This document shows positions 1-64,000 of a DNA stretch of 64,000 nt, piece by piece. The stretch lies in assembly GCF_000016525.1 (NCBI RefSeq), contig NC_009515.1:1080501-1144500 (forward strand). The letters are read 5' to 3'. Position numbers and translations under genes: made by a program. A model generated the notes under the pieces. That model made no database searches, was not told where the DNA came from, and saw nothing but the letters and a program-made list of their open reading frames with translations. The DNA comes from Methanobrevibacter smithii ATCC 35061 (GTDB taxonomy: Archaea; Methanobacteriota; Methanobacteria; Methanobacteriales; Methanobacteriaceae). Positions within the stretch are counted from its first letter, which is position 1. Each line of letters opens with the position of its first letter.

Positions 1-1487
1 ACATACCAATCATAATCAGTTAATCCTGTACCGACAATAAGTCTTAATCTTTGAGAATTAATTACAGCATAAACAATTGAACTTTCATTATTGTTTCTTA
101 AATAATTAGAAAATGTACCATTAACTAAAGTTCCACTACTATAATCAAATTTACCATTTTGAGACTCGAATTTAACACTCATTTGAGGAAGTAAAGAAGG
201 ATTATCCAAATATTTCATGGAATCCCCATCAGTATATTTATTTAAAGTTGCCCTAAACTCCGCATTAGTACCTACTTTAATCGGAGACTCATCACATTCA
301 AAAGTCATTACAACCCAATATTTAGTGTCTGATTTAACATACTTAAGAGAAGGTCCTTTATTTACCCCCCACCAATTATAATTTGCTGAAACATTATTTG
401 CATAAGCACCATTACCATAAATTTCGCCTAATACCACAGAATAAGTTATATTAAGATTAGAATTAGCAATATTAATACTGCTATCAAAATATGATGATTT
501 AATAGTTGCATCAGAATTAAATAGAGAAGACAAACCTGAATAACCGGAAGTTCTAAAGTACACATCACTTATATTAACTACAGAGTTTTCTGCTCTAAAA
601 CCCGCATCAGCAGTTGTATTTTTAACTACCAATGTACCATTATTACATGCTAATTGCCCTACTTTTGAGTTAATAACAGTCATGGTAATGCTTTTAAAAA
701 TATCAACATCAAAATTAGGGTTTGAAGAAATTCCAAAAGTTTGAGAATTATTCACAAATAAATTATGAAAATTATAAATTGCAGGATTCTTATTTGAATA
801 GCTTATAATCAATTTACTATTAACAACACTACAGTCTCCCAAATTAAAAATCATATCCGCATAATTAGAACCAACACAATTAGAAAATTTAGAATCATAA
901 ACTTTTAAGTCGCCTTCATTGTAAATAACTCCCATAAAAGAATTAATATTCTTAAATTCCACATTTGACAATGTTAAAAATCCTTTATTGTAAATAACAC
1001 CATAATAACTAGAATATTCAGTTGTTTTTCCATTGACAAAGTTAATATTTTCCAAAATTAATGATTTGGACTCGAAAATATTAAAAAATGTACTTTGTCC
1101 ATTACCATTAACTGTTACATTGCCCGTTAATGATTTAATTACCAAATTTTTATTTATTTCAATGTTTAAATCACCTGGACTGCTATAAATTCCATCCATA
1201 AGAATAACAGTAGAATTATCACTAGCCATATTAACTGCTTCACCAATTGAAGAATATGGTTTATCCTGACTACCATCAGGTACTATAGATAAATTTGCAG
1301 AAGGATTTACATAAACATTGTTATCCCCATTATCTCCAATAATAGAGTCTGTATCATAGTTATTTTCAACAATTACATTATCATCAACATTAGTACTGTT
1401 AAAATCATCACTAGCACTAGCTAAACTTATTGAAGACAATATAATCAAAAATAACATGAATATAAATGCATTCTTTTTAACAAAAAT
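1..1487 (-). CDS. Adhesin-like surface protein, N-terminal part (truncated by window edge)
   Basis: An open frame on the minus strand runs off the left edge, so only about 495 N-terminal residues are present. It begins with a signal peptide (KKNAFIFMLFLIILSSISLASAS), then an Asn/Asp-rich stretch and a module reading PDGSQDKPYSSIGEAV with Asn/Ser-rich strands typical of right-handed beta-helix adhesin-like proteins (ALPs) of Methanobrevibacter. A NWWGVNKGP motif near residue 375 is common in such proteins. The same module occurs in the second half of the neighbouring ALP (1610-7264). The start is uncertain. A GAGGTG ribosome site lies at 1494-1499. Downstream in-frame codons before the charged KK pair are TTA ATT ATT TTT GTT, so ATT (1485-1487) is my choice. 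A GTG at 1494-1496 is in frame but would sit inside the ribosome site. The role is cell-surface; the ligand is unknown. Confidence 0.8.
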   Translation of the reverse strand, partial: MFVKKNAFIFMLFLIILSSISLASASDDFNSTNVDDNVIVENNYDTDSIIGDNGDNNVYVNPSANLSIVPDGSQDKPYSSIGEAVNMASDNSTVILMDGIYSSPGDLNIEINKNLVIKSLTGNVTVNGNGQSTFFNIFESKSLILENINFVNGKTTEYSSYYGVIYNKGFLTLSNVEFKNINSFMGVIYNEGDLKVYDSKFSNCVGSNYADMIFNLGDCSVVNSKLIISYSNKNPAIYNFHNLFVNNSQTFGISSNPNFDVDIFKSITMTVINSKVGQLACNNGTLVVKNTTADAGFRAENSVVNISDVYFRTSGYSGLSSLFNSDATIKSSYFDSSINIANSNLNITYSVVLGEIYGNGAYANNVSANYNWWGVNKGPSLKYVKSDTKYWVVMTFECDESPIKVGTNAEFRATLNKYTDGDSMKYLDNPSLLPQMSVKFESQNGKFDYSSGTLVNGTFSNYLRNNNESSIVYAVINSQRLRLIVGTGLTDYDWY

Positions 1488-1609
1488 AATTAACACCTCT
1501 TAATTAAATTATACTTGGTTATAAATCAACCATAATATTATTATTTTTAATAAAAAGAAGTATAAAAAACTTTCTAAAATATTAGAAAAAAGAAAAAAAG
1601 AAGGTTTAA

Positions 1610-4600
1610 TTATTCATTTTCCCTATCTTTTCTGCGTTTATAACCTATAAACAGACAGATTATAAGAATAATGATTAAACCAATAAATGTAAATATTGTG
1701 TTTGGATTGTCTAATTGCTTAGTTACATCCTCTTCATCAATCTCATATGCTTTAACATCATCACTGCTGGAACTGGATGAACTAGACTCTCCAGCATCAG
1801 ATGAACTAGATCCGCCAGCACTAGCTGAAGAAGCTGCATTTGCAGTCAAACCTACAGTAAGTAAGTTTTCATTAGCATTACCACCATCTATTTGGCTTAA
1901 ACTATTAGCATTAGAACTGCCATTAACTCCCTGATTTGAAGTAGGATTTCCACCTTGAGCAGGTCCACCATTAGGACCATATTGGCCACCACCGCCAGGA
2001 CCTAAATTACTTCCAGGACCAGGAATTCCACCACCAGGACCGGAAGGACCAGGACCGGTATTTCCACCAGGTTTACCTTGGCCTCCAATTTGAGGACCAG
2101 TATGCCAAATAGGATTTGTCTTAGTAATCACTGTAGGGCCGGAAGCAGGCTTATCATTACCTCCCGGAGTAACAGTTCCATTTCCATTTGGCTTGTCTGG
2201 TACTACAGTAGGAGCCCAATTAATAATTGACCTGACTAATGGCTTAAATACAATTTTATCACCTAAATTAAAAGGAGAATCATCTGGGACTCCTTTTTTA
2301 CCATTAGATTCCCAGTAATTATACCTTGCATCAACATATAAATGTGAACTGTCATATACACTGAAACTTTCAGCTTTAGGTGCTTTGTTATTTACAATAT
2401 TAGAATTATGTATAACCATATTAGCAGATCCTAAATAAAATGCCCCACCTGATTCCAAACCAAGATTATTAGAGATAGTTGAATTAAAGATATTCAAATT
2501 ATTCTGAGTGTGGCCATAGTAAACATATGAACCGTAACTGATAGCTCCACCATAACTTGCAGAATTATTGCTTATAATTGTATTAGTAATTAGGAAGTTA
2601 TTAGATATGTCTAAAGCACCGCCTTTACTTCCTGCACGATTATCAGTAATTATACAACCATCAATACGTCCATCATTTGCCTGAACAGATAATGCTCCAC
2701 CATTAACTACTGCCTTATTATAACGGACAATAGAATCTTTAAGAGTGAATTTATCAAATGTTCCATAAATTGCTCCACCATCACCATAATTCCTATAAAC
2801 ATAAGAATTCAAGTTAGAATTATTACCTTCAATAGTGGAATTAGCCACATTATTTGTAAAAGAACAATTAGTTAAGTTCAATGAAGCTTTTGGTTTATAT
2901 GTTGAATATTCACCATAATTTGAAATAGTTCCAATAGCTCCTCCTTTATAAGCATTATTATGATCAAATATTGAATTAGCAACTTCTAAAACAGTATTTT
3001 TGTTAAATATTGCTCCACCAGTACCTAAAGGAACTTCACATACTGATCTGTGTTCATAACGAACACCTTCATCAATAGACCATCCGGTAGAATACCTTTC
3101 AAGCATACAATGATCCAAATTAAGAACTGCAACATTCATGTAAAATACAGTATTATTAATTGTAAAAGATTTAGATGAATCTGTGTAAATAGCCCCACCA
3201 TGAACACCTTTATTATCACGAATTACTGATGAAAGAATAGTAGTTTTACCAAAGTCCGCTATAGCTCCACCTCTATGAGCATAATTTCCAGATAATTCAG
3301 TTAAATTAATAACTAAATTACCGTAATTTAATATAGCTCCACCTAATCCAGTATTTTTACAGTCAACAGTATACCAGTACTCCTTGCCTCTGTCATCTAC
3401 AGTTTTATTTATGAAATCAGGATTACTATTATCAAAATAAGCAGAAGAGTTGCAAATTATTGAATTATTAATGTATAAAGTACCATTATTAACAAATAAT
3501 GAACCTCCATTAACATTATGTCCATTAGATACAATTAATCCATTTATTGTTAAAGTACCATTAGTTAAAATAGTAAATAACTGACTATTATTTGCATCAA
3601 TAAATACTTTACCCGGATTAATAGCTAAAATAGTAATATTTTTATCAATAACAAGATTAGAATCATTAAATGTTCCATCAAGCAAGTAAATTACACAATG
3701 ATTTAAAGATTTACCTAAAGCAAAAGCCAGAGAAGCATAAGGACGCTCTTTACTACCATCACCTGCAGTATCACTACCGCCAATTGCAACATAAAGTGCA
3801 AATGGAGTATTATCTATAACCAAATCATGCAATGCATAAACAGCTGCATTTGCACGTTTAGATCCATTACCACTAATAAGATAATTGTTTATAACTTTAT
3901 TAAACAAATTCTCATTAGTTATAATCATAACTGCATAATCATCTCCTTTCAATGAATAAGAAAATATGTTATTATGAGCTACAGTATTACTTACTGATTT
4001 GCCAGTAAAGAAGACAGCTGATTGATTAGTAACGCTTGAATTTCCAGTAATGATTATATCATTGTATTTTATTGAATCATATGCAGAATTATAAGCATAA
4101 TATCCAAATATGGAAAAGCCACTAATAGTTAAATTATTATGATTAAAGTTAGTATATCCAGAATCAACAGAATAAACAACCTTATCAGCTATTCCTGACA
4201 TATTATTATAAGCAATTTCATTATCTTTAGAATTTTTAATAATTACAACATTTTCAAGATTGCTGAAAGTCATATTATTAGAAATTATATGATTTGAAGA
4301 AGTATCAAGTAATTTAATCATTACATTACTTTTTCCACCAGATAAACTATTATTAATTACATAATTACCCATACCGCCAACAACAATTACACTAGAGTTT
4401 GTTAAATTATTATTTTTAATATAAACTTTAGAAACATTGTTTAATGTTAATGTAGAGTTAATTAAAGTTAAATTAGTAATATTAACTGATGAAGCACCAC
4501 TATTAAGAATCAGGTTAACAATTGAACTTACATTTTCTTTATAATATGTGATATTAACTGGAATATCAATACTTAAAGTTTGACCTTTAGTTAAATTATT

Positions 4601-7264
4601 AAGTAGCAACACATCATTGTTTTTAATAATTTTAGAGTTTATAGTATCATTAAAGTATATTCCGCAATTATTATCATCAATAACATAATAAGTAACACCT
4701 AACTCAACAATAGAAGTATTATTCTCAACAAATATTGGATTTGTTACATTAGCATAAATTAAATTACCAGTAATATTTGTATTATTTGTAAATTTAATTA
4801 ATCCAATAGCCCCTTGTCCAATACCTAATATATCATGAATTTCAGTAATTTTAGATAAATTACCACCAAAGATATTGAAAGTGTTGTTTATAATAGAAAT
4901 GTTGTCTGACATATATGTGCCAATACCATAAACACCGTTAGAATTACCATAAAGATAATTATTCACAAAAGTGACATTATAATTTTTATGCAACTCGATG
5001 AGATATGCCATATCCTTAGAATGAATAACAATATTATTATTAGAAATATTCAAATCATGGGGACTGCCAATAACATTACAGCTTGCTATACCGTAAGCTG
5101 CACCATCAGAAATAATGTTAATATTATTTCCCATAATTTCACTTTCAGTTAAAACATCAGCATAAATAGCTTCAGTTACACCAGTACCAATCATGATAAT
5201 AGTATTTCCGGAAATTCTAAATCCTGAAGACATTACTTTATTATAAGTTAATCTTATAGGATTATAAGCAGGCATACTAATACCATAAGCATAAGCAGCT
5301 TTTGAATTAATATAAATATTATTATTTTTTAGAATTATGCCATTGCATACATCAACAACTGAAATAGCTGAATTAGCAGGACTTTTATCCTTCAACATTA
5401 ATGTAATATTATTGTTAGATAACGAAACATCATCTACACCATTTAAGACTATAGCTTCTTTATTCATATTATAGAAATTAAAATCACGAATTAATGATCC
5501 GCTAGCATCTCCACTTAATGAAATAGTAACATTAAATAAAAGATTGCTTTGTTTATTACTAATAATATTGATTTTTTCTGTTATGAATACATCCTTGTTA
5601 GATAAGAATGTAAAGAAGATTACTTTAGTCTTATTTGCTTCAAAAGTATAATTCAAATAACCTCTTTCATCAAAGTATTTGTAGAAATTGTCATCATTAA
5701 TAACTAAAGCTGTTGCATCATAAATAACCCCATTAATCATGTTGTCAGAGTTATTGTCTGCAAGTTCATCAGTAATCTCTTTGTAGATACCAACACTAGC
5801 ATTAGTTTCAATTACATTACCTGATATGGTAGTTTTATAGATTAAACCTTTAATAGAAATACCATAACTTTCACTGCGAATAACATTGTTTAAAATATTA
5901 TTATAATAATATCTCATGACATTTGATGTGGAAGTTACAGATATACCTACAGCATGAGTATCAACCATATTATTTGAAATAGTATTGTTACATCCAATAA
6001 ATGTAATAGCATTATCATGATTAACTTTAATTTTATTATCATGAACATAAGAACAATTATCAGTGATACTAATACCTACACCATAATTCTTAATATTAAC
6101 AGTATTGTTAAAAGCTTCAGTATAATTACTTAAACCGATAGCACAATAAATATCTGTAAATGTTACATTATTATGTGCAACAATAGCAGAATATCCTTTT
6201 TCACCATTAACTAAAATACCATTACCCTGACTAGTTCCAGTTACGTTATTATAGGTAACAGATATATTCTTACCCATTGCAGAAACTGAAATACTGCTTT
6301 CTATAATAGTATTATTATATACTGTAGCATTATCTGAATATAAGCTAATACCATAACTGCCACGAATAATAGTATTATTAGCAATAGTTGTGTTGATATG
6401 GTTTTCATAAACCAACTGTAACACAATAGACATTGCTCCATTACAAAATGCTTTAAGGTAATTATCTGAAATAACGTTACCTAAACATAACGGTGATCCA
6501 CCATAATCTGCATGTCCAAAGGGATTAAAGTAAATCAGATTACTAACTATCAAATCATTATAATCCAGAGTTTCCAATTTATTTTTAGAAATTATATTAT
6601 AATGACATTGACCCATAACCATTACACAGGTAATGTAAGTACTCATATCATTACCAATAATTCTATTATAGCTAGACCATCCCATAGGCATTGCATAAAC
6701 ACCTGCAGCATTAGCTATTCTAATTGTATTGTTAACAATTGTATTATTGTTAGATTTAGTTATCCAAATACCATGTAACTGACCTACATATATTCCATTA
6801 ATAGATAATGCACCTTTAGTATTGTTAATTGTAAGTCCTGAAACTGTAGATCCATCACTACCTTTAACTAAATGAATAAATCCATTTGAAATTTTAGAAG
6901 TATTATCTAAAGGCATTAAAGTTAACTGACGATCAATAACAAAACCTCTATCAGATATATTGCCTATTTTTAAAGTATCTCCAGCTACAATTCCTGATTC
7001 ATTTTTGATTTGACCATTGAATTTGTAGAAATAATTATCATAATTATTTTGAGTAATTTCAATAGTTTTGCCGCCAATAATTGGGCTTAAAACAATATCC
7101 TGATTACCAATATCCAAATTATTAGATTCATGGTTAATAATTACGTTGTCATTCTGTTCCAAAACAATTGTAGAATTATCAGTATCATCTATTGCACTAA
7201 CTGCACTTAATGATAAAATAAAACAACAAATCATTACCAAAATCAACATACCCTGTTTTTTAAT
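1610..7264 (-). CDS. Giant adhesin-like protein, beta-helix, C-terminal membrane anchor
   Basis: About 1884 residues. The order is: signal peptide (IKKQGMLILVMICCFILSLSAVSA); a long Asn-rich region of NosD/PbH1-type right-handed beta-helix repeats to about residue 1150; a second module starting YVAIGGSDTAGDGSKERPY with GGAI/GGAL-type polymorphic beta-helix repeats to about 1660; a Pro/Gly-rich linker; a Ser/Ala-rich stretch; then one transmembrane helix (TIFTFIGLIIILIICLFIGY) and a KRRKDRENE tail. This is a secreted, membrane-anchored surface protein crossing the pseudomurein wall. The first ATG is at 7249, but it is 20 nt from the GGAGGTG site (7270-7276) and would remove the positive N-region. 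No ATG, GTG or TTG lies between it and the upstream in-frame stop. ATT at 7262-7264 gives 5-nt spacing and a normal signal peptide, so I place the start there. The IS element lies 185 bp upstream. The function as adhesin is inferred from family. Confidence 0.87.
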   Translation of the reverse strand: MKKQGMLILVMICCFILSLSAVSAIDDTDNSTIVLEQNDNVIINHESNNLDIGNQDIVLSPIIGGKTIEITQNNYDNYFYKFNGQIKNESGIVAGDTLKIGNISDRGFVIDRQLTLMPLDNTSKISNGFIHLVKGSDGSTVSGLTINNTKGALSINGIYVGQLHGIWITKSNNNTIVNNTIRIANAAGVYAMPMGWSSYNRIIGNDMSTYITCVMVMGQCHYNIISKNKLETLDYNDLIVSNLIYFNPFGHADYGGSPLCLGNVISDNYLKAFCNGAMSIVLQLVYENHINTTIANNTIIRGSYGISLYSDNATVYNNTIIESSISVSAMGKNISVTYNNVTGTSQGNGILVNGEKGYSAIVAHNNVTFTDIYCAIGLSNYTEAFNNTVNIKNYGVGISITDNCSYVHDNKIKVNHDNAITFIGCNNTISNNMVDTHAVGISVTSTSNVMRYYYNNILNNVIRSESYGISIKGLIYKTTISGNVIETNASVGIYKEITDELADNNSDNMINGVIYDATALVINDDNFYKYFDERGYLNYTFEANKTKVIFFTFLSNKDVFITEKINIISNKQSNLLFNVTISLSGDASGSLIRDFNFYNMNKEAIVLNGVDDVSLSNNNITLMLKDKSPANSAISVVDVCNGIILKNNNIYINSKAAYAYGISMPAYNPIRLTYNKVMSSGFRISGNTIIMIGTGVTEAIYADVLTESEIMGNNINIISDGAAYGIASCNVIGSPHDLNISNNNIVIHSKDMAYLIELHKNYNVTFVNNYLYGNSNGVYGIGTYMSDNISIINNTFNIFGGNLSKITEIHDILGIGQGAIGLIKFTNNTNITGNLIYANVTNPIFVENNTSIVELGVTYYVIDDNNCGIYFNDTINSKIIKNNDVLLLNNLTKGQTLSIDIPVNITYYKENVSSIVNLILNSGASSVNITNLTLINSTLTLNNVSKVYIKNNNLTNSSVIVVGGMGNYVINNSLSGGKSNVMIKLLDTSSNHIISNNMTFSNLENVVIIKNSKDNEIAYNNMSGIADKVVYSVDSGYTNFNHNNLTISGFSIFGYYAYNSAYDSIKYNDIIITGNSSVTNQSAVFFTGKSVSNTVAHNNIFSYSLKGDDYAVMIITNENLFNKVINNYLISGNGSKRANAAVYALHDLVIDNTPFALYVAIGGSDTAGDGSKERPYASLAFALGKSLNHCVIYLLDGTFNDSNLVIDKNITILAINPGKVFIDANNSQLFTILTNGTLTINGLIVSNGHNVNGGSLFVNNGTLYINNSIICNSSAYFDNSNPDFINKTVDDRGKEYWYTVDCKNTGLGGAILNYGNLVINLTELSGNYAHRGGAIADFGKTTILSSVIRDNKGVHGGAIYTDSSKSFTINNTVFYMNVAVLNLDHCMLERYSTGWSIDEGVRYEHRSVCEVPLGTGGAIFNKNTVLEVANSIFDHNNAYKGGAIGTISNYGEYSTYKPKASLNLTNCSFTNNVANSTIEGNNSNLNSYVYRNYGDGGAIYGTFDKFTLKDSIVRYNKAVVNGGALSVQANDGRIDGCIITDNRAGSKGGALDISNNFLITNTIISNNSASYGGAISYGSYVYYGHTQNNLNIFNSTISNNLGLESGGAFYLGSANMVIHNSNIVNNKAPKAESFSVYDSSHLYVDARYNYWESNGKKGVPDDSPFNLGDKIVFKPLVRSIINWAPTVVPDKPNGNGTVTPGGNDKPASGPTVITKTNPIWHTGPQIGGQGKPGGNTGPGPSGPGGGIPGPGSNLGPGGGGQYGPNGGPAQGGNPTSNQGVNGSSNANSLSQIDGGNANENLLTVGLTANAASSASAGGSSSSDAGESSSSSSSSDDVKAYEIDEEDVTKQLDNPNTIFTFIGLIIILIICLFIGYKRRKDRENE

Positions 7265-7276
7265 ATTTTCACCTCC
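7262..7276 (-). promoter_or_regulatory. Ribosome binding site and presumptive ATT start codon
   Basis: On the minus strand GGAGGTG (7276-7270) is followed by five bases and then ATT AAA AAA CAG GGT ATG. The codons between the upstream in-frame TAA and that ATG contain no ATG, GTG or TTG. The same arrangement is seen at 18323-18337. Confidence 0.65.
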
Positions 7277-7441
7277 CTTTAAATTAATTAAATAAAATTA
7301 TAGTCCAACAAAATAGAATAAAAATATTATTAAATTGACTATGTTATAAATATCTGACATGATATATATTTAAATTTTTATACAATTTTTAAAAAGCATA
7401 TCTGAATAAAAACAAATAATATAAAAATTTGATGAAAAGTT

Positions 7442-7449
7442 AATTAAAC
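7442..7449. repeat. Left copy of 8-bp target-site duplication (AATTAAAC)
   Basis: AATTAAAC lies immediately left of the insertion sequence. The identical octamer is at 8808-8815, immediately right of it. A perfect duplication indicates a simple transposition into the spacer between the two adhesin genes. Confidence 0.9.
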
Positions 7450-7453
7450 GTCA

Positions 7454-7475
7454 CTTTCAAAAACTTGTGTGATTT
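7454..7475. repeat. IS left terminal inverted repeat, 22-bp perfect core
   Basis: This core matches the reverse complement of 8782-8803 at all 22 positions. Extending outward to the element ends, two of four bases match. Confidence 0.9.
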
Positions 7476-7582
7476 GAATTTTCACTAGTTTTTGAGTCAC
7501 GAATTTTTTTCGTTCTATTTTTTCTTTATTTTTAATTTAAAAGCAGTAAAATTAATATATTAAGTGGAGCTAATATATTAAT

Positions 7583-8800
7583 ATGTCTAGTATCAAAATA
7601 AAAGCTCCATATGAATTTATGGAGTCAAAACAATTTAAACTTTTCGATTTTGTTCCTGAGTTTTCTGAATTCCGTCAATTTGATGATCTTTATCGATTTG
7701 GTTGCGAAAATATTGAGAATAATCTTATCAGATTGGAAAAAAGAGGTAAAATACATTTTGAGAATAGAGTTGCAATTTGTCCATCTTGTAAATCACATAA
7801 TGCTGTTAAAAATGGTACTTATGAACGTAAACTTATTTTTTTAAGAATTGGAGAACAAATTTGCACTATTCAAAAATATAAGTGCATAAAATGCGGTAAA
7901 GTCTTTTATACTGATTTATTATCTCTTGTTTATTCTAATTCAAATATTACATTGCCTGTTATTGAATGTATTGAGAATTTATATCAAATTTATGGAGCAG
8001 GGCTCCATAAAATACGATTTGATTTAAAACAACAACATAACATTGAAATCTCACATCAAAGCATTGAAAACATCTTATTGAACTCTAATTATCAATTTAA
8101 CTATGATAATTGGACTTATTCTAGATATTACTTATTTGATAGTCTTTGGGTTAAAATTAATGGTGAATGGAACTATATTTTAGCCTTATTCGACGTTAAA
8201 TTGAATACTCTCGTTTCCGTTAAATTGGTCGAATCAGAAGATTCTAAGACCATTTATCAATTTTTAAACGAATCTCTAAGAAATCAGAAAAAAATATCAA
8301 TAGGCACAGACTTAAAACACGAATATCGTGAAGCCATCGATAAATTAAAAGTAAAACACCATTTCTGCAAATTTCACGTGAAACAAGCAGTAAACAAAAG
8401 ATTTAAAGATTACTTTGACAAAAATCCATTATCTGAAGACGAAAAAGACATATTAAATTGTTTAAAACAGGACATTTATAAAATATTGGATGCAAAAGAC
8501 TTAAATACTGCTAAAGAACTTAGAAACGAATTAATAAACAAAAAATATACAAAAAACAAGTTCACAAACAAAATTCTTTGGAAATTCATCATTCCTTACT
8601 TCAAAAAATTAACGACACACCTGGAAAACACGAACATCCCATCAACAAACAATAAAATCGAAAATATCTTCCAAAAAGTATTCCCAAAACACATAAAAAG
8701 AACAATGAAAATAGAACAAGGACTTCTAGCCAGATTCATGCTAAAACTAAATTATTGGAATTTAAACAATGAAAAAGAAAAAAATCACACAAGTTTTTGA
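7583..8800 (+). CDS. DDE transposase with N-terminal zinc ribbon
   Basis: 405 residues catalysing transposition of the surrounding element. A zinc ribbon is formed by C66/C69 and C101/C104. A helix-turn-helix-like region follows at about 115-170. The RNase H-like DDE core has plausible catalytic residues D186 (in FDSLWVKI), D243 (GTDLKHEY) and E360 in TNNKIEN, the usual TNN-x-E motif. HHFCKFHVKQ after the second Asp is typical of ISL3/IS6-like DDE transposases. The frame is intact with no stops. A short TAATATATTAA-rich segment just upstream may be its promoter. The stop codon overlaps the right terminal repeat. The element is probably still active or recently active; activity itself cannot be seen. 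Confidence 0.9.
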   Translation: MSSIKIKAPYEFMESKQFKLFDFVPEFSEFRQFDDLYRFGCENIENNLIRLEKRGKIHFENRVAICPSCKSHNAVKNGTYERKLIFLRIGEQICTIQKYKCIKCGKVFYTDLLSLVYSNSNITLPVIECIENLYQIYGAGLHKIRFDLKQQHNIEISHQSIENILLNSNYQFNYDNWTYSRYYLFDSLWVKINGEWNYILALFDVKLNTLVSVKLVESEDSKTIYQFLNESLRNQKKISIGTDLKHEYREAIDKLKVKHHFCKFHVKQAVNKRFKDYFDKNPLSEDEKDILNCLKQDIYKILDAKDLNTAKELRNELINKKYTKNKFTNKILWKFIIPYFKKLTTHLENTNIPSTNNKIENIFQKVFPKHIKRTMKIEQGLLARFMLKLNYWNLNNEKEKNHTSF

Positions 8801-8803
8801 AAG
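8782..8803. repeat. IS right terminal inverted repeat, 22-bp perfect core
   Basis: Inverted copy of 7454-7475. The element continues to 8807 and the flanking octamer AATTAAAC occupies 8808-8815. Confidence 0.9.
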
Positions 8804-8807
8804 AGCC

Positions 8808-8815
8808 AATTAAAC
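8808..8815. repeat. Right copy of 8-bp target-site duplication
   Basis: AATTAAAC, identical to 7442-7449. Confidence 0.9.
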
Positions 8816-8855
8816 AATTAAAAAATATTAATAATATTCAAAAAAAGAAAAAAGT

Positions 8856-8878
8856 AAGTAAATAAAAGTTATTTACTT
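8856..8878. terminator. Perfect hairpin at the 3' end of the adhesin gene
   Basis: AAGTAAATAA (8856-8865) and TTATTTACTT (8869-8878) pair over 10 bp with a 3-base loop, overlapping the stop codon at 8877-8879. On the minus strand a TTTTTTCTTTTTTTG tract follows. This is consistent with transcription termination or mRNA 3' end protection, but the role is inferred. Confidence 0.45.
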
Positions 8879-11800
8879 ATTGTCTAATAGTAATAGTGTT
8901 TCCAATTTGTAAATTCTCCCAGATAGAAGTAATAATATATTTACCGGACAATAATCTGATACCTAAAGAAGCAATACCATTACTGTCAGTTACTTTATTA
9001 TAGAATACACCATTAACATTAAATGTTATATTTTGATTTGCATAAGGTTTACCTTGACCGTCAATTAATGTAGCTGTGAATTTGCTGCCGTCATTATATT
9101 TCATGTCTAAATTATCAGTAAACATTACATTTTTAACTGTAATTTTATTGGAAACCATACAGTCTTTGTATATTGCAGTAACAATATAGTCTCCCGGAAG
9201 TAAACCAATTCCTAAAGTAGCTACACCATTTGCATCAGTTGTTTTAGTGTAGAATACACCGTTGATATTAAATGTTACTTTTTCACCAGCTCCTGCAACA
9301 CTACCATCCTGTTTAATTACTTTAACTGAATATGCAGATGCATTTTTAAAGTATTTTACAAGATCATGGTTCTCAGTAAGTAAAGATAAAACTGTAACTG
9401 TGTTACCTTTCTGTTCTCCATTAGGACCAACAGCTGTAATAATGTATTTGCCAGGATATAACTGAATATTTAAACCAGCAGTACCGACTGCATTGGTTTT
9501 TTTAGTATACCATACACCATTAATATTAAATTTAACTTCAGTATTTTTTAATAAATTACCATGCCCATCATAGAATACAGCATAATATTGAGTGTCGTTT
9601 CTAAACATTTTAGTAACATCCCTACTTGAAATAGTAGATTTTATTAAAACATTTACTTCAGCATCACTGCCCCACTGTTTAGCATTGGAATCAAATTTGA
9701 TGTAAACTGAATATTCACCAGCTACTAAATTAAGACCCATTGAGAATTTACCATCTTTATCAGTGGTTTTAGTGTAAGTTACACCATTAATAGTTATTTT
9801 TACATCAGCTCCAGCAATTGCATTACCGTTTAAATCTTTAAGAGTTCCTTCTAAACGGGTTCCGTTTTTATAATACATTACAACATCTTTAGCTGAAATT
9901 ACAGTATAAACCATATCTCCGATAGTTAATTTTGAAGTAGCAGAACTGCCTAAGTAGTAATTATTTTCACTAGCATTGGCAGATATTGGATGTGATCCTG
10001 TGAAAGATTTAGGTATTTCATAAACAAATTTAGCTATTCCGTTTTCATCACTTACAGCTTTTCCAGCATATCTTCCATCAGTGAAGAATTCAACAGTAAT
10101 TCCACTTACGCCATTGCCTAAAACATTTTTAACAGTAGCTGTGAAATAAACTTTATTACCTGCTTTTCCAATTACTTCATCTACTTTAATGTTTAATTTT
10201 CCTTTAGTTACAATTAAATTAGCAGTTGCATTAACTGATTTATAATTAACTTTAGATAAAACAGCAGTAATTGAGTAATATCCAGGAACATAGGACTCAT
10301 TTAATTGATATTTTAAAGTAGCGACACCATCATTGAAAACAGCACTTCCAATTTTTACACCGTTTATGTAGAATGCTGCTTGAGCTGCAAGACCACCGGT
10401 GTATGGAAGTTTAGCAGTTATTTTAATGGTTGCATTGTCTAAATAAGATACAGTTACATCTGCAAATACAACATTTTCAAAGATATATTTGTAATTATTG
10501 TTGACAATATTGTTTTTACTATTATTTACACCGTCATTTCCACTGCCTTCTTTTCCAACCAAGTAATTGTTAGTAATAGTATTGTTAACAGATTTAGTAT
10601 CTAAATCTACAGGATAACCTACATTAGATACAATTTCATTATTATCTATTATATTACCAGTTGAAATAGCTACAAAACGAATTCCTGCATTTCCTTCTTT
10701 AATTGAATCATAATTTTTAAATGAAATTGCTTTACCATTACCATTGGAAGTTATTTTATTATTGGAAATAACATTATTACTTGATGCATAACCTGCAAAT
10801 CCATAAACCATATTTCCAGTTCCAGAAATAATATTTCCGGAAATTTTATTGTTGTTGGAAGAATAAGCTTCCATTCCATAAATAACTTCTGCAGCTGCAT
10901 TAACTTTATTGTTTACAATAGTGGAAGATTGAGATAATTCTAAAGTAATACCATAATTTACATTATCTGCTGAAATTTTTACATCATTATCTTTAATTAA
11001 ATTATTTTTTGAATTATAACCTGCTATAATACCTGTTGCAAAATAATTTCCGATAACTTCCACATTATTGTCAACGAATTTATTATTTGAAGAATATTTA
11101 GAAGATCCTGAACCGGTTTCAGATCCAATTACGCCCATACCATATAAATAATTGTCTTTTCCTTCAACATGAATATTGTTTCCAGAAATAATATTGTTAC
11201 TTGAATCAAAGTAGAAATCAATACCTACTAATGAATTAGTGGAAAAATTACCATTAACAGTAGCTCTAGGTTGATTTACTAAAGATTTAACAGTTACATT
11301 ATTGTTTAATACTTCATTGTCAGAAGAATAAATCATTAAAATACCATAGGTTCTGAAAATTTCTTTAACATCATTTTTACCGTCAATACATTTTGAAGCT
11401 TCATATAAATGTAATTCACCAGTTCCTAAAGTATTAATTACGTTTCCAGAAATAGCACAATTTTCTGCACCATATCCGAGAACTGTGTAAGTTAAATAAT
11501 TACCGTGAGAGTAAAGAGTGTTATTTACCACTTCAACATTACCTGATCTGTAAATATAAATAGCATATGCTGCATTCGGATCAACAACACTAATATTATT
11601 GTTTAATATCATTACCTGATTAGTATCAACTACATTAACTCCCCATCTATTTAAAGAAGAAGAGTTTTTATTAATGATAGTTACATTTTCAATCCATACA
11701 TGATTTGTAGTTACTTTAAACATTGAATCAGTAAAAACAGCATTTTTACCAAGGATTTTAATACCTTCAGTAATAAGCATTATTTTATTGTTAAAGTTTC

Positions 11801-13352
11801 CAACAAAGTTTAAAGTATCTCTCATTTTAATAGCTGAATTTAAATTACCGTTTTCATCAAAGAAACTAGAATAATTACTTTCCGTAACTGTGTAAATTGT
11901 ACCATTAAAAACATACACCGGTTTTGATGGATCTACAGCTCCTTCAGGAGTTAATATTAAAGAACCATGACATTTGTTGTTTGAAATTGTGTAAGTATCT
12001 TTATCTGCTTCAGCAGCATCAATTGCATATTTATTAGTGGTAGTTATGTCATTACCTGTAATAACAATATTTGCAGGGAATTTAGTGCTGGACACTTTTT
12101 TAAGTAAAACACCAACACCAGTATTGGAAACTATATTATTATTTGTAACAGTTAAATAATCATATTTACCCATTTGAAAAATACCTGCAGAAGTATTGGT
12201 AGTTACATTATTATTTTTAATTGAAATATAATTACCTTCTGCCTGAATTCCATAACCGTTACCATGAATGTCAACAACATTATCAGTTACATTGGAATAA
12301 TCTCCTGCAAGAATTCCAGCACCCATAAGTAATGCATTTTGAATTATATTATTGGAAACTAAAGAGGAATTACCTACAGCAATTGCATAGTCCCCACCTA
12401 CAGTTTCATTAGTGTTGAAATCTTTACCTGTAGCATTGATAATTTTATTATCAGTTACAATAGTACCTACACCAGTAGAAGAAATGGATCTGTAATTACC
12501 GATGATAGTATTGGAACTTGCATTGTTATAATTTCCCATAAGCTGGATAGCATAATTCCAGGAAGTTGGAAGAACAGTTGCTTTTATAGTATTGTTGAAA
12601 ATAACATTATAATTAGATATAGCTCCAACAAAAGCTCCCCCACCATAACTGGACAAATAAATTCCATTTGCATCATCAGTGTATAAATAATTATCAGCTA
12701 TGTAATTGTAATGAGCACCACCAAGTACAATTAAAGAAGTAGACCTGGAACCATGCCCATAAGTTGCTCCATAAGTAGCTAATACATTGTTTGTAATATT
12801 ATTATAACTAGAACCCGGATTTAAAGCAATAGGGAAAGAACTTGGACCGGAATTGTTTATTTTATTATTGAAAATATTACATTTGGTAGCCTCATTAAGG
12901 AATATTCCCTGAATATCAGTACCTTTATTTGCAATATTTAAGTTAGATACGCTACTTCCAGAGGATTCTTTTAAAAGAACCACAGTACAATCCTGCATTT
13001 TATTAGTTGATGTACCTACAACATTTAAAGGTTTATTTAAAATAAATTTTTTATCACTGAAAGTTCCATCCAAACTCATAGTATCTCCAGAATTAACAGA
13101 AGATGATTTGAGAGTACCATTCTCGTCAAAATAAGTACCATAATTAGATGAACTTACTGTATGAGACGCAGGTGCAGCTATAACACCACTATCAGAATAG
13201 TAATTATAACTAACTGGCTCATAAGATACCATACTATCTGAAATTATATTATCATCAACTGTTGCATTAACATCTTCAGCAGCACTAACTGCTCCGAGAG
13301 ATACAAAAATCAATAATAATAAAATTAAAGAAAATTTAATATTTTTTACCAT
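8877..13352 (-). CDS. Adhesin-like protein with beta-helix and Ig-like repeats
   Basis: 1491 residues with a clear signal peptide (MVKNIKFSLILLLLIFVSLGAVSA) and a normal ATG. Residues of about 90-960 are Asn-rich NosD/PbH1-type beta-helix repeats. About 970-1150 are Ig-like (Big-type) domains, including PGYYSITAVLSKVNY. From about 1150 to the end there are four copies of a ~75-residue module with NGVxYxKTTDxxGxAxLGI and PGxYIITA cores, resembling carboxypeptidase-regulatory or Ig-like folds. There is no C-terminal transmembrane helix, so retention must be by wall binding or interaction, unlike its neighbour at 1610-7264. The protein is predicted to be on the cell surface and its binding target is unknown. 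Repeats within the gene make recombination-driven length change likely. Confidence 0.9.
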   Translation of the reverse strand: MVKNIKFSLILLLLIFVSLGAVSAAEDVNATVDDNIISDSMVSYEPVSYNYYSDSGVIAAPASHTVSSSNYGTYFDENGTLKSSSVNSGDTMSLDGTFSDKKFILNKPLNVVGTSTNKMQDCTVVLLKESSGSSVSNLNIANKGTDIQGIFLNEATKCNIFNNKINNSGPSSFPIALNPGSSYNNITNNVLATYGATYGHGSRSTSLIVLGGAHYNYIADNYLYTDDANGIYLSSYGGGAFVGAISNYNVIFNNTIKATVLPTSWNYAIQLMGNYNNASSNTIIGNYRSISSTGVGTIVTDNKIINATGKDFNTNETVGGDYAIAVGNSSLVSNNIIQNALLMGAGILAGDYSNVTDNVVDIHGNGYGIQAEGNYISIKNNNVTTNTSAGIFQMGKYDYLTVTNNNIVSNTGVGVLLKKVSSTKFPANIVITGNDITTTNKYAIDAAEADKDTYTISNNKCHGSLILTPEGAVDPSKPVYVFNGTIYTVTESNYSSFFDENGNLNSAIKMRDTLNFVGNFNNKIMLITEGIKILGKNAVFTDSMFKVTTNHVWIENVTIINKNSSSLNRWGVNVVDTNQVMILNNNISVVDPNAAYAIYIYRSGNVEVVNNTLYSHGNYLTYTVLGYGAENCAISGNVINTLGTGELHLYEASKCIDGKNDVKEIFRTYGILMIYSSDNEVLNNNVTVKSLVNQPRATVNGNFSTNSLVGIDFYFDSSNNIISGNNIHVEGKDNYLYGMGVIGSETGSGSSKYSSNNKFVDNNVEVIGNYFATGIIAGYNSKNNLIKDNDVKISADNVNYGITLELSQSSTIVNNKVNAAAEVIYGMEAYSSNNNKISGNIISGTGNMVYGFAGYASSNNVISNNKITSNGNGKAISFKNYDSIKEGNAGIRFVAISTGNIIDNNEIVSNVGYPVDLDTKSVNNTITNNYLVGKEGSGNDGVNNSKNNIVNNNYKYIFENVVFADVTVSYLDNATIKITAKLPYTGGLAAQAAFYINGVKIGSAVFNDGVATLKYQLNESYVPGYYSITAVLSKVNYKSVNATANLIVTKGKLNIKVDEVIGKAGNKVYFTATVKNVLGNGVSGITVEFFTDGRYAGKAVSDENGIAKFVYEIPKSFTGSHPISANASENNYYLGSSATSKLTIGDMVYTVISAKDVVMYYKNGTRLEGTLKDLNGNAIAGADVKITINGVTYTKTTDKDGKFSMGLNLVAGEYSVYIKFDSNAKQWGSDAEVNVLIKSTISSRDVTKMFRNDTQYYAVFYDGHGNLLKNTEVKFNINGVWYTKKTNAVGTAGLNIQLYPGKYIITAVGPNGEQKGNTVTVLSLLTENHDLVKYFKNASAYSVKVIKQDGSVAGAGEKVTFNINGVFYTKTTDANGVATLGIGLLPGDYIVTAIYKDCMVSNKITVKNVMFTDNLDMKYNDGSKFTATLIDGQGKPYANQNITFNVNGVFYNKVTDSNGIASLGIRLLSGKYIITSIWENLQIGNTITIRQ

Positions 13353-13498
13353 TTTATATCACATCATTAATTATATTAAATATAATTTAAGCAAAGTTCA
13401 ATAAAGTATACCTTGCAAAAAATACATTATAATTAAAGTTATGGTAAGGGAAAATATTTAAAAATTACTATAAAAAAAGAAATTAAATGAAGAATGAT

Positions 13499-16400
13499 TT
13501 AATAATCATCTTCATCGTTTTCGTGTTTGTTTCTAGCATACCCGACGACAAATATTGCAATCAAACAGATTACTGCAATAATAAGTACAACAGGAGTACT
13601 TGATTGACCAGCTGCAGATTTAGATGCAGAACTTTTAGAAATTTCATGAGCAGTAGCTCCAGATTGACCTTTAGATGAATCTGATTGTGAAGAAGCATCT
13701 TTAGATTGAGGTGATGCAATTTTTGCATCAGCCGGATCAACAGAAGTATCTAATCCCGCCGCAGTTGCCCCACCAGCTTCACCACTGCCACTTTGATCAT
13801 TATTAGTAGTTCCATTTACCAAGACTTGGTCATTATTATTATCATCAGTATCTGAAGTATCTCCATTTGAATCATCAGGATTAGAACTATCAGAGCTACT
13901 GTCATCTTTGTAAAGAGGATCAGTTAATGTAGCTTGAGCCAATATTTGAGAATACTTAGCTTTATCAGCAGAAGATAATGAACTAGACTGTATAAGTTTC
14001 ATGTTGAAATCCAAATTCTTACATGTGTGGTGACAACAAGCAACACCATACTGAATAGCCATTTGAATCATATTATCTGCTAATTTAGTCACCATGTCTG
14101 GACTAGCATCCCATTTACCTTGATAATTTAAATACATCATCCATGCAGCCATAGATTGCCAAGCAGCTGCTTGAGCAACATTACCTACACCACTTGCAAG
14201 ACCCAAATAAGTATTAGCTATTTCATTACCTAATTGAGTGTTTAAATTCTTATTAGCTACAATCAAACCACCATATAAATTTTGCATTTGAGCAGCATAG
14301 GATAATGAACCTGCACGTGTACTGAATAATGCATTATAATATAATGGATTTAATATTTTACTACGAATTTCAAATTCAAGCTCTTCATCGTAAGTTCTAC
14401 TAATATAGTCATTTTTATTCCTTATATCTACAAATGCAGTGTCAGGTTTAGCACCTAACTGTTTAGCTGCATTGTATAAACCACCAAACCAATCATAGTA
14501 ATCATCAGAATCGAAGAATCTCCAAGTACTATCAAAGTTTTGAGTAATCAAATCAACTTTACCAAGCAAGTATTCATAGTTTTTCCTTTCGTTGTTAATT
14601 ACGATATTACCATGTTCATCAAGAGTCCAGGAATAAGATACTCTGCTAAGATAAATATCCGCTAAATCCGAATTAATTGTAGTGATATTCCAGTTTGCAG
14701 TATTTGGTATAAGAGAATTCATACCAGTACCTTCCAAAACAGCACCAGGAAGACCAAATAACCTATCAGTCATCGGATTTTCAGCATAATGCTTTTTCAG
14801 GAAGTTGTTTGAAACATCATCATCAGTGGAATTTAAAGCTAAACTAACAGCTGTTAACATTAATTTAATCCAATTAGTATTACTTGTAACCATACTTGCA
14901 AATACATCAACTCTAGGTCTGTTTACCACTGAACCATTACTTAATTTTACAGTTAAATTATTAATTGGAATTAACTCAACACCAGTAATGTCTCCAGATC
15001 TGGACCATGTCGGTTTACAGCCGAGGAAATACATAAATTCTGCAACACCAATACCTTCAGTCCTTAATATTTCAGTACCCCACAATATTAAAGCAGTAAG
15101 TTCAGGCCAGCTTCCATGTTCTTCATAATAATTTGCAAGAAGCAAATCTACAACATTTACTGCAGACTCATAAGCTGCTTTAGAAGGCATTTTTGAAGCA
15201 TCAGAACTGTGACCAATATGTCCGGTAGGTATTGAATCACTATAAGCAGGATCTGCAAACAAACCTGCAGTAGTATAACTACCAGATAATGCTGCTAACA
15301 ATGCATTCCATTCATTATTGTTTTGTATTTGAGAAATTACTTTTGAAGCAAATACTAATGATTCATATAAGCCAGAAGATTTGTTATAAACTTTAAACTC
15401 ATCCATTTCAGCTAATTTATCAACACTAGCTGTACCATTTACAAGATTTTCAACAAATGACCTGAACCAGTTAATTACAACTAATTTTTGACCTTCATAC
15501 TGACGGTCACCTTTAATATCATCATAGTAATCCTTATTTTTTAATTCTGGATAAATATGATGCAATATTTGAGTATATACATCAGTTCTTGAAGTTGTTA
15601 TTGTAATAACTTCTTCAACAAGTTCAGTTCCATTTAAAACTTTACCAAGAGTATGTAAACCGAAAGTATTGAAATCTTCTGCCATACTATCCAAGTAATT
15701 ATGTAATCCTTCAAGCCAATCATCAAATTTTTGACCATCAGCAGGTTTGTCAAAACCTAAAGTAGGAGCTAATTCTAAAATTAACTTTTTATAAGCCTCT
15801 GCATTAGCTGAAACATTATTTTTTACTTGTTCATTATAGTGGTCGATGTAATTGGATAATGTAGTATAATTACCATATAACTCTGAAATTACCATTGCAG
15901 GAGTCATATGAGTGATCATCATAGAACCTATCCTATCTCTAGCTACCATAGCTTCCCCAGGGTTTGATACAATATATGGATATATAGTAGGAGTTAATGT
16001 TAACTCAAATGTCCAGTCACCTTCATGAACACCAATATTTCTACCAGGTAACCACTCTACAGTACCGTGAGTACCTAAATTAATAATTGCATCACAACCA
16101 ATAGTCTTATCTAACCATTTATAAAAGGTAACATATTGCTGATGAGGCGGCAATGTCAAATCGTGATAATTTTGAATCTCCTCCCAACCTCTACTTGGTT
16201 GGAAAGTGATGAATACCTTACCAAACCACATTCCTGGAATTACAATATATGTCTTATTATATACCATTATTTCTCCAAGACCTGCACCCCAACGGTCAAC
16301 CATTTGCTTATACAATGTTTGATTCATATCTTTAGTCAAGTTATAAAACTCATCTAATGTAATCAACTGATGATGTTCCATTAACTGATTCCAATATTTT

Positions 16401-18325
16401 TCAACATACTGATTTAACAAACCTTGAGCCCAGGTACCTTTGTTACCCATTTCAATTATTAAATCAGACAAATCATCAACAGACGGAATGTCGGACTTAT
16501 CCATTCCAATATCATATCCCGCATCAGCTAAATGCTCAAGTATATCATGAGCACTTTGGAAAACATCTAAATAAGATGCACCAATTTCTGCTTTACCCGG
16601 CGGATAATTGTACAAAACAACTGACACAACTTTGGAAGAATTATCCATATCTTTTAAATCTGCCCATCCAGTAGTCATTTTGACCATTTTTTCTATACCT
16701 GACTGCACAACATGTACTTTACCCATATTATCTTTATATGATAAAATAACAGGACCAAAGACTCCTTCAAAGCTAGGAATAGAAACTGAAAATGTCCACT
16801 CCATTTGAGCACCAAGCTCACTGTCAAAACTGGTTTGAGAAATATCCACCAAACCTTTAACAACAGTTAAATTAATTTTAACCAAATCATCTTCAGCAGA
16901 TCCTTTACCATAATCTAGAGACCAGCTGTATAATGAAGCTATAGCTGATATACCAATTTGAGAAGTTTGAGTAAGAGTTAATAAAATTGAAGACATTGAT
17001 GGAGTAATACCTGTTTTAAATATATTAAAAGCAGATCTACCATTTGCTTCATAAGTTCTAATCAAAGCATCCACAACACTTCCACCACAGTAGTAAGAAG
17101 CAATAGCTATGAATTTGGTTTCAGGATTTTTCATATTCATATATTTGTTTTCAAATTGTCTGAACAATTCTGCAGGATTCAATTCAGTTTTCATCCACTG
17201 CTCATATTCTCCAGTCATCCAATTTAAACTTCCCTTTTTATCATCATTATATCCAGGATGTGATAGAATCCACTGATTAATTTCACTGGCTTTTGGAACT
17301 ACAGAAAACATTCCAAAATCCGGATGGTAAATACCGCATTCAGGACTTAATTGGGGAGCCCCACCTTCCTGAAGTGTAGGATTTGTGTATTTTTGAGGAT
17401 TAATTAAATAATAAACATATTTCAAGTAATTTTCCATGTTTGATTTTAAAACATCAGAATTATTAATATCCTGAGCCTGGAAATAAGAACCTATATATGT
17501 ATTTTCAACAGTATTGTAAGAATTATCTGCTGCACTTGCTCCTACAAAATGAATACCTATATTCTTAATTATTTCATCATTATAAACACCAAAAGTATAA
17601 GCAACATTATATTTTGCATTAGCTGGTGAAGAGCTTAACAAATTCTTTAACACCTGAGAAGTAAAAAGACTATATGAACCTTCAGCAAACATATCAACAT
17701 GCACGAAGTTAGCATACTCTAATAACCATTCTCTAGTCTTGTCATAGTCAGTTGTACTTATATATGCAACCCTTTTAGATAAACTCATTAAATAGTCTAC
17801 TTTTTCTGAGTGTGATTCATAAGATACTAAAAGCATAATATCTGGAACAAACATGTAATTAACTAAAACAGAAGAATGACTTCCAAGATTTACATTTTCT
17901 GTGTGAGTCTCATAAGTAGAATAGCTAAGTTGAACTTTATAATTGCCAGCAGCTAAATTACCAATTGAATAAGCACCCCCAGCACCAGTTTTACCAGCAA
18001 ATACTAGATTATTTGATGAATCCAAAACTGTAATATTAACACCTGCCAAATCCACTCCGTCTTCAACCCAGGTTTTTGTAGTTGGATTATAAGAATCCTT
18101 AGTATGAATATCAATACTACTGTCTCCAGCATTAGCAGAAATTACATCAGTATAATAAATATTGCTAACTTCATCTACACTAACACCTATAACATCCCCT
18201 AGAACATCATTACTAACTATTGTTTCGTTGTTAGAAACATCCTGCGCAGATACTATGCCCATTGTCATAATAAACATTAATAATAGACAAAAAATAATAA
18301 ATGCACTTTTATTTAACCTTTTAAT
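13499..18325 (-). CDS. Surface-anchored CobN/Mg-chelatase H subunit-like protein
   Basis: About 1608 residues. The signal peptide IKRLNKSAFIIFCLLLMFIM...IVSA is followed by a Cna-B/carboxypeptidase-regulatory-like domain (GKTGAGGAYSIGNLAAGNYKV). A full CobN/BchH-like region follows: MLLVSYESHSEKVDYL, DAIINLGTHGTVEWLPGR with GVHEGDW, GEAMVARDRIGSMMITHMTP, and TALILWGTEILRTEGIGVAEF with SRSGDITG. A Ser/Asp-rich linker and one transmembrane helix (VVLIIAVICLIAIFVVGY) end the protein. CobN subunits bind tetrapyrrole and insert metal with ATPase partners (CobS/CobT or ChlI/ChlD) in the cytoplasm. This one is predicted outside the cell, where no ATP is expected, so its reaction is unclear; metal or corrinoid capture is a guess. 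No partner subunit is in the window. The start is ATT (18323-18325). The first ATG (18277) would leave too short a signal peptide, and no ATG/GTG/TTG lies in frame upstream before a TAA. Confidence 0.85.
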   Translation of the reverse strand: MKRLNKSAFIIFCLLLMFIMTMGIVSAQDVSNNETIVSNDVLGDVIGVSVDEVSNIYYTDVISANAGDSSIDIHTKDSYNPTTKTWVEDGVDLAGVNITVLDSSNNLVFAGKTGAGGAYSIGNLAAGNYKVQLSYSTYETHTENVNLGSHSSVLVNYMFVPDIMLLVSYESHSEKVDYLMSLSKRVAYISTTDYDKTREWLLEYANFVHVDMFAEGSYSLFTSQVLKNLLSSSPANAKYNVAYTFGVYNDEIIKNIGIHFVGASAADNSYNTVENTYIGSYFQAQDINNSDVLKSNMENYLKYVYYLINPQKYTNPTLQEGGAPQLSPECGIYHPDFGMFSVVPKASEINQWILSHPGYNDDKKGSLNWMTGEYEQWMKTELNPAELFRQFENKYMNMKNPETKFIAIASYYCGGSVVDALIRTYEANGRSAFNIFKTGITPSMSSILLTLTQTSQIGISAIASLYSWSLDYGKGSAEDDLVKINLTVVKGLVDISQTSFDSELGAQMEWTFSVSIPSFEGVFGPVILSYKDNMGKVHVVQSGIEKMVKMTTGWADLKDMDNSSKVVSVVLYNYPPGKAEIGASYLDVFQSAHDILEHLADAGYDIGMDKSDIPSVDDLSDLIIEMGNKGTWAQGLLNQYVEKYWNQLMEHHQLITLDEFYNLTKDMNQTLYKQMVDRWGAGLGEIMVYNKTYIVIPGMWFGKVFITFQPSRGWEEIQNYHDLTLPPHQQYVTFYKWLDKTIGCDAIINLGTHGTVEWLPGRNIGVHEGDWTFELTLTPTIYPYIVSNPGEAMVARDRIGSMMITHMTPAMVISELYGNYTTLSNYIDHYNEQVKNNVSANAEAYKKLILELAPTLGFDKPADGQKFDDWLEGLHNYLDSMAEDFNTFGLHTLGKVLNGTELVEEVITITTSRTDVYTQILHHIYPELKNKDYYDDIKGDRQYEGQKLVVINWFRSFVENLVNGTASVDKLAEMDEFKVYNKSSGLYESLVFASKVISQIQNNNEWNALLAALSGSYTTAGLFADPAYSDSIPTGHIGHSSDASKMPSKAAYESAVNVVDLLLANYYEEHGSWPELTALILWGTEILRTEGIGVAEFMYFLGCKPTWSRSGDITGVELIPINNLTVKLSNGSVVNRPRVDVFASMVTSNTNWIKLMLTAVSLALNSTDDDVSNNFLKKHYAENPMTDRLFGLPGAVLEGTGMNSLIPNTANWNITTINSDLADIYLSRVSYSWTLDEHGNIVINNERKNYEYLLGKVDLITQNFDSTWRFFDSDDYYDWFGGLYNAAKQLGAKPDTAFVDIRNKNDYISRTYDEELEFEIRSKILNPLYYNALFSTRAGSLSYAAQMQNLYGGLIVANKNLNTQLGNEIANTYLGLASGVGNVAQAAAWQSMAAWMMYLNYQGKWDASPDMVTKLADNMIQMAIQYGVACCHHTCKNLDFNMKLIQSSSLSSADKAKYSQILAQATLTDPLYKDDSSSDSSNPDDSNGDTSDTDDNNNDQVLVNGTTNNDQSGSGEAGGATAAGLDTSVDPADAKIASPQSKDASSQSDSSKGQSGATAHEISKSSASKSAAGQSSTPVVLIIAVICLIAIFVVGYARNKHENDEDDY

Positions 18326-18337
18326 CTTTTCACCCCC
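18323..18337 (-). promoter_or_regulatory. Ribosome binding site and presumptive ATT start codon
   Basis: GGGGGTG (18337-18331), five bases, then ATT AAA AGG TTA AAT AAA. An in-frame TAA lies eight codons upstream of the ATT. The 24 codons between that TAA and the first ATG (18277) include no ATG, GTG or TTG. The encoded IKRLNK supplies the basic N-region that the signal peptide needs. Confidence 0.7.
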
Positions 18338-18587
18338 TGTTCCAATTAATTATTTTAAAAGTATAGCAATATTATTATAAATTACTATAATTGTAAATAA
18401 TACTTTACAATATATAAAACTTGCTAAAGTTTTGAATAACTAAAAAACAATAAAATGAAAATTAATTTATAAATTATCTTAAAGATTATTAAAAAATGTT
18501 AATAATTCATACATAAAATAAAAAATAGCTAAAAAAAGATTAAATCAAATTTCATCCAAATAAAAAAAACTAAAAATAAATATTAAT

Positions 18588-18870
18588 GGCATGTTAAGAG
18601 TAACCCACCTTCTGTTTAACAGCATTCATCTTAGCGAACTACTTTTGCCTCTTACAGTAGTCATCAGCATTTTTTGTTCTTGCATCCTATGGAATGGCCG
18701 TTTCACCGATTCTTTCAATGTCCTCAATTAAATATCATAGTCAACCATTAAAAGACGTGTCGTTTCTGCTCCAGAGTCATACCTCTCAGTATACGTTTTT
18801 CAACGCCATAGTCTGTAACGATGGGCGGAGTTTCCTTAGTTAAAAAACCAACAGCTGTCTTTAACTTGCC
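18588..18870 (-). ncRNA. rnpB: RNase P RNA (archaeal type A)
   Basis: Read on the minus strand the sequence has the RNase P signatures. CR-I is GGAAACTCCGCCCATCG near the 5' side. GAGCAGAAACGACACG and GGTGAAACGGCC are of CR-II/III type. The 3' part contains ACAGAAGGTGGGTTAC, matching the CR-V ACAGAANNNGG rule. The ends GGCAAGTTAA and TTAACATGCC pair to form P1, which sets the limits. This RNA is the catalytic core of RNase P, which trims tRNA 5' leaders. It lies just downstream of the initiator tRNA gene, on the same strand. Confidence 0.9.
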
Positions 18871-18884
18871 ATATTTATAAAAAG

Positions 18885-18959
<75 letters not shown>

Positions 18960-19053
18960 ATACGAATAAAAAGATAGTAATTTAAAACTACAATATATAA
19001 TATATGAAACACACTATATAAATGTTTCTATAAAAATAAAATGAAGATAATTA

Positions 19054-19578
19054 TTAATTATCCTCTAAACTTTTAATTCTTTTATCAATTTCTTCTAATT
19101 TTTCCTCAGTCTCTTTTTGGAAAGCTTTAGAAGATTTTTTGAATTTTTTAAAGCTTTTTTCTAAATCATCAACAGATTGAGTGGTTTTATCAAATCTGTC
19201 TTCAAGGTCTTTTAAATCATTAGTAGTAGCTAAAGACCAGCTTTGAATTAATTCTTCGCTTTTTTCATCTAAAAAAGCATCGATTTTATTAGAAAAAGCA
19301 TCAGTATTTAATCCAGACATATCAATATCACTTAATTTAATTTTAATTCTTTTACTCATTGATTCTTCTTTAGACTCTTCAACTGTGTCTTTTTCTCTAG
19401 ACAAATCATCATAGTCAGAATCATTTTGCAATATTTCACCCATATGCGGATCTGCAGTAGCTGGAACATAATTACGTAATTTCTGAACAGATGCGGGATT
19501 ATTTTGTAAATAGTAATAAACTAAAACTAAAATAGCTACTATTAAAATTACAATTGCAACAACATCAATAGGACCCAT
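19054..19578 (-). CDS. Membrane-anchored coiled-coil protein, unknown function
   Basis: 174 residues, not recognised. One N-terminal transmembrane helix (VVAIVILIVAILVLVYYYL) is followed by a charged soluble part, with Lys/Glu-rich heptad-like stretches from about 110 to the end (DLEDRFDKTTQSVDDLEKSF and EEKLEEIDKRIKSLE). The start ATG is preceded by GGTGAT. It lies 9 bp downstream of the next gene, which has the same architecture, so the two probably form an operon and perhaps a hetero-oligomer at the membrane. No homologous family with known function comes to mind. Confidence 0.75.
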   Translation of the reverse strand: MGPIDVVAIVILIVAILVLVYYYLQNNPASVQKLRNYVPATADPHMGEILQNDSDYDDLSREKDTVEESKEESMSKRIKIKLSDIDMSGLNTDAFSNKIDAFLDEKSEELIQSWSLATTNDLKDLEDRFDKTTQSVDDLEKSFKKFKKSSKAFQKETEEKLEEIDKRIKSLEDN

Positions 19579-19587
19579 AATATCACC

Positions 19588-19989
19588 TTATTGTTTTTTG
19601 AGTTTAGCTTCTTTAGCTTCGATTTCTTTAAGCATTTTTTCTAATTTTTTCTGTTCAGTCTGTGCTTCTAGGCGAGCTAAACGTTCATTAATTTCACTGT
19701 GCAAGTAACCAACTTCACTTCTTACTTGTGTTGTTGATTGTCTTATAGCTGAAAGGCTGTCTTGTTGCTCTTGAGGTAATGGAATTGGATTATCCATTAA
19801 ACGTTTAGATTCAATATCTTTTTCAATCATTGACATCTTCTTAAGTTCTATTTCTTTTTCAAGAAGTACTATAGAAGTTTTAGATTTAGCAACACTCTTC
19901 CATTGAACAGCAACAATAATCACAACAAAAGCTATTATAACCAATATAATCAAAATAAAAAGTTGGTCAGGTATTGTTGGAATATCCAT
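19588..19989 (-). CDS. Small membrane-anchored coiled-coil protein
   Basis: 133 residues from the ATG at 19989, chosen because GGAGG lies six bases ahead of it; an ATG at 20001 would overlap that site. A transmembrane helix (LFILIILVIIAFVVIIVAV) near the N-terminus is followed by a Lys/Glu-rich helical region with predicted coiled coil (EINERLARLEAQTEQKKLEK). Function unknown. It is first in a two-gene unit with 19054-19578 and has the same topology. It is divergent from methionine aminopeptidase with an 88-bp spacer. Confidence 0.75.
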   Translation of the reverse strand: MDIPTIPDQLFILIILVIIAFVVIIVAVQWKSVAKSKTSIVLLEKEIELKKMSMIEKDIESKRLMDNPIPLPQEQQDSLSAIRQSTTQVRSEVGYLHSEINERLARLEAQTEQKKLEKMLKEIEAKEAKLKKQ

Positions 19990-20077
19990 AATTGCCTCCA
20001 TATTAATTTAGTATATTAATAATTAATATAAAATAAAGTATATAAATATTATTATAATTAAAAAAAGGTTTGTTAAG

Positions 20078-20998
20078 ATGATTGATTCTTATTTAAAAGC
20101 AGGTAAAATTCTTTCCCAAATAAGAAAAGAAGCCTCAAAAATGATTAAAGAAGGAACATTAGTACTCGATTTAGTTGAATTTGTAGAAAATGAAACCATT
20201 AAACAGGGAGCAGGAATTTCATTTCCATGCAATGTATCAATAAATGAAGTAGCTGCACATTATACTTCTCCATTAAACGATGAAACAATGATTTATGCTG
20301 GAGATTTAGTTAAATTAGACTTAGGTACAGAAATTGACGGTTATATTGCAGATTCAGCTATTACAGTAATGGCACCTGGGAAAAATTTAGATGAACGTTT
20401 TACCCAGGACGAAATAAATTTAAGGCAGGATATTATTGAAGCATCTGCAGCAGGACTGGATGCAGCCATAAGTACTGTTAGAGCAGGAGTAACTGTAGGA
20501 GAAATTGGTGCTGCTGTTGAAGAAGCCATAAACGAATATAAATTAAATCCAATAGCTAATCTTACAGGACACAGCCTAGAACAATACAATCTGCATGCAG
20601 GGATTTCAGTTCCGAATATAGACAACCATGATGAAACTGTCCTTGAAGAGGGTCAGGCAGTAGCTATTGAACCATTTGCAACTGACGGAATTGGATTCGT
20701 AAATGATGCTCCTGGAACATACATTTATTCTTTTTTAGCTAACAAACCATTTAGATTAAAACACACTAAAAACGTATTAACTAATATTAAACATAACTAC
20801 CCTTATTTACCATTTTCCGGAAGATGGTTAACAAAAGAATTTAAAGAAAACAGACTGAACGTGTCTTTAAAACAATTATCAGAAGCAATGGCAATTTATC
20901 CATACCATCCACTTAAAGAAAAAACAGGATGTCTTGTAAGTCAAAAAGAACACACAGTAATTGTTGAAAAAGAAGGCTGTACAGTTACAACCTTATAA
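20078..20998 (+). CDS. map: Methionine aminopeptidase, type II
   Basis: 306 residues removing N-terminal Met from nascent proteins in the cytosol. The pita-bread fold residues are present: His in AAHYTSPL, the metal-binding Asp pair in VKLDLGTEIDGYIADSAI, His in TGHSLEQYNLH, Glu in AIEPFATDG, and Glu in the late EHTVIVEKEGC. The insert before the last Glu marks the archaeal/eukaryotic type II class. The length fits archaeal MetAP2. The gene is monocistronic, with a short AAGGT ribosome site upstream. Confidence 0.96.
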   Translation: MIDSYLKAGKILSQIRKEASKMIKEGTLVLDLVEFVENETIKQGAGISFPCNVSINEVAAHYTSPLNDETMIYAGDLVKLDLGTEIDGYIADSAITVMAPGKNLDERFTQDEINLRQDIIEASAAGLDAAISTVRAGVTVGEIGAAVEEAINEYKLNPIANLTGHSLEQYNLHAGISVPNIDNHDETVLEEGQAVAIEPFATDGIGFVNDAPGTYIYSFLANKPFRLKHTKNVLTNIKHNYPYLPFSGRWLTKEFKENRLNVSLKQLSEAMAIYPYHPLKEKTGCLVSQKEHTVIVEKEGCTVTTL

Positions 20999-21023
20999 AA
21001 AAAATAAAAAATAAAAAGAAGAT

Positions 21024-21881
21024 TTAGTAATAAGTAGGAGTCATAACTCCCATTTTTGCTCTTCTTTCTATTTCTTTTTTACCTTTGTCTTTTTTACCTT
21101 TAGCTAATTTTTCAAGTAAACCAAGACCAGGTTTTACATCATCCATAGGTTTTGTTTCAATTAAACCAGCATCCACTGCAGCTGAGAAAATATCTGCTCC
21201 AGCATCAGTTCTGGTTAATACAGTAGACCATCCGTCAGGAGCACCAACAGATCCGGTTGAAATATCTGCAAATTCACAGACATAATCATTACAGATATTA
21301 CATCCTGCTTGTTCATATCCGTGAGTAGCTTTAATCGGAATACCTTGAGGTTCATCACTGCCTTCAGTGTATATCCAGAATTTTCCTTTTCCAATATCCA
21401 TTTTTGTTACTTTATCCAAATCAACATCCATTAAACCTTTAGTAAAAGTATCTAATGAAGCCATTGGGAAGTTTTCCATACAAAAGATACCGACTAATAA
21501 TTTAATTTTATCAGCGATGAATCTTGTAGAGAATGGATATGCCTGCATTTTTCTAATACCTTGCATTTGACAAGGAGTAACAACAGTTCCGATTGATTCA
21601 ATACCATGTTGACGTGCTGCTTCTTTTATTCCCCATACATTAGGAGACATTGAATATTTAGTTCCAGCAGCTGAAAGAATTTCATCAGCGGTAGTAGCTA
21701 TTTCTGGAATAGGAACCCAGTCATCACCTGGGTCTCCAGCTACAACAGCACCTTCAATAATATTATTTTCTAATGCATAAATAAGTAATGCAGAAGCAAT
21801 ACCACCGTCTTGAGCTACTTCCTGAATTCTTTTATCAGTGGATCTAGCTGCTACAGCTTCTTTGTAAGTACCTAATACCAT
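21024..21881 (-). CDS. frhB: Coenzyme F420-reducing hydrogenase, beta subunit
   Basis: 285 residues. FrhB carries FAD and a [4Fe-4S] cluster and passes electrons from the hydrogenase core to F420. [30 protein letters not shown] and [30 protein letters not shown]-type motifs are diagnostic of the FrhB/FdhB family. The start is ATG 21881, seven bases after GGAGGAG; a TTG two codons upstream is less likely. It is the last gene of frhADGB and begins 12 bp after frhG. Confidence 0.96.
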
Positions 21882-21893
21882 AATCAACTCCTC

Positions 21894-22724
21894 CTAAAGT
21901 CCTGTATCCTTTTTAATTTGTGTTAAAGGTAACCATGATCTTGGACACATTGTGTAACAAGAACCACATTTAATACATCTGTCAGTATTAATAGTTGGTC
22001 TGCCTTCAACCATATCTATAGCTCTAGTTTGACATGCAAGAGCACAACTTCCACAACCACTACATAATCCTTGACGGATAATGTTGTTTAATAAATCACA
22101 ACCGCATGCATTAGAACAAGCTGCTAAATCAAGTGCAGGTTGTAAGTATTCCATATCTCCATTACATAATGCTACAACAGTTTTTGCAATCATTTCAGGA
22201 GCTACTGGACAACCTGGAAGTGCTACATCCACTTTTACTAATGAGCTGATTGGTAAGAAAGATTCATGTTTAGGTTGAGCTTGTTGTCCACCACGAGCAT
22301 AAGTTGTGAAACAACCGTTTAAAGCACAAGAACCAAATGCACAAATTAATGCAGATTTTTCTCTAGCTTCTAAAAGTTCGTGTACACTGTGTTCATCTTG
22401 TAAACATACAGAACCTTCAATTAAACATAAGTCCATTTCTGGCATTTCCCATAAGTCAACTAAAGTTTGACCATATACAATATCTACCATCTCTGTAAGT
22501 ACAACATCTAAAATGTCATAGTTTTCAGTTAAGGACATACCATCTCCAGTACAACCACTTAAGTGAATGTAACCTATACGTGGTTTGTTGGTTGCTGTTT
22601 CTTGTTTGGTTTCTGCTACAGGAGCTGCTGTTTCTTCAACTTCAGGAGCAGATTCTATTTTTTGTTTGGTTTCTGCTTTAGGTTTTTCAGAACCACCAAA
22701 AGCTTTTCTAATTTTATCAAACAT
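21894..22724 (-). CDS. frhG: Coenzyme F420-reducing hydrogenase, gamma subunit
   Basis: 276 residues. This is the small [Fe-S] subunit of the NiFe hydrogenase, with [12 protein letters not shown] near residue 55 as the proximal-cluster Cys region and [17 protein letters not shown] and two C-terminal ferredoxin-type sites ([22 protein letters not shown]). A Lys/Glu/Ala-rich N-terminal segment of about 45 residues precedes the core and looks like a flexible extension. The start codon overlaps the frhD stop in a TAATG arrangement, so translation is probably coupled. Confidence 0.96.
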
Positions 22725-23197
22725 TATTTTACCCCGATTTCTTTTAAAATAATATCCATAGCTTCAGGAATTGCCTTTTCAACAGGTTCAGTTAAACCCA
22801 TTTCAACATCAGGAGAGGAAATCTCTTGAGGTTTGCATCCAACAATAATCACCTCACAATCTTTAGCAAGCTCGTGAAGAGGCTCTTCAACAGGCCAGGA
22901 ATGAACATTTTCATATTTTCCTCTAGGCATGTCATAAGGGCTAAATATTTTAACAGTCCCTGGTTCTGCATCAAACTCAACAACATCAATTACAATAACT
23001 TTTTTCCAATATTCATCAGGAAGAGAAAAAATAAAGTGTGTTGCTCCGGTTCCAGCATCAATAAACATAACTTCGTCAGGCATCTCTTTGTCTTCGAAAT
23101 ATTCTTCTAATTTATGAATAACAAATGGTCCAAAACCATCATCTTTAAATAAAATATTTCCGCATCCCACTACGATTGTCTCTGCATGATAAGGCAT
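22724..23197 (-). CDS. frhD: Hydrogenase maturation protease (endopeptidase)
   Basis: 157 residues of the HycI/HoxM family, which cleaves the C-terminal tail of the large subunit after Ni insertion. The [18 protein letters not shown] motif and the Asp in [11 protein letters not shown] are metal-sensing residues of the family. It sits between frhA and frhG, as in other methanogens. Its expected substrate is FrhA, whose C-terminus carries DPCLSCATH plus a 19-residue tail. Confidence 0.94.
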
Positions 23198-23216
23198 ATA
23201 ATTTCCTCCTAGCTCC

Positions 23217-24434
23217 TTATATTCTCACCATATCGTTTTTAAGTATACTTTTATCCTCATCATCAACTACCATTACGTGAGTTGCACATGATAAACATGG
23301 GTCGTAAGCTCTGATAACATCTGCACCATATTTATGATGGAAACCTTCAGTAGCTGGTCCCATTGTTGGAATATTCCAAGTAGTTGGTACAATAGCTGAA
23401 TAGAATTGGATTTTACTATCTTTAACATTAGCCATGTGTACATTAGTACCCCTAGGTCCTTCAATTACACCAATACCTAATTTACCAGTTCCTCTGTCAT
23501 CATAATCTGCTCTAGCTGGAGCGGAAGTATCAATTTGTTCAAGAAGATCAATAGTTAAATTATAATTATTTAACATTTCTTCAGCTCTAGCTACATGTTG
23601 AGCAACTACACCTTTATCTTTAAATCCGTTGAATTTATCCATTCTTGCCCTAGGACCTGTTTCAACGTTTTTACCATTGATTAAAGGAATGGTGGTACAT
23701 GCTTTTTTACCTATTTCCGGATCATCATACCAAGCTTCAGGTAAAACTTCTGAGAAATTATCATAATCAAATTCATCGAGATTACCGTATGATGCACTAG
23801 ATGCTAAAAGTGGTGCATCTACAACTCCTAAACCTTCAGGAAGTTCTCTTGCAGCAATGAAAGATTTCATTAATTCCACATGTTTTTCCATATCCGGTTT
23901 AAAAGCTTTTAACCTATCAATCAATTTATCTTTTGTAGCTGAAGTAATGTTTCTAGCCATACCACCTACTCTAATATCAGATGGGTGAATACCTTCACCA
24001 GCAAGCATATCAACTACATACTGTACATTTTTCCTAACAGCAGATACACTTTTAACTGCAGTAGTGAAATCTTCTTCAGGTACAAAGTCAGGTGCAATTA
24101 AAAAATGGTGAATTGCAGCACTGTTAACACCATGTGCAGCTAAAGTAGCCTGTCTTAATAATTTTCCTGCTTTAGGAACTTCGATATCTAATGAATGGTC
24201 GATAGCTTCTACAGAAGCTAAAGTATGTGGTATTGGGCAGACACCACAAATCCTTTGACATAAAACAGGAGCTGTTTCAGGATTTTTACCTGCAACCATT
24301 TTTTCTAAACCCCTAACTGGAGTGATACTTAAATATCTACCTTTTGTAACAATCCCTTCATCATCGACTTCCATGACAAGTTCGGCATGGCCCTCTTGAC
24401 GAGATGTTGGGGATATAACTATTCTGTCTTTCAA
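23217..24434 (-). CDS. frhA: Coenzyme F420-reducing hydrogenase, alpha (NiFe) subunit
   Basis: 405 residues. This is the large NiFe subunit of the F420-reducing hydrogenase, which uses H2 to reduce F420 for methanogenesis. Ni/Fe ligands are in RICGVC (C63, C66) and DPCLSCATH (C380, C383). The residues after H386 are the tail expected to be cut by FrhD. I chose the TTG at 24434 because GAGGTGA precedes it by five bases and because homologues begin close to [19 protein letters not shown] seven codons further upstream would put that ribosome site inside the gene. It is the first gene of frhADGB. A TATA-like TATATATAATATAG lies at about 24496-24509. Confidence 0.95.
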
Positions 24435-24633
24435 ATGTGTCACCTCTCTTTTCAAAAAAAATTAGAAACTAACATTTAATATTTATAACCAATATTCTAT
24501 ATATAATATAGTTTAAATTACAAATAGAAAACTATAAATAATATAATATTAATTTTATTAACTAATCTACGATAATTAATACATGGATTAAATTTATAAG
24601 TTAAATTAACCTAATATAATATTATTGTAAAAA

Positions 24634-24656
24634 AATAGTACATACAATGTACTATT
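24634..24656. promoter_or_regulatory. Perfect 10-bp palindrome with TGTACT half-sites
   Basis: AATAGTACAT and ATGTACTATT are exact inverted copies separated by ACA. Each arm holds one TGTACT hexamer, the same hexamer found twice in the trp promoter (45423-45458). It lies 47 bp before the TTG start at 24704 and in the divergent spacer with frhA. It is probably an operator; the regulator is unknown. Confidence 0.5.
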
Positions 24657-24703
24657 AATCAAAATTTAATTACAATTTTATTAATTAAAATGGAGGTAAT
24701 ACC

Positions 24704-25267
24704 TTGGATAAATCAAATATAATAATTTCTATCATAATTGTTATATGTATTGCTGCTGGAGTTGCCGCTTATGGAATAACCAATAGTGAAAATCCAATTT
24801 TCAGTAATTTAAATAGTTTAGACTCTGGTAGTGGTGATTCTGGCAACGGTATTGGAAACAACACAACACACCATGATTCCCCAAGTACCAGCAGTCATGG
24901 AAGTGGAGGAACTGGAGCAGGAAGTGGAAGTGGAGTTAGTTCAGGTTCCGGCTCAGGCTCAGGTTCTGGATCAGGTTCCGGCTCAGGTTCTGGATCAGGT
25001 TCCGGCTCAGGTTCTGGATCAGGTTCCGGCTCAGGCTCAGGTTCTGGATCCGGAGGTGGTAACCCTCATACCCCAACTACAAAAATAACTCAAAGTGAAG
25101 CAAGAGACATAGCTAATCAGCATATTGAGCAATCTGGATGGTATGCAGGAACCCCAGTATTATCTGCAGACAGAACTCTTTGGTATGTTCCGATTTATGA
25201 TCAAAACGGTAACACTGTAGATAGTATGGCAGTGAATGCCAATACTGCTGAGGTTACTAAAAATTAA
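24704..25267 (+). CDS. Surface protein with Gly-Ser repeat linker and PepSY-like domain
   Basis: 187 residues. The start is TTG behind GGAGGT (spacing six). An N-terminal hydrophobic helix ([20 protein letters not shown]) acts as signal anchor. It is followed by an Asn/Ser-rich stretch, a (Gly-Ser) dipeptide run at about residues 80-117, and a C-terminal ~60-residue domain ([14 protein letters not shown]...[20 protein letters not shown]) resembling PepSY-like modules. It is predicted to sit outside the membrane with the domain held on a flexible stalk. The function is unknown. The repeat-rich, somewhat more GC-rich centre suggests slippage-prone length variation. Confidence 0.75.
24942..25052 (+). 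repeat. Tandem 24-bp repeats encoding Gly-Ser
   Basis: A 24-bp unit built from GGTTCCGGCTCAGG and TTCTGGATCA is repeated about three times, flanked by partial copies. The frame is kept because the unit is a multiple of three. This is a coding repeat, not a CRISPR: there are no unique spacers. Confidence 0.85.
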
Positions 25268-25377
25268 ATTATTCTTTTTATTTTATTTTTTAAAAATTTT
25301 CAAATTTAAAATAATAATTTCCAATATAGTTAACTATAAATACTAAAACATACAAAATTTAGTATTGTTGTATATAA

Positions 25378-25451
25378 GGGCCCGTAGCCTAGCTGGATAG
25401 GGCGTCGGACTTCTAATCCGAAGACCCCGGGTTCAAATCCCGGCGGGTCCG
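25378..25451 (+). tRNA. tRNA-Arg (TCT)
   Basis: Cloverleaf with acceptor GGGCCCG/CGGGTCC, anticodon loop CTTCTAA (anticodon TCT), T-loop GTTCAAATC and discriminator G. CCA is not encoded. A box A-like CTATAAATA at about 25334 lies roughly 40 bp upstream. Confidence 0.94.
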
Positions 25452-25512
25452 TATTTCTTATAAAATCTTTTTTTAAAAATACAAAATTTATTAACAAATA
25501 TTATTTTAACAT

Positions 25513-25586
25513 GGGCTTGTAGCCTAGTCTGGAAGGGCGTAAGACTCCTAATCTTAAGATCGAGGGTTCAAATCCCTCCAAGTCCG
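25513..25586 (+). tRNA. tRNA-Arg (CCT)
   Basis: Cloverleaf with acceptor GGGCTTG/CAAGTCC, anticodon loop CTCCTAA (anticodon CCT), T-loop GTTCAAATC and discriminator G. It lies 61 bp after tRNA-Arg(TCT). The two share most of their 5' halves, suggesting an old duplication. Confidence 0.93.
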
Positions 25587-25660
25587 TATTTTTTTACTAA
25601 TTTTACTAAACCTTAGCGATAGCTTTCTTTAAAAAAAATAACTTTGAGACAAAGAAAAAC

Positions 25661-25695
25661 TTTATATATGTTCATATGAATATATGTTCATATGA
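25661..25695 (+). promoter_or_regulatory. TATA box and duplicated ArsR/SmtB-type operator over the start codon
   Basis: TTTATATA (25661-25668) is a TATA box 28 nt before the ATG, so the transcript is probably leaderless. The 16-mer ATATATGTTCATATGA occurs twice without a gap (25664-25679 and 25680-25695). Across the junction CATATGAA and TTCATATG form an 8-bp inverted repeat with a 6-bp spacer. The TGAACA...TTCA core resembles SmtB/ArsR operators. Binding would block both TATA and the start site. Confidence 0.75.
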
Positions 25696-26048
25696 GTTCA
25701 AATGATGTATGTGAAATCAAAAGTATCAGAACAGATATTGTTGATGATATTGCTCACAAGATGAAAGATGATGACATTATTCAGAAAACATGTAATCTCT
25801 TTAAAATATTAGGAGATGCAAACAGAGTAAAAATTATTTTAGCTCTCCAATATGGGGAATTATGTGTTTGTGAACTATCATTACTTCTTGATATGAGCCA
25901 ATCCAGTATATCACATCAATTAAGACATTTAAGAAATAGTAACATTGTTAAATTTAGAAAAGAAAACAAACAAATATTCTATTCTTTAATTGATGAAGAG
26001 ATACTCAATATCCTTGAAGAAGGCGAAGAATATGCAAACCAATCATAG
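25692..26048 (+). CDS. ArsR/SmtB-family metal-responsive repressor
   Basis: 118 residues with a winged helix-turn-helix (ILGDANRVKIILAL...LLLDMSQSSISHQLRHLRNSNIV). ELCVCEL (C58, C60) is the metal-sensing motif of the alpha-3 type found in CadC/ArsR. It is the first gene of a two-gene unit. Its stop overlaps the ATPase start by 17 bp, and its own promoter carries a duplicated operator. It is thus likely an autoregulated repressor that is released by Cd, Zn, Pb or similar ions. The exact metal is not determined by sequence alone. Confidence 0.9.
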   Translation: MSSNDVCEIKSIRTDIVDDIAHKMKDDDIIQKTCNLFKILGDANRVKIILALQYGELCVCELSLLLDMSQSSISHQLRHLRNSNIVKFRKENKQIFYSLIDEEILNILEEGEEYANQS

Positions 26049-28077
26049 TGCACATAAGCATGACAATTTAGAAGAACATCATCATCACCATGATGAAGAT
26101 GATTGCTGCGGACACAACCACCACGAGGAACACCACCATGAACATCACCATCACGATGATGATGACTGCTGTGGACATGATCATGGTTCTGGATGTGCTT
26201 GTGAAGCAGATTTATTAGAAAATATTGATAAAGAAGTAGATGTAGAACAGTCTAAAAAGCCATTGGGAATATTCGCAGTAGGAATAATCCTTTTAGCATT
26301 TGGATATGGTCTAGAAATATTTAATGTTGTTAATCCTGTTGTAAGTCAAGTAATCTTCTTAATAGCTGTAATCTACGTAGGAAGACATATAATAACAGAC
26401 GGAATTGTACATTTATTTGAAGGTAAAGTTAAAATTGAATTATTAATTACAATAGCTACTTTTGGAGCATTCCTTCTCCAGTCTGGAGAAGAAGGTGCAA
26501 TGTTAATGATTCTTTTCTATTTAGGAGAATATTTGGAACATTACTCATTAAACAAATCTAAAAGCTCATTAATAGAACTTGTTAAATTAACACCCGATAC
26601 AGCCATGGTAAAACATGGTGACCACGAACACGAAAAAGCAGTATCTGATATTATAATCGGAGACATTGTTGTTGTAAGACCTGGAGATAAAATACCTGTT
26701 GATGGAATTATTGTTGAAGGGACAACCTCTGTTAATCAGGCTTCAATTACCGGTGAGAGTTTGGCTGTAAGTAAAAGTATTGGGGATGAAGTATATGCAT
26801 CTACAATAAATGAAGAAGGATATATCGAAATTGAAGTAAACAAGGACAACAACGATACAATATTTGCTAAAATTATTGAATTGATTAAAAATTCCGAACA
26901 AAACAAGGCACATATCGATGTATTTATTGACAGATTTGCTGAATACTACACTCCAATTGTTGTAGTACTGGCTATTTTAGTAGCTATATTGCCTCCAATA
27001 TTATATGGAGCTTCAATAACTGACTGGACTTACAGAGCATTGACACTTTTAGTTATCTCCTGTCCATGTGCTTTAGTAATATCCACCCCAGTATCCATAG
27101 TATCAGCTATTACCAAAGGTACTAAAAACGGTATTATTATTAAAGGTGGAGAATATATTGAAGAATTAGCCAGAATTAAAGAAGTTTTATTTGATAAAAC
27201 AGGTACTTTAACTGAAGGTAAACTTGAAATAAATGAAGTTCAGGCATGCGACGGATATGATAAAGCAGAAATACTTAAAATAGCCTGCTCCATCGAATCC
27301 AAATCCAAACATCCTATTGCACATACATTTGTCCAATATAAAAAAGACCACAGCCTAGAATTGGAAGAAGTGGAAAACTTTGAATCAATAGCTGGAAAAG
27401 GTTTAAAAGGAGACATCAACGGACAAACTTACTTTATAGGTAACAAAACTTTATTCAGTCAGGATATAAATCTTGAAAACAATAAAATGAGCACCACAGC
27501 AATCATCGGAACTGAAAATGAAATTTATGGTTTGATTACCCTAAAAGATAAAATCAGAGACGAAACTCCATCTACAATAGCCAGTCTCAATGCTAAAGGA
27601 ATCAAAACAACCATGATTACAGGAGACAATGAGGCAACTGCCAAATTAGTGGCCGATGAAATCGGATTAAGTAATTACTATGCAGATTTACTTCCTCAGG
27701 ATAAAGTCAATATAGTATCCAATGCCGTTTCCAAACATCATGATGTAGCTATGGTCGGTGATGGAGTAAATGATACTCCTTCTCTTGCCCGTGCAAATGT
27801 AGGAATAGCTATGGGTCTTGAAGGTGCAGATGTAGCTATTGAAACAGCAGACATTGTGTTGCTTGAAGACAAGTTATCCAAAATTAATTTACTTGTTGAT
27901 TTAGCCAAAAAAACAATGGGTAAAATCAAATTCAATGTTGCTTTCTGTTTAAGTGTAAAAGTAATATTAATGATACTCGGTATCGCAGGATACATCAGCT
28001 TATGGGAAGCAGTTCTTATTGGAGATATGGGAATTACTTTACTTGTAGTAGGTAATTCATTGTTACTTGCAAAATAG
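26032..28077 (+). CDS. Zn/Cd/Pb-type P1B ATPase with His-rich N-terminus
   Basis: 681 residues exporting heavy metal. The N-terminus (about residues 1-60) is extremely His/Asp-rich with paired Cys (DDCCGH) and CACE, and replaces a classical HMA domain as metal chelator. The core has TGES, SCPCALV (C344, C346), DKTGTLTEG (D388), SKHPIA and GDGVNDTPSLA, defining a ZntA/CadA-like P1B pump. The start is the ATG at 26032 inside the repressor gene; an ATG at 25990 gives a longer N-terminus that is not family-like. It is translationally coupled to the ArsR gene and so under its control. Confidence 0.92.
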   Translation: MQTNHSAHKHDNLEEHHHHHDEDDCCGHNHHEEHHHEHHHHDDDDCCGHDHGSGCACEADLLENIDKEVDVEQSKKPLGIFAVGIILLAFGYGLEIFNVVNPVVSQVIFLIAVIYVGRHIITDGIVHLFEGKVKIELLITIATFGAFLLQSGEEGAMLMILFYLGEYLEHYSLNKSKSSLIELVKLTPDTAMVKHGDHEHEKAVSDIIIGDIVVVRPGDKIPVDGIIVEGTTSVNQASITGESLAVSKSIGDEVYASTINEEGYIEIEVNKDNNDTIFAKIIELIKNSEQNKAHIDVFIDRFAEYYTPIVVVLAILVAILPPILYGASITDWTYRALTLLVISCPCALVISTPVSIVSAITKGTKNGIIIKGGEYIEELARIKEVLFDKTGTLTEGKLEINEVQACDGYDKAEILKIACSIESKSKHPIAHTFVQYKKDHSLELEEVENFESIAGKGLKGDINGQTYFIGNKTLFSQDINLENNKMSTTAIIGTENEIYGLITLKDKIRDETPSTIASLNAKGIKTTMITGDNEATAKLVADEIGLSNYYADLLPQDKVNIVSNAVSKHHDVAMVGDGVNDTPSLARANVGIAMGLEGADVAIETADIVLLEDKLSKINLLVDLAKKTMGKIKFNVAFCLSVKVILMILGIAGYISLWEAVLIGDMGITLLVVGNSLLLAK

Positions 28078-28235
28078 ATTGGTCAAATTATCTATTTTTT
28101 CTTATTTTTTTATTGATTTCATTTTAAAATATTGTTTTAAGAATTAAAAATTGTTTTTATAAAAAACTATCTATTTTAAATAATTTACAAAGTAAACTAA
28201 ACTTGCAAATTAATTATTTAAAAAGTGATAAATTT

Positions 28236-28670
28236 ATGAAAATAGAAATCCTAATGCTGCTGGAATCTGAAATGAAAGGCAATAATCCAACAATCTTAAA
28301 TGAAAATGAATATGAAATCGAAGAAATTGAATTATTTGATGAAGATGATGATTTTTCATCTGAATCATCTGCTAATAAATTCAAAATTGTTGAAATGGAT
28401 GATTGCTACATTATGTGCAAAACACCAAATTCTCCATTAACATATAATGAAAAAAGAGAATTTATGGCCGGATTGATTCTTTACGACAACACTAAAGAGA
28501 AAAAATCCAAAACAACACATTTTTGCGTTCTGACAGAAGCTGAAAAATCAAAATTAGTTACATACAAAGCTAATGAAAATGCAGTATATTATGTTGAAAT
28601 TGTTGGACTAAAAGGCCTGAAGTGTAAAAAAGAGTTAAAAAGTATTAAAAAATACTTAAATGAACTTTAG
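28236..28670 (+). CDS. Hypothetical acidic protein
   Basis: 144 residues from ATG 28236; a TTG at 28203 would add 11 residues. No known domain is recognised. The N-terminal half is highly acidic (EIEEIELFDEDDDF) and the C-terminal half mixes basic and hydrophobic residues (VGLKGLKCKKELKSIKKYL). There is no signal or membrane segment, so it is probably cytosolic. It lies between the metal-efflux operon and the convergent endoQ gene, seven bp from the latter. Confidence 0.65.
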   Translation: MKIEILMLLESEMKGNNPTILNENEYEIEEIELFDEDDDFSSESSANKFKIVEMDDCYIMCKTPNSPLTYNEKREFMAGLILYDNTKEKKSKTTHFCVLTEAEKSKLVTYKANENAVYYVEIVGLKGLKCKKELKSIKKYLNEL

Positions 28671-28677
28671 CTATTTT

Positions 28678-29865
28678 TTAAAAGTTATCTAAAGTAGTTA
28701 AAGTTTCAGCTTCTCTTTTTTCTAATTTTTTATCAAAAGAAATTTCACCGTATTTTCCTCCGCCTCCTGGAGTAATGTGTATGGTTTTATTCCTAAAAGC
28801 CTCAATAGCCGGAGAAATTGACGGATCTGTTTTAGCTATCTCTTCTATAGATGCATTAACCAATATATCAATTTCAGTTCCAAAGTTATCTATCAGATTT
28901 TGCCATTTTCTCTGAACTGTTTTTGTTGTAACTCCCTTGTCATAAACTGTTGATATTAATTCAGCCAGAGGCATTAAATGAACATATTTAGGTCTGAAAT
29001 CAGGATGTTTCGGTTCATCATAATCAGCTATTTCACTTATTCTGAAATCAACCCCTTTTTTAATTGTTCCCCCACAGCTGCATTTCATCTTATTTTCCTT
29101 AGCTATTAACGGATCAACTAATTTGTAGCATTTGGTACATGCAGTCATATGATATTTACCAAGATTTGGCACCAACCCATAATTTGCTTTAATATCTTTG
29201 TTTTTTATTGCTTTTTTTATTGATGAGTATGACATATCTTCAAGCTCAATTTGATTAAACTCCCTACCTAATCTGTGTGGCCACGGAGAGTGTGCATCAG
29301 AATTTGTAAGAAACGGGAAATCCTTAAGTTCAGCTACAGTATCTGCCATAAATGTATCTGCAGACAATCCAAGCTCTACAAAATCAGGAGCCTTGCCATA
29401 GCAATCATAAATACTGTCAAAAGATTTATACATTCCTGTCCATGGAGTAAAAGCATGAGCCGGTCCAATTAAACAATCATACTCTTTAACCATTTCTAAA
29501 AGTTCTGCTCCAGAATACTTTGTCCTAGGTCTCCCGTCACTTTCCTTATTTTTAGAAACCAGTTTTTCAGACAGTTCCCTTGCAGTACCAATATCCGGAA
29601 TTATTATCAAATGATGAATCCTGTTTTTTCCTTCAACTTCTGTTGTTAGAACAAAATCCATATCATCTGCAGTGTAAATTCCATCTCCCTTACAAGTTGT
29701 ACTTTCCTCAATAATGTTTAACCAGCCCGGATGAAATGCATCTCCAGTTCCCAAAAGTTGCAATCCCTTAAGTTTTGATTTAGGAGCCATATTTTTTATT
29801 AGCATGTCTTTAGATGAAGCCATTGAAAAACAGCTGTGAACATGAAAATCAGCATTAACTAACAT
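28678..29865 (-). CDS. Endonuclease Q-type PHP-domain phosphoesterase
   Basis: 395 residues. The N-terminal PHP motif DFHVHSCFS, GDAFHPGW, HHLIIIPD and TNSDAHSPWPHRLG supply metal-binding His/Asp/Glu. A four-Cys site (CTKCYKL...CSCGG) is a structural zinc site as in EndoQ, and GGGGKYGEISF lies near the C-terminus. EndoQ nicks DNA 5' of deaminated bases (uracil, hypoxanthine) and of abasic sites, and acts with PCNA; pcn is 4 kb away on the same strand. The assignment is by overall architecture; activity is inferred. Confidence 0.8.
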   Translation of the reverse strand: MLVNADFHVHSCFSMASSKDMLIKNMAPKSKLKGLQLLGTGDAFHPGWLNIIEESTTCKGDGIYTADDMDFVLTTEVEGKNRIHHLIIIPDIGTARELSEKLVSKNKESDGRPRTKYSGAELLEMVKEYDCLIGPAHAFTPWTGMYKSFDSIYDCYGKAPDFVELGLSADTFMADTVAELKDFPFLTNSDAHSPWPHRLGREFNQIELEDMSYSSIKKAIKNKDIKANYGLVPNLGKYHMTACTKCYKLVDPLIAKENKMKCSCGGTIKKGVDFRISEIADYDEPKHPDFRPKYVHLMPLAELISTVYDKGVTTKTVQRKWQNLIDNFGTEIDILVNASIEEIAKTDPSISPAIEAFRNKTIHITPGGGGKYGEISFDKKLEKREAETLTTLDNF

Positions 29866-29881
29866 GGATAATAATTAGCTA

Positions 29882-30481
29882 TTAATAATATATTAAATCA
29901 TCTAATATTTTCTTAAACTCTTTGTAATCCAGACTTCCTTCATGTTTTTTTAAATCAGCATCCAGATTATCTTCATTAACTATTCCATTAATTGAAGTTA
30001 AATTTTTTAAAAAATCATTAGCTCTATCAATTACATTAATCAAATCATTTCTGGTTGTTGGATAAGCCAATTCCAAAATAGGTACTTTTTTATCTTTAAT
30101 CAAAGCCATTACCAATTTACGTTCATTAGAACATCCAGAACCTCCAAATAAAATCAATTCATTTAATACATCATACATTTTTTTATAATGATCAGGTCTT
30201 TTTCCAATGACAATAAACGCATCTGCCAATTCCAAAACCCTGGAAAATAATGTTAAACGACCTTTGATTCCTGAAGGCAATTCATTTGAAAAATAAGAAC
30301 TGCCCAGTAAAATATTATCCCTATTTAAAGTATATGGAGCCTGAGTATCATCACATTTTCCACCGGAAACATCCATATTATTATACTTTGAGAAATTTGT
30401 TGGTGATATATATTCATGACCGTTCTTTTCAATTAATGGAACTACAATCATAGCAGCATCTGGAATAACAGCTACTTTCAT
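29882..30481 (-). CDS. Conserved hypothetical protein of methanogens
   Basis: 199 residues. The start is preceded by a strong GGGGGT site. MKVAVIPDAAMIVVPLIEKNGHEYISP and ADAFIVIGKRPDHYKK suggest a Rossmann-like alpha/beta fold; two Cys occur at CDDTQAPY and GCSNERK. It vaguely resembles the DUF2112/methanogenesis-marker type of small methanogen-specific proteins, but I cannot confirm this. It is 16 bp upstream of endoQ and in the same direction, hence probably co-transcribed. Confidence 0.6.
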   Translation of the reverse strand: MKVAVIPDAAMIVVPLIEKNGHEYISPTNFSKYNNMDVSGGKCDDTQAPYTLNRDNILLGSSYFSNELPSGIKGRLTLFSRVLELADAFIVIGKRPDHYKKMYDVLNELILFGGSGCSNERKLVMALIKDKKVPILELAYPTTRNDLINVIDRANDFLKNLTSINGIVNEDNLDADLKKHEGSLDYKEFKKILDDLIYY

Positions 30482-30546
30482 GATTAATACCCCCTCATTT
30501 TATTAAAACAGCCAAATCTTAAAAAAAAGTAAAAAAAATGATATAT

Positions 30547-31317
30547 TTATCCAATATATCTTAAATCATCACTACTGCTAGCATTAGCTTTGTTAATGAT
30601 GTCTTGTTCCATTTGTTGAGCTTTAGCCAACATTTCTTTAGTTTCTTCAGCTCTTTCTTCCAATTTATCAGTATCAATTTCAAAATTAAGTAAAACAGCC
30701 AATTTATTTAAAATAGCTTCAGCTGACTGCGCATCAATGAAATATCCTGGAGTCTGACCCATTAAGCAGATACCATTCATTTCCTGACGAAGACCTAAAC
30801 CTAAAAACAAACCGGAAGCTCCAACAATTCCACCGTCATTAGATCTTATTTCAACTTCCGCTTCTTTTAAAAGTTCTATGTTTTCTTCATCAGTAGCTGC
30901 TCCAAAAATCTTAGATTCTTCAACAGGTTGACCAGTAGCCATTCCACCTAATGTAAATATTTTACTAGCTCCTTTACCCTTAACAAAGTTTAATATATCC
31001 TGACATACACCATATTGACCTTCAGGAGATAAAGCTTGAGTGTTTCCAACAAGAATAATGATATCCAAATTGTCTTCTCCAACATTTTTAACATAATATA
31101 ATTCATTAATCATGTTTTCAATTAATCCTTCTTCCCCAACAAAAACTTGAGGAGGAAAACTTGGAGAATAAATTTCTGCAAATTTAGTAGCATTAAATTC
31201 ATCAATCATGTGATCTGCAGCTAATTTACCTACATGACCAATACCTGGCAATGCTTCTATAAAAACAGGATTGTTTAATTCAACATCCTCTAAAACAGTA
31301 ATTTGTGTGATTTCCAT
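30547..31317 (-). CDS. PAC2-family (proteasome assembly chaperone-like) protein
   Basis: 256 residues. The PAC2/COG2047 fold is recognised from [22 protein letters not shown], the [12 protein letters not shown] segment, [11 protein letters not shown] and [10 protein letters not shown]. Archaeal members resemble eukaryotic proteasome-assembly chaperones; their exact function is not settled. It directly follows nop10 (stop and start codons abut) and belongs to the conserved archaeal L44e-S27e-eIF2a-Nop10-PAC2 series. Confidence 0.88.
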
Positions 31318-31494
31318 CTAATCATCCTTTTTATTCATAGCTTCTTTTTTTAATATTCGGCGATATTTTCCGTATTTATCCTCAATAGAAAATTTGGGAG
31401 GATAAATAACTTTAAGCTCACCGCCACATTGAGGGCAAGCATCCTCCATTGTATAAATTTTACAATCAGGACATTTGTTCATTTTCATATTCAT
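31318..31494 (-). CDS. H/ACA ribonucleoprotein subunit Nop10
   Basis: 58 residues: MNMKMNKCPDCKIYTMEDAC and so on. The zinc ribbon (CPDC...CPQC) and the YPPKFSIEDKYGKYRRILKK segment are the Nop10 signature. Nop10 binds the Cbf5 pseudouridine synthase and supports H/ACA-guided rRNA pseudouridylation. The start is ambiguous among three in-frame ATGs (31494, 31488, 31482); the first is given. It fills the gap between eIF2-alpha (6 bp upstream) and the PAC2 gene, whose ATG abuts its TAG. Confidence 0.92.
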   Translation of the reverse strand: MNMKMNKCPDCKIYTMEDACPQCGGELKVIYPPKFSIEDKYGKYRRILKKEAMNKKDD

Positions 31495-31500
31495 AAAAAT

Positions 31501-32298
31501 CTAGCTATCCAACTCTCTTAAGAAAGAACCATTTCCTTCAGAAGCTTCAACTATTTCAATACATCTGTCAGCTGCTGCTTTAAGAGCTTTTTCAGCCAAA
31601 ATGTAATCAGTGGATTTTACAGTTATCCTATATCTTGGTGCACCAACACATTGAACCTTGATTTCTTCCTCTTCGTCACCATTATCTTCAGCTGCTTTAA
31701 GAGCTTCAATAATGACATCAACACCATCCGGGACGAAAGTTTCAATATCAACATACCCGCTGATATGAACTTCAGGAGGAGTAATATTTTTATTAGCTAT
31801 TTCAGTTATAGCATCAGCCCACTCTTGAGATATACCTTCATCAGTAAGAGATTTTGCACCATCATCAGCTGCTGTTTCAAAAGCACCGTAAACATCACCG
31901 AAAATATCCATTAGCTCATAACCTACTTCATCGTAAGCATCATTTAAAGATTTGCCTAATGATTTAGCAGATAATTCCAGGAATTTTTCAGCTTTTTGTT
32001 CAATTTTCCAATGCTGGATTTTTTTAGTTCTTTGATCTTCCCTAATTCTTTTTAAAGAAGCATCTACATGTCCTTTTTTAGGATTTACTCTAAGAACACG
32101 GCAAACTATTTTTTGATTTTCTCTTACATGGTCTCTGATATTTTTTACCCAACCAGAAGATACCTCAGAAATGTGAATAAAAGCTTCTTTACCATGGTAT
32201 TCTTCTAATTTTGCGAAAGCCCCATAGTTAAGAACTTTATAAACAGTACCAATAATAAGTTCTCCTTCGTCAGGCCATTCTTGATTTTTCCTTACCAT
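31501..32298 (-). CDS. Translation initiation factor aIF2 alpha subunit
   Basis: 265 residues. The N-terminal S1/OB domain ([43 protein letters not shown]) is followed by the helical domain and a C-terminal alpha/beta domain that binds the gamma subunit. As part of aIF2 it helps deliver initiator tRNA to the small ribosomal subunit. The Ser51 region differs from that of eukaryotes. It sits between rps27e and nop10 in the usual archaeal order. Confidence 0.95.
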
Positions 32299-32376
32299 AT
32301 AATCACCAAAAATAAAATAAAAATTTAAAAAAAAATAGAAAAAATAATAAGCTAGATTAAAAAATTTCGATTGAAT

Positions 32377-32556
32377 CTAGTTTAAAACTTTATCAATATG
32401 TGCCATAATTTTAGCTTTAGCACCACGAGATTTGACAAGTGTTTTACCACAAATGATACATTTTACATCTGATGCAGCACGATCAAAGATGATTTGTTCA
32501 TTGTCACAATCTAAACATTTTACTTTTAAAAAGTTTCCTCTACCTTTACTAACCAT
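32377..32556 (-). CDS. 30S ribosomal protein S27e
   Basis: 59 residues with a C4 zinc ribbon (CLDC...CIICG). The start is the ATG at 32556 behind GGTGG; an ATG three codons upstream would place the ribosome site inside the gene. It follows L44e with a 10-bp gap and precedes aIF2-alpha. Confidence 0.95.
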   Translation of the reverse strand: MVSKGRGNFLKVKCLDCDNEQIIFDRAASDVKCIICGKTLVKSRGAKAKIMAHIDKVLN

Positions 32557-32566
32557 GTTAACCACC

Positions 32567-32845
32567 TTATTTAGCTACAAATTCTGCTTTACCAGTTCTG
32601 AATGATTTTTTAATTTGAGATTTTCCACATTCTTTACATTTAAGTCTTAAATCTAATTTTTTAACTGGTTTGTTTCCGGCAGGTAAAGGCCTTGGGTAAC
32701 CTCTATATCCAGCAGTTACACGTCTGAATTGTCTTTGTCCCCATTTTAACTCACTAGCTTTTCTTTTTTTCGCAGTATGTACTTCATGCATTGTGTGTTT
32801 TTTACAATGTGGACAGTAAGTTCTTTTTTCTTTTGGTATTTTCAT
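32567..32845 (-). CDS. 50S ribosomal protein L44e
   Basis: 92 residues. C4 zinc-binding [12 protein letters not shown] and [17 protein letters not shown] are L44e signatures. A GGTGG ribosome site precedes the ATG. The TATA-like TTTATAATA at about 32894 marks a promoter of the ribosomal-protein/aIF2/Nop10 series. It is the first gene of that unit. Confidence 0.95.
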
Positions 32846-33075
32846 ATTTCCACCATTAAATTTTACACTAAAAAGTGTCCGATTAATTAAATTATTATAA
32901 ATCTATATGAGAATTTTATCCAGTCTGAAAAATATCAAAGATCTAGAGGATTAAAACTTTATTGTAACATACTCCGTTTACACAAAGCAGAAATCCAAAT
33001 TATATAAAAAATATAATTTCTTATTATCACAAATAGATACGGTTTGTATTTATATTCTTTACAATATTTAAAGGT

Positions 33076-33921
33076 TTAGATTTTAACAAAACGGGCTTTA
33101 TGATTTTTAACAAAAATTTTAGCATTGATTTTAGGTAAAACTACCAGATCTTGTGGTCTGAAGGGACCATAAACTCTTTCATCAACTCCAACAATAGAAT
33201 CAACATCATCAAATACAAGCATTGTAACTAGTTCTGAATCTTTAGCTATTTTTATAGATTCCAAGTCAACAAATTCATCATTATCTCTTGCTAACTCAGA
33301 TATATCATCTTCAACTTTAGCAGGTTTAATATTTGACTTTTGAATTTGTTTTTCAATCGGCTCTGCCTTTTCATCAGTAATTACTTTCGCTTTGGAAATT
33401 TCATCGATTCTATTTAAAACCGCATCATCCTGAGAACTTTCAACTCCATTATCTAAAGTAGTGCTTTGAGGTTTAGGAGTTTCTTTAATAGGAGCTTTGG
33501 TTTCATTTGGAATATCTTCTTCAGAAGATAGTTTTTCAAGTGAAATGCTTTTTCTATGATTTGTTAAAGTATCAATTAAAGAAAAGTAAAATTTTTCTTC
33601 CTCGGGAGTTAAATTAAGAGGTGTTGTGTCAATTAAATCAAATTGCGGTTTGCCTGCAAATAAATGGTAAGACCTGTGAATATTAACAACCGCTGCATCA
33701 GTAATTTTGTGTTCACGTCTTTCACAAATTTCAGTAGCTATTCTTTGAGTATCTTTTAGCAGATACTGTTCTGCAGCAAATGGATCATTGCCTATATGGG
33801 TTCTTAACTCATCCAAATATTTATGAATATCCTTATAAAAAGAGTCTTCTACACGGGCCAATGTACCGTTACTACGCTCTTTTTTTTGAATTTTACGTAA
33901 TTGTTGAAAGAATTGATCCAC
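33076..33921 (-). CDS. Archaeal GINS complex protein (Gins51/Gins15 type)
   Basis: 281 residues. The helical A domain (about 1-130) is followed by a long Lys/Glu-rich, low-complexity linker (about 135-225) and a small beta-rich B domain at the C-terminus (YGPFRPQDLVVLPKINAKIFVKNHKARFVKI), the arrangement of the Gins51 class. GINS bridges MCM helicase, Cdc45/GAN and DNA polymerase in the replication fork. It is 59 bp downstream of pcn and in the same direction, which fits. Confidence 0.85.
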   Translation of the reverse strand: MDQFFQQLRKIQKKERSNGTLARVEDSFYKDIHKYLDELRTHIGNDPFAAEQYLLKDTQRIATEICERREHKITDAAVVNIHRSYHLFAGKPQFDLIDTTPLNLTPEEEKFYFSLIDTLTNHRKSISLEKLSSEEDIPNETKAPIKETPKPQSTTLDNGVESSQDDAVLNRIDEISKAKVITDEKAEPIEKQIQKSNIKPAKVEDDISELARDNDEFVDLESIKIAKDSELVTMLVFDDVDSIVGVDERVYGPFRPQDLVVLPKINAKIFVKNHKARFVKI

Positions 33922-33980
33922 TTAATACCATCTCTGAGGAGTTTAATATAAAAATAAAAAAAAGTTTATAGATGAAATAA

Positions 33981-34715
33981 TTATTCATCTGATTCTAATC
34001 TTGGAGCAAGTAAGAAACTAAGTTTACCATCACCAGTAACCATATTGAGAGTTAATTTTAATGGCATGTCAGTACCTAAACCGATTTCAGCTTCTTCAGA
34101 GAATTTGTCTGCTTTAAGCATTTCCCTAATTTTGTCCAGTGAGAATAAAGATTTTTCCTGAGTGTTGATATTTTCACCATGAAGGTATTTGACACTTGCA
34201 TCACCAAATTCACCATCAGCAGATGCTCTAAAGTAATCTTCATCAACTTGAAGAGCTATTTTATCTGAGAAAATATCAATATCGTTAATTGCATCCTTTA
34301 AAATTCCAAAGTGAACTTTGAAAGATGCAGGATGTTCAAGTTCTGGAGGAGTAGGATTATCATATTCAATATCAATCAATCTTATTTTGAAAGTTCTTGT
34401 AGCATCCCCTTCAAAAGTAATTATGAAATTACCTTCATCTAAAGACATGATAACTCTATCTTGAGATTTTGCACGTTTAAGAACACTCATGAATTCCCCA
34501 GTATCGATATTAATCTTTTCAGGAACATCACAAACATACTCATCAAATAAACTTGCTTTTAATTCTAAATGTACGAATGTTATATGACTACGGTCTAAGG
34601 CATCTAACCTCATACCTTCACTATCAGTTTGGATTTGTACTTCATCAACAATAGATGAAATAGCATCAAAACTGGTTTTTAATATACTAGAATCACTTAA
34701 TTCCGCTTTGAACAT
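33981..34715 (-). CDS. pcn: DNA polymerase sliding clamp (PCNA)
   Basis: 244 residues with the full PCNA fold: [53 protein letters not shown] including the interdomain connector, and a C-terminal [20 protein letters not shown]. It forms the trimeric ring that tethers polymerase, ligase, Fen1 and probably EndoQ. An AT-rich spacer with TATA-like TAATTATTAATTAG lies upstream. Confidence 0.96.
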
Positions 34716-34842
34716 ATATAATCCTCTAATAAGAATTTATTAATTATTAATTAGATAATTATATTTTTATCTTTATTACTTATAAAACATTAGGTCAGTA
34801 TTTAAAAAACCACAGCAATTCTAAAAAAGAGGATTAAACAGA

Positions 34843-35574
34843 TTATTTCAATCTGTTAACCATAACATCATGTGCTTTAAATTCAATTTCATCATCTAAC
34901 TCTTCAATTGAATCTACATTATACTTATTCTTCATAGCATTCAATATTAAATAGTCCGCAATGTGAGGGTTTTTTGGTAGAAAAGGACCGTGCAAATATG
35001 TTCCAATAAAGTTTTTATAAATCATTCCTTCCTCACCGTCTTCATCATTATTGCCATGCCCTGCTATAACATTACCTAAGGTTTTATAATTATGAAATGT
35101 CCTTCCACCATGATTTTCAAATCCCACAACTTCTTTTGGGGCCAAACCTAAATTATTTTCTATTAAAATATTGCCGATTAACCTATTTTCCTGACTTACC
35201 GTTTTAATATCAAATATTTCAAGACAAGAGACATTATCCCCATTAACATCATAATATTCATGCCCAAACATCTGATAGCTGCCACAGACAGTTAATATGA
35301 CTCCGTCATTTTCCACATAATTTTCCAGGTCATTTCTTTGTTTTAAAAGGTCATTGGAAACAATACTTTGAGTTCTGTCAGAACCTCCTCCAATTAAAAT
35401 TAAGTCAATATCCTCATAATCAAAATCCATATCATGATTTAGAGAGTAACTTTTTTGATTAACCTTGATTCCTCTCCATTCACATCTTTTTTTAATGCAT
35501 TTTAAATTACCAATGTCCCCATAGATATTTAAAATATCGGAATACATATCAACAATGTTCAATTCAAAACTCAT
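34843..35574 (-). CDS. GatD/CobQ-like glutamine amidotransferase
   Basis: 243 residues of the class-I-like GATase with triad residues Cys97 (LTVCGSYQMFG) and His195 (GTYLHGPFLPKNPH). It overlaps the upstream MurT-like ligase by ATGA, the arrangement of bacterial murT-gatD, where the pair amidates Glu of lipid II. In Methanobacteriales, whose wall is pseudomurein, a corresponding amidation of the peptide precursor is a reasonable inference. It could also act in another CobB/CobQ-type amidation. Confidence 0.83.
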   Translation of the reverse strand: MSFELNIVDMYSDILNIYGDIGNLKCIKKRCEWRGIKVNQKSYSLNHDMDFDYEDIDLILIGGGSDRTQSIVSNDLLKQRNDLENYVENDGVILTVCGSYQMFGHEYYDVNGDNVSCLEIFDIKTVSQENRLIGNILIENNLGLAPKEVVGFENHGGRTFHNYKTLGNVIAGHGNNDEDGEEGMIYKNFIGTYLHGPFLPKNPHIADYLILNAMKNKYNVDSIEELDDEIEFKAHDVMVNRLK

Positions 35575-36920
35575 GCTTTTTCCCCTTTAAGTTTCATAAG
35601 TACTTTTCTAGCTTCAGGCATTGCCGTGAATGTTCCAATAATATATGCCTTATCATTTTCAGCTACAATTTCTTCTACACACCCAACAACATCGCTTTGA
35701 TCTTTTGAATGGCAAATTTCGATTTTTGATGTTGGAAAATCTGCATATTTTAATCTTAAAGCTACTTCTTCAGCTCTTGTTCCAACACAGTAAAATTTAT
35801 CAATGTTTGGAGTGGCAGCTATTTCCTTAAAGTATGCATCCCAAATCCATGAAATATCTTTACCGTCAGGAGCATAATCATTTAAAATAAACATGAATGA
35901 TTTCTTATCTTCATCAAATTTTATAGTTGAGAAAACTTCACTTAAACCAACAGGATTCTTAGATAAAACCAAAACAACATCACAGCCGTTTACAGATATC
36001 CTTTCCATTCTTCCAAGTTTATATTCAAAATTTTCAATTTGCTGTTTTATTAAATCATAACTGAAACCGTTTTCCCTTGCAAGAGCAATAGCTGCAAGAG
36101 CATTGGAAACATTGTAGATTCCAAGTAAATTTAAGTTGATTTTAGCTGATTCCTTTTTATCTTTAACTGTAAACTCATATCCTCCGTTTTTGAAGGTAAC
36201 CTCATCAATCACATAATCTGCTTCATGGTTTTTAGCCCCGCATTTGGAACATGAAAATTTACCATGATTTCCATAATTTATATATTCATAATCTAATTTA
36301 TGTCCACATACCTGGCAGAAGACTGATTCTTCAACATTTGCACTATCTTTACTGAAAGGATTTTTCTTTAAGCTATAGTACACTTTTGGTTGGTCAGAGT
36401 CTTGAAAATAAAGAGAAATCGGACTGTCTGCATCTAAAATAAGTGTGGAATTATGTCTTTTGCTTGATTTTTGAACTAAATTAATTGTGTTTTCCACTTC
36501 ACCGTATCTGTCTAACTGATCTCTAAAAAAATTAGTTATAATTATGTAATCACTTGGCAAATATCTGGTAACATTAGGCATGGAGCCTTCATCTACTTCA
36601 AATATTCCCCAGTTATAATGATCTCGATGGTTTTGAATAAAAGAGCTAGTAACTCCTGTAATCATATTAGAACCATTTAAATTAGATACAATATCATAAT
36701 CTTTACCTTTAAAAATGTGATTTGCTAAATTGTTTGTAGTTGTTTTTCCGTTTGTTCCTGTAATAAGCGCTATTTTATCACATTTTTTTGCAAAATCATT
36801 TAAAATATCTGGTTTAACAGCAAGGGCTATTTTTCCAGTTAAAGATGTTCCTTTTCTGCCTGCCATTTGAACAACTTTATTTCCAATCATACCCGCCAAT
36901 ATTGCTATTTTTGACCTCAT
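35571..36920 (-). CDS. MurT-like Mur ligase (pseudomurein precursor modification)
   Basis: 449 residues. Mur ligase core: ITGTNGKTTT P-loop (residues 53-62), DEGSMPNVTRYL and IIITNFFRDQLDRYGE. A four-Cys ribbon (CQVCGHKLDY...CSKCG) inserted at about 205-230 and a C-terminal DUF1727-type domain define the MurT class rather than MurC-F. MurT activates the substrate with ATP and receives ammonia from GatD. In this organism it is expected to act on pseudomurein rather than murein. It is translated just before the GatD-like subunit, with a 4-bp overlap. Confidence 0.87.
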   Translation of the reverse strand: MRSKIAILAGMIGNKVVQMAGRKGTSLTGKIALAVKPDILNDFAKKCDKIALITGTNGKTTTNNLANHIFKGKDYDIVSNLNGSNMITGVTSSFIQNHRDHYNWGIFEVDEGSMPNVTRYLPSDYIIITNFFRDQLDRYGEVENTINLVQKSSKRHNSTLILDADSPISLYFQDSDQPKVYYSLKKNPFSKDSANVEESVFCQVCGHKLDYEYINYGNHGKFSCSKCGAKNHEADYVIDEVTFKNGGYEFTVKDKKESAKINLNLLGIYNVSNALAAIALARENGFSYDLIKQQIENFEYKLGRMERISVNGCDVVLVLSKNPVGLSEVFSTIKFDEDKKSFMFILNDYAPDGKDISWIWDAYFKEIAATPNIDKFYCVGTRAEEVALRLKYADFPTSKIEICHSKDQSDVVGCVEEIVAENDKAYIIGTFTAMPEARKVLMKLKGEKA

Positions 36921-37688
36921 TTCTAATCACAACATATAGGTAAGTTGTTATTTAATATGCCTCATATAAGAGTATTAAATTATTCTCTAAATTTATACAT
37001 TAAATAGGCATCATATTTATATTTTTGCTAAAAAAACACAGCAAATATGCATAAATAGTGATGAATATATAACTATTTTAAAAAATATTTGTTTAAATAT
37101 TATTTTTATAGTGCCCTTTTACAATAATTAATCAATTCAAAATAACTGTTTTTTAATTAATTATACTTTGGTTTAGATAATTTCATCAACTAATTTTTAA
37201 TTTTTTGAGCTGTATTAACTATTATCAACATTTATTTAATAAAATTTTATAAATTAGATTTTCATTATAAATCAATGATTTATTATTTACAAAACTGTGT
37301 AAAATTTTAATTTTATTAAACAATTAAACTATAAAATTAGCACCAGTTTTACTTTTCAAAGATTCAATGTTCACTTTCAAACAATTTACTCAATTAACAT
37401 TCCATTTTATAATTTATTCAGAAATAATTATCATTGTTATTAAGTTAAACTGATTTTTTTATATTTTTAAATAAAAATAATATATTTCAAAGAGTTAAAT
37501 GCAAATTAAAATGATTATATACTAAATTAAACATAATTACAAAATGAAAAAATATAATAGAGGAGCAAATTTTTCATGAAATTTAAAAATAGTTATATGG
37601 AAAATTTTCTAAAATTCTTCATTTGCATATTAGTATTTACTAAAAACTGCATCTAACAAAGTAGCAGATAATATTGGAGAGAAGAATA
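36921..37688. other. AT-rich intergenic region
   Basis: About 770 bp of strongly AT-rich sequence between the murT-like gene and the membrane-protein gene. Apart from the possible 26-codon frame at 37576-37656, I see no convincing gene or RNA. Promoters of both flanking genes must lie at its ends. Confidence 0.5.
37576..37656 (+). CDS. Possible small hydrophobic peptide (26 residues)
   Basis: ATG with GAGGAG ten bases upstream (37560-37565). The frame encodes a basic N-region then a hydrophobic stretch (FLKFFICILVFTK) ending NCI. It lies 32 bp before the membrane-protein gene, so it could be a leader peptide, a small membrane protein or chance. No family is recognised. Confidence 0.3.
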   Translation: MKFKNSYMENFLKFFICILVFTKNCI

Positions 37689-38459
37689 ATGGTTAGATTT
37701 ATAAAAACTTTCATATATCATCATTCTATTGATTTGTTAACTGATAAAGAAAGGAAAATAAATGTTATATTTCAAATTATTATTGTAACATTTTTTTACA
37801 TTTTCCTTTCAACTATTATGACTTTTAAACAGAATTATGAATTTTTTATTCCCATATTTGTAATTGGAATCAGTTTTTGTATACCTGAATTTATATTTAA
37901 AATATTTCTAAAAAAAATAGACAAATATTACAATGTATACGATAAAATCAGACCCGACAAATTTTCATTTGATGGATATGCATTAGAAAACCTAATAAGA
38001 GGAATTAGTGTTTCTTCATCATTTTTAATCTTTTTTATAGCAATAAAAGCAACATTACCTGGATTTTGTGTAGCTTTTTCCATGATTTACACAGTAACAT
38101 TCATATTCCTCCGAAGAAAAAAATACTGGGAGATGTTTGAACCCAGATTTGAAGAAGATCCAGACCCAGTGAAATTACGAAAATTTATCAATATATTGTC
38201 AGGTGAAGGAGGAGTAATCTGTGGATGTGCTTCAGTTGGAGCATGTTTTTATCTAATTGCTAATAGTTTTAATGGAACTGATCCCATACCAGTAACTACT
38301 TTGATAATTGTAACAATAATTGCATTTATTTTATTTTCAATGTCATTATGTATTGATTTATGGAATAAAATACTTCCCTGGGACTTAACAGAATTTGAAA
38401 TTACTGTACTGTTGCAAATGGTATTTGTATTGGAGTTACATTACTATTGGAATGGTTAG
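37689..38459 (+). CDS. Multi-pass membrane protein, C-terminus probably frameshifted
   Basis: 256 residues from ATG 37689, with GGAGAG eight bases before it; a TTG at 37674 is less likely. There are about six hydrophobic segments (VIFQIIIVTFFYIFLSTIM, FFIPIFVIGISFCIPEFIF, SFLIFFIAIKATL and others). No family is recognised. The last residues in frame, TVLLQMVFVLELHYYWNG, look unnatural. Just here the pentamer ACTGT is duplicated (38403-38412). Removing one copy gives EFEITVANGICIGVTLLLEWLVTGVWLV and a stop at 38482, which reads as a proper last transmembrane helix. The gene is therefore either a recent frameshift mutant or phase-variable. Confidence 0.72.
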   Translation: MVRFIKTFIYHHSIDLLTDKERKINVIFQIIIVTFFYIFLSTIMTFKQNYEFFIPIFVIGISFCIPEFIFKIFLKKIDKYYNVYDKIRPDKFSFDGYALENLIRGISVSSSFLIFFIAIKATLPGFCVAFSMIYTVTFIFLRRKKYWEMFEPRFEEDPDPVKLRKFINILSGEGGVICGCASVGACFYLIANSFNGTDPIPVTTLIIVTIIAFILFSMSLCIDLWNKILPWDLTEFEITVLLQMVFVLELHYYWNG

Positions 38460-38482
38460 TGACTGGTGTTTGGTTAGTTTAA

Positions 38483-38978
38483 TGAATAATTGTTTTTATT
38501 GTATTAGTCATTATTAAGAAATAATTTATTAATAAGTTGAGTTTTCTTAATTAACTGTTATTTAGATTGATAAATGAATTATGAAATTATAGGATTTAAA
38601 TTTAAAAAATATTGTTTAAGAAGTATTTTAGGGAGTTCTTTGATTATGAAATGAATCCAAATATAATATTTGGTTTTATAACTATCTTTTTTTCTTTATT
38701 TTTTGCTCTTTAAAAAATTGGTGTGATTTTATAAATAATGGAGTCTGTAAAATTTTATAGGCTTATTTGAGTTTAATGTGTTTTCAGTCAAAATATAAAA
38801 TATTATTGTATACAACTATGAATTTAAACAGCACATATAATTGTAAAATTGATTCATATGTTTCCTACCTACAAAAAATTAATGATAATGAAAAAGATGT
38901 GATGGTGGTGTGTAACACCTGCTGTTGATACAATAAAATGTATACGATATTATTTTTGTAATTTCAGGTTTATCCTTT
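38483..38978. other. AT-rich intergenic region
   Basis: About 500 bp downstream of the membrane-protein gene, convergent with trpA. It contains a hairpin followed by T-rich sequence at 38657-38700 and a small GGTGT-GTA-ACACC hairpin at about 38909. No gene is convincing. Confidence 0.5.
38657..38700 (+). terminator. Hairpin followed by T-rich tract
   Basis: CCAAATA (38657-38663) and TATTTGG (38667-38673) form a 7-bp stem with a 3-base loop. T-rich sequence (TTTTTTTCTTTATTTTTT) follows from 38687. It is terminator-like for transcription from the left. Confidence 0.45.
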
Positions 38979-39752
38979 TTATTCATTGCAGGCTGTTTTC
39001 ATAGCTGACACATATTCTTTTAATGGTTCTGCTGCATTTTCACCATGCTCCTCAATGATTTTTACAATAGCACTTCCCACAATAACTCCATCAGCTATTT
39101 TCCCAATGTTAGAAGCCTGTTCAGGTGTGTTAATACCAAATCCAACAGCTAATGGCAAGTCACTGACTGCACGAATATCATCTAAAATAGATTTCAGGTC
39201 CGTTTTTATTTCACTGCGCATTCCAGTAACTCCCAAAGAAGAAACAACATAAATAAAACCTGTTGCATCACTGGCTATTTTTTGAATCCTTTCCTTTGAA
39301 GTTGGAGCAATCAGAGAAATGACATCAACATCATTAGATAATGCAATGTCTTTGATTTCACCTTTTTCTTCATAAGGCAGGTCAGGTGATATAATTCCAT
39401 CGATTCCAAGTTCACCGCATTTTTTAAAGAATTTTTCATAACCATAAAAGAAAACAGGGTTAATGTAAGTTAAAAATACTAATGGAACATCTGTTTTTTG
39501 GCGAACTTTCCTGACTATTTCAAATACATCGTCAGTTGTTGTATTATGGCCTAATGCCCTTATATTTGCATCCTGAATTACAACTCCTTCAGCCATAGGA
39601 TCTGAAAACGGAATTCCAATTTCTATTAAATCGCAACCTGCTTCTTCCATTGCCAAAATATATTCTACTGTTTTTTCAATTGTCGGATCTCCTGCAGTTA
39701 AAAATCCGATAAATGCCTTACCGTCCTTAAATGCATTTGCTATTTTACTCAT
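38979..39752 (-). CDS. trpA: Tryptophan synthase alpha subunit
   Basis: 257 residues. TIM barrel with [13 protein letters not shown] (catalytic Glu) and the catalytic Asp in [14 protein letters not shown], plus [13 protein letters not shown] and [10 protein letters not shown]. It cleaves indole-glycerol phosphate to indole, which passes to TrpB. It is the last gene of the operon; its ATG overlaps the trpB stop by eight bp. Confidence 0.96.
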
Positions 39753-41526
39753 TTAACTCAACTCCCCTATATTTTGCAATTGATGCTACATCTTTGTCTC
39801 CCCTTCCAGAAAGACAAACCATGATAATTTCGTCTTTATCCATTTTTGGAGCTATTTTCATTGCATGTGCTACTGCATGAGCACTTTCAATAGCCGGAAT
39901 GATTCCTTCCATTTTTGACAAGTATTCAAAAGCATTGACTGCTTCTTCATCTGTAACAGGAACATACTCTGCTCTTTTAATATCTCTTAAATATGCATGT
40001 TCAGGTCCTACTCCAGGATAATCCAGACCTGCTGAGACAGAATAGACTTCAGATATCTGCCCATATTCTCCCTGATTAAATATTGATTTCATTCCGTGAA
40101 ATATTCCGATTTGCCCATTAGTTAAAGCTGCTGCATTATAAGGAGTATCTACTCCTTTTCCTCCTGCTTCACATCCAATTAATTTAACATCCGCATCATC
40201 TATGAAATTGTAAAATGCTCCCATTGCATTACTTCCACCACCAACACATGCTAAAACTGCATCCGGAAGTTTTCCTTCTTTTTCCAAAAATTGTTCACGA
40301 GCTTCAGCACTTATTACTGCTTGGAAGTCTCTAACCATCATTGGAAAAGGATGCGGCCCCATTGTTGAACCTATTACATAATTTGTATCATGAACTCTCC
40401 CAATCCAATCTCTAAATGCATCATTAACTGCATCCTTTAGTGTTTTTGTTCCTGATTTTACCGGATGAACTTTTGCTCCAAGCAATTCCATCCTATAAAC
40501 ATTTAAAGCCTGACGTTTGGTATCTAACTCACCCATGTACACTTCACATTCCATATCCAGAAGTGCTGCTGCTGTTGCTGTAGCTACCCCATGTTGGCCT
40601 GCTCCAGTTTCAGCTATTACTCTTGTTTTTCCCATTTTTTTAGCCAGTAAAACCTGACCAAGCACATTGTTGATTTTATGAGCTCCAGTGTGATTTAAAT
40701 CTTCACGCTTTAAATAAATCTTAGCTCCTCCCAAATCTTCAGTCATTCTTTTTGCATAGTATAATAAAGAAGGTCTGCCAGCATATTCTTTTAAAAGTGT
40801 ATTTAATTCTTCTACAAATTCAGAATCATTCATATAGTGATAATACTGTTCTTCCAAGTAAATCAATTCATTCATTAAAGTTTCAGAGATATATTGTCCT
40901 CCATATTCCCCGTATCTTCCATTATTCATGTTTTTAGCCTCCATGACTTTTTTTATTTTATTTTCATCTTTAAATCCGTCACTTTCAACACCGCTGCTTA
41001 AATCAATTGCATATGGCTTAAATTCTCCAATAGCCTGAGTGATGTTTTTGCTATTTAATCCTCCTGCCAAAAAGAATTCTTTTTTCAAGTCTTTTCTAAT
41101 CAAATGCCAGTCAAAGGTTTTCCCCGATCCTTTTCCACTGTCAAGCAACAAATAATCAGCTAATGAATCATCATATTTAGACAAATCCGTATTTTCAGAT
41201 ACTTCAATAGCTTTAATAATCTTTAACTTATAATCTGTTTTTTCTTTCAAAGTTTTAATATAATCTTCGCTTTCCATTCCATGAAGCTGTGCCACATCAA
41301 TTATACCATCATTGTATAATTTTAGGATTTCATCAGTGCCTGCATCTACAAAAACACCAACACTTTGAATATCTTCGCAGAGTTTTTCCTTCATTTGTTT
41401 TGCAAGATCATAATTTACTTTTCTTTTGCTCTCAGCAAATACAAAACCTGCATAATCTATTTTATACCTGTTTGCAAGTTCAATATCCTCCAGTCTTTTA
41501 AGTCCGCAGATTTTAATTTTAACCAT
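39745..41526 (-). CDS. trpFB: TrpF-TrpB fusion: phosphoribosylanthranilate isomerase and tryptophan synthase beta
   Basis: 593 residues in one frame. Residues 1-199 are TrpF ([12 protein letters not shown] with catalytic Cys; [33 protein letters not shown]). Residues 200-593 are a full TrpB ([22 protein letters not shown] lysine in [28 protein letters not shown]). The join, [10 protein letters not shown], sits on ATGGAGGCTAAAAACATG, so the ancestral ribosome site and ATG of trpB (40927) persist. Two products, the fusion and free TrpB, are possible. In Methanothermobacter trpF and trpB are separate genes. It overlaps trpC and trpA by eight bp each. Confidence 0.95.
40927..40942 (-). promoter_or_regulatory. 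Internal ribosome binding site and ATG for separate TrpB
   Basis: Minus strand: GGAGG (40942-40938), eight bases, then ATG (40929-40927) starting [11 protein letters not shown]. This is where a free TrpB would begin and lies inside the trpF-trpB fusion frame. Confidence 0.55.
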
Positions 41527-42295
41527 TCTTCAACTCCCGAATCATCACCTTTTTGTCTGGTGATTTCATTAAAGTTTCACCTATTAAAACTGCATCAACA
41601 TTATTTTCTTTTAATCTGGCAATATCTTCTTTTGTTTTAATACCACTTTCAGAAATAAATATAATATCTTCATCTACACATCTACGTAGACGAATACTAT
41701 TTTCAATATCTACACTGAAATCTTTTAAATTTCTATTGTTTACACCGACAATATCTGCACCTGCATCAATTGCCCTTTTAATTTCATTTTCATCATGAGC
41801 TTCAACAATAGCAGACATTCCCAAAACACGAGTTATAGTCAAATACTGTTCCAATTGTTCATCAGACAAAATAGCTGCAATCAGCAATACTGCAGATGCT
41901 CCAAGTAATTTAGCTTCATAAATCATGTACTCATCAACAACAAAATCCTTTCTGAGTACTGGAATTTTAACATTTTTAGCTATTTTCTTTAAATAATCAT
42001 CAGAACCCTGAAAAAAGTAAGGTTCTGTTAAAACTGAAATAGCTGATGCGCCTGCAGCTTCATACTCTTTTGCAATGTTTACATAATCAAAATTTTCAGC
42101 TATTAAACCTTTAGAAGGTGATGCCTTTTTAACCTCTGCAATAATTGCAATATCATCACTGCTTAAAGCTTTTTTAAAAGGATAATTGAATTTGACATCA
42201 ATATTGAGTATTTTATATTTGAGTCTGTCTAATGAATTAACCTTTTTATTTTCAGATACTCTTTCTTTTGTTTTTTCAACTATTTTATCTAACAT
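41519..42295 (-). CDS. trpC: Indole-3-glycerol phosphate synthase
   Basis: About 258 residues from ATG 42295 ([13 protein letters not shown]). The open frame continues 24 codons upstream into the end of trpD, but those residues are not family-like. [45 protein letters not shown] (catalytic Lys), [13 protein letters not shown] and ISESGIKT are the TrpC motifs. It closes the indole ring by decarboxylative cyclisation. The start lies five bp after the trpD stop. Confidence 0.95.
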
Positions 42296-42299
42296 GAAA

Positions 42300-43307
42300 T
42301 CAACTGTTTGTATATTCGATGAATTTTTCAAGCTGTTTTTTAGCCCTGCCAGAATCAATAATTTCACTGGCTAATCTAACACCATCTTCTATAGAATCTG
42401 CTTTTCCTGCAACATATAAAGCAGCTGCAGAGTTTAAAACTACGGCATTTCTTTTAGGTCCTTTTTGGCCATTTAAAATAGATAATGTAATTTCTGCATT
42501 TTCCCTAGGATTTCCACCTACAAGGTCTTCTTTAGAACATCTCTCCATTCCAAAATCTTCAGGAGCTATTTCATAACATTTTAACCTGCCGTCCCTAAGT
42601 TCACAAACAGATGTTTTGTCACTAACTGAAATTTCATCCAATCCGTCCTGACCGTATACTGATAATGCAGACTTAACTCCTACGTTTTTAAGCACTTCAC
42701 AAAGAGGTTTCACAAGTGATTCATCATAAACCCCCAAAACCTGCATTGTAGCACCTGCAGGATTTGTCAGAGGCCCCAGAATATTGAAAATTGTTCTTAT
42801 AGATAATTCTTTTCTGACTCCAGCTACAAATTTCATGGCCAAATGATAATTTTGAGCAAATAAAAAGCACAGATTAATCTCTTTTAATATTTTCAAGCTT
42901 TTTTCCGGTTCAATATAAATATTTACACCTAAAGCTTCCAAAACATCTGCCGCCCCACATTTGCTTGATGCTGATCTGTTTCCATGTTTGGCTACCGGAA
43001 CTCCTGCTGCAGAAATTACAATTGAAGATGTTGTTGATATGTTGAAAGTGTTGGATCCGTCTCCACCAGTTCCAACTATTTCCAAGACTTCTTCATCATT
43101 TAGTAATTTAACACAATGAGCCCTCATGGCTTTTGTAGAAGCTGTGATTTCTTCAATTGTTTCACCTTTCATTGACAGTGCAGTTAAATAAGCACTCATC
43201 TGAACCTCACTAGATTCTCCGGACATTATTTCATCCATTGCCCCATAAGCTTCCTTCGCATTTAAGTCATTTCCATTTACAACTTTTAAAATAGCTTCCT
43301 TAATCAT
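42300..43307 (-). CDS. trpD: Anthranilate phosphoribosyltransferase
   Basis: 335 residues. [40 protein letters not shown] (PRPP/anthranilate site), [39 protein letters not shown] and [11 protein letters not shown] are diagnostic. It transfers phosphoribose to anthranilate. It abuts the trpG stop with no gap. Confidence 0.96.
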
Positions 43308-43889
43308 TTAATTATCCTCCTTAATTTTGTTTATGAAATTTTCAATTATTGTAATTCCGTCAGGTGTTAATATTGATTCCGGATGAAATTGAAGACCGTA
43401 AACATTATATTTTTTATGTTTAATCGCCATTATTTCTCCGTTGTCTGCTGTTTTTGAAATTATTTTTAAATCTTTAGGCAAAGTATTTTCAACCAAACTT
43501 AAAGAATGATATCTTCCAACAGCAATCTCATCATTTAAACCTTTAAAAATAGGGTCTTTATTTAATTTAGCTGTTGATGATTTTCCATGCATTAATTTGC
43601 TGGCATAAGATATTTTACCTCCAAATGCATCACATATTGCCTGATGTCCAAGACAAACTCCCAAAATTGGTATTTTATCATAAAATTTCCTAACAACATC
43701 AACACAGATTCCCGCATCTTCAGGCCTTCCAGGACCTGGAGATAAAATAATAGCTTCAGGATTTAAATCTTTAATTTCATCAGCAGTGATTTTATCATTT
43801 CTATAAACTTCAATATCCCTATTTACCTGTCCGATTAATTGATATAAATTATATGAAAAGCTATCATAGTTATCTATTAATAAAATCAT
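43308..43889 (-). CDS. trpG: Anthranilate synthase, glutamine amidotransferase subunit
   Basis: 193 residues. The class I GATase triad Cys is in LGVCLGHQAI, with His/Glu in GLQFHPESILTP; MHGKS and LSPGPGRPEDAG are typical. It supplies ammonia to TrpE. It overlaps trpE by 4 bp (ATGA). HisH (57744-58340) is a separate GATase. Confidence 0.96.
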   Translation of the reverse strand: MILLIDNYDSFSYNLYQLIGQVNRDIEVYRNDKITADEIKDLNPEAIILSPGPGRPEDAGICVDVVRKFYDKIPILGVCLGHQAICDAFGGKISYASKLMHGKSSTAKLNKDPIFKGLNDEIAVGRYHSLSLVENTLPKDLKIISKTADNGEIMAIKHKKYNVYGLQFHPESILTPDGITIIENFINKIKEDN

Positions 43890-45394
43890 AAAATTCCCCC
43901 GTCAGCTATTTTTAAAGCATCAATAACTGCTGCTGCTTTATTTAAACACTCGTCAAATTCATTATCCGGAACACTGTCAGCTACAATTCCTGCACCTGAC
44001 CTTATGAAAACTTTATTATTACGTGCAAAAGCAATCCTGATTGATATGCAGGTGTCTACATTGCCACTTAAATCAATATATCCAATAGCTCCACCATAAA
44101 TCCCTCTTTTATTATTTTCAAGTTCATTAATAATTTCACATGCTCTTATTTTTGGAGCTCCGGACAGTGTTCCTGCAGGAAGTATGGAATCAATAGCCGC
44201 AAGTGAATCCAGATCTTTTCTTAAAGTTCCAGTTACTGTTGAACCAATATGCATTACATGAGAAAACCTCTCAATTGACAGGTATTTATCAACATTGACA
44301 GATCCTATTTCAGATATTTTTCCAATATCATTACGTCCCAGGTCTACAAGCATATTATGTTCAGCCAATTCTTTTTCATCACTTAAAAGCTCTTTTTCAA
44401 GGGCCAAATCTTCACTTTCCGTTTTTCCTCTAGGTCTTGTTCCCGCTAGTGGAAAAGTGTATAATTTTCTATTGTTTAATTTAACCAGGGTTTCAGGTGA
44501 AGCACCGGCTATTTCAATGTCATTACTTGAAAAATAAAACATATAGGGTGAAGGATTTGTAGTTCTCAAGACCCTGTATGTATCAAACAAGCTTCCTGAA
44601 ATATCTGCTTCAATCCTGTTTGACAGTACAACCTGAAAAATATCCCCCTCTTTAATGTAATCTTTAGCCTTATTAACCATTTGACAATATTTTTCACGTG
44701 AAAATACTGGTTTGAAATCAGATTTTAATGTCAGAGGTTCTATTTTTGCTTTTTTTCCTGTTTTAATTAATCTGGCTATTTTTTCCAAATCATCACAGGC
44801 TTTCTTATAGTTTTCATCCAAATTGTCTGTTTTCATATTTGCAATCAAAACAATTTTTTGTCTGAAATTATCAAATGCAACAACCTTATCAAACAACATC
44901 AAATCAATGTCTTTAAATTGATCCTGATTTTCAGCATCGAGGTTTAGGGAAGGTTCTGCATATTTAATATAATCATAAGCAAAATATCCCACAAATCCTC
45001 CAGTAAATGGAGGCAAATTAGTTAATTTTGGAGATTTGTTTTGTCTGACCAAATCTTTAATAACTTCACCAGGATTGTTTGTTTCAATAATTACCTTATC
45101 ATCATCTGTTAATTTGGAACTGTCTTCAAATTTGCTGTCTCCCTTAATTTGAACACATCCATTTTGACAGGTAAACTCTAAAAGCGGATCAAATCCTAAA
45201 AAGGTGTATCTTCCCCATTTTTGTGAATCTTCAACACTTTCCAGCATATAACAATGTTTACTGATTTCTTTTAAAATCCTTAATACTTCTATTGGAGTAG
45301 CCATATCTGAGTATAACTCATAAGCTACTGGAATTCTTTTATATTCTTTATTTTTTGCAATTTCTTTTACTTCTTCCAAACTTGGGGAAAACAT
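43886..45394 (-). CDS. trpE: Anthranilate synthase, component I
   Basis: 502 residues. It converts chorismate to anthranilate. The feedback-binding ELYSDMATPIEVL region at the N-terminus matches the LL-x-S-type tryptophan site. Chorismate-site motifs include PSPYMFYF, GASPETLVKL, FPLAGTRPRGKTESED, HNMLVDLGRNDIGKI and GTLSGAPKIRACEII. The start is ATG 45394; the GTGATT just upstream (a possible GTG start at 45403) acts as ribosome site. First gene of the operon, with TRP boxes immediately upstream. Confidence 0.95.
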   Translation of the reverse strand: MFSPSLEEVKEIAKNKEYKRIPVAYELYSDMATPIEVLRILKEISKHCYMLESVEDSQKWGRYTFLGFDPLLEFTCQNGCVQIKGDSKFEDSSKLTDDDKVIIETNNPGEVIKDLVRQNKSPKLTNLPPFTGGFVGYFAYDYIKYAEPSLNLDAENQDQFKDIDLMLFDKVVAFDNFRQKIVLIANMKTDNLDENYKKACDDLEKIARLIKTGKKAKIEPLTLKSDFKPVFSREKYCQMVNKAKDYIKEGDIFQVVLSNRIEADISGSLFDTYRVLRTTNPSPYMFYFSSNDIEIAGASPETLVKLNNRKLYTFPLAGTRPRGKTESEDLALEKELLSDEKELAEHNMLVDLGRNDIGKISEIGSVNVDKYLSIERFSHVMHIGSTVTGTLRKDLDSLAAIDSILPAGTLSGAPKIRACEIINELENNKRGIYGGAIGYIDLSGNVDTCISIRIAFARNNKVFIRSGAGIVADSVPDNEFDECLNKAAAVIDALKIADGGIL

Positions 45395-45422
45395 TTTAAT
45401 CACTATAATATAATTAGAATAA

Positions 45423-45458
45423 TGTACTATTTAAATCCTTGTTGTACTTTTTTGTACA
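45423..45458 (-). promoter_or_regulatory. trp promoter with three TGTACA-like TRP boxes
   Basis: TGTACT at 45423-45428, TGTACT at 45443-45448 and TGTACA at 45453-45458 are 20 and 10 bp apart, so they lie on one helix face. TRP boxes of consensus TGTACA bind the TrpY repressor in Methanothermobacter. A TATA-like ATTTAAATA (about 45428-45436) lies between the first two boxes, about 37 bp before the trpE ATG. No trpY gene is in this window. Confidence 0.75.
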
Positions 45459-45480
45459 TTTTAAAATATTTGAAAAAAAA

Positions 45481-45879
45481 TTATAATTTGTCCTGTTCTT
45501 TACTGAAATCAATGACAATTTTTTTAATTTGCCTGCTTTCCAAATAAGGAAGATTTTCAGTAAGTTCCTTTTCCAAATTACGATTTATTTCCATCCTTTT
45601 TTGAATATATTCTTCACCGTCATACTGGCTAGAATACTGTTTATTTAAATTAGAATATTTGGTTATTAAAGGCTGAATAACCCTTTCAATGTCCTCATTT
45701 AACTTATCATTAATGAATTTTTGCTTTTTAACATCCGCCAAATATCCTATTAATGTTATAAGAAATCCTAAAATAACAACAGTCAGTGCAGAAACCAGAT
45801 ATTTGTAAGAATCAATAAACATTACACACAAAGATAATCCCACAACGATTATTGCAATTCCTATCTTTTTAGTATCCAT
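45481..45879 (-). CDS. Small membrane protein, unknown function
   Basis: 132 residues from ATG 45879, with AGGTG eight bases upstream. Two adjacent hydrophobic segments (IGIAIIVVGLSLCVMFI; LVSALTVVILGFLITLIGYLA) are followed by a charged, Lys/Glu-rich cytoplasmic part. No family recognised. It is last in a minus-strand series with a CPBP protease, a DUF4013 protein and an HTH regulator. It ends near the trp promoter, which is on the same strand. Confidence 0.65.
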   Translation of the reverse strand: MDTKKIGIAIIVVGLSLCVMFIDSYKYLVSALTVVILGFLITLIGYLADVKKQKFINDKLNEDIERVIQPLITKYSNLNKQYSSQYDGEEYIQKRMEINRNLEKELTENLPYLESRQIKKIVIDFSKEQDKL

Positions 45880-45925
45880 ATCAAAAACACCTAATTTATA
45901 ATTAATTTTCAGCATATATAAAATA

Positions 45926-46672
45926 TTATTTTTTATCTAAAAATTTCCACTCAATCTTTAAAGAGTTCAATATCAAATATAAAGATATAATAGCTAAAAC
46001 TGTAATTGTAATCATTATTAAATCATTGTTAAAAAGTATTGCATCCTTGTCCAAATAAAATAAAGCTTCTGCAAAGAAATTGTTCATAATATGTGCAGCA
46101 ACAGGAACCAGAATGTTGTCTGTTTTGATATACAAAATACACATACATAATCCGAAGACAAATGCTGAAACAATACTTCCATATCCGTGAAGAACACCGA
46201 AACACAATGAAGATATTAAAATAGCCACATTAACAGGGACAACCAATTTCAATCTGTTTAAAATAATTCCCCTGAAAATTATTTCTTCAGAAATTGGAGA
46301 AATTAAAACAGTTCCAATTAGGCCACCAATAAAAGCCAGATTTTTTAAACTTGGAATTAAGTTAAAACTTAAAAAACTTTCAATATTTATGCTGTTGGCC
46401 AAATACAACATTCCATATGAAAAAAAGACATTTACAATAACAATTAAAAACACATATCGAAATTCAATTTTAGAAAAGATATTCTGATTAGTTTCAGCCG
46501 AATATTTCCTTGATTTAATCAGAATATAAGCAATAATAACTGCATACATCCATTCCATATCTACATTAAATCCATAAAAACTAGCTACCATATATACTGA
46601 ATAAAAACACAAAATTATAATTAACAGTTCAATTAAAGTAGTGCATTTAATTGCCTTATTAAATGATGGCAT
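45926..46672 (-). CDS. CPBP-family intramembrane metalloprotease
   Basis: 248 residues, multi-pass. The CPBP (CAAX/Abi) motifs are intact: SEEIIFRGI (the two Glu and Arg), FGVLHG and HIMNNFFAE. Family members act on membrane proteins or prenylated peptides, and in bacteria are often tied to bacteriocin maturation or immunity. Its substrate is unknown. It is downstream of a DUF4013 membrane protein and an HTH regulator with small gaps, suggesting co-regulation. Confidence 0.85.
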   Translation of the reverse strand: MPSFNKAIKCTTLIELLIIILCFYSVYMVASFYGFNVDMEWMYAVIIAYILIKSRKYSAETNQNIFSKIEFRYVFLIVIVNVFFSYGMLYLANSINIESFLSFNLIPSLKNLAFIGGLIGTVLISPISEEIIFRGIILNRLKLVVPVNVAILISSLCFGVLHGYGSIVSAFVFGLCMCILYIKTDNILVPVAAHIMNNFFAEALFYLDKDAILFNNDLIMITITVLAIISLYLILNSLKIEWKFLDKK

Positions 46673-46709
46673 AATAACGAAATCCTAAAATAAAAAAAGA
46701 GGTGAAAAA

Positions 46710-47438
46710 TCACCTAATATTATAAAGTAAACCTTGACAACGGCTTTGGAATATCTGCAAGTAAGGCATTACAATAAATGTTATTACAAAATTAATAATT
46801 AAAGTTGATACAACACCGGTTGCAGTAGCTACACCCATTATAGGAACTGCAGAAACAGTAGCAAATCCTAAAATCATTAAAACTGCTAAAACTATACTTA
46901 CAACAACACAAATAATTACACTAACAAGTATTATCATTCCAATATATGTTGTAAAACATCTTGACCAACCGATAGACTTAGCAATATTTGTTATCTCTTT
47001 TACATCAAATGCAGCTTTCATTGATCCGTCATTTGTAGCCATATGAGAAATAGCTAAAAATGAATACAATGCAAATACCAATAAAATAACAATCCCTACT
47101 ATAAATCCAACAATAGTTAAAGAAATATTATTGGCTTGGCCACAGCCCCATAGAATACCTAAAAATACAATAATTGGAATAATTAAATAACCCACATACA
47201 CAACAAAACATTTAATTCCTTCAACCAGCATCAAAGTCCAGTCTTCAAACTCAGGAAGTTCATCATTACCATTAATCATTCCTTCAGTAGCTATTTTAAT
47301 AATTCTATAATTATAACCTAAAATGAAGAACATAGGAATGATTAAAAAACCAAATAAGTAAAACACTCCTAAAATCAAGAGATTTTTTACATTTTTAGAT
47401 GCATATTCAAAGGAATCTTTATAAATATCTAATATCAT
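46710..47438 (-). CDS. DUF4013 membrane protein
   Basis: 242 residues with about five transmembrane segments. The opening DIYKDSFEYASKNVKNLLILGVFYLFGFL and the later ELPEFEDWTLMLVEGIKCFVV match the DUF4013 family common in Methanobacteriales. Function unknown. It begins 3 bp after the HTH gene, so it is almost certainly in the same unit and a likely target or sensor partner of that regulator. Confidence 0.8.
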   Translation of the reverse strand: MILDIYKDSFEYASKNVKNLLILGVFYLFGFLIIPMFFILGYNYRIIKIATEGMINGNDELPEFEDWTLMLVEGIKCFVVYVGYLIIPIIVFLGILWGCGQANNISLTIVGFIVGIVILLVFALYSFLAISHMATNDGSMKAAFDVKEITNIAKSIGWSRCFTTYIGMIILVSVIICVVVSIVLAVLMILGFATVSAVPIMGVATATGVVSTLIINFVITFIVMPYLQIFQSRCQGLLYNIR

Positions 47439-47441
47439 CTC

Positions 47442-47645
47442 TCACTCACCATCATCAATGATGAAAACATCCTCAATGTTTTCTTTATCTAAAATCTTAG
47501 TTATTCTAAAGGCTAAAAGTAAAGAAGGATTATACCTAGCATTTTCCAATGCATTGATTGTTTGTCTTGTGACACCAGTCAAATCTGCCAATTTTTGTTG
47601 GCTTAATCCCTTTTCATTACGAAATTCTTTAATTTTAGTTTCCAA
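47442..47645 (-). CDS. Small HTH (XRE/Cro-like) transcriptional regulator
   Basis: 67 residues starting at TTG, with AGGTG six bases upstream. The body is almost only a helix-turn-helix: EKGLSQQKLADLTGVTRQTINALENARYNPSLLLAFRIT, the form of stand-alone XRE repressors that pair with a membrane protein gene. It is 3 bp from the DUF4013 gene, so it probably controls that cluster. Confidence 0.88.
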   Translation of the reverse strand: METKIKEFRNEKGLSQQKLADLTGVTRQTINALENARYNPSLLLAFRITKILDKENIEDVFIIDDGE

Positions 47646-47818
47646 AAAATCACCTAAGTTTTTTTATACTTAGTAAAAAATAATTTACTAATATATATTA
47701 GTATTCTATATTATAAATTTAACCACCAACCGGCATCAGAAAATGGTTAATTAAGAATAATATAAAATACTAAAAAAATCAATATATAATATTATTAAAT
47801 AAACTGAGATGATATAAA

Positions 47819-49171
47819 ATGGCTATACATCCAATCGAATACAGATATGGTACTCCCGAAATGAAATCCATTTGGGAAACTGAAAACAAATTACAAAGAA
47901 AACTAGATGTGGAATCTGCTCTAGCTCAGGCAGAAGGAAAACTTGGTATAATTCCTCAGGAAGTGGCAGATGAAATAGCAGCTAAAGCTAATACCAAATA
48001 TGTTAAATTAGAAAGAGTAGATGAAATTGAAGCTCAAACCAAACATGACATTGCTGCATTAGTTAAAGCTATTGGAGAAGTTTGTGATAATGACGCCGGA
48101 GAATATGTCCACTTCGGAGCTACTTCCAATGATGTTGTAGACAGTTCAAATTCTTTACTTTTAAATGATTCAATTGAAGTTTTAAAAGAAAAAGTAGAAA
48201 GATTAACTAAAATAATGCTTGATTTAACTAAAGAAAATATCGATAAAGTTTGTATTGGTCGTACTCATGGTCAACATGCACTTCCTACTACATACGGTAT
48301 GAAATTTGGTATTTGGGCTGATGAACTTCACAGACAATATGAAAGATTAGAAAATGCTCAAAAAAATGTTTGTGTAGCTATGATGGACGGTGCAGTTGGT
48401 ACCACAGCAGCTCTTGGTGAAGACGGATGGAAAATCCACAAAGAAGTAGCTAATATATTGGGATTGCCTGCAGCTACAATTACTAACCAGGTTGTTCAAA
48501 GAGACAACCATGTGGAATTTATTTCAACATTAGCTAATATTGCAAGTACTTTAGATAAAATTGCTCTGGAAATCAGAAGCTTACAAAGAACTGAACTTAT
48601 GGAACTTGGGGAATACTTTGATCCTGAAAAACAGGTGGGCAGCAGCACAATGCCTCATAAAATGAACCCAATTACAGCAGAACGTATTTGTGGTGTTGCA
48701 AGAATTGTAAAATCTTTTGTAAATGCTGCACTTGACAACAATCCGCTCTGGCATGAAAGAGACTTAACCAATTCCTCCTGTGAAAGAATAATGTTTCCGG
48801 AAAGCTGTATTTTAACTGATTACATCCTCAGTTTAACTATTAAATTAATGAGCAATTTAGTATTCTATGATGAAAATATTGAAAGAAATTTAAACTTAAC
48901 TAATGGATTAATCATGGCTGAAAGATTAATGGCTGAACTTACAAGAAGCGGAATGGGAAAACAAACCGCATACGGAATTGTAAGGAGAAATGCTATTAAA
49001 GCTAATAAAGAAGGCGGTCTTTTAGGAGAACTTATCCTAGAAGAGGAAGATGTTCAAAAATACTTAACTCCTGAAGATGTTGAAAAAATTATGAATCCTC
49101 ATACTTACATAGGTTCATCTAAAACCATTATTAATGAATTACTTGAACAATCTAAAGAATGGTTTAAATAG
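47819..49171 (+). CDS. purB: Adenylosuccinate lyase
   Basis: 450 residues of the fumarase/aspartase superfamily. The signature GSSTMPHKMNPITAERI is present, with THGQHALPTTYGMKFG and TSNDVVDSSNSLLL. It acts in purine synthesis and the AMP branch. It has its own promoter region: TATATAATATTATT at about 47782 and GATGAT before the ATG. The next + gene follows 33 bp later. Confidence 0.96.
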   Translation: MAIHPIEYRYGTPEMKSIWETENKLQRKLDVESALAQAEGKLGIIPQEVADEIAAKANTKYVKLERVDEIEAQTKHDIAALVKAIGEVCDNDAGEYVHFGATSNDVVDSSNSLLLNDSIEVLKEKVERLTKIMLDLTKENIDKVCIGRTHGQHALPTTYGMKFGIWADELHRQYERLENAQKNVCVAMMDGAVGTTAALGEDGWKIHKEVANILGLPAATITNQVVQRDNHVEFISTLANIASTLDKIALEIRSLQRTELMELGEYFDPEKQVGSSTMPHKMNPITAERICGVARIVKSFVNAALDNNPLWHERDLTNSSCERIMFPESCILTDYILSLTIKLMSNLVFYDENIERNLNLTNGLIMAERLMAELTRSGMGKQTAYGIVRRNAIKANKEGGLLGELILEEEDVQKYLTPEDVEKIMNPHTYIGSSKTIINELLEQSKEWFK

Positions 49172-49204
49172 AACATATACATAATAAGTAATGAGGTGAA
49201 AAAT

Positions 49205-50056
49205 ATGAGTGATGTAAAAATCTTAAAATCTATTGATATAACATCCTACACCATTATGGGAACTGGAATTGGAGTATTATTCTCAGTTTTATTCTCCATA
49301 ATTCTACTGATAGCTATAGGCATATTAAACGCTCAAAGTATTGGAGTAGTAGCTTATATTATCCCAACAATAATCGTTGGAACCATAATGTGTTCTATAT
49401 ATAATAGATTTGCAGAAGGATATCTTTACAATTGGTTAACAAAAAGAATGAATCCAATTACTTTTGAATTAAACGATGAAAAAGAGATTACTAAAATTTC
49501 AACTGTGCCAACCGCACTTATTGCATCAATTATAACAACAATTCTTGTTATTTTACTTTGTGCAATAACTATATTCATTGCTCCAATTATCATATCAGCA
49601 ATAGTTCAAACTTTAATGTTTAGTGGACAAACTGTAATGGCATTTGCACTTTACCAAGTTGCAGCAATGATAATGCAGCCATCATTTATTGCAATGTCCA
49701 TAATCGGATCATTCATCATAACTTTTGTATTTACCTTAATTGCTACATACATCTATAATTTACTTGGAAGTAAAGGCAAAGGAATTATCCTTGATTTATC
49801 CAAAGACGGTGCCATGACCTCTTTAAATTCTATTGACCCAGTAAGTTTAATTATTGTATTAACAGTAATCAGCCTAATATTCAACATTATTTTAGCTATC
49901 ATTACTTTAATTAGTGGTGGAAATGCTTACCAAGCATTAGGTAATATTGTTGGTGGATTAATAAATGGAGTTATAGGTGGAGGTCTTTTAGCTATATTCT
50001 ATAATTTTTTAGCTACAAAACTTGGAAAATTAAAAATAGAGTTAATTGACAATTAA
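49205..50056 (+). CDS. Multi-pass membrane protein, unknown function
   Basis: 283 residues from ATG 49205 (GAGGTG seven bases before). Six or so hydrophobic segments surround a soluble loop (YNRFAEGYLYNWLTKRMNPITFELND). There are no obvious catalytic motifs, and no family is recognised with confidence. It follows purB by 33 bp and may be co-transcribed, without evident functional link. It converges with copA. Confidence 0.7.
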   Translation: MSDVKILKSIDITSYTIMGTGIGVLFSVLFSIILLIAIGILNAQSIGVVAYIIPTIIVGTIMCSIYNRFAEGYLYNWLTKRMNPITFELNDEKEITKISTVPTALIASIITTILVILLCAITIFIAPIIISAIVQTLMFSGQTVMAFALYQVAAMIMQPSFIAMSIIGSFIITFVFTLIATYIYNLLGSKGKGIILDLSKDGAMTSLNSIDPVSLIIVLTVISLIFNIILAIITLISGGNAYQALGNIVGGLINGVIGGGLLAIFYNFLATKLGKLKIELIDN

Positions 50057-50061
50057 ATCAA

Positions 50062-52509
50062 TTAACTTTTTGTTTCTTTTTTTATTGCAGGAACATATCC
50101 TTTAAGAGCAAGTGACAGGGATATGACTGTTACTGAACTTAATGCCATTGCAAGAGCAGACCATTCAGGCATGAACATTATTCCAAAACCGGCATAAAGC
50201 GCTCCTGCTGCAAGTGGAATCAGTATAACATTATATGCAAATGCCCAGAATAAATTTTCTTTAATTCTAGTCATTACCTTTTTAGAAAACTGCACAGCAG
50301 CAACTACATTTTCCAAATCACCTTCCATTACAACAATATCACCACTTTCCATAGCAATATCTGTTCCGTTACCCATAGCTACACCAATATTAGCCTGTGT
50401 AAGTGCAGGTGCATCATTAATACCGTCTCCAACAAATAAAACTGTCTTGTCTTCTTTTTGAAGATTTTTAACAATATCCAATTTGTTTTCAGGTAAAACT
50501 CCGGCACATACATTATCAATACCTACTGCACTGGCTACAGTTGATGCTGTTTTTTTGTTATCTCCTGTAAGCATATATGTTTCAATGCCCATTTTATGCA
50601 ATTCTTCAATAGTTCTTTTAGAATTAGCTTTGATTTTATCAGATAAACTTAAAATACCTTTAATTTCCCTATCAACACCTATTAAAATTATAGTTTTACT
50701 AAGGTCCTCCAGTCTTCCATACTCTTCCAAAACACTTTGAGGAATTTCAATATCCTGAGATTCTAAAAGCTTTTTATTTCCTGCTAAAATATCTTTATCA
50801 TTAACCTGAGCTTTTAAACCTTTACCCGTTATATTTTCAAATGATGAAGTTCGAATAAGTTCCAGATTCATATCACTGGCTTTTCTGACAATTGCCTTAG
50901 CTATTGGATGATTGGAATTTTTCTCTACACTGGCTGCAAGTTCAACCAATTCATTTTCACTAATTCCATAACATATAACATCATCCACTTCAGGCTGACC
51001 TTCAGTTATAGTTCCAGTTTTATCAAATGCTGCAACATCAATTTTACCTGCATTTTCTAAAGTATCTCCATTTTTAATAAGAATACCAAATTCTGCAGCC
51101 CTACCAACACCTACAGTTACTGCTGTCGGAGTAGCCAGACCTAATGCACATGGACAGGCCACAACTAAAATTGAAATTAAAGTTGTAAGTGCAAACAACA
51201 AAGTAGAGTCAAATACAAAGTACCACAGCAGGAATACAACAACAGCTATTGTTAAAATTGTGGGTATGAAATAGCTAACTGCAGTGTTAGCTAATTTTTG
51301 AACCGGAGGTCTGGAACTTTGAGCTTTTTCAACTAAACGGATAATATTTGACAATACAGTTTTGCTGCCAATTTTTTTAGCTTTAATGTGTAAAACACCA
51401 TCCTGATTAATAGTGCCTGCAAATACTTCTTCACCATCTCTTTTAGCTTTGGGAATTGGTTCACCATTAATCATTGATTCGTCAACATAAGAATGTCCGC
51501 CGATTACTTCACCATCTACAGGTATTTTATCTCCCGGACGAACAAGTAAAATATCGCCAATTTGGATTTCTTTAATATTCACCTCTTTTTGAGACACTAT
51601 ATTCCCATTACTGTCAAGTTCTATTAAAGTAGCTGCTGTTGGCTGAAGACCAATAAGTTCTCGAATTGAATCAGAAGTTTTCTTTTTAGCTTTTGCTTCC
51701 AAATATCTGCCAATAAGTAAAAATGATGGAAGCATAATAGCTGTTTCATAAAACATAAATGAATGATCAAGAACTATGTTAAATGTTCCCAAAATACTTG
51801 ATATGTATGCAACAGTTATACCCATCGAATACATCACATCCATGTTTAAATTCTTATGAACAAGACCGTTGAATCCTGCTTTAAGTGTAGGTAAAGATAC
51901 ATAAAGAAATGGAAGAATACTTATGATTAACGAAGTTATTCCCATAGACAATCCAAACGGATGCCAGTGAATATACATTAAAGCCATTAAAACAGCTGAT
52001 GCTGCAAAACCAACTATAATCCTATTTCTTTTATCTTTTAAATCATTTTTATAAATTTCATCTTCATTTATTTCAAGTTGCCCATCAATTCCAAGTACTT
52101 CAAATCCCAAAGAATTAATAACTTCTTCCATGTCTTTGACAGTTACTTTTGTTTTATCATAATTGATACGTGCTGTTTGTGAAGTTAAATCTGCCTTAAC
52201 ATCAAAAATGCCGTCTAAACGTATTAAAAAGTTTTCAACATTCATGACACAGGAAGCACAATGCATTCCGTTAAGTTTAAGAGTAACCTCATCTGTGTGA
52301 AGTTCAAATCCCAAATTTTTAACTAATGTTTCAATTTCATCAAATGGGAGCTTTTTTGGATTGACAGTTAAATGTAATTTATTTGAAGCCAAATCTGCAT
52401 CTACTGATTCCACTCCTTCAACCTTTTCAAAAGTTTTATTTAAACTTAAAACACAGGAAGCACAATGCATACCTTCAATAGGCAAATCCATTTCTTTAAG
52501 TTTTGCCAT
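50062..52509 (-). CDS. copA: Copper-transporting P1B ATPase
   Basis: 815 residues exporting Cu(I). Two N-terminal HMA domains, each with GMHCASC (C16/C19 and C84/C87), are followed by a transmembrane part with HWHPFG. The ion motif is ACPCALGLATP (about residue 450); DKTGTITEG (about 495), NGEPIPK and GDGINDAPALTQANIGVAMGNG are also present. The CPC motif followed by ALGLATP is typical of the copper class, unlike the Zn/Cd pump at 26032-28077. It is monocistronic. Confidence 0.95.
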   Translation of the reverse strand: MAKLKEMDLPIEGMHCASCVLSLNKTFEKVEGVESVDADLASNKLHLTVNPKKLPFDEIETLVKNLGFELHTDEVTLKLNGMHCASCVMNVENFLIRLDGIFDVKADLTSQTARINYDKTKVTVKDMEEVINSLGFEVLGIDGQLEINEDEIYKNDLKDKRNRIIVGFAASAVLMALMYIHWHPFGLSMGITSLIISILPFLYVSLPTLKAGFNGLVHKNLNMDVMYSMGITVAYISSILGTFNIVLDHSFMFYETAIMLPSFLLIGRYLEAKAKKKTSDSIRELIGLQPTAATLIELDSNGNIVSQKEVNIKEIQIGDILLVRPGDKIPVDGEVIGGHSYVDESMINGEPIPKAKRDGEEVFAGTINQDGVLHIKAKKIGSKTVLSNIIRLVEKAQSSRPPVQKLANTAVSYFIPTILTIAVVVFLLWYFVFDSTLLFALTTLISILVVACPCALGLATPTAVTVGVGRAAEFGILIKNGDTLENAGKIDVAAFDKTGTITEGQPEVDDVICYGISENELVELAASVEKNSNHPIAKAIVRKASDMNLELIRTSSFENITGKGLKAQVNDKDILAGNKKLLESQDIEIPQSVLEEYGRLEDLSKTIILIGVDREIKGILSLSDKIKANSKRTIEELHKMGIETYMLTGDNKKTASTVASAVGIDNVCAGVLPENKLDIVKNLQKEDKTVLFVGDGINDAPALTQANIGVAMGNGTDIAMESGDIVVMEGDLENVVAAVQFSKKVMTRIKENLFWAFAYNVILIPLAAGALYAGFGIMFMPEWSALAMALSSVTVISLSLALKGYVPAIKKETKS

Positions 52510-52575
52510 TATATCACAACCAAATTTTAATAGATTATTTTCAGATTAAAATTAATAATCACACATATATAAATT

Positions 52576-52606
52576 GTATACTTCTTAAATAAAAATTTAT
52601 GTATAC
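52576..52606 (-). promoter_or_regulatory. Two GTATAC palindromes upstream of copA
   Basis: GTATAC at 52576-52581 and 52601-52606, 25 bp apart, lie just upstream of a TATA-like TTTATATATG (about 52564-52573 on the minus strand). This is a candidate operator for copper control; the regulator is unknown. Confidence 0.4.
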
Positions 52607-52631
52607 CTAAAAAAAGTTTAAAAAAAGAAAA

Positions 52632-53855
52632 TTAAATGTTTTTAACAAGACATCCATTCTGAATAACCTTTAATATATTGTCATTGTCAGCTAAAATACT
52701 TACATCATCTAAAGGATTGCCATTGACTAAAATTAAATCAGCTATTTTATTTTCACTAACTGAACCTAATGAATCTTTTTTACCTATAAATTCAGCAGCA
52801 TTTATTGTCCCGCTAGCTATAGCTTCATCATTACTCATTCCAGTATCTGTTAAATGAATCAACTCTTCCAGATTATGACCATGGGCAATTACTCCACTAT
52901 CAGTTCCCATTAACAAATCCACCCCTTCTTCATAAGCAACAGATATGTTTTCCTTGTGAACTTTAACTATTTCTTTTAATTTGGCTGTTTTTTCAGCTGC
53001 ATAATTATCCCATGCAGGAAATCCGCTATGATATAAAAAATCATGAACAAGCATTGTCGGAACTAATTTTACATTATTTTCAGCCATTTTATGAGATGTT
53101 TTTTTATCAATGAATGTTCCGTGTTCTATTGAATCAAAACCTGCATCAACACAGTTATTGATTCCTTTCAGACTGTGACAGTGAGCTGAAACCTTTAAAT
53201 CATTAACATGAGCTTCCTCAACTATTGTTTTAAGTTCTTCAACATTGAACTGAGGATAATCTGGAGATGTGTTTGTTGTTAAGACTCCCCCACTAGCCAT
53301 TACTTTAATAAAGTCTGCTCCTGCTCTTTTTATTTCACGGGTCTTTTTTAAAACTTCAAGAGGCCCGTCACACCTTCCTTTAGGAAATCCCGGATAAACT
53401 ATTTCCATATCAAAACCAGAAGGTAAAAATAAATCAAAATGTCCTCCTGTTGATACTAAAGGAGTAACTGAAATTTCCATTTTAGGAGCTATAAATAAAC
53501 CTTTTTTTTGAGCTATTTTAACTCCGATATCTGCAGGGCCACAGTCTTTAATTGTTGTAACACCTGCATCAACTGTCTGTTTTCCATGTTTAATTGCATT
53601 GTAAAAATGTAGTGCTAAAGGATTTGCCATGTTTTCTTCTTTGTGAAAGCCATTAGCCATAATATGTGCATGACAATCTATAAACCCAGGCATTAGATAA
53701 TTATCCTGCCCATCAATGATTTTAACATTGTTTTTAGTAGAAACTTTCTTTCTAGATATTTGTTTAATGTGTTTATCTTCAATTAAAACATTGCATGAAG
53801 TTTGAATTTCTTCATTCGGATTTAAAATGTTTACATTTTTAATTAAAGTTTCCAT
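52632..53855 (-). CDS. Amidohydrolase (imidazolonepropionase-like family)
   Basis: 407 residues from ATG 53855; a GTG at 53864 would add three residues. Metal-dependent hydrolase with FIDCHAHIMANGF, the FIKVMASGGVLTT lysine segment, VSAHCHSLKGI, SIEHGTF and LLMGTDSGVIAHG. The substrate is unknown; the family includes prolidase-like and cyclic amidohydrolases. It is 15 bp from the following gene in the same direction. Confidence 0.83.
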   Translation of the reverse strand: METLIKNVNILNPNEEIQTSCNVLIEDKHIKQISRKKVSTKNNVKIIDGQDNYLMPGFIDCHAHIMANGFHKEENMANPLALHFYNAIKHGKQTVDAGVTTIKDCGPADIGVKIAQKKGLFIAPKMEISVTPLVSTGGHFDLFLPSGFDMEIVYPGFPKGRCDGPLEVLKKTREIKRAGADFIKVMASGGVLTTNTSPDYPQFNVEELKTIVEEAHVNDLKVSAHCHSLKGINNCVDAGFDSIEHGTFIDKKTSHKMAENNVKLVPTMLVHDFLYHSGFPAWDNYAAEKTAKLKEIVKVHKENISVAYEEGVDLLMGTDSGVIAHGHNLEELIHLTDTGMSNDEAIASGTINAAEFIGKKDSLGSVSENKIADLILVNGNPLDDVSILADNDNILKVIQNGCLVKNI

Positions 53856-53869
53856 AATAACCACATTAT

Positions 53870-54259
53870 TTATAAAATAGCTATTTTACCATTATCCCCA
53901 TCAACTTCAACTAAAACACCATTTTTCAGTTCATCAGTATCTTCCGGAGAGTCGACCATAGGTATATCAGACATTATAGCACCAGTAGCAATAATCGGTT
54001 CTGCATTTAAACATATAATAGCTTTAGGTGCAGTATTATTCTTTTTCATTTGAAATATAACATAAGAACCAACAGTTGAACCTTTTCCACCAGGAATGAA
54101 TAAAACTTTGTCCTTAATGGATTGACCTTTAAGTTCATGATTTGGATCAATTACAATGCCTGTTTTAGGATCCACACCTCCCAAAAAACTAATTGGCTCA
54201 CTGCTTACTATTAATTCTCCACTATCTTTTCCCTTAGCAATATTTCTACAATCAATCAT
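53870..54259 (-). CDS. Phosphomevalonate dehydratase small subunit (DUF126, aconitase X swivel)
   Basis: 129 residues from ATG 54259. [44 protein letters not shown] is the DUF126 signature. In archaea this subunit joins an aconitase X large subunit to dehydrate phosphomevalonate in the modified mevalonate pathway for isoprenoid lipids. The large subunit is not in this window. It is adjacent to the amidohydrolase, with no obvious link. Confidence 0.85.
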
Positions 54260-54436
54260 AAAAATCAACTTAAATAATAATTCTTTGATATAATTTTATA
54301 AAAACTATTACTTAAAATTAAAGAGCATATTAAAATAAAATGAATTATATGAAAATTTCAAAACCAAAAAAAATCATGCATAAATGATTTTAATGAATTT
54401 ATTAAAAATTTAAAAAATGAAAAAAGAGCCATAAAT

Positions 54437-55699
54437 CTAAACAACATCTTTTTTCATGACTTCCCTTAAAACAGCTGTAGCATAAGAACCTTTATTTATT
54501 GAAAATTCAGTTAAAACACCTTCATCTGTTGGAATAGCTGAAGCATCCCAAACTTGAATTCTCATAGACCTTCTTAAACCATGACTTCCTAAACGAGGCA
54601 TTTTAGGAACTTCAAAGTCTTCTTTAGTTAAATTATAGCTATTTAAAACTGATTTTTCCATTTCACCAACTTCACCACCGGCAAAAGGTACTTTAGTTCC
54701 ATATAATGGAGAAGTAGGATTAGCTTCAAAATTATCAATTAAGTTTTGGAACTCTTCAGGAGTTTTATCACGAACTATTCTCTCTTCATTGTCAATGATA
54801 ATGTCTCCTTCAACATATCTGTTAATTCCCATAGCTACCCTTCTGCTAACTGCATCATTAAATAAATAAGATTGATATGCATGGACAAACATCCTTTGGA
54901 GAGGTTTTGGAAGTGCATGCAAGGCATTTTTATAAGCTTTATCATCTAATGGTCCTTTTTTAGCATATTTAATCAGTTCACGAACCATCATTTTCTCATA
55001 ACGCATTCCTTTACTCATCAATTCCAAAGATTCTTCCAAATTTCCATCATCATAAGCTTGTCTTGCTTTTTGGTTTTCTTCATGTTCTTCACTTGTAGGA
55101 TTTCCAATGTATCTTCTAACAGCTTCTTTTAAATCATTTTGAACTAAAGCTTCACCTACCAAGTGAGTGTTTGTTCTTGGCTTACCAAATCTTTGCCAGC
55201 CAAAGTAATTAGGAACACCAGTAACTTCCAATTCCTTTAAAATGTTATTAGCTATTTCAGCACTTTTTTCAATATCATCAATATCCCGAATAAGAATTTG
55301 GAATTTATTTCCCTTTAGCTGTCCCATCCTAAGTTTTTTACGTCCACGAACAACCTTTAAAAAATCAGTTTTATAAATGGTTCCTTCCAAATCCTTAACT
55401 TGCCTGAACTGTTCTTCAGATTCCATATTAGATATGCAAATCCACTGACGGGTACGGGCTTTTTTATCTTTCATTCCTGCAAAGCCCATTCTTTTTCTAC
55501 TAATATGTAAATCTCTTGCAATATCCAAAACAACATCTAAAGTAGTCCTACCTACTTTCTCAATCCAAATCCAAATATTAGGCCCTTCACCAGTTGGAGT
55601 CATTTCAGGGATTTCTTCAACATAAAAATCTTCATACTGATTTCTAATAGTTCCGCCAATCCCTTTCTCATTAGTTACATAAGTATTAGCATTTAACAT
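54437..55699 (-). CDS. truD: tRNA pseudouridine synthase D
   Basis: 420 residues, longer than bacterial TruD as is usual in archaea. GFAGMKDKKARTRQW holds the catalytic Asp; NYFGWQRFGKPR and the TRUD insert region follow. It makes pseudouridine at tRNA position 13 and sometimes at other sites. A tRNA-Arg gene lies 30 bp upstream in the same direction, so the two could be co-transcribed. Confidence 0.94.
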   Translation of the reverse strand: MLNANTYVTNEKGIGGTIRNQYEDFYVEEIPEMTPTGEGPNIWIWIEKVGRTTLDVVLDIARDLHISRKRMGFAGMKDKKARTRQWICISNMESEEQFRQVKDLEGTIYKTDFLKVVRGRKKLRMGQLKGNKFQILIRDIDDIEKSAEIANNILKELEVTGVPNYFGWQRFGKPRTNTHLVGEALVQNDLKEAVRRYIGNPTSEEHEENQKARQAYDDGNLEESLELMSKGMRYEKMMVRELIKYAKKGPLDDKAYKNALHALPKPLQRMFVHAYQSYLFNDAVSRRVAMGINRYVEGDIIIDNEERIVRDKTPEEFQNLIDNFEANPTSPLYGTKVPFAGGEVGEMEKSVLNSYNLTKEDFEVPKMPRLGSHGLRRSMRIQVWDASAIPTDEGVLTEFSINKGSYATAVLREVMKKDVV

Positions 55700-55729
55700 T
55701 GTATCACGGAATTTAAAAAAATTATATAA

Positions 55730-55803
55730 TGCCCCGACCGGGATTTGAACCCGGGGAATAGGATCCGCAGTCCTATGTGTTATCCAAACTACACCATCGG
55801 GGC
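55730..55803 (-). tRNA. tRNA-Arg (GCG)
   Basis: Cloverleaf with acceptor GCCCCGA/TCGGGGC, anticodon stem TAGGA/TCCTA and loop CTGCGGA (anticodon GCG), T-loop GTTCAAATC and discriminator A. CCA is not encoded. It is the third Arg tRNA gene in the window. Confidence 0.9.
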
Positions 55804-55880
55804 GACATTAAAAATAGTTATCAGTTAATATTATGATTTTAATAGTATTTAAATAAAACTATTATATTCTATAAAAAATA

Positions 55881-56312
55881 CTACCAGATATATAAAGTAT
55901 AGGAATAATCTCCATAATTTCGGCTAGCTACACTAACATCCTCACCTAATGCTCCGGAACTGGCCAGTACTTTTCCGCCTAAAACATTGTTTTCCTTAAA
56001 CTGATAATTCTTAAGACCTAATTTCTTGAACTTCTCACGACACAGCTTAGAAACTTTCCTTACAGAATATTTTGAATTATGATTTTCATCTAAAATACTG
56101 GAAATATCTTCTATGAAAACCCTGTCTGTAGAATTAATCCCTGAACTTAATAACTCCATTGTATCCTGAGCTGATTTGAAATTATGTGAATCACTGGAAT
56201 AATTCGGATTAGACATAGAAACAATTGAATTAACCATTAAAATAACTATAAGTAAAATCAGAACTGCTAAAAATGCATCAATAATGTAGAAATATCCTTT
56301 TTCATCTTTCAT
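55881..56312 (-). CDS. Pilin-like secreted protein
   Basis: 143 residues. MKDEKGYFYIIDAFLAVLILLIVILMV has the form of archaeal prepilins: a short charged leader, Gly at the cut site, then a hydrophobic helix. The remaining ~110 residues are soluble and rich in Ser/Asn, ending in NYGDYSYTLYIW. No peptidase or assembly ATPase is in the window. It may instead be a simple membrane-anchored protein. Confidence 0.6.
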   Translation of the reverse strand: MKDEKGYFYIIDAFLAVLILLIVILMVNSIVSMSNPNYSSDSHNFKSAQDTMELLSSGINSTDRVFIEDISSILDENHNSKYSVRKVSKLCREKFKKLGLKNYQFKENNVLGGKVLASSGALGEDVSVASRNYGDYSYTLYIW

Positions 56313-56363
56313 AAATAAGGATTATAATAAAAAATAGATAAAATTTAAAGAAGTGTGAAAAAG

Positions 56364-57728
56364 TTAATTTTCACGGATGTGTTTTACCACTTTTTCTTTT
56401 TTAAGTATGGATTCGTCACATGCCTTTTGGACTTTTTCTTTCATAATTTCAAAGTCTTCAGGTGTTGTGTCTCCAACGAACTTTTTAACTTTAGTATAAG
56501 CAGCTTCCCTAAATAATGGAACCAGCTTTTCAACATTTCCGTCTTCTTTAATTAAATTCGGTTCACCAGAATTATCAACTTTACCTATTTCACGAATAGG
56601 GACATCATATTTTGCTACTGCCTTTTTAATATCTCCAACAATTTCAGGAGGTGCAATCAGCATTAATGAATCTGTTGAAACTCCTAACGGATCTATATTT
56701 AATGTTTCAAGCATGTTTAATACTTTTGGAGCAACACAGTCACGAATTTCTTTTTCATAGAACTCCAAACCTACTCCTGTTGTATTGGATATTTCATGGG
56801 CATCTCCACGCAATCCCCCATTTGTCACATCAGTCATTGCATGAATATCTTTAATTAAATCAGCTTCAAAAAGTGCATGTGATGCCTGAACAAAGTTTAC
56901 ATTTAATGTATCCCATATTACATCAAAAAATCCGTTATATAATGCAGTTGTTGTAATGGTTCCTCCACCAGAACCCTCTGTAAGTAAAATTACATCACCT
57001 TCAGTTGCTCCTTTCCTTGCAGTTGGCGGATAATCGGATACACCAACACTTCCTACAGCAGAAACAAATCTATCACCTAAAACCATGTCTCCACCTACAC
57101 GCAATGTACTTCCAGCCACTATTGGAACATCAACAAGTTCAGACACTGCAGCTACACCTGCAGTAAAGTCAAATATCTTACCAACATCCCCATCATCTGC
57201 CAAGTGAACATCACTTAAAATAGCTACAGGATCTGCCCCCATTACACAAACATCCCTTAAAGTAGCCCTTGTAACATGAAATCCTCCTAAAAACGGATAG
57301 TCACTTAAACGTGAGTGTATTCCATCTACTGCAGTTGTTACATAAACATCATCGTTTTTAACTGGTGCTTTAACTACTCCTCCATCGTCCTGTTCAGAAG
57401 GATTTACTAATGAAGCAGTATTTGTACTTGAAACAATTTCTGCAATTTTTCTGTGAACGAAGAAATCACCTGCTCCCCTGGAACCTACTCCCATTTTTCC
57501 CATAGCCACATCTGCTTTCGGAATATCTACAATTTCTTTTAAAAAATCATCATCAAGAGAATTCAATTCCAAAGTAGTTTTTACTTCATCAATAACAGCT
57601 TCAGCCATTTTACAGGAGTTTTCTTCAGACAAATCTTTGTATTCTCTAATTCTACTTGCCAAAAGAGCAGTCAAATCTTCATATGTGTAATCATCAATTC
57701 TTTTTCTTACAAAACCTTCAATATCCAT
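56364..57728 (-). CDS. AIR synthase (PurM/HypE)-related protein
   Basis: 454 residues from ATG 57728, with GGAGAT upstream; a start at 57743 is less likely. PurM/HypE/SelD-type ATP-binding fold: TTAVDGIHSRLSDYPFLGGFHVTRATLRDVCVMGADPVAILSDVH, SGGGTITTTALY and AMTDVTNGGLRGDAHEI. An N-terminal helical extension of about 60 residues is typical of the methanogen-specific form. Its reaction is not known; members of the superfamily make acyl phosphates or carry carbamoyl in hydrogenase maturation. It follows hisH with a 15-bp gap. Confidence 0.78.
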   Translation of the reverse strand: MDIEGFVRKRIDDYTYEDLTALLASRIREYKDLSEENSCKMAEAVIDEVKTTLELNSLDDDFLKEIVDIPKADVAMGKMGVGSRGAGDFFVHRKIAEIVSSTNTASLVNPSEQDDGGVVKAPVKNDDVYVTTAVDGIHSRLSDYPFLGGFHVTRATLRDVCVMGADPVAILSDVHLADDGDVGKIFDFTAGVAAVSELVDVPIVAGSTLRVGGDMVLGDRFVSAVGSVGVSDYPPTARKGATEGDVILLTEGSGGGTITTTALYNGFFDVIWDTLNVNFVQASHALFEADLIKDIHAMTDVTNGGLRGDAHEISNTTGVGLEFYEKEIRDCVAPKVLNMLETLNIDPLGVSTDSLMLIAPPEIVGDIKKAVAKYDVPIREIGKVDNSGEPNLIKEDGNVEKLVPLFREAAYTKVKKFVGDTTPEDFEIMKEKVQKACDESILKKEKVVKHIREN

Positions 57729-57743
57729 AAATATAATCTCCAA

Positions 57744-58340
57744 TTATAACTCTAAATTAACAAAATTCTTTAATATCTTTAAACCTGCAACTCCACTTTT
57801 TTCCGGGTGAAATTGTGTTGAAAATAAATTATTCCTACTTAATGCTGCAACAACATCAATTCCATAATCACAGGTCCCTGCAATTATTTCATCATTATCC
57901 GGAACAACATGATAAGAATGAACAAAATAAAAGTACTCTTTATCAACACCTTCCAAAATTGGACATTTTTTAACAACATCTAATTTATTCCACCCCATAT
58001 GAGGTATTTTAAGTCCTTCTGGAAGATAGCATGCATGACCTTCAAATAATTTTAAACCGTCAACATCAGGACTTTCTTCACTTGAGTCCATAAGAACCTG
58101 CTGACCTAAACAAACTCCCAAAAATGGTTTATCATCATCTACATGTTCATGAATTACTTTTTTAAATTCTTCAAGATTTTCCATTGCACTGCCAAAAGCT
58201 CCAACTCCCGGAAGAACCAAATAATCACTATCAGCTATTTTTTCAATGCTGCTTGTAATTTCAACATCACAGCCGATTTTTTTAAATCCATTGGAAATGC
58301 TTTTTAAATTTCCGCTTTTATAATCAATAATTGTTATCAT
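57744..58340 (-). CDS. hisH: Imidazole glycerol phosphate synthase, glutaminase subunit
   Basis: 198 residues from ATG 58340. Class I GATase with the Cys in LGVCLGQQVLMD, FVHSYHVVP and the triad His/Glu in TQFHPEKSGVAG. VLPGVGAFGSAM near the N-terminus is HisH-specific. It supplies ammonia to HisF in histidine synthesis; HisF is not in the window. It starts 4 bp after the cfbD stop, so it is linked to an F430 gene rather than to other his genes. Confidence 0.94.
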   Translation of the reverse strand: MITIIDYKSGNLKSISNGFKKIGCDVEITSSIEKIADSDYLVLPGVGAFGSAMENLEEFKKVIHEHVDDDKPFLGVCLGQQVLMDSSEESPDVDGLKLFEGHACYLPEGLKIPHMGWNKLDVVKKCPILEGVDKEYFYFVHSYHVVPDNDEIIAGTCDYGIDVVAALSRNNLFSTQFHPEKSGVAGLKILKNFVNLEL

Positions 58341-58344
58341 AATT

Positions 58345-59412
58345 CTACTTCCAGTCAATAGCTGACCTAATCATTCCTCCAAAGTCAGAAAAAACAATTT
58401 TATCAGTTCCTAAAGTTTTTGAGTGAGCATCAAGTTCTGCAACTACATTATCATATCCCAAATCTCTTAATGGTTCAACTAAACGAGGACCATCAGTTAC
58501 AGCTATTGATTCCCCTTCAATTTCTTCAACAGGAAATGCATGAGGAACACCGCATACAACATACAAATCAACAGGGTTTTCCTTTAAGTAGTCTGCAGCA
58601 ACTTTTCCGGTTACAGGATATTCGTCCAATCCTCCAGTAATATAATCAATATCCGTTTTCAGTCCCTGTTTAATATTAACTGCATGATTCCTAATTCTTG
58701 AAAGACCAATATTTTCATCTAAATTAGCTACAATTATTGGTTTATTTTCAGGATTGATTTCACGATAATCAAAGTTTAAAATATCTGCAAATAAATAAGA
58801 AGTTTCTTTTTTAGCATTCAATACAAAAGCAACTTTTTTATTGTCTCTTAGTGCCTTTATGATTTTTTTAGCCACTTCTTCCTTATTATCACCAAAATTA
58901 GGTTGAATATATTTTCCCTGAGCCATTCCCCTGGTTTTTTCTATTTCAGTAGCTTTTTTAAGCATTTCAATTTGACGGTCTGCCTCTTCACGAGGAATTA
59001 TACCATATTCAACAGCAGAATCTAAAACCATTATTGCTCCTTCAGTATTATCTCCTTCACCAAATCCCCCGTGAGATTCAACAGGAATAACTGTACAATC
59101 TAAATTAGCATTAGCTATTGCTTCTTTTAAGTCTTCACCAATAATCATACTAGCACAAGTACCTACAACACCTATAAACTCCGGTTTAAACATATCATAA
59201 GCTTCTTTTAATGTATTTTCTAGTTTTTCACTAGCTCCTAAAATAAAATCATTTTCAGCCATTGCCGTAGTTAAAACACGTACACCGTCACTTTCTAAAA
59301 GCCTGCCAGTTCTAAAACAACAACCATGAGGTCCATGCATTATAATAACATCAACATTCATGTCTCTTAAAGTATAAAGAGATGCAGCTATGGGACTTGG
59401 TCTTGGATGCAT
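58345..59412 (-). CDS. cfbD: CfbD: nitrogenase-like reductive cyclase subunit for coenzyme F430
   Basis: 355 residues related to Nif[41 protein letters not shown] and [18 protein letters not shown] carry the Cys ligands of the bridging cluster. CfbD works with the NifH-like CfbC to reduce Ni-sirohydrochlorin a,c-diamide and start ring cyclisation on the way to F430, the cofactor of methyl-coenzyme M reductase. CfbC is not in this window. It is the first gene of the unit with hisH. Confidence 0.9.
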
Positions 59413-59542
59413 TTTTTCACCTATTCACTAAATTTTTTATATATAATATTAAATTTTCTTAATTTATAAAATTAAGTTTTAATAGTATAAATAACATATA
59501 TCTAATGTATACAAATTATGTCAAATAAAAAAAGGAGATAAA

Positions 59543-60511
59543 ATGAATAAAAATGTAGCGATTATTCTTTCAATAGCCGCCATATTCATTACAGCAACCT
59601 GTGTTGGAGCAACTGTGATTAATAGTGACGTAGATATGAAACAAAATACATTTGACGGAATAAAGATAAATGTTCCCCATGATACCGAATTTATACAAAT
59701 ACCCGACGGATTTAAAGAAAATACATACGGAATAACAATTCACACATTTAAAGACAATCAGTCAATGGTTAATTTCTTAAATAGTTTGCAAGATGCAAAA
59801 ATTGTATCTTTAGCAGATCAACCACCACAATCTGTTGCATTTACCCAAGGCGATACTACAAACATATTAGTAACTAATGGAAAAGAAGGAATATGTGTTG
59901 GTGCTAGTGACCAAAATTTAGTGCTTAAAATGGCAAACAGTGTAATTTTCAGCAACGGACATCCATCTGAAAGAAATCACGGAGTTATGGGAGTAGGTCA
60001 AAAACATCTTGATAAAGATAAAGATTTCAACCTTATGGTTGGGCTTATGATTATAGTAGACAATTCTGAATTTAACATTAATTTATATAATACAGCAATA
60101 GCTGCTACAGTAACTGAAACTAATACTATTATAGACAATAATAATTTCAACTTTGAGGAAAACATAACTTCAGATCCGTCATCTGAAAATATGACTGCTC
60201 CGGAAGAGAATAACCTTACACAGGAAGAATGTGAAGAAATGGTAAATGATTACTTGGAAGACACAAACTGTTCCATAAGCAGTGTAGATGAAAATGATGG
60301 AGTATACACATTCCATATAGAAACACAGGACGGTCAAAGTGCCGGAGTAATAACTGTTGATTCACAAACAGGAGAAATGAATACAGAAGAATTTGAAATT
60401 CCTGAAGAATCAGATGAAGACATGTATTCAGATTTAAATGCATATGATATGGAAAGCTTTGATTATGATATGGAAAGCTTTGATTATGATATGGAAAGCT
60501 TTGATTTCTAG
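59543..60511 (+). CDS. Secreted protein with PepSY-like domain and acidic repeat tail
   Basis: 322 residues. A signal peptide or anchor (VAIILSIAAIFITATCVGA) precedes a globular region at about residues 30-190. An Asn/Thr/Glu-rich linker is followed by a PepSY-like segment (LTQEECEEMVNDYLED...YTFHIETQDGQSAGVITVDSQTGEM) and a tail with YDMESFD three times. AGGAGAT precedes the ATG. It is likely extracellular. The globular part is not recognised (INVPHDTEFIQIP...YGITIHTFKD recurs in Methanobacteriales surface proteins). Confidence 0.72.
   Translation: MNKNVAIILSIAAIFITATCVGATVINSDVDMKQNTFDGIKINVPHDTEFIQIPDGFKENTYGITIHTFKDNQSMVNFLNSLQDAKIVSLADQPPQSVAFTQGDTTNILVTNGKEGICVGASDQNLVLKMANSVIFSNGHPSERNHGVMGVGQKHLDKDKDFNLMVGLMIIVDNSEFNINLYNTAIAATVTETNTIIDNNNFNFEENITSDPSSENMTAPEENNLTQEECEEMVNDYLEDTNCSISSVDENDGVYTFHIETQDGQSAGVITVDSQTGEMNTEEFEIPEESDEDMYSDLNAYDMESFDYDMESFDYDMESFDF
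60443..60505 (+). repeat. Three perfect 21-bp tandem repeats (YDMESFD)
   Basis: TATGATATGGAAAGCTTTGAT occurs in three identical copies at 60443-60463, 60464-60484 and 60485-60505, immediately before the final Phe codon and stop. The unit of seven codons keeps frame, so copy number can change without frameshift. Confidence 0.95.
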
Positions 60512-60526
60512 ACATATGTGAAATGC

Positions 60527-60556
60527 GGGAAGTAACTTTCCCCAATTATTTTTTTT
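60527..60556 (+). terminator. Hairpin with poly-T tract
   Basis: GGGAA (60527-60531) pairs with TTCCC (60538-60542). An uninterrupted run of eight T follows from 60549. It resembles an intrinsic terminator between the PepSY-like gene and the next gene. Confidence 0.5.
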
Positions 60557-60568
60557 ATAGATGATAGT

Positions 60569-60967
60569 ATGGACTTGAATTCAAAATCAGTAGAAGAAAA
60601 AATCAGACAATACCGTGTTTTTAAAAGCTGTTCCCAATCAACCCTTATAGGACTTTGTGAAGTAGCCAACCATCCAATGAGTCAGGCAAGATTATGTGCA
60701 TTAGCTAGCGGGTTTTCAGGAGGAATCGGCGGCACATTTGATGAAGGAACCTGCGGTGCACTCACAGGAGCATTAATAGCATTGGGATTTTTGGAAGATG
60801 ATGAAATTAAAATAAAAATGGATGCTAAAAAACTCTATGATGCTTTTAAAAAAGAATATGGTTCAGTTCAGTGCAGCATAATTTCAAAAAATGGAGAAGA
60901 CAAATCTCCATGTGTTGACTGCTGTGTTTATGCAGCTAATGAAGCAATAAAATTATTAAAAGAATAA
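60569..60967 (+). CDS. C_GCAxxG_C_C family (putative redox-active) protein
   Basis: 132 residues. The family pattern of spaced Cys is present: SCSQSTLIGLC, ARLCALASGFSGGIGG, TCGALTGALIALG and CVDCCVYAAN. Members are thought to be redox or Fe-S proteins; no reaction is known. Cytosolic, no signal. A TATA-like TTTTTTATAG lies about 20 bp before the ATG, suggesting a short or absent leader. Confidence 0.85.
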   Translation: MDLNSKSVEEKIRQYRVFKSCSQSTLIGLCEVANHPMSQARLCALASGFSGGIGGTFDEGTCGALTGALIALGFLEDDEIKIKMDAKKLYDAFKKEYGSVQCSIISKNGEDKSPCVDCCVYAANEAIKLLKE

Positions 60968-61050
60968 CTTCTTATTTTTACTTTTTTCATAAATACTTTT
61001 CAAACACTCTTAGAAAAAGAAAATACTATTTATTAAACTAAAATAAAATT

Positions 61051-61227
61051 ATGAAAAGCACAGACATTAATGAAAAAGTTCTTGATGTTTATGGGCAATT
61101 GCCTCTTGATTGGCTTACACCAGAAGACATATGGTGGAATACTTTAAGAAAAATTTTAAATGAATTAGATGAACCTGAAAGTGTTAAAAAAGAGATTTAT
61201 GCACAAATTCAAAAAGATATTACATAA
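61051..61227 (+). CDS. Small conserved-looking protein, 58 residues
   Basis: MKSTDINEKVLDVYGQLPLDWL... contains a compact helical pattern with Trp-rich LTPEDIWWNTLRKILNELDEP. A TATA-like CTATTTATTA about 25 bp before the ATG suggests a leaderless transcript. Codon use and amino-acid mix look like a real gene. No family is recognised. It converges with the YchF-type gene 8 bp away. Confidence 0.6.
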   Translation: MKSTDINEKVLDVYGQLPLDWLTPEDIWWNTLRKILNELDEPESVKKEIYAQIQKDIT

Positions 61228-61235
61228 AGAGGCAG

Positions 61236-62426
61236 TTAACCTCTTGTAACAATACTTATAACATCCTTATCCTGCAATTCATAATCTGCAGCAATTCTCA
61301 TATTTTTACGAGCATCTACTGCATGCATAAAGTTATCACCAATATCCGAATGAACAAGATAAGCCAATTCTTTAGGAACCGCACCTTTAGGCACTAAAAT
61401 TCCATCAGGTAAAACATTTCCCTTTTGGTCTGTGTATTTGTGTTCATCCTGAACCGGATAAACTACAATCATATTAAGCAAACCAAATATAGCTTCATTT
61501 AATGCTGTTTGAATACCTGTTCCCCCGTATTTTTCTAAAATATTAACTTTAATATACTCTAAAGCTTTAAGCTGATTATCTGACAATTTATCTTTTTCTA
61601 AAATTTCAAAGTCAGAATCTCCAGGAGTATAACTAATCAGTCCTGCTTCAGCTGCTTTGACTAAAGCTATTTCAGATTCTGCAGATGCAGGTATAACATA
61701 AGGATATTTTTCCTGCATTCTTTTAATGTTTTCCTCAGCAGTTGGCAAATCAGCCTTATTAGCCACAATAAGCATTGGTTTAGCTATATGCAATATATTA
61801 CGAATAAGTTCCATGAAATCTTCTTTTTCCCATTTGGTATAATCCGGATTAACTTTCCTTTTAGCTTCAATAATATCTTCCAGAGTTATTCCAGTACCAG
61901 ACAACTGGTCAAAAATCACTTTAGCTATGTCTAATTTTTCAGCTTCAATTTTACGTACAAGTCTGACCCAGTTTCTGTTAAGAATTCCATACATCCACAT
62001 TACGATTTCATCTTCTAAAAATTCAATATCATCTAAAGGGTCATGAGATCCGGCTTCTACACTTTGTCCTTCAGCATCGGTGGATCCAGAAGCATCAATA
62101 ACATGTATTAAAACTTTAGCCTGCATCAAATCATCTAAAAATTGATTACCCAATCCCTTACCTTCATGAGCTCCAGGAACAAGTCCTGCAACATCTATTA
62201 ATTCAACAGGCAACAATCTTTTTCCATCAATACATATGGAATTTCTAGGATTACAAGTAACATTCAATTCTTTACAAGGACATTCACTAATAACATGAGC
62301 AACTGCTTTATTAGCATCAATAGTAGTAAATGGATAATTAGCCATTTCCACGCTTGAAGAAGTTGCAGAGTTAAAGAATGAAGATTTTCCAACATTTGGT
62401 TTTCCAGTAACTGCAATTTGAAGCAT
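61236..62426 (-). CDS. OBG-family NTPase, YchF/OLA1 type (COG0012)
   Basis: 396 residues. Walker A is [12 protein letters not shown] (N-terminus); [38 protein letters not shown] (switch II) and [10 protein letters not shown] follow. The C-terminus has a TGS-like domain ([10 protein letters not shown]). YchF-type proteins bind ribosomes and ATP or GTP; the specificity here is not decidable. Single gene, starting 84 bp upstream of the divergent phosphoesterase. Confidence 0.9.
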
Positions 62427-62510
62427 AATATCACAATAAAAATAAATAATTAATTATATATTTAAGATTTAAATTATATAAATCTAATACAAAAATATAA
62501 GTGAAATAAC

Positions 62511-63398
62511 ATGGATGGCAATAAACCCTCTGCTCTAAAAGTTCGTCAAGGATTACAGGAATTCATGACCCAGTCAAGAGAAATGAGCTTTGGAACAGAA
62601 TTTAGCAAAGAATTCTTTGATGTTGTTAATGTTGATGTTGAATTAGACAACTTAGGCCTTGCATTTAACAATTATAAAATAATCAATTTAACAGACATAC
62701 ACATTGGCCAATGGTTAAATCCCGAGTATTTGGACGGAGTTGTTGAGTATGTAAACACCTTAAAACCAGATATGATAACACTGACCGGAGATTATGTTTC
62801 ATATATTTTAGAAGGCTATGAAACAGATTTAAAAAAATCTTTTAAAAAATTAAAGGCTAAAGATGGAAAATTGGCTGTCTTAGGTAATCATGACCATTGG
62901 CTTGGAGCTAGTGAAATGAGAGACATCCTAAAAAAAGCTGATGTTAAAGATTTAAGCAATGATGTCTACACGCTTAAAAAAACTGGAAAAAACGACAACC
63001 ATGAAAAACTGCTCAATATTGCAGGAGTAGACAGCTATACTGTTGGTGCTGATGATTTGAATAGTGTTTTAAACAAATTACCTGATCAAGGAGCTGCCAT
63101 TTTACTTGCTCATGAACCGGATTTTGCTAAAATATCCTGTGAAAGTGGAAGATTCGGACTTCAGATATCAGGACACTCCCATGGCGGACAATTTATTATT
63201 CCCGGAACCAATATAGCACCATTCAGAGGTCCAAAATCAACAAGGTACCCTGTTGGAAAGTATAAAGTTAAAAATATGATTCAATATACAAGCAGAGGCC
63301 TTGGAACAAATATGTTTTGGATGAGAATAAACTGCAAACCTGAAATAACATTATTCCACTTAAAAAGCAATGAAAAACAAAAAATAGAAATTAATTAG
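62511..63398 (+). CDS. Metallophosphoesterase
   Basis: 295 residues with the calcineurin-like metal motifs in order: LTDIHIGQ, LTGDYV, LGNHDHW, LAHEPDF and SGHSHGGQ. An N-terminal segment of about 50 residues precedes the core. No signal peptide is evident. The substrate may be a phosphodiester, lipid or nucleotide. It ends seven bp before a membrane protein gene of the phosphodiesterase type, and the two may act together. Confidence 0.88.
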   Translation: MDGNKPSALKVRQGLQEFMTQSREMSFGTEFSKEFFDVVNVDVELDNLGLAFNNYKIINLTDIHIGQWLNPEYLDGVVEYVNTLKPDMITLTGDYVSYILEGYETDLKKSFKKLKAKDGKLAVLGNHDHWLGASEMRDILKKADVKDLSNDVYTLKKTGKNDNHEKLLNIAGVDSYTVGADDLNSVLNKLPDQGAAILLAHEPDFAKISCESGRFGLQISGHSHGGQFIIPGTNIAPFRGPKSTRYPVGKYKVKNMIQYTSRGLGTNMFWMRINCKPEITLFHLKSNEKQKIEIN

Positions 63399-63404
63399 AT
63401 TAAT

Positions 63405-64000
63405 ATGGAAAATACCAACTATTCAAATGTTAATAAAGCTAAAATAATCCTAACTTCAATCATAACCGGAATAATTAACATATTAATAGTCATAGCTATG
63501 CCAATGCTTAGTGCTGATTTTGTTTTAGGTCCCTGGACAAATGCAATAATCATAATTGTTTTATTAACCGTTGCAAACACGATTTTATGGCCCATTTTTA
63601 CCAAAATCCTGATGAGGTTTTTTATCATAACCTTTGGAATAGGAGCTCTTCTTTTAAACGGACTTATGTTTTATGGAGTTGCATATTACCTTCCGGAAGT
63701 TAAAATAGGAATAGGAGGAGCTTTAATTGCAACATTATTCATAAACATAGCTACAACACTTATATTCAATATAGCAAATATTGACTTCTACAATAGCTAC
63801 ATCATCAAAAAGCTTTCTAAAAAAGTTAAAAATAAAAAAAGAGCTGCCAACAAACATCCTGGATTAATAATGCTTGAAATTGACGGATTAGCTAAGGAAA
63901 TCCTAGATGAAGCCATTAAGAAAGGATATATGCCTACACTTAAAAGGTGGATTGAAAATAAAACACATACCCTAAAAGAATGGGAAACCGACCTGTCAAG
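63405..64000 (+). CDS. Membrane protein with holin-like N-terminus and phosphodiesterase domain (truncated)
   Basis: The frame is open to the right edge; 198 residues are visible. Four hydrophobic helices (IILTSIITGIINILIVIAM; IIIIVLLTVANTILWPIF; FFIITFGIGALLLNGLMFYGV; ALIATLFINIATTLIFNI) resemble the phage-holin-4 module. It continues with PGLIMLEIDGLAKEILDEAIKKGYMPTLKRW, the start of an alkaline-phosphatase-superfamily or type I phosphodiesterase domain. Fusions of this kind are common in actinobacteria and some archaea. It follows the metallophosphoesterase gene by 6 bp. Confidence 0.72.
   Translation, partial: MENTNYSNVNKAKIILTSIITGIINILIVIAMPMLSADFVLGPWTNAIIIIVLLTVANTILWPIFTKILMRFFIITFGIGALLLNGLMFYGVAYYLPEVKIGIGGALIATLFINIATTLIFNIANIDFYNSYIIKKLSKKVKNKKRAANKHPGLIMLEIDGLAKEILDEAIKKGYMPTLKRWIENKTHTLKEWETDLS

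Follow-up and report, generated by a model that had tools for sequence, protein, structure and literature searches.

The window, a 64,000-nucleotide stretch of Methanobrevibacter smithii ATCC 35061 (contig NC_009515.1, positions 1,080,501 to 1,144,500), carries two genes for large exported proteins, neither of which has an in-frame ATG, GTG or TTG between its upstream stop codon and an ATT that stands behind a strong Shine-Dalgarno sequence (Table 1). On the minus strand, the site of gene 1 is followed by AAAAT (7269-7265), the ATT, then AAA AAA CAG GGT and an in-frame ATG; in gene 2 the order is GGGGGTG, AAAAG, ATT, AAA AGG. The first-pass annotation had described this arrangement in gene 1 and the identical five-base spacing in gene 2, and its coordinates proved correct throughout. 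Read from its ATT, gene 2 opens with a textbook-like signal peptide, (M)KRLNKSAFIIFCLLLMFIMTMGIVSA, as does gene 1 from its own ATT, and the first canonical codon of gene 2 does not appear before the middle of that peptide.

Table 1 Features at and around the two ATT start sites, in window coordinates
Feature	Position	Strand	Description
Gene 1	1610..7264	-	1884-residue adhesin-like protein, right-handed beta-helix, C-terminal membrane anchor
Gene 1 Shine-Dalgarno GGAGGTG	7270..7276	-	8-base match, GGAGGTGA to AGGAGGTGATC
Gene 1 AUU start codon	7262..7264	-	AUU/AUC/AUA in 11/11 close homologues
In-frame ATG downstream of gene 1 ATT	7247..7249	-	start there would lose both signal-peptide lysines
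Gene 1 signal peptide (M)KKQGMLILVMICCFILSLSAVSA	7193..7264	-	predicted, rule-based
Neighbouring beta-helix adhesin	8877..13352	-	ordinary ATG start, weaker site
Gene 2, CobN-like surface protein	13499..18325	-	signal peptide, carboxypeptidase-regulatory-like domain, CobN domain, C-terminal membrane anchor
Gene 2 Shine-Dalgarno GGGGGTG	18331..18337	-	five-base spacer to the ATT
Gene 2 AUU start codon	18323..18325	-	most homologues within the order have ACG, AUC, AUU or AUA
Gene 2 CobN/magnesium chelatase domain, PF02514	14093..17443	-	605 bits, residues 296-1412

One competing reading is a start within the gene, in gene 1 the ATG at 7249, which is in frame and five codons past the ATT. It lies 20 nt from the ribosome site and would drop the basic residues of the signal peptide, two points already made in the first-pass annotation and both accurate; the protein would begin MLILVMICC..., without the two lysines. 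The codon is also unconserved: it is absent from this position in the gene 1 homologues, and in other members of the class described below the first downstream canonical codon falls at positions that range between codon 3 and codon 52. An internal start is thus very improbable. A still more remote reading takes the ATT as an internal isoleucine or threonine codon of a longer frame, or has translation begin at the GTG within the Shine-Dalgarno sequence, 8 nt upstream, and shift frame. AUU, AUC and AUA do all encode isoleucine, but in-frame stops lie close upstream, and where the codon would be read as threonine it is almost only ACG. The GTG is out of frame at the usual 5-nt spacer, where it soon meets a stop, and in frame at 6 nt, so its frame is not conserved; we give this reading next to no weight.

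The adhesin character of gene 1 is supported by its export signal, a beta-helix match (PF13229, 27.5 bits against a cut-off of 25.9) and a C-terminal hydrophobic stretch. For gene 2, the signal peptide and C-terminal anchor make an extracytoplasmic role likely. The adhesin between them begins with ATG, so the weak start is not used by every surface gene. A 405-aa open reading frame resembling an insertion-sequence transposase (7583-8800, plus strand) separates this adhesin from gene 1. Immediately upstream of gene 2, and likewise on the minus strand, lie an archaeal RNase P RNA (18589-18869) and a tRNA (18885-18959), and in many rumen Methanobrevibacter (loci L059-L081) a conserved AT-rich leader, CAAATTAAATTTAAACTTATAGTAAA followed by TTGCTATGTTT, precedes the Shine-Dalgarno sequence of the cobN-like gene, possibly as its promoter and transcription start. 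No riboswitch was found in the window with Rfam.

Both starts are conserved between species. Methanobrevibacter homologues of gene 1 with at least 52% identity (n = 11, counting the window's own gene and its sister) begin with AUU, AUC or AUA and never with AUG. Their tree requires at least five changes of start codon, all at the third base and none of them to G. Paralogues at about 40% identity start with ATG behind weaker sites. Sequence error was dismissed as a cause of the ATT, since independent genomes show the same starts.

The CobN-like family is broader. N-termini were gathered across the order and, after removal of duplicates, gave 84 distinct loci, with six codon assignments corrected by eye. 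A near-cognate start was found in 61 of these 84 loci, which are mutually related rather than independent. ACG accounts for 32, AUC for 16, AUU for 10 and AUA for 2, with one ambiguous near-cognate codon; the remainder comprise 20 AUG and one each of ACA, GUG and UUG. Almost all Methanobrevibacter and all Methanothermobacter are among the near-cognate cases. Methanobrevibacter homologues mostly use ACG, then AUC; those of M. smithii and its sister have AUU. The Methanothermobacter homologues (35% identical) use AUU or AUC in every genome examined, genus names being assigned here from size and sequence. Canonical starts occur nearly all outside gut Methanobrevibacter, AUG and GUG mostly in a genus, g5, that appears to be Methanosphaera-like, and in a few others.

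Near-cognate codons in this family go with stronger ribosome sites, the mean Shine-Dalgarno score being 8.2 as compared to 5.5 for canonical starts (p=2.5e-8). A tree built without the start and signal peptide requires at least 15 codon changes, six of which cross between near-cognate and canonical. In the genes that start with ACG, this triplet accounts for 2.6% of the threonine codons in the interior, whereas at the start position of the family 32 of 33 threonine codons are ACG, which indicates that it was chosen as a start and is not an ordinary threonine codon. Third-position changes exceed second-position changes 6-17-fold in eight close pairs and about two-fold in two partial, more distant pairs, an excess that points to intact genes under purifying selection.

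Size and make-up of the class were estimated in several ways. Across the M. smithii genome (1,853,160 bases, single contig), G[AG]GGTG-N5-AT[TCA] occurs 40 times and the reversed pattern 43 times; GRGGTG-N5-ACG has no site there. The bare motif is not rare, and the argument consequently rests on conservation and context: it is the placement of the motif before a long signal-peptide reading frame, together with conservation, that exceeds chance. Baselines were drawn from genome stretches, many of the sequences come from metagenome bins, and a simple hydrophobicity rule served to call signal peptides. A whole-gene scan with weak Shine-Dalgarno thresholds was too noisy to be of use.

Among 100 signal-peptide genes with a strong Shine-Dalgarno in 739 kb of Methanobrevibacter contigs, 49 had canonical starts (ATG 41, GTG 4, TTG 4), 49 near-cognate starts (ACG 20, ATT 17, ATC 10, CTG 1, ATA 1) and two another codon, one of them actually ACG at spacing 6; because CobN guided the choice of these contigs, ACG and ATC are over-represented. 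For an unbiased count, a single exact 12-base site plus spacer, GGAGGTGAAAAT, was sought in 150 genomes from this order. Behind it stood 57 near-cognate codons (ATC 17, ATT 15, ACG 12, ATA 10, CTG 3), 54 canonical ones (ATG 38, GTG 13, TTG 3) and 27 of all other kinds (AGG 2, others 25); the reversed pattern was found 15 times. For matches followed by a reading frame, a signal peptide was present in 32 of 38 near-cognate cases as compared to 1 of 13 canonical cases (Fisher p=1e-6). The canonical matches examined are chiefly histone genes, the near-cognate ones chiefly long signal-peptide proteins.

The near-cognate genes fall into 23 unrelated sequence clusters, the majority of them surface proteins. 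The feature reaches a genome from a different family within the same taxonomic class, where a surface protein with repeats and an S-layer-like protein encoded next to cobN both start with AUU, cobN itself starting at ATG. Further intact cases in M. smithii lie near 748,988 (1136 aa), 842,450 (773 aa, spacing 6) and 1,423,949 (AUA, 640 aa); the scan covered the whole genome for spacing 5 and 44% of it for other spacings. An apparently broken member, an adhesin remnant at M. smithii 319047-320000 (L330), retains GGAGGTGAAAAT-ATA at about 319,059 and a signal peptide, and carries an in-frame stop and frameshifts.

The proposal in the first-pass annotation that two such starts reflect a rule rather than an accident is therefore upheld: both starts are conserved across species, and enrichment, for which it had suggested scanning, was found in the strong-SD sets and in the 150-genome count. 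Its picture of a set of AUU-started surface-protein genes needs widening. The set does consist mostly of surface genes, but it also uses AUC, AUA, ACG and some CUG, and a few cytosolic genes belong to it. The class occurs among Methanobrevibacter adhesin-like genes and extends to Methanothermobacter and other genera as well. Start position, codon class, conservation and pairing with a strong Shine-Dalgarno are all established here at the level of sequence. In our judgement it is very likely that AUU is the start codon of genes 1 and 2 and that these genes are one case of an order-wide class in which a near-cognate start is paired with a strong Shine-Dalgarno, probably so as to limit output.

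Near-cognate codons are read with one tolerated mismatch to the initiator anticodon, at the cost of a strongly reduced yield. For the present class we infer that Met-tRNA initiates, that the yield is lower, that AUG is selected against and that aIF1 exerts control. Initiator Met-tRNA would pair with AUU through one mismatch, and the 30S subunit would be kept in position by a full-length Shine-Dalgarno that lies five, sometimes six, bases upstream. Large exported surface proteins would in this way be kept at AUU, AUC, AUA or ACG (rarely CUG or UUG) behind a near-perfect Shine-Dalgarno. The combination of weak codon and strong site most likely caps output and ties it to initiation stringency (aIF1, ribosome state), so that giant surface proteins would be made slowly or adjustably. 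That translation is low or regulated would be a reasonable expectation, given the behaviour of such codons elsewhere and the stronger Shine-Dalgarno that accompanies them. Homologues that pair AUG with a weak site might nonetheless give a similar yield, and low expression is accordingly not a direct consequence. A single special initiator tRNA was judged unlikely by reasoning, since nothing unites AUU, AUC, AUA, ACG and CUG beyond a single mismatch to AUG, and editing of ACG to AUG was set aside because it gives no account of AUU or AUC. Local RNA structure was no stronger at near-cognate starts (mean folding energy -6.6 kcal/mol as compared to -7.4 kcal/mol at canonical starts).

These codons might be true starts that are merely tolerated, a perfect Shine-Dalgarno allowing the codon to drift with no regulation attached. 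Such a reading would fit the association with strong sites, the wandering among AUU, AUC, AUA and ACG, and the regained AUG or UUG in some CobN homologues (L079, L070). Pure drift, however, should have produced many more AUG, GUG and UUG starts. A single substitution would turn any of these codons into AUG, which has nevertheless rarely become fixed (1 of about 50 rows in the gut Methanobrevibacter CobN clade), and a change from ACG to AUC or AUA takes two steps, with AUG the sole start codon in between. Both considerations suggest selection against AUG and leave simple tolerance rather unlikely. The weak start could alternatively serve secretion and not amount: slow initiation would space ribosomes on mRNAs of 1000-2000 codons, allowing capture of the signal peptide before the translocon jams. 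Near-cognate genes with signal peptides are indeed long, with a median of 1610 aa as compared to 322 aa for canonical signal-peptide genes in a CobN-biased sample. In these genomes AUG nonetheless starts many long surface proteins, the adhesin at 8877-13352 among them, and a small number of near-cognate genes encode short cytosolic proteins; we consider a secretory purpose unlikely. Starting from the output-limiting reading, a more far-reaching version, which we offer tentatively, is a weak-start regulon, in which selection would keep dozens of unrelated surface genes at AUU, AUC, AUA or ACG behind a perfect Shine-Dalgarno, and a single shift in stringency (aIF1 level, KsgA/Dim1 methylation, growth state) would tune them, and with them the whole cell coat up or down, in the absence of a transcription factor.

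The Escherichia coli infC and pcnB genes have AUU starts that are kept weak, and their output is set by initiation stringency. The weak AUU start is shared with the genes described here. The E. coli cases are single genes of gene expression under factor feedback, whereas in M. smithii the aIF1 gene is present with an ATG start of its own and the targets are surface proteins. Autoregulation of infC is mentioned in PMC13009471, which describes near-cognate starts with an extended Shine-Dalgarno in Staphylococcus aureus and Bacillus (infC AUA, cvfC1 AUU, ccpN AUA); reporters of the S. aureus AUU/AUA type reached about 10% of the AUG level, and ccpN up to 30% in rich medium. That type shares with ours the conserved AUU/AUA start and the strong extended Shine-Dalgarno, but it is bacterial, IF3-dependent and limited to few, mostly small genes, while ours is archaeal, includes ACG and serves giant exported proteins. 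The archaeal surface-gene starts have the correct Shine-Dalgarno distance, no fitting canonical start, a stronger site than AUG homologues and conservation between species, and are a variant of the known infC-type and Staphylococcus AUU/AUA extended-SD starts. Among archaea, the aIF1 of Sulfolobus solfataricus selects against non-canonical starts (cited in PMC8211752), and in Haloferax loss of KsgA/Dim1 increases non-AUG proteins (PMC7897474). These papers on aIF1/eIF1 and KsgA/Dim1 concern the machinery expected to read or reject such codons and describe no comparable natural target class. In the literature searched, which lay outside subscription journals, we found no earlier description of such starts in archaea or Methanobacteriales.

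Gene 1 and most members of the class belong to the Methanobacteriales adhesin-like proteins, 49 of which are listed for M. smithii with no mention of start codons (PMC11532034). Some of the N-terminal helices that look short or absent in these proteins may owe this to annotated starts that lie too far inside the gene. It is probable that many archaeal surface proteins carry misannotated N-termini, and such errors spoil the prediction of signal peptides in proteins with a role in gut and rumen interactions, which are also candidates for vaccines. NCBI table 11 does not even include ACG among its start codons. The class also offers a natural, ancient near-cognate set as a direct testing ground for archaeal, eukaryote-like start-codon selection; if regulation is true, a whole surface proteome would be controlled via initiation stringency alone.

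Outside the surface genes, one genome (G048) has two small predicted cytosolic proteins that start with AUU and AUC. They are relatives of 72-87 aa (L254, L255) with ATT and ATC after a perfect Shine-Dalgarno, one of them having no later canonical start. In M. smithii, a 166-aa reading frame with no signal peptide (L193, 12508, minus strand) has a strong Shine-Dalgarno, TGGAGGTTATA, ATA at spacing 5 and no upstream canonical start. In the loci examined, Methanobrevibacter coaB, which is split from coaC, lacks a canonical start ahead of the first strand. At about 1,010,845-1,011,573 in M. smithii (L309, L353) the TGA of coaC is followed by coaB in the same frame, and only GAGGTG-N5-ATC, directly behind that stop, precedes the first strand; in two further coaB genes of Methanobrevibacter (L363, L364) a fitting canonical start is likewise absent, and Methanothermobacter coaBC is an intact fusion. 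It is possible from these sequences that coaB, an essential enzyme, begins at AUC or AUU.

Follow-up and report, generated by a model that had tools for sequence, protein, structure and literature searches.

The gene for a CobN-like surface protein of Methanobrevibacter smithii very probably initiates at an AUU codon, on which initiator Met-tRNA would be accepted as on a near-cognate of AUG, with an extended Shine-Dalgarno (SD) sequence making this possible and the weak start presumably being kept as a brake on expression. The gene lies on the minus strand of the 64,000-nucleotide stretch analysed here (the window: M. smithii ATCC 35061, NC_009515.1, positions 1,080,501 to 1,144,500), whose numbering is used below unless stated otherwise. 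An ATT start had been proposed in the initial annotation of this stretch; the observation of the start region is confirmed, and its interpretation as an ATT start is supported by the comparison of sequences.

The start region and the gene product

Read on the minus strand, the in-frame stop TAA (18350-18352) is followed by TTA ATT GGA ACA GGG GGT GAA AAG and then by ATT (18325-18323), after which the frame continues AAA AGG TTA AAT AAA AGT GCA TTT ATT ATT TTT TGT CTA TTA TTA up to its first ATG (18277-18275). No ATG, GTG or TTG stands in frame between this stop and this ATG, and the motif GGGGGTG (18337-18331, also given as AGGGGGTG) ends five bases 5' of the ATT, a spacing that is modal for the distance from AGGTG to ATG in the genome (63 genes at gap 5, 40 at gap 6). 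The second codon of the open frame is also ATT; standing 5' of the SD, it is not a start candidate. With this arrangement the gene shows one feature of membership in the class of non-canonical-start genes with an extended SD (infC/pcnB/ccpN type), namely a near-cognate codon at SD spacing without any canonical start to use. Translation from the ATT gives a normal signal peptide, whereas the leader read from the ATG at 18277 is MFIMTMGIVSA, i.e., 11 residues without a basic N-region. On all these points—lack of a canonical codon, position of GGGGGTG, and the contrast between a normal signal peptide and one of about ten residues—the initial annotation was borne out.

Table 1. Features of the CobN-like gene and further ATT-start candidates. 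Positions are those of the window except where the genome is named; names of candidates other than the CobN-like gene were read from the sequences, not from searches.
Feature	Position	Strand	Basis or remark
Coding region, 1608 codons + stop: signal peptide, carboxypeptidase-regulatory-like domain, CobN/Mg-chelatase domain, C-terminal membrane anchor	13499..18325	-	Pfam and translation
Putative ATT start codon, CobN-like surface protein gene	18323..18325	-	Sole near-cognate at modal SD gap of 5 nt; homologous codon in orthologs ACG/ATC/ATT/ATA/CTG
Extended Shine-Dalgarno AGGGGGTGA	18330..18338	-	Duplex with assumed archaeal 16S tail about -15.0 kcal/mol
Signal peptide IKRLNKSAFIIFCLLLMFIMTMGIVSA, read from ATT	18245..18325	-	Sequence read; orthologs keep K/R in positions 2-9
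First canonical codon ATG, codon 17 from ATT	18275..18277	-	Judged non-start: within hydrophobic core, 53 nt from SD core, start not conserved in orthologs
In-frame stop TAA upstream	18350..18352	-	Sequence
Second ATT start in window: 1884-codon surface protein IKKQGMLILVMICCFILSLSAVSA	7262..7264 (CDS 1610-7264)	-	SD GGGAGGTGA at gap 5; genome scan
Probable third ATT start in window: surface protein IFVKKNAFIFMLFLIILSSISLASA	1485..1487	-	SD GAGGTG at gap 6; gene extends past left edge; genome scan
ATT-start candidate surface genes	Genome 842453; 748988		Genome scan
ATT-start candidate membrane protein	Genome 764587		Genome scan
ATT-start candidate TiaS	Genome G000:C1:430243-431496	-	Genome scan
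ATT-start candidate hydrogenase maturation protease	Genome 346178		Genome scan
ATT-start candidate DegT-type aminotransferase	Genome G000:C1:1570587-1571726	+	ATT at gap 6; first ATG/GTG/TTG 75 codons in

The open reading frame that contains the gene (13499-18349, minus strand) encodes a full-length CobN-Mg_chel domain (PF02514, E=3.4e-181, residues 295-1411), whose 605 bits against a gathering score of 24.5 place the protein in this superfamily, together with a carboxypeptidase-regulatory-like domain (PF13620, E=6e-9, residues 89-150) and a C-terminal hydrophobic segment, the anchor, read from the translation. The full-length domain is shared with the CobN / magnesium chelatase H family, from which the protein differs in being apparently surface-exposed, with a signal peptide and a membrane anchor. 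The cut-offs of the cobaltochelatase CobN equivalogs are missed (452.6 bits vs 1619 for NF004645, 376 vs 822 for TIGR02257) by so wide a margin that a chelatase function is not established, and the name is therefore limited to CobN-like surface protein. A CobN paralog elsewhere in the genome (G000 1761082-1764648) has an ATG start.

Directly upstream on the same strand lies the RNase P RNA (18589-18869, Rfam E=1e-65), and beyond it a tRNA-Met(CAU) (18884-18959) with the initiator-like traits A1-U72 and GGG/CCC in the anticodon stem; the latter is not consistently adjacent to the CobN-like gene in other species, and no functional link is therefore claimed. A possible operator is the inverted repeat TTGTAAAGTATTATTTACAA, which lies close to a TATA-like box 5' of the start (about 18380-18420, minus strand); upstream of the gene the CobN-like orthologs share a conserved block that ends in TTGCTATG.

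Start codons and Shine-Dalgarno strength across orthologs

Orthologs were taken from a public genome collection and from relatives, and their 5' ends were read, as the initial annotation had advised. Almost all have GGAGGTGAAAAT, then the same distance, then ATC, ATT, ATA or ACG, then a K/R-rich n-region. Among 54 distinct 5' ends of Methanobrevibacter type, the codon at the position fixed by the SD is ACG in 33, ATC in 11, ATT in 4, ATA in 2, and CTG, ACA, ATG and TTG in one each; three of the 54 (L027, L036, L060) are ambiguous because their third codon is ATG. On a tree of 53 proteins eight changes of start codon are required, and the sole ATG of the genus is nested within an ACG clade and therefore represents a derived reversal. 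Outside the genus, ATT or ATC is found in Methanothermobacter-like genomes (L075, L076, L238-L241), ATC in L242 and ATT in genus g20 (L246, L247); ATG predominates in Methanosphaera-like genomes (GTG in one) and is the codon of Methanothermus-like and a few further genomes, with weaker SDs in nearly all; these lineage labels are our presumption. A sequencing error hiding an ATG, GTG or TTG, or a decaying gene, could be entertained only as long as a single gene was in view: the near-identical species G011 shares the ATT unchanged, near-cognates are present in dozens of further genomes, and all 1608 codons are intact. Conservation of the start codon thus excludes error, with most other alternatives, and what chance we leave to it is negligible.

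The ATG at 18277 is the first canonical codon of the frame, and TTG, GTG or ATG occurs 7-8 codons downstream of the SD-fixed codon in about half of the orthologs, so that initiation at such a codon, with the segment upstream of it an untranslated leader, has to be weighed. A start at 18277, however, would cut the hydrophobic core and lose the basic n-region, would have no SD at working distance and would leave a near-maximal SD idle. In several other species the hydrophobic core has already begun where the first canonical codon is reached, at +15 or +16 (L018, L023, L025, L039), and in L044 that codon, at +28, lies past the signal peptide; L023, L026, L051 and L143 have their upstream stop just five codons off, without a canonical codon between. 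Codons 2-7, which are read only when initiation takes place at the near-cognate codon, are under amino-acid constraint, with a dN/dS of 0.43-0.49 in the larger pair sets, compared to 0.40-0.50 for codons 8-16 and 0.39-0.42 for codons 17-28, i.e., by this measure they evolve as coding sequence, like the signal peptide downstream. A downstream start is therefore very improbable as a general explanation, although internal initiation in each single species cannot be excluded because of the orthologs with a canonical codon 7-8 in and of the three with ATG at codon 3.

Initiation at the AUU is further favoured by the strength of the SD, for which a standard archaeal 16S tail had to be assumed because the genome sequence used, in which 15,000 bases are N, yielded no rRNA genes. 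On this assumption the median duplex energy is -15.9 kcal/mol for orthologs with a near-cognate codon (n=62) and -6.6 for those with ATG (n=17), without overlap (p=2e-11); three ATG orthologs that retain a strong SD (L019, L243, L244) are listed apart and left out of the set of 17. Only one of 1,490 ATG genes of the genome has an SD as strong as that of the CobN-like gene, which thereby also has the extended, unusually strong SD expected of a member. A 5' structure acting as a lock was considered separately and rejected (median MFE -3.1 kcal/mol, vs -4.9 for ATG genes).

Probable near-cognate starts in other genes

The 1.85-Mb genome of the window was scanned for strong SDs at gap 5-6 before ORFs of 100 codons or more that have an in-frame stop a short distance upstream: the codon that follows is canonical in 55 cases, near-cognate in 8 (7 ATT, 1 ATA) and of another kind in 3, whereas in a control with the codon position shifted near-cognates are only 4 of 28 non-canonical codons. 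Near-cognates behind strong SDs thus exceed chance in this genome. About nine ORFs, the CobN-like gene included, have an ATT behind a strong SD and no usable canonical start (Table 1); in the surface protein gene at 7264, for instance, the first canonical codon lies five codons in and its use would lose the KK n-region. Genes with a signal peptide are not significantly enriched in near-cognate starts (Fisher p=0.09).

Such starts are also kept in related species. TiaS, which we take to be tRNA-Ile2 agmatidine synthetase (L308-L337, L340-L349, named from sequence), has ATT in all 30 loci of the genus, and in other genera ATA or ATT in nine genomes and ATG in Methanobacterium-like and Methanothermobacter-like genomes and in genus g23. 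A gene for a beta-helix-like surface protein, located about 9 kb downstream of the start of the CobN-like gene (L016, L018, L020, L035, L039, L040, L043 and others), has ATT in 18 of the 18 orthologous loci recovered, often with a TGA three codons before it that overlaps the SD. A survey of 568 kb in and around 41 orthologous loci gave 32 non-canonical codons preceded by a strong SD, every one of them ACG, ATT, ATC or ATA; most belong to the CobN-like gene itself and eight to the neighbouring beta-helix-like gene. In contrast, the hydrogenase maturation protease has ATT in just three genomes, among them that of the window and G011, and ATG, TTG or GTG elsewhere. Retention of a non-canonical start in relatives, a further feature of membership, is met by the CobN-like, TiaS and beta-helix genes. 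The statement of the initial annotation that AUU starts are rare in archaea consequently needs qualifying, since in this clade they recur, conserved, in several gene families.

Two side observations concern these families. The product of TiaS enables AUA decoding, which makes the weak Ile codon at its own start intriguing. The gene for TFB (G000:C1:406270-407262, minus strand; L278-L307) seems to start with ACG in 28 of 30 genus loci, but an upstream ORF that is read in a different frame covers this ACG with its 3' end (ending in KSKKSRKRRMRPRHKK and a stop, apparently Gar1); its conservation is thus confounded and was not used.

Both the CobN-like gene and TiaS bear on the possibility that ribosomes initiate at a GTG within the SD itself (GGGGGTG) or further upstream, and then shift frame or read on in frame. 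Every SD of GGTG type contains such a GTG, and in seven orthologs (L012, L029, L030, L061, L062, L159, L213) it is in frame. In most, however, including the window gene, it is out of frame and meets stops at unrelated positions, no slippery site is common to the orthologs, ACG is kept at the SD-fixed position even where the GTG is in frame, and TiaS in six species has a TAA between the GTG and the ATT, immediately 5' of the latter. This alternative appears more remote still than a start at a downstream canonical codon.

Proposed initiation at a weak codon and its possible meaning

The codon, its SD and their spacing, the absence of a canonical alternative, the conservation of near-cognates and evolution of the translated type up to the first canonical codon can be read from the sequences; actual use of the AUU, insertion of Met and selection for low initiation via a weak start are inferred, there being no translation data. 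The extended SD helix would position the 30S subunit so that initiator Met-tRNA comes to stand on the near-cognate codon with one mismatch, and this tether would be strong enough for its acceptance there. The protein would then begin Met-Lys-Arg-Leu, and output would be low, perhaps tuned by aIF1. The same device may operate in other genes of the clade, i.e., TiaS and several secreted surface proteins. The rate of initiation is likewise inferred to depend on the factors of start-codon selection, aIF1, aIF1A and aIF2. As aIF1 selects against codons other than AUG in archaeal systems (PMC8211752, PMC6237735), the aIF1 sensitivity of the window gene is plausible from published biochemistry, without data on this gene.

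Start codons of this kind are known in bacteria. In Escherichia coli, infC (IF3) and pcnB have AUU starts, and the weak codon limits initiation (PMC4245954; Binns and Masters 2002, cited in PMC13009471); the codon is that of the window gene, but the archaeal orthologs also use ACG and AUC. Moreover, infC is autoregulated by its own product, whereas the product of the window gene is no initiation factor; autoregulation of the infC type is rejected, as the product belongs to PF02514 and the aIF1 gene of the genome starts with ATG. A non-canonical start together with an extended SD, as found here, is present in Staphylococcus aureus infC (AUA), ccpN (AUA) and cvfC1 (AUU), where conserved AUU/AUA starts gave about 10% of AUG reporter output and output can respond to growth medium; in ccpN and cvfC1, start and SD are both conserved between species, and about 10% of AUG output was obtained in poor medium (PMC13009471). 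In contrast with the few genes of this bacterium, the archaeal set spans several gene families including large secreted proteins, its codon identity shifts among near-cognates, and ATG is nearly absent. No archaeal report of such starts was found in a literature search confined to open-licence papers.

An initiating AUU need not imply regulation. Under neutral tolerance, a very strong SD would make the start codon nearly irrelevant and near-cognates would have drifted in without a regulatory role: all one-mismatch near-cognates seem permitted (ACG, ATC, ATT, ATA, CTG), weak codon and SD strength co-occur, and the start of the hydrogenase maturation protease switches among ATG, TTG, GTG and ATT between species. 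ATG, one step away from each near-cognate, should however recur often in this case, and it is seen in only one of the 54 CobN-like 5' ends and in none of the 30 genus TiaS loci. AUG to AUU switches otherwise amount to about 1 in 61,000 genome-wide in prokaryote genome triplets (PMC5622118), and weak starts in S. aureus lose about 90% of reporter output despite an extended SD (PMC13009471). We consider neutral drift unlikely, if far from dismissed; the preference for selection of low expression over weak codons tolerated behind a strong SD is an inference, based on ATG being all but absent.

The retention of a weak codon downstream of a near-maximal SD in several gene families, one of which shows it across several families of the order, is an argument that weak initiation as such may be under selection. 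More speculatively, and with considerable doubt on our part, Methanobrevibacter and its relatives could possess a 'weak-start regulon' of surface proteins and TiaS on AUU/AUC/AUA/ACG behind near-maximal SDs, whose synthesis would follow changes in aIF1, Mg2+, polyamines or temperature together, through the fidelity of initiation. Annotation tools normally accept just ATG, GTG and TTG, and genes with near-cognate starts may therefore lose signal peptides or N-termini in databases. Conserved archaeal near-cognate starts would be natural substrates for in vivo tests of aIF1, aIF1A and aIF2 in start-codon selection and allow comparison with bacteria (IF3) and eukaryotes (eIF1). Overall, the conservation of these starts suggests that translation of particular genes is kept low on purpose in these related archaea.
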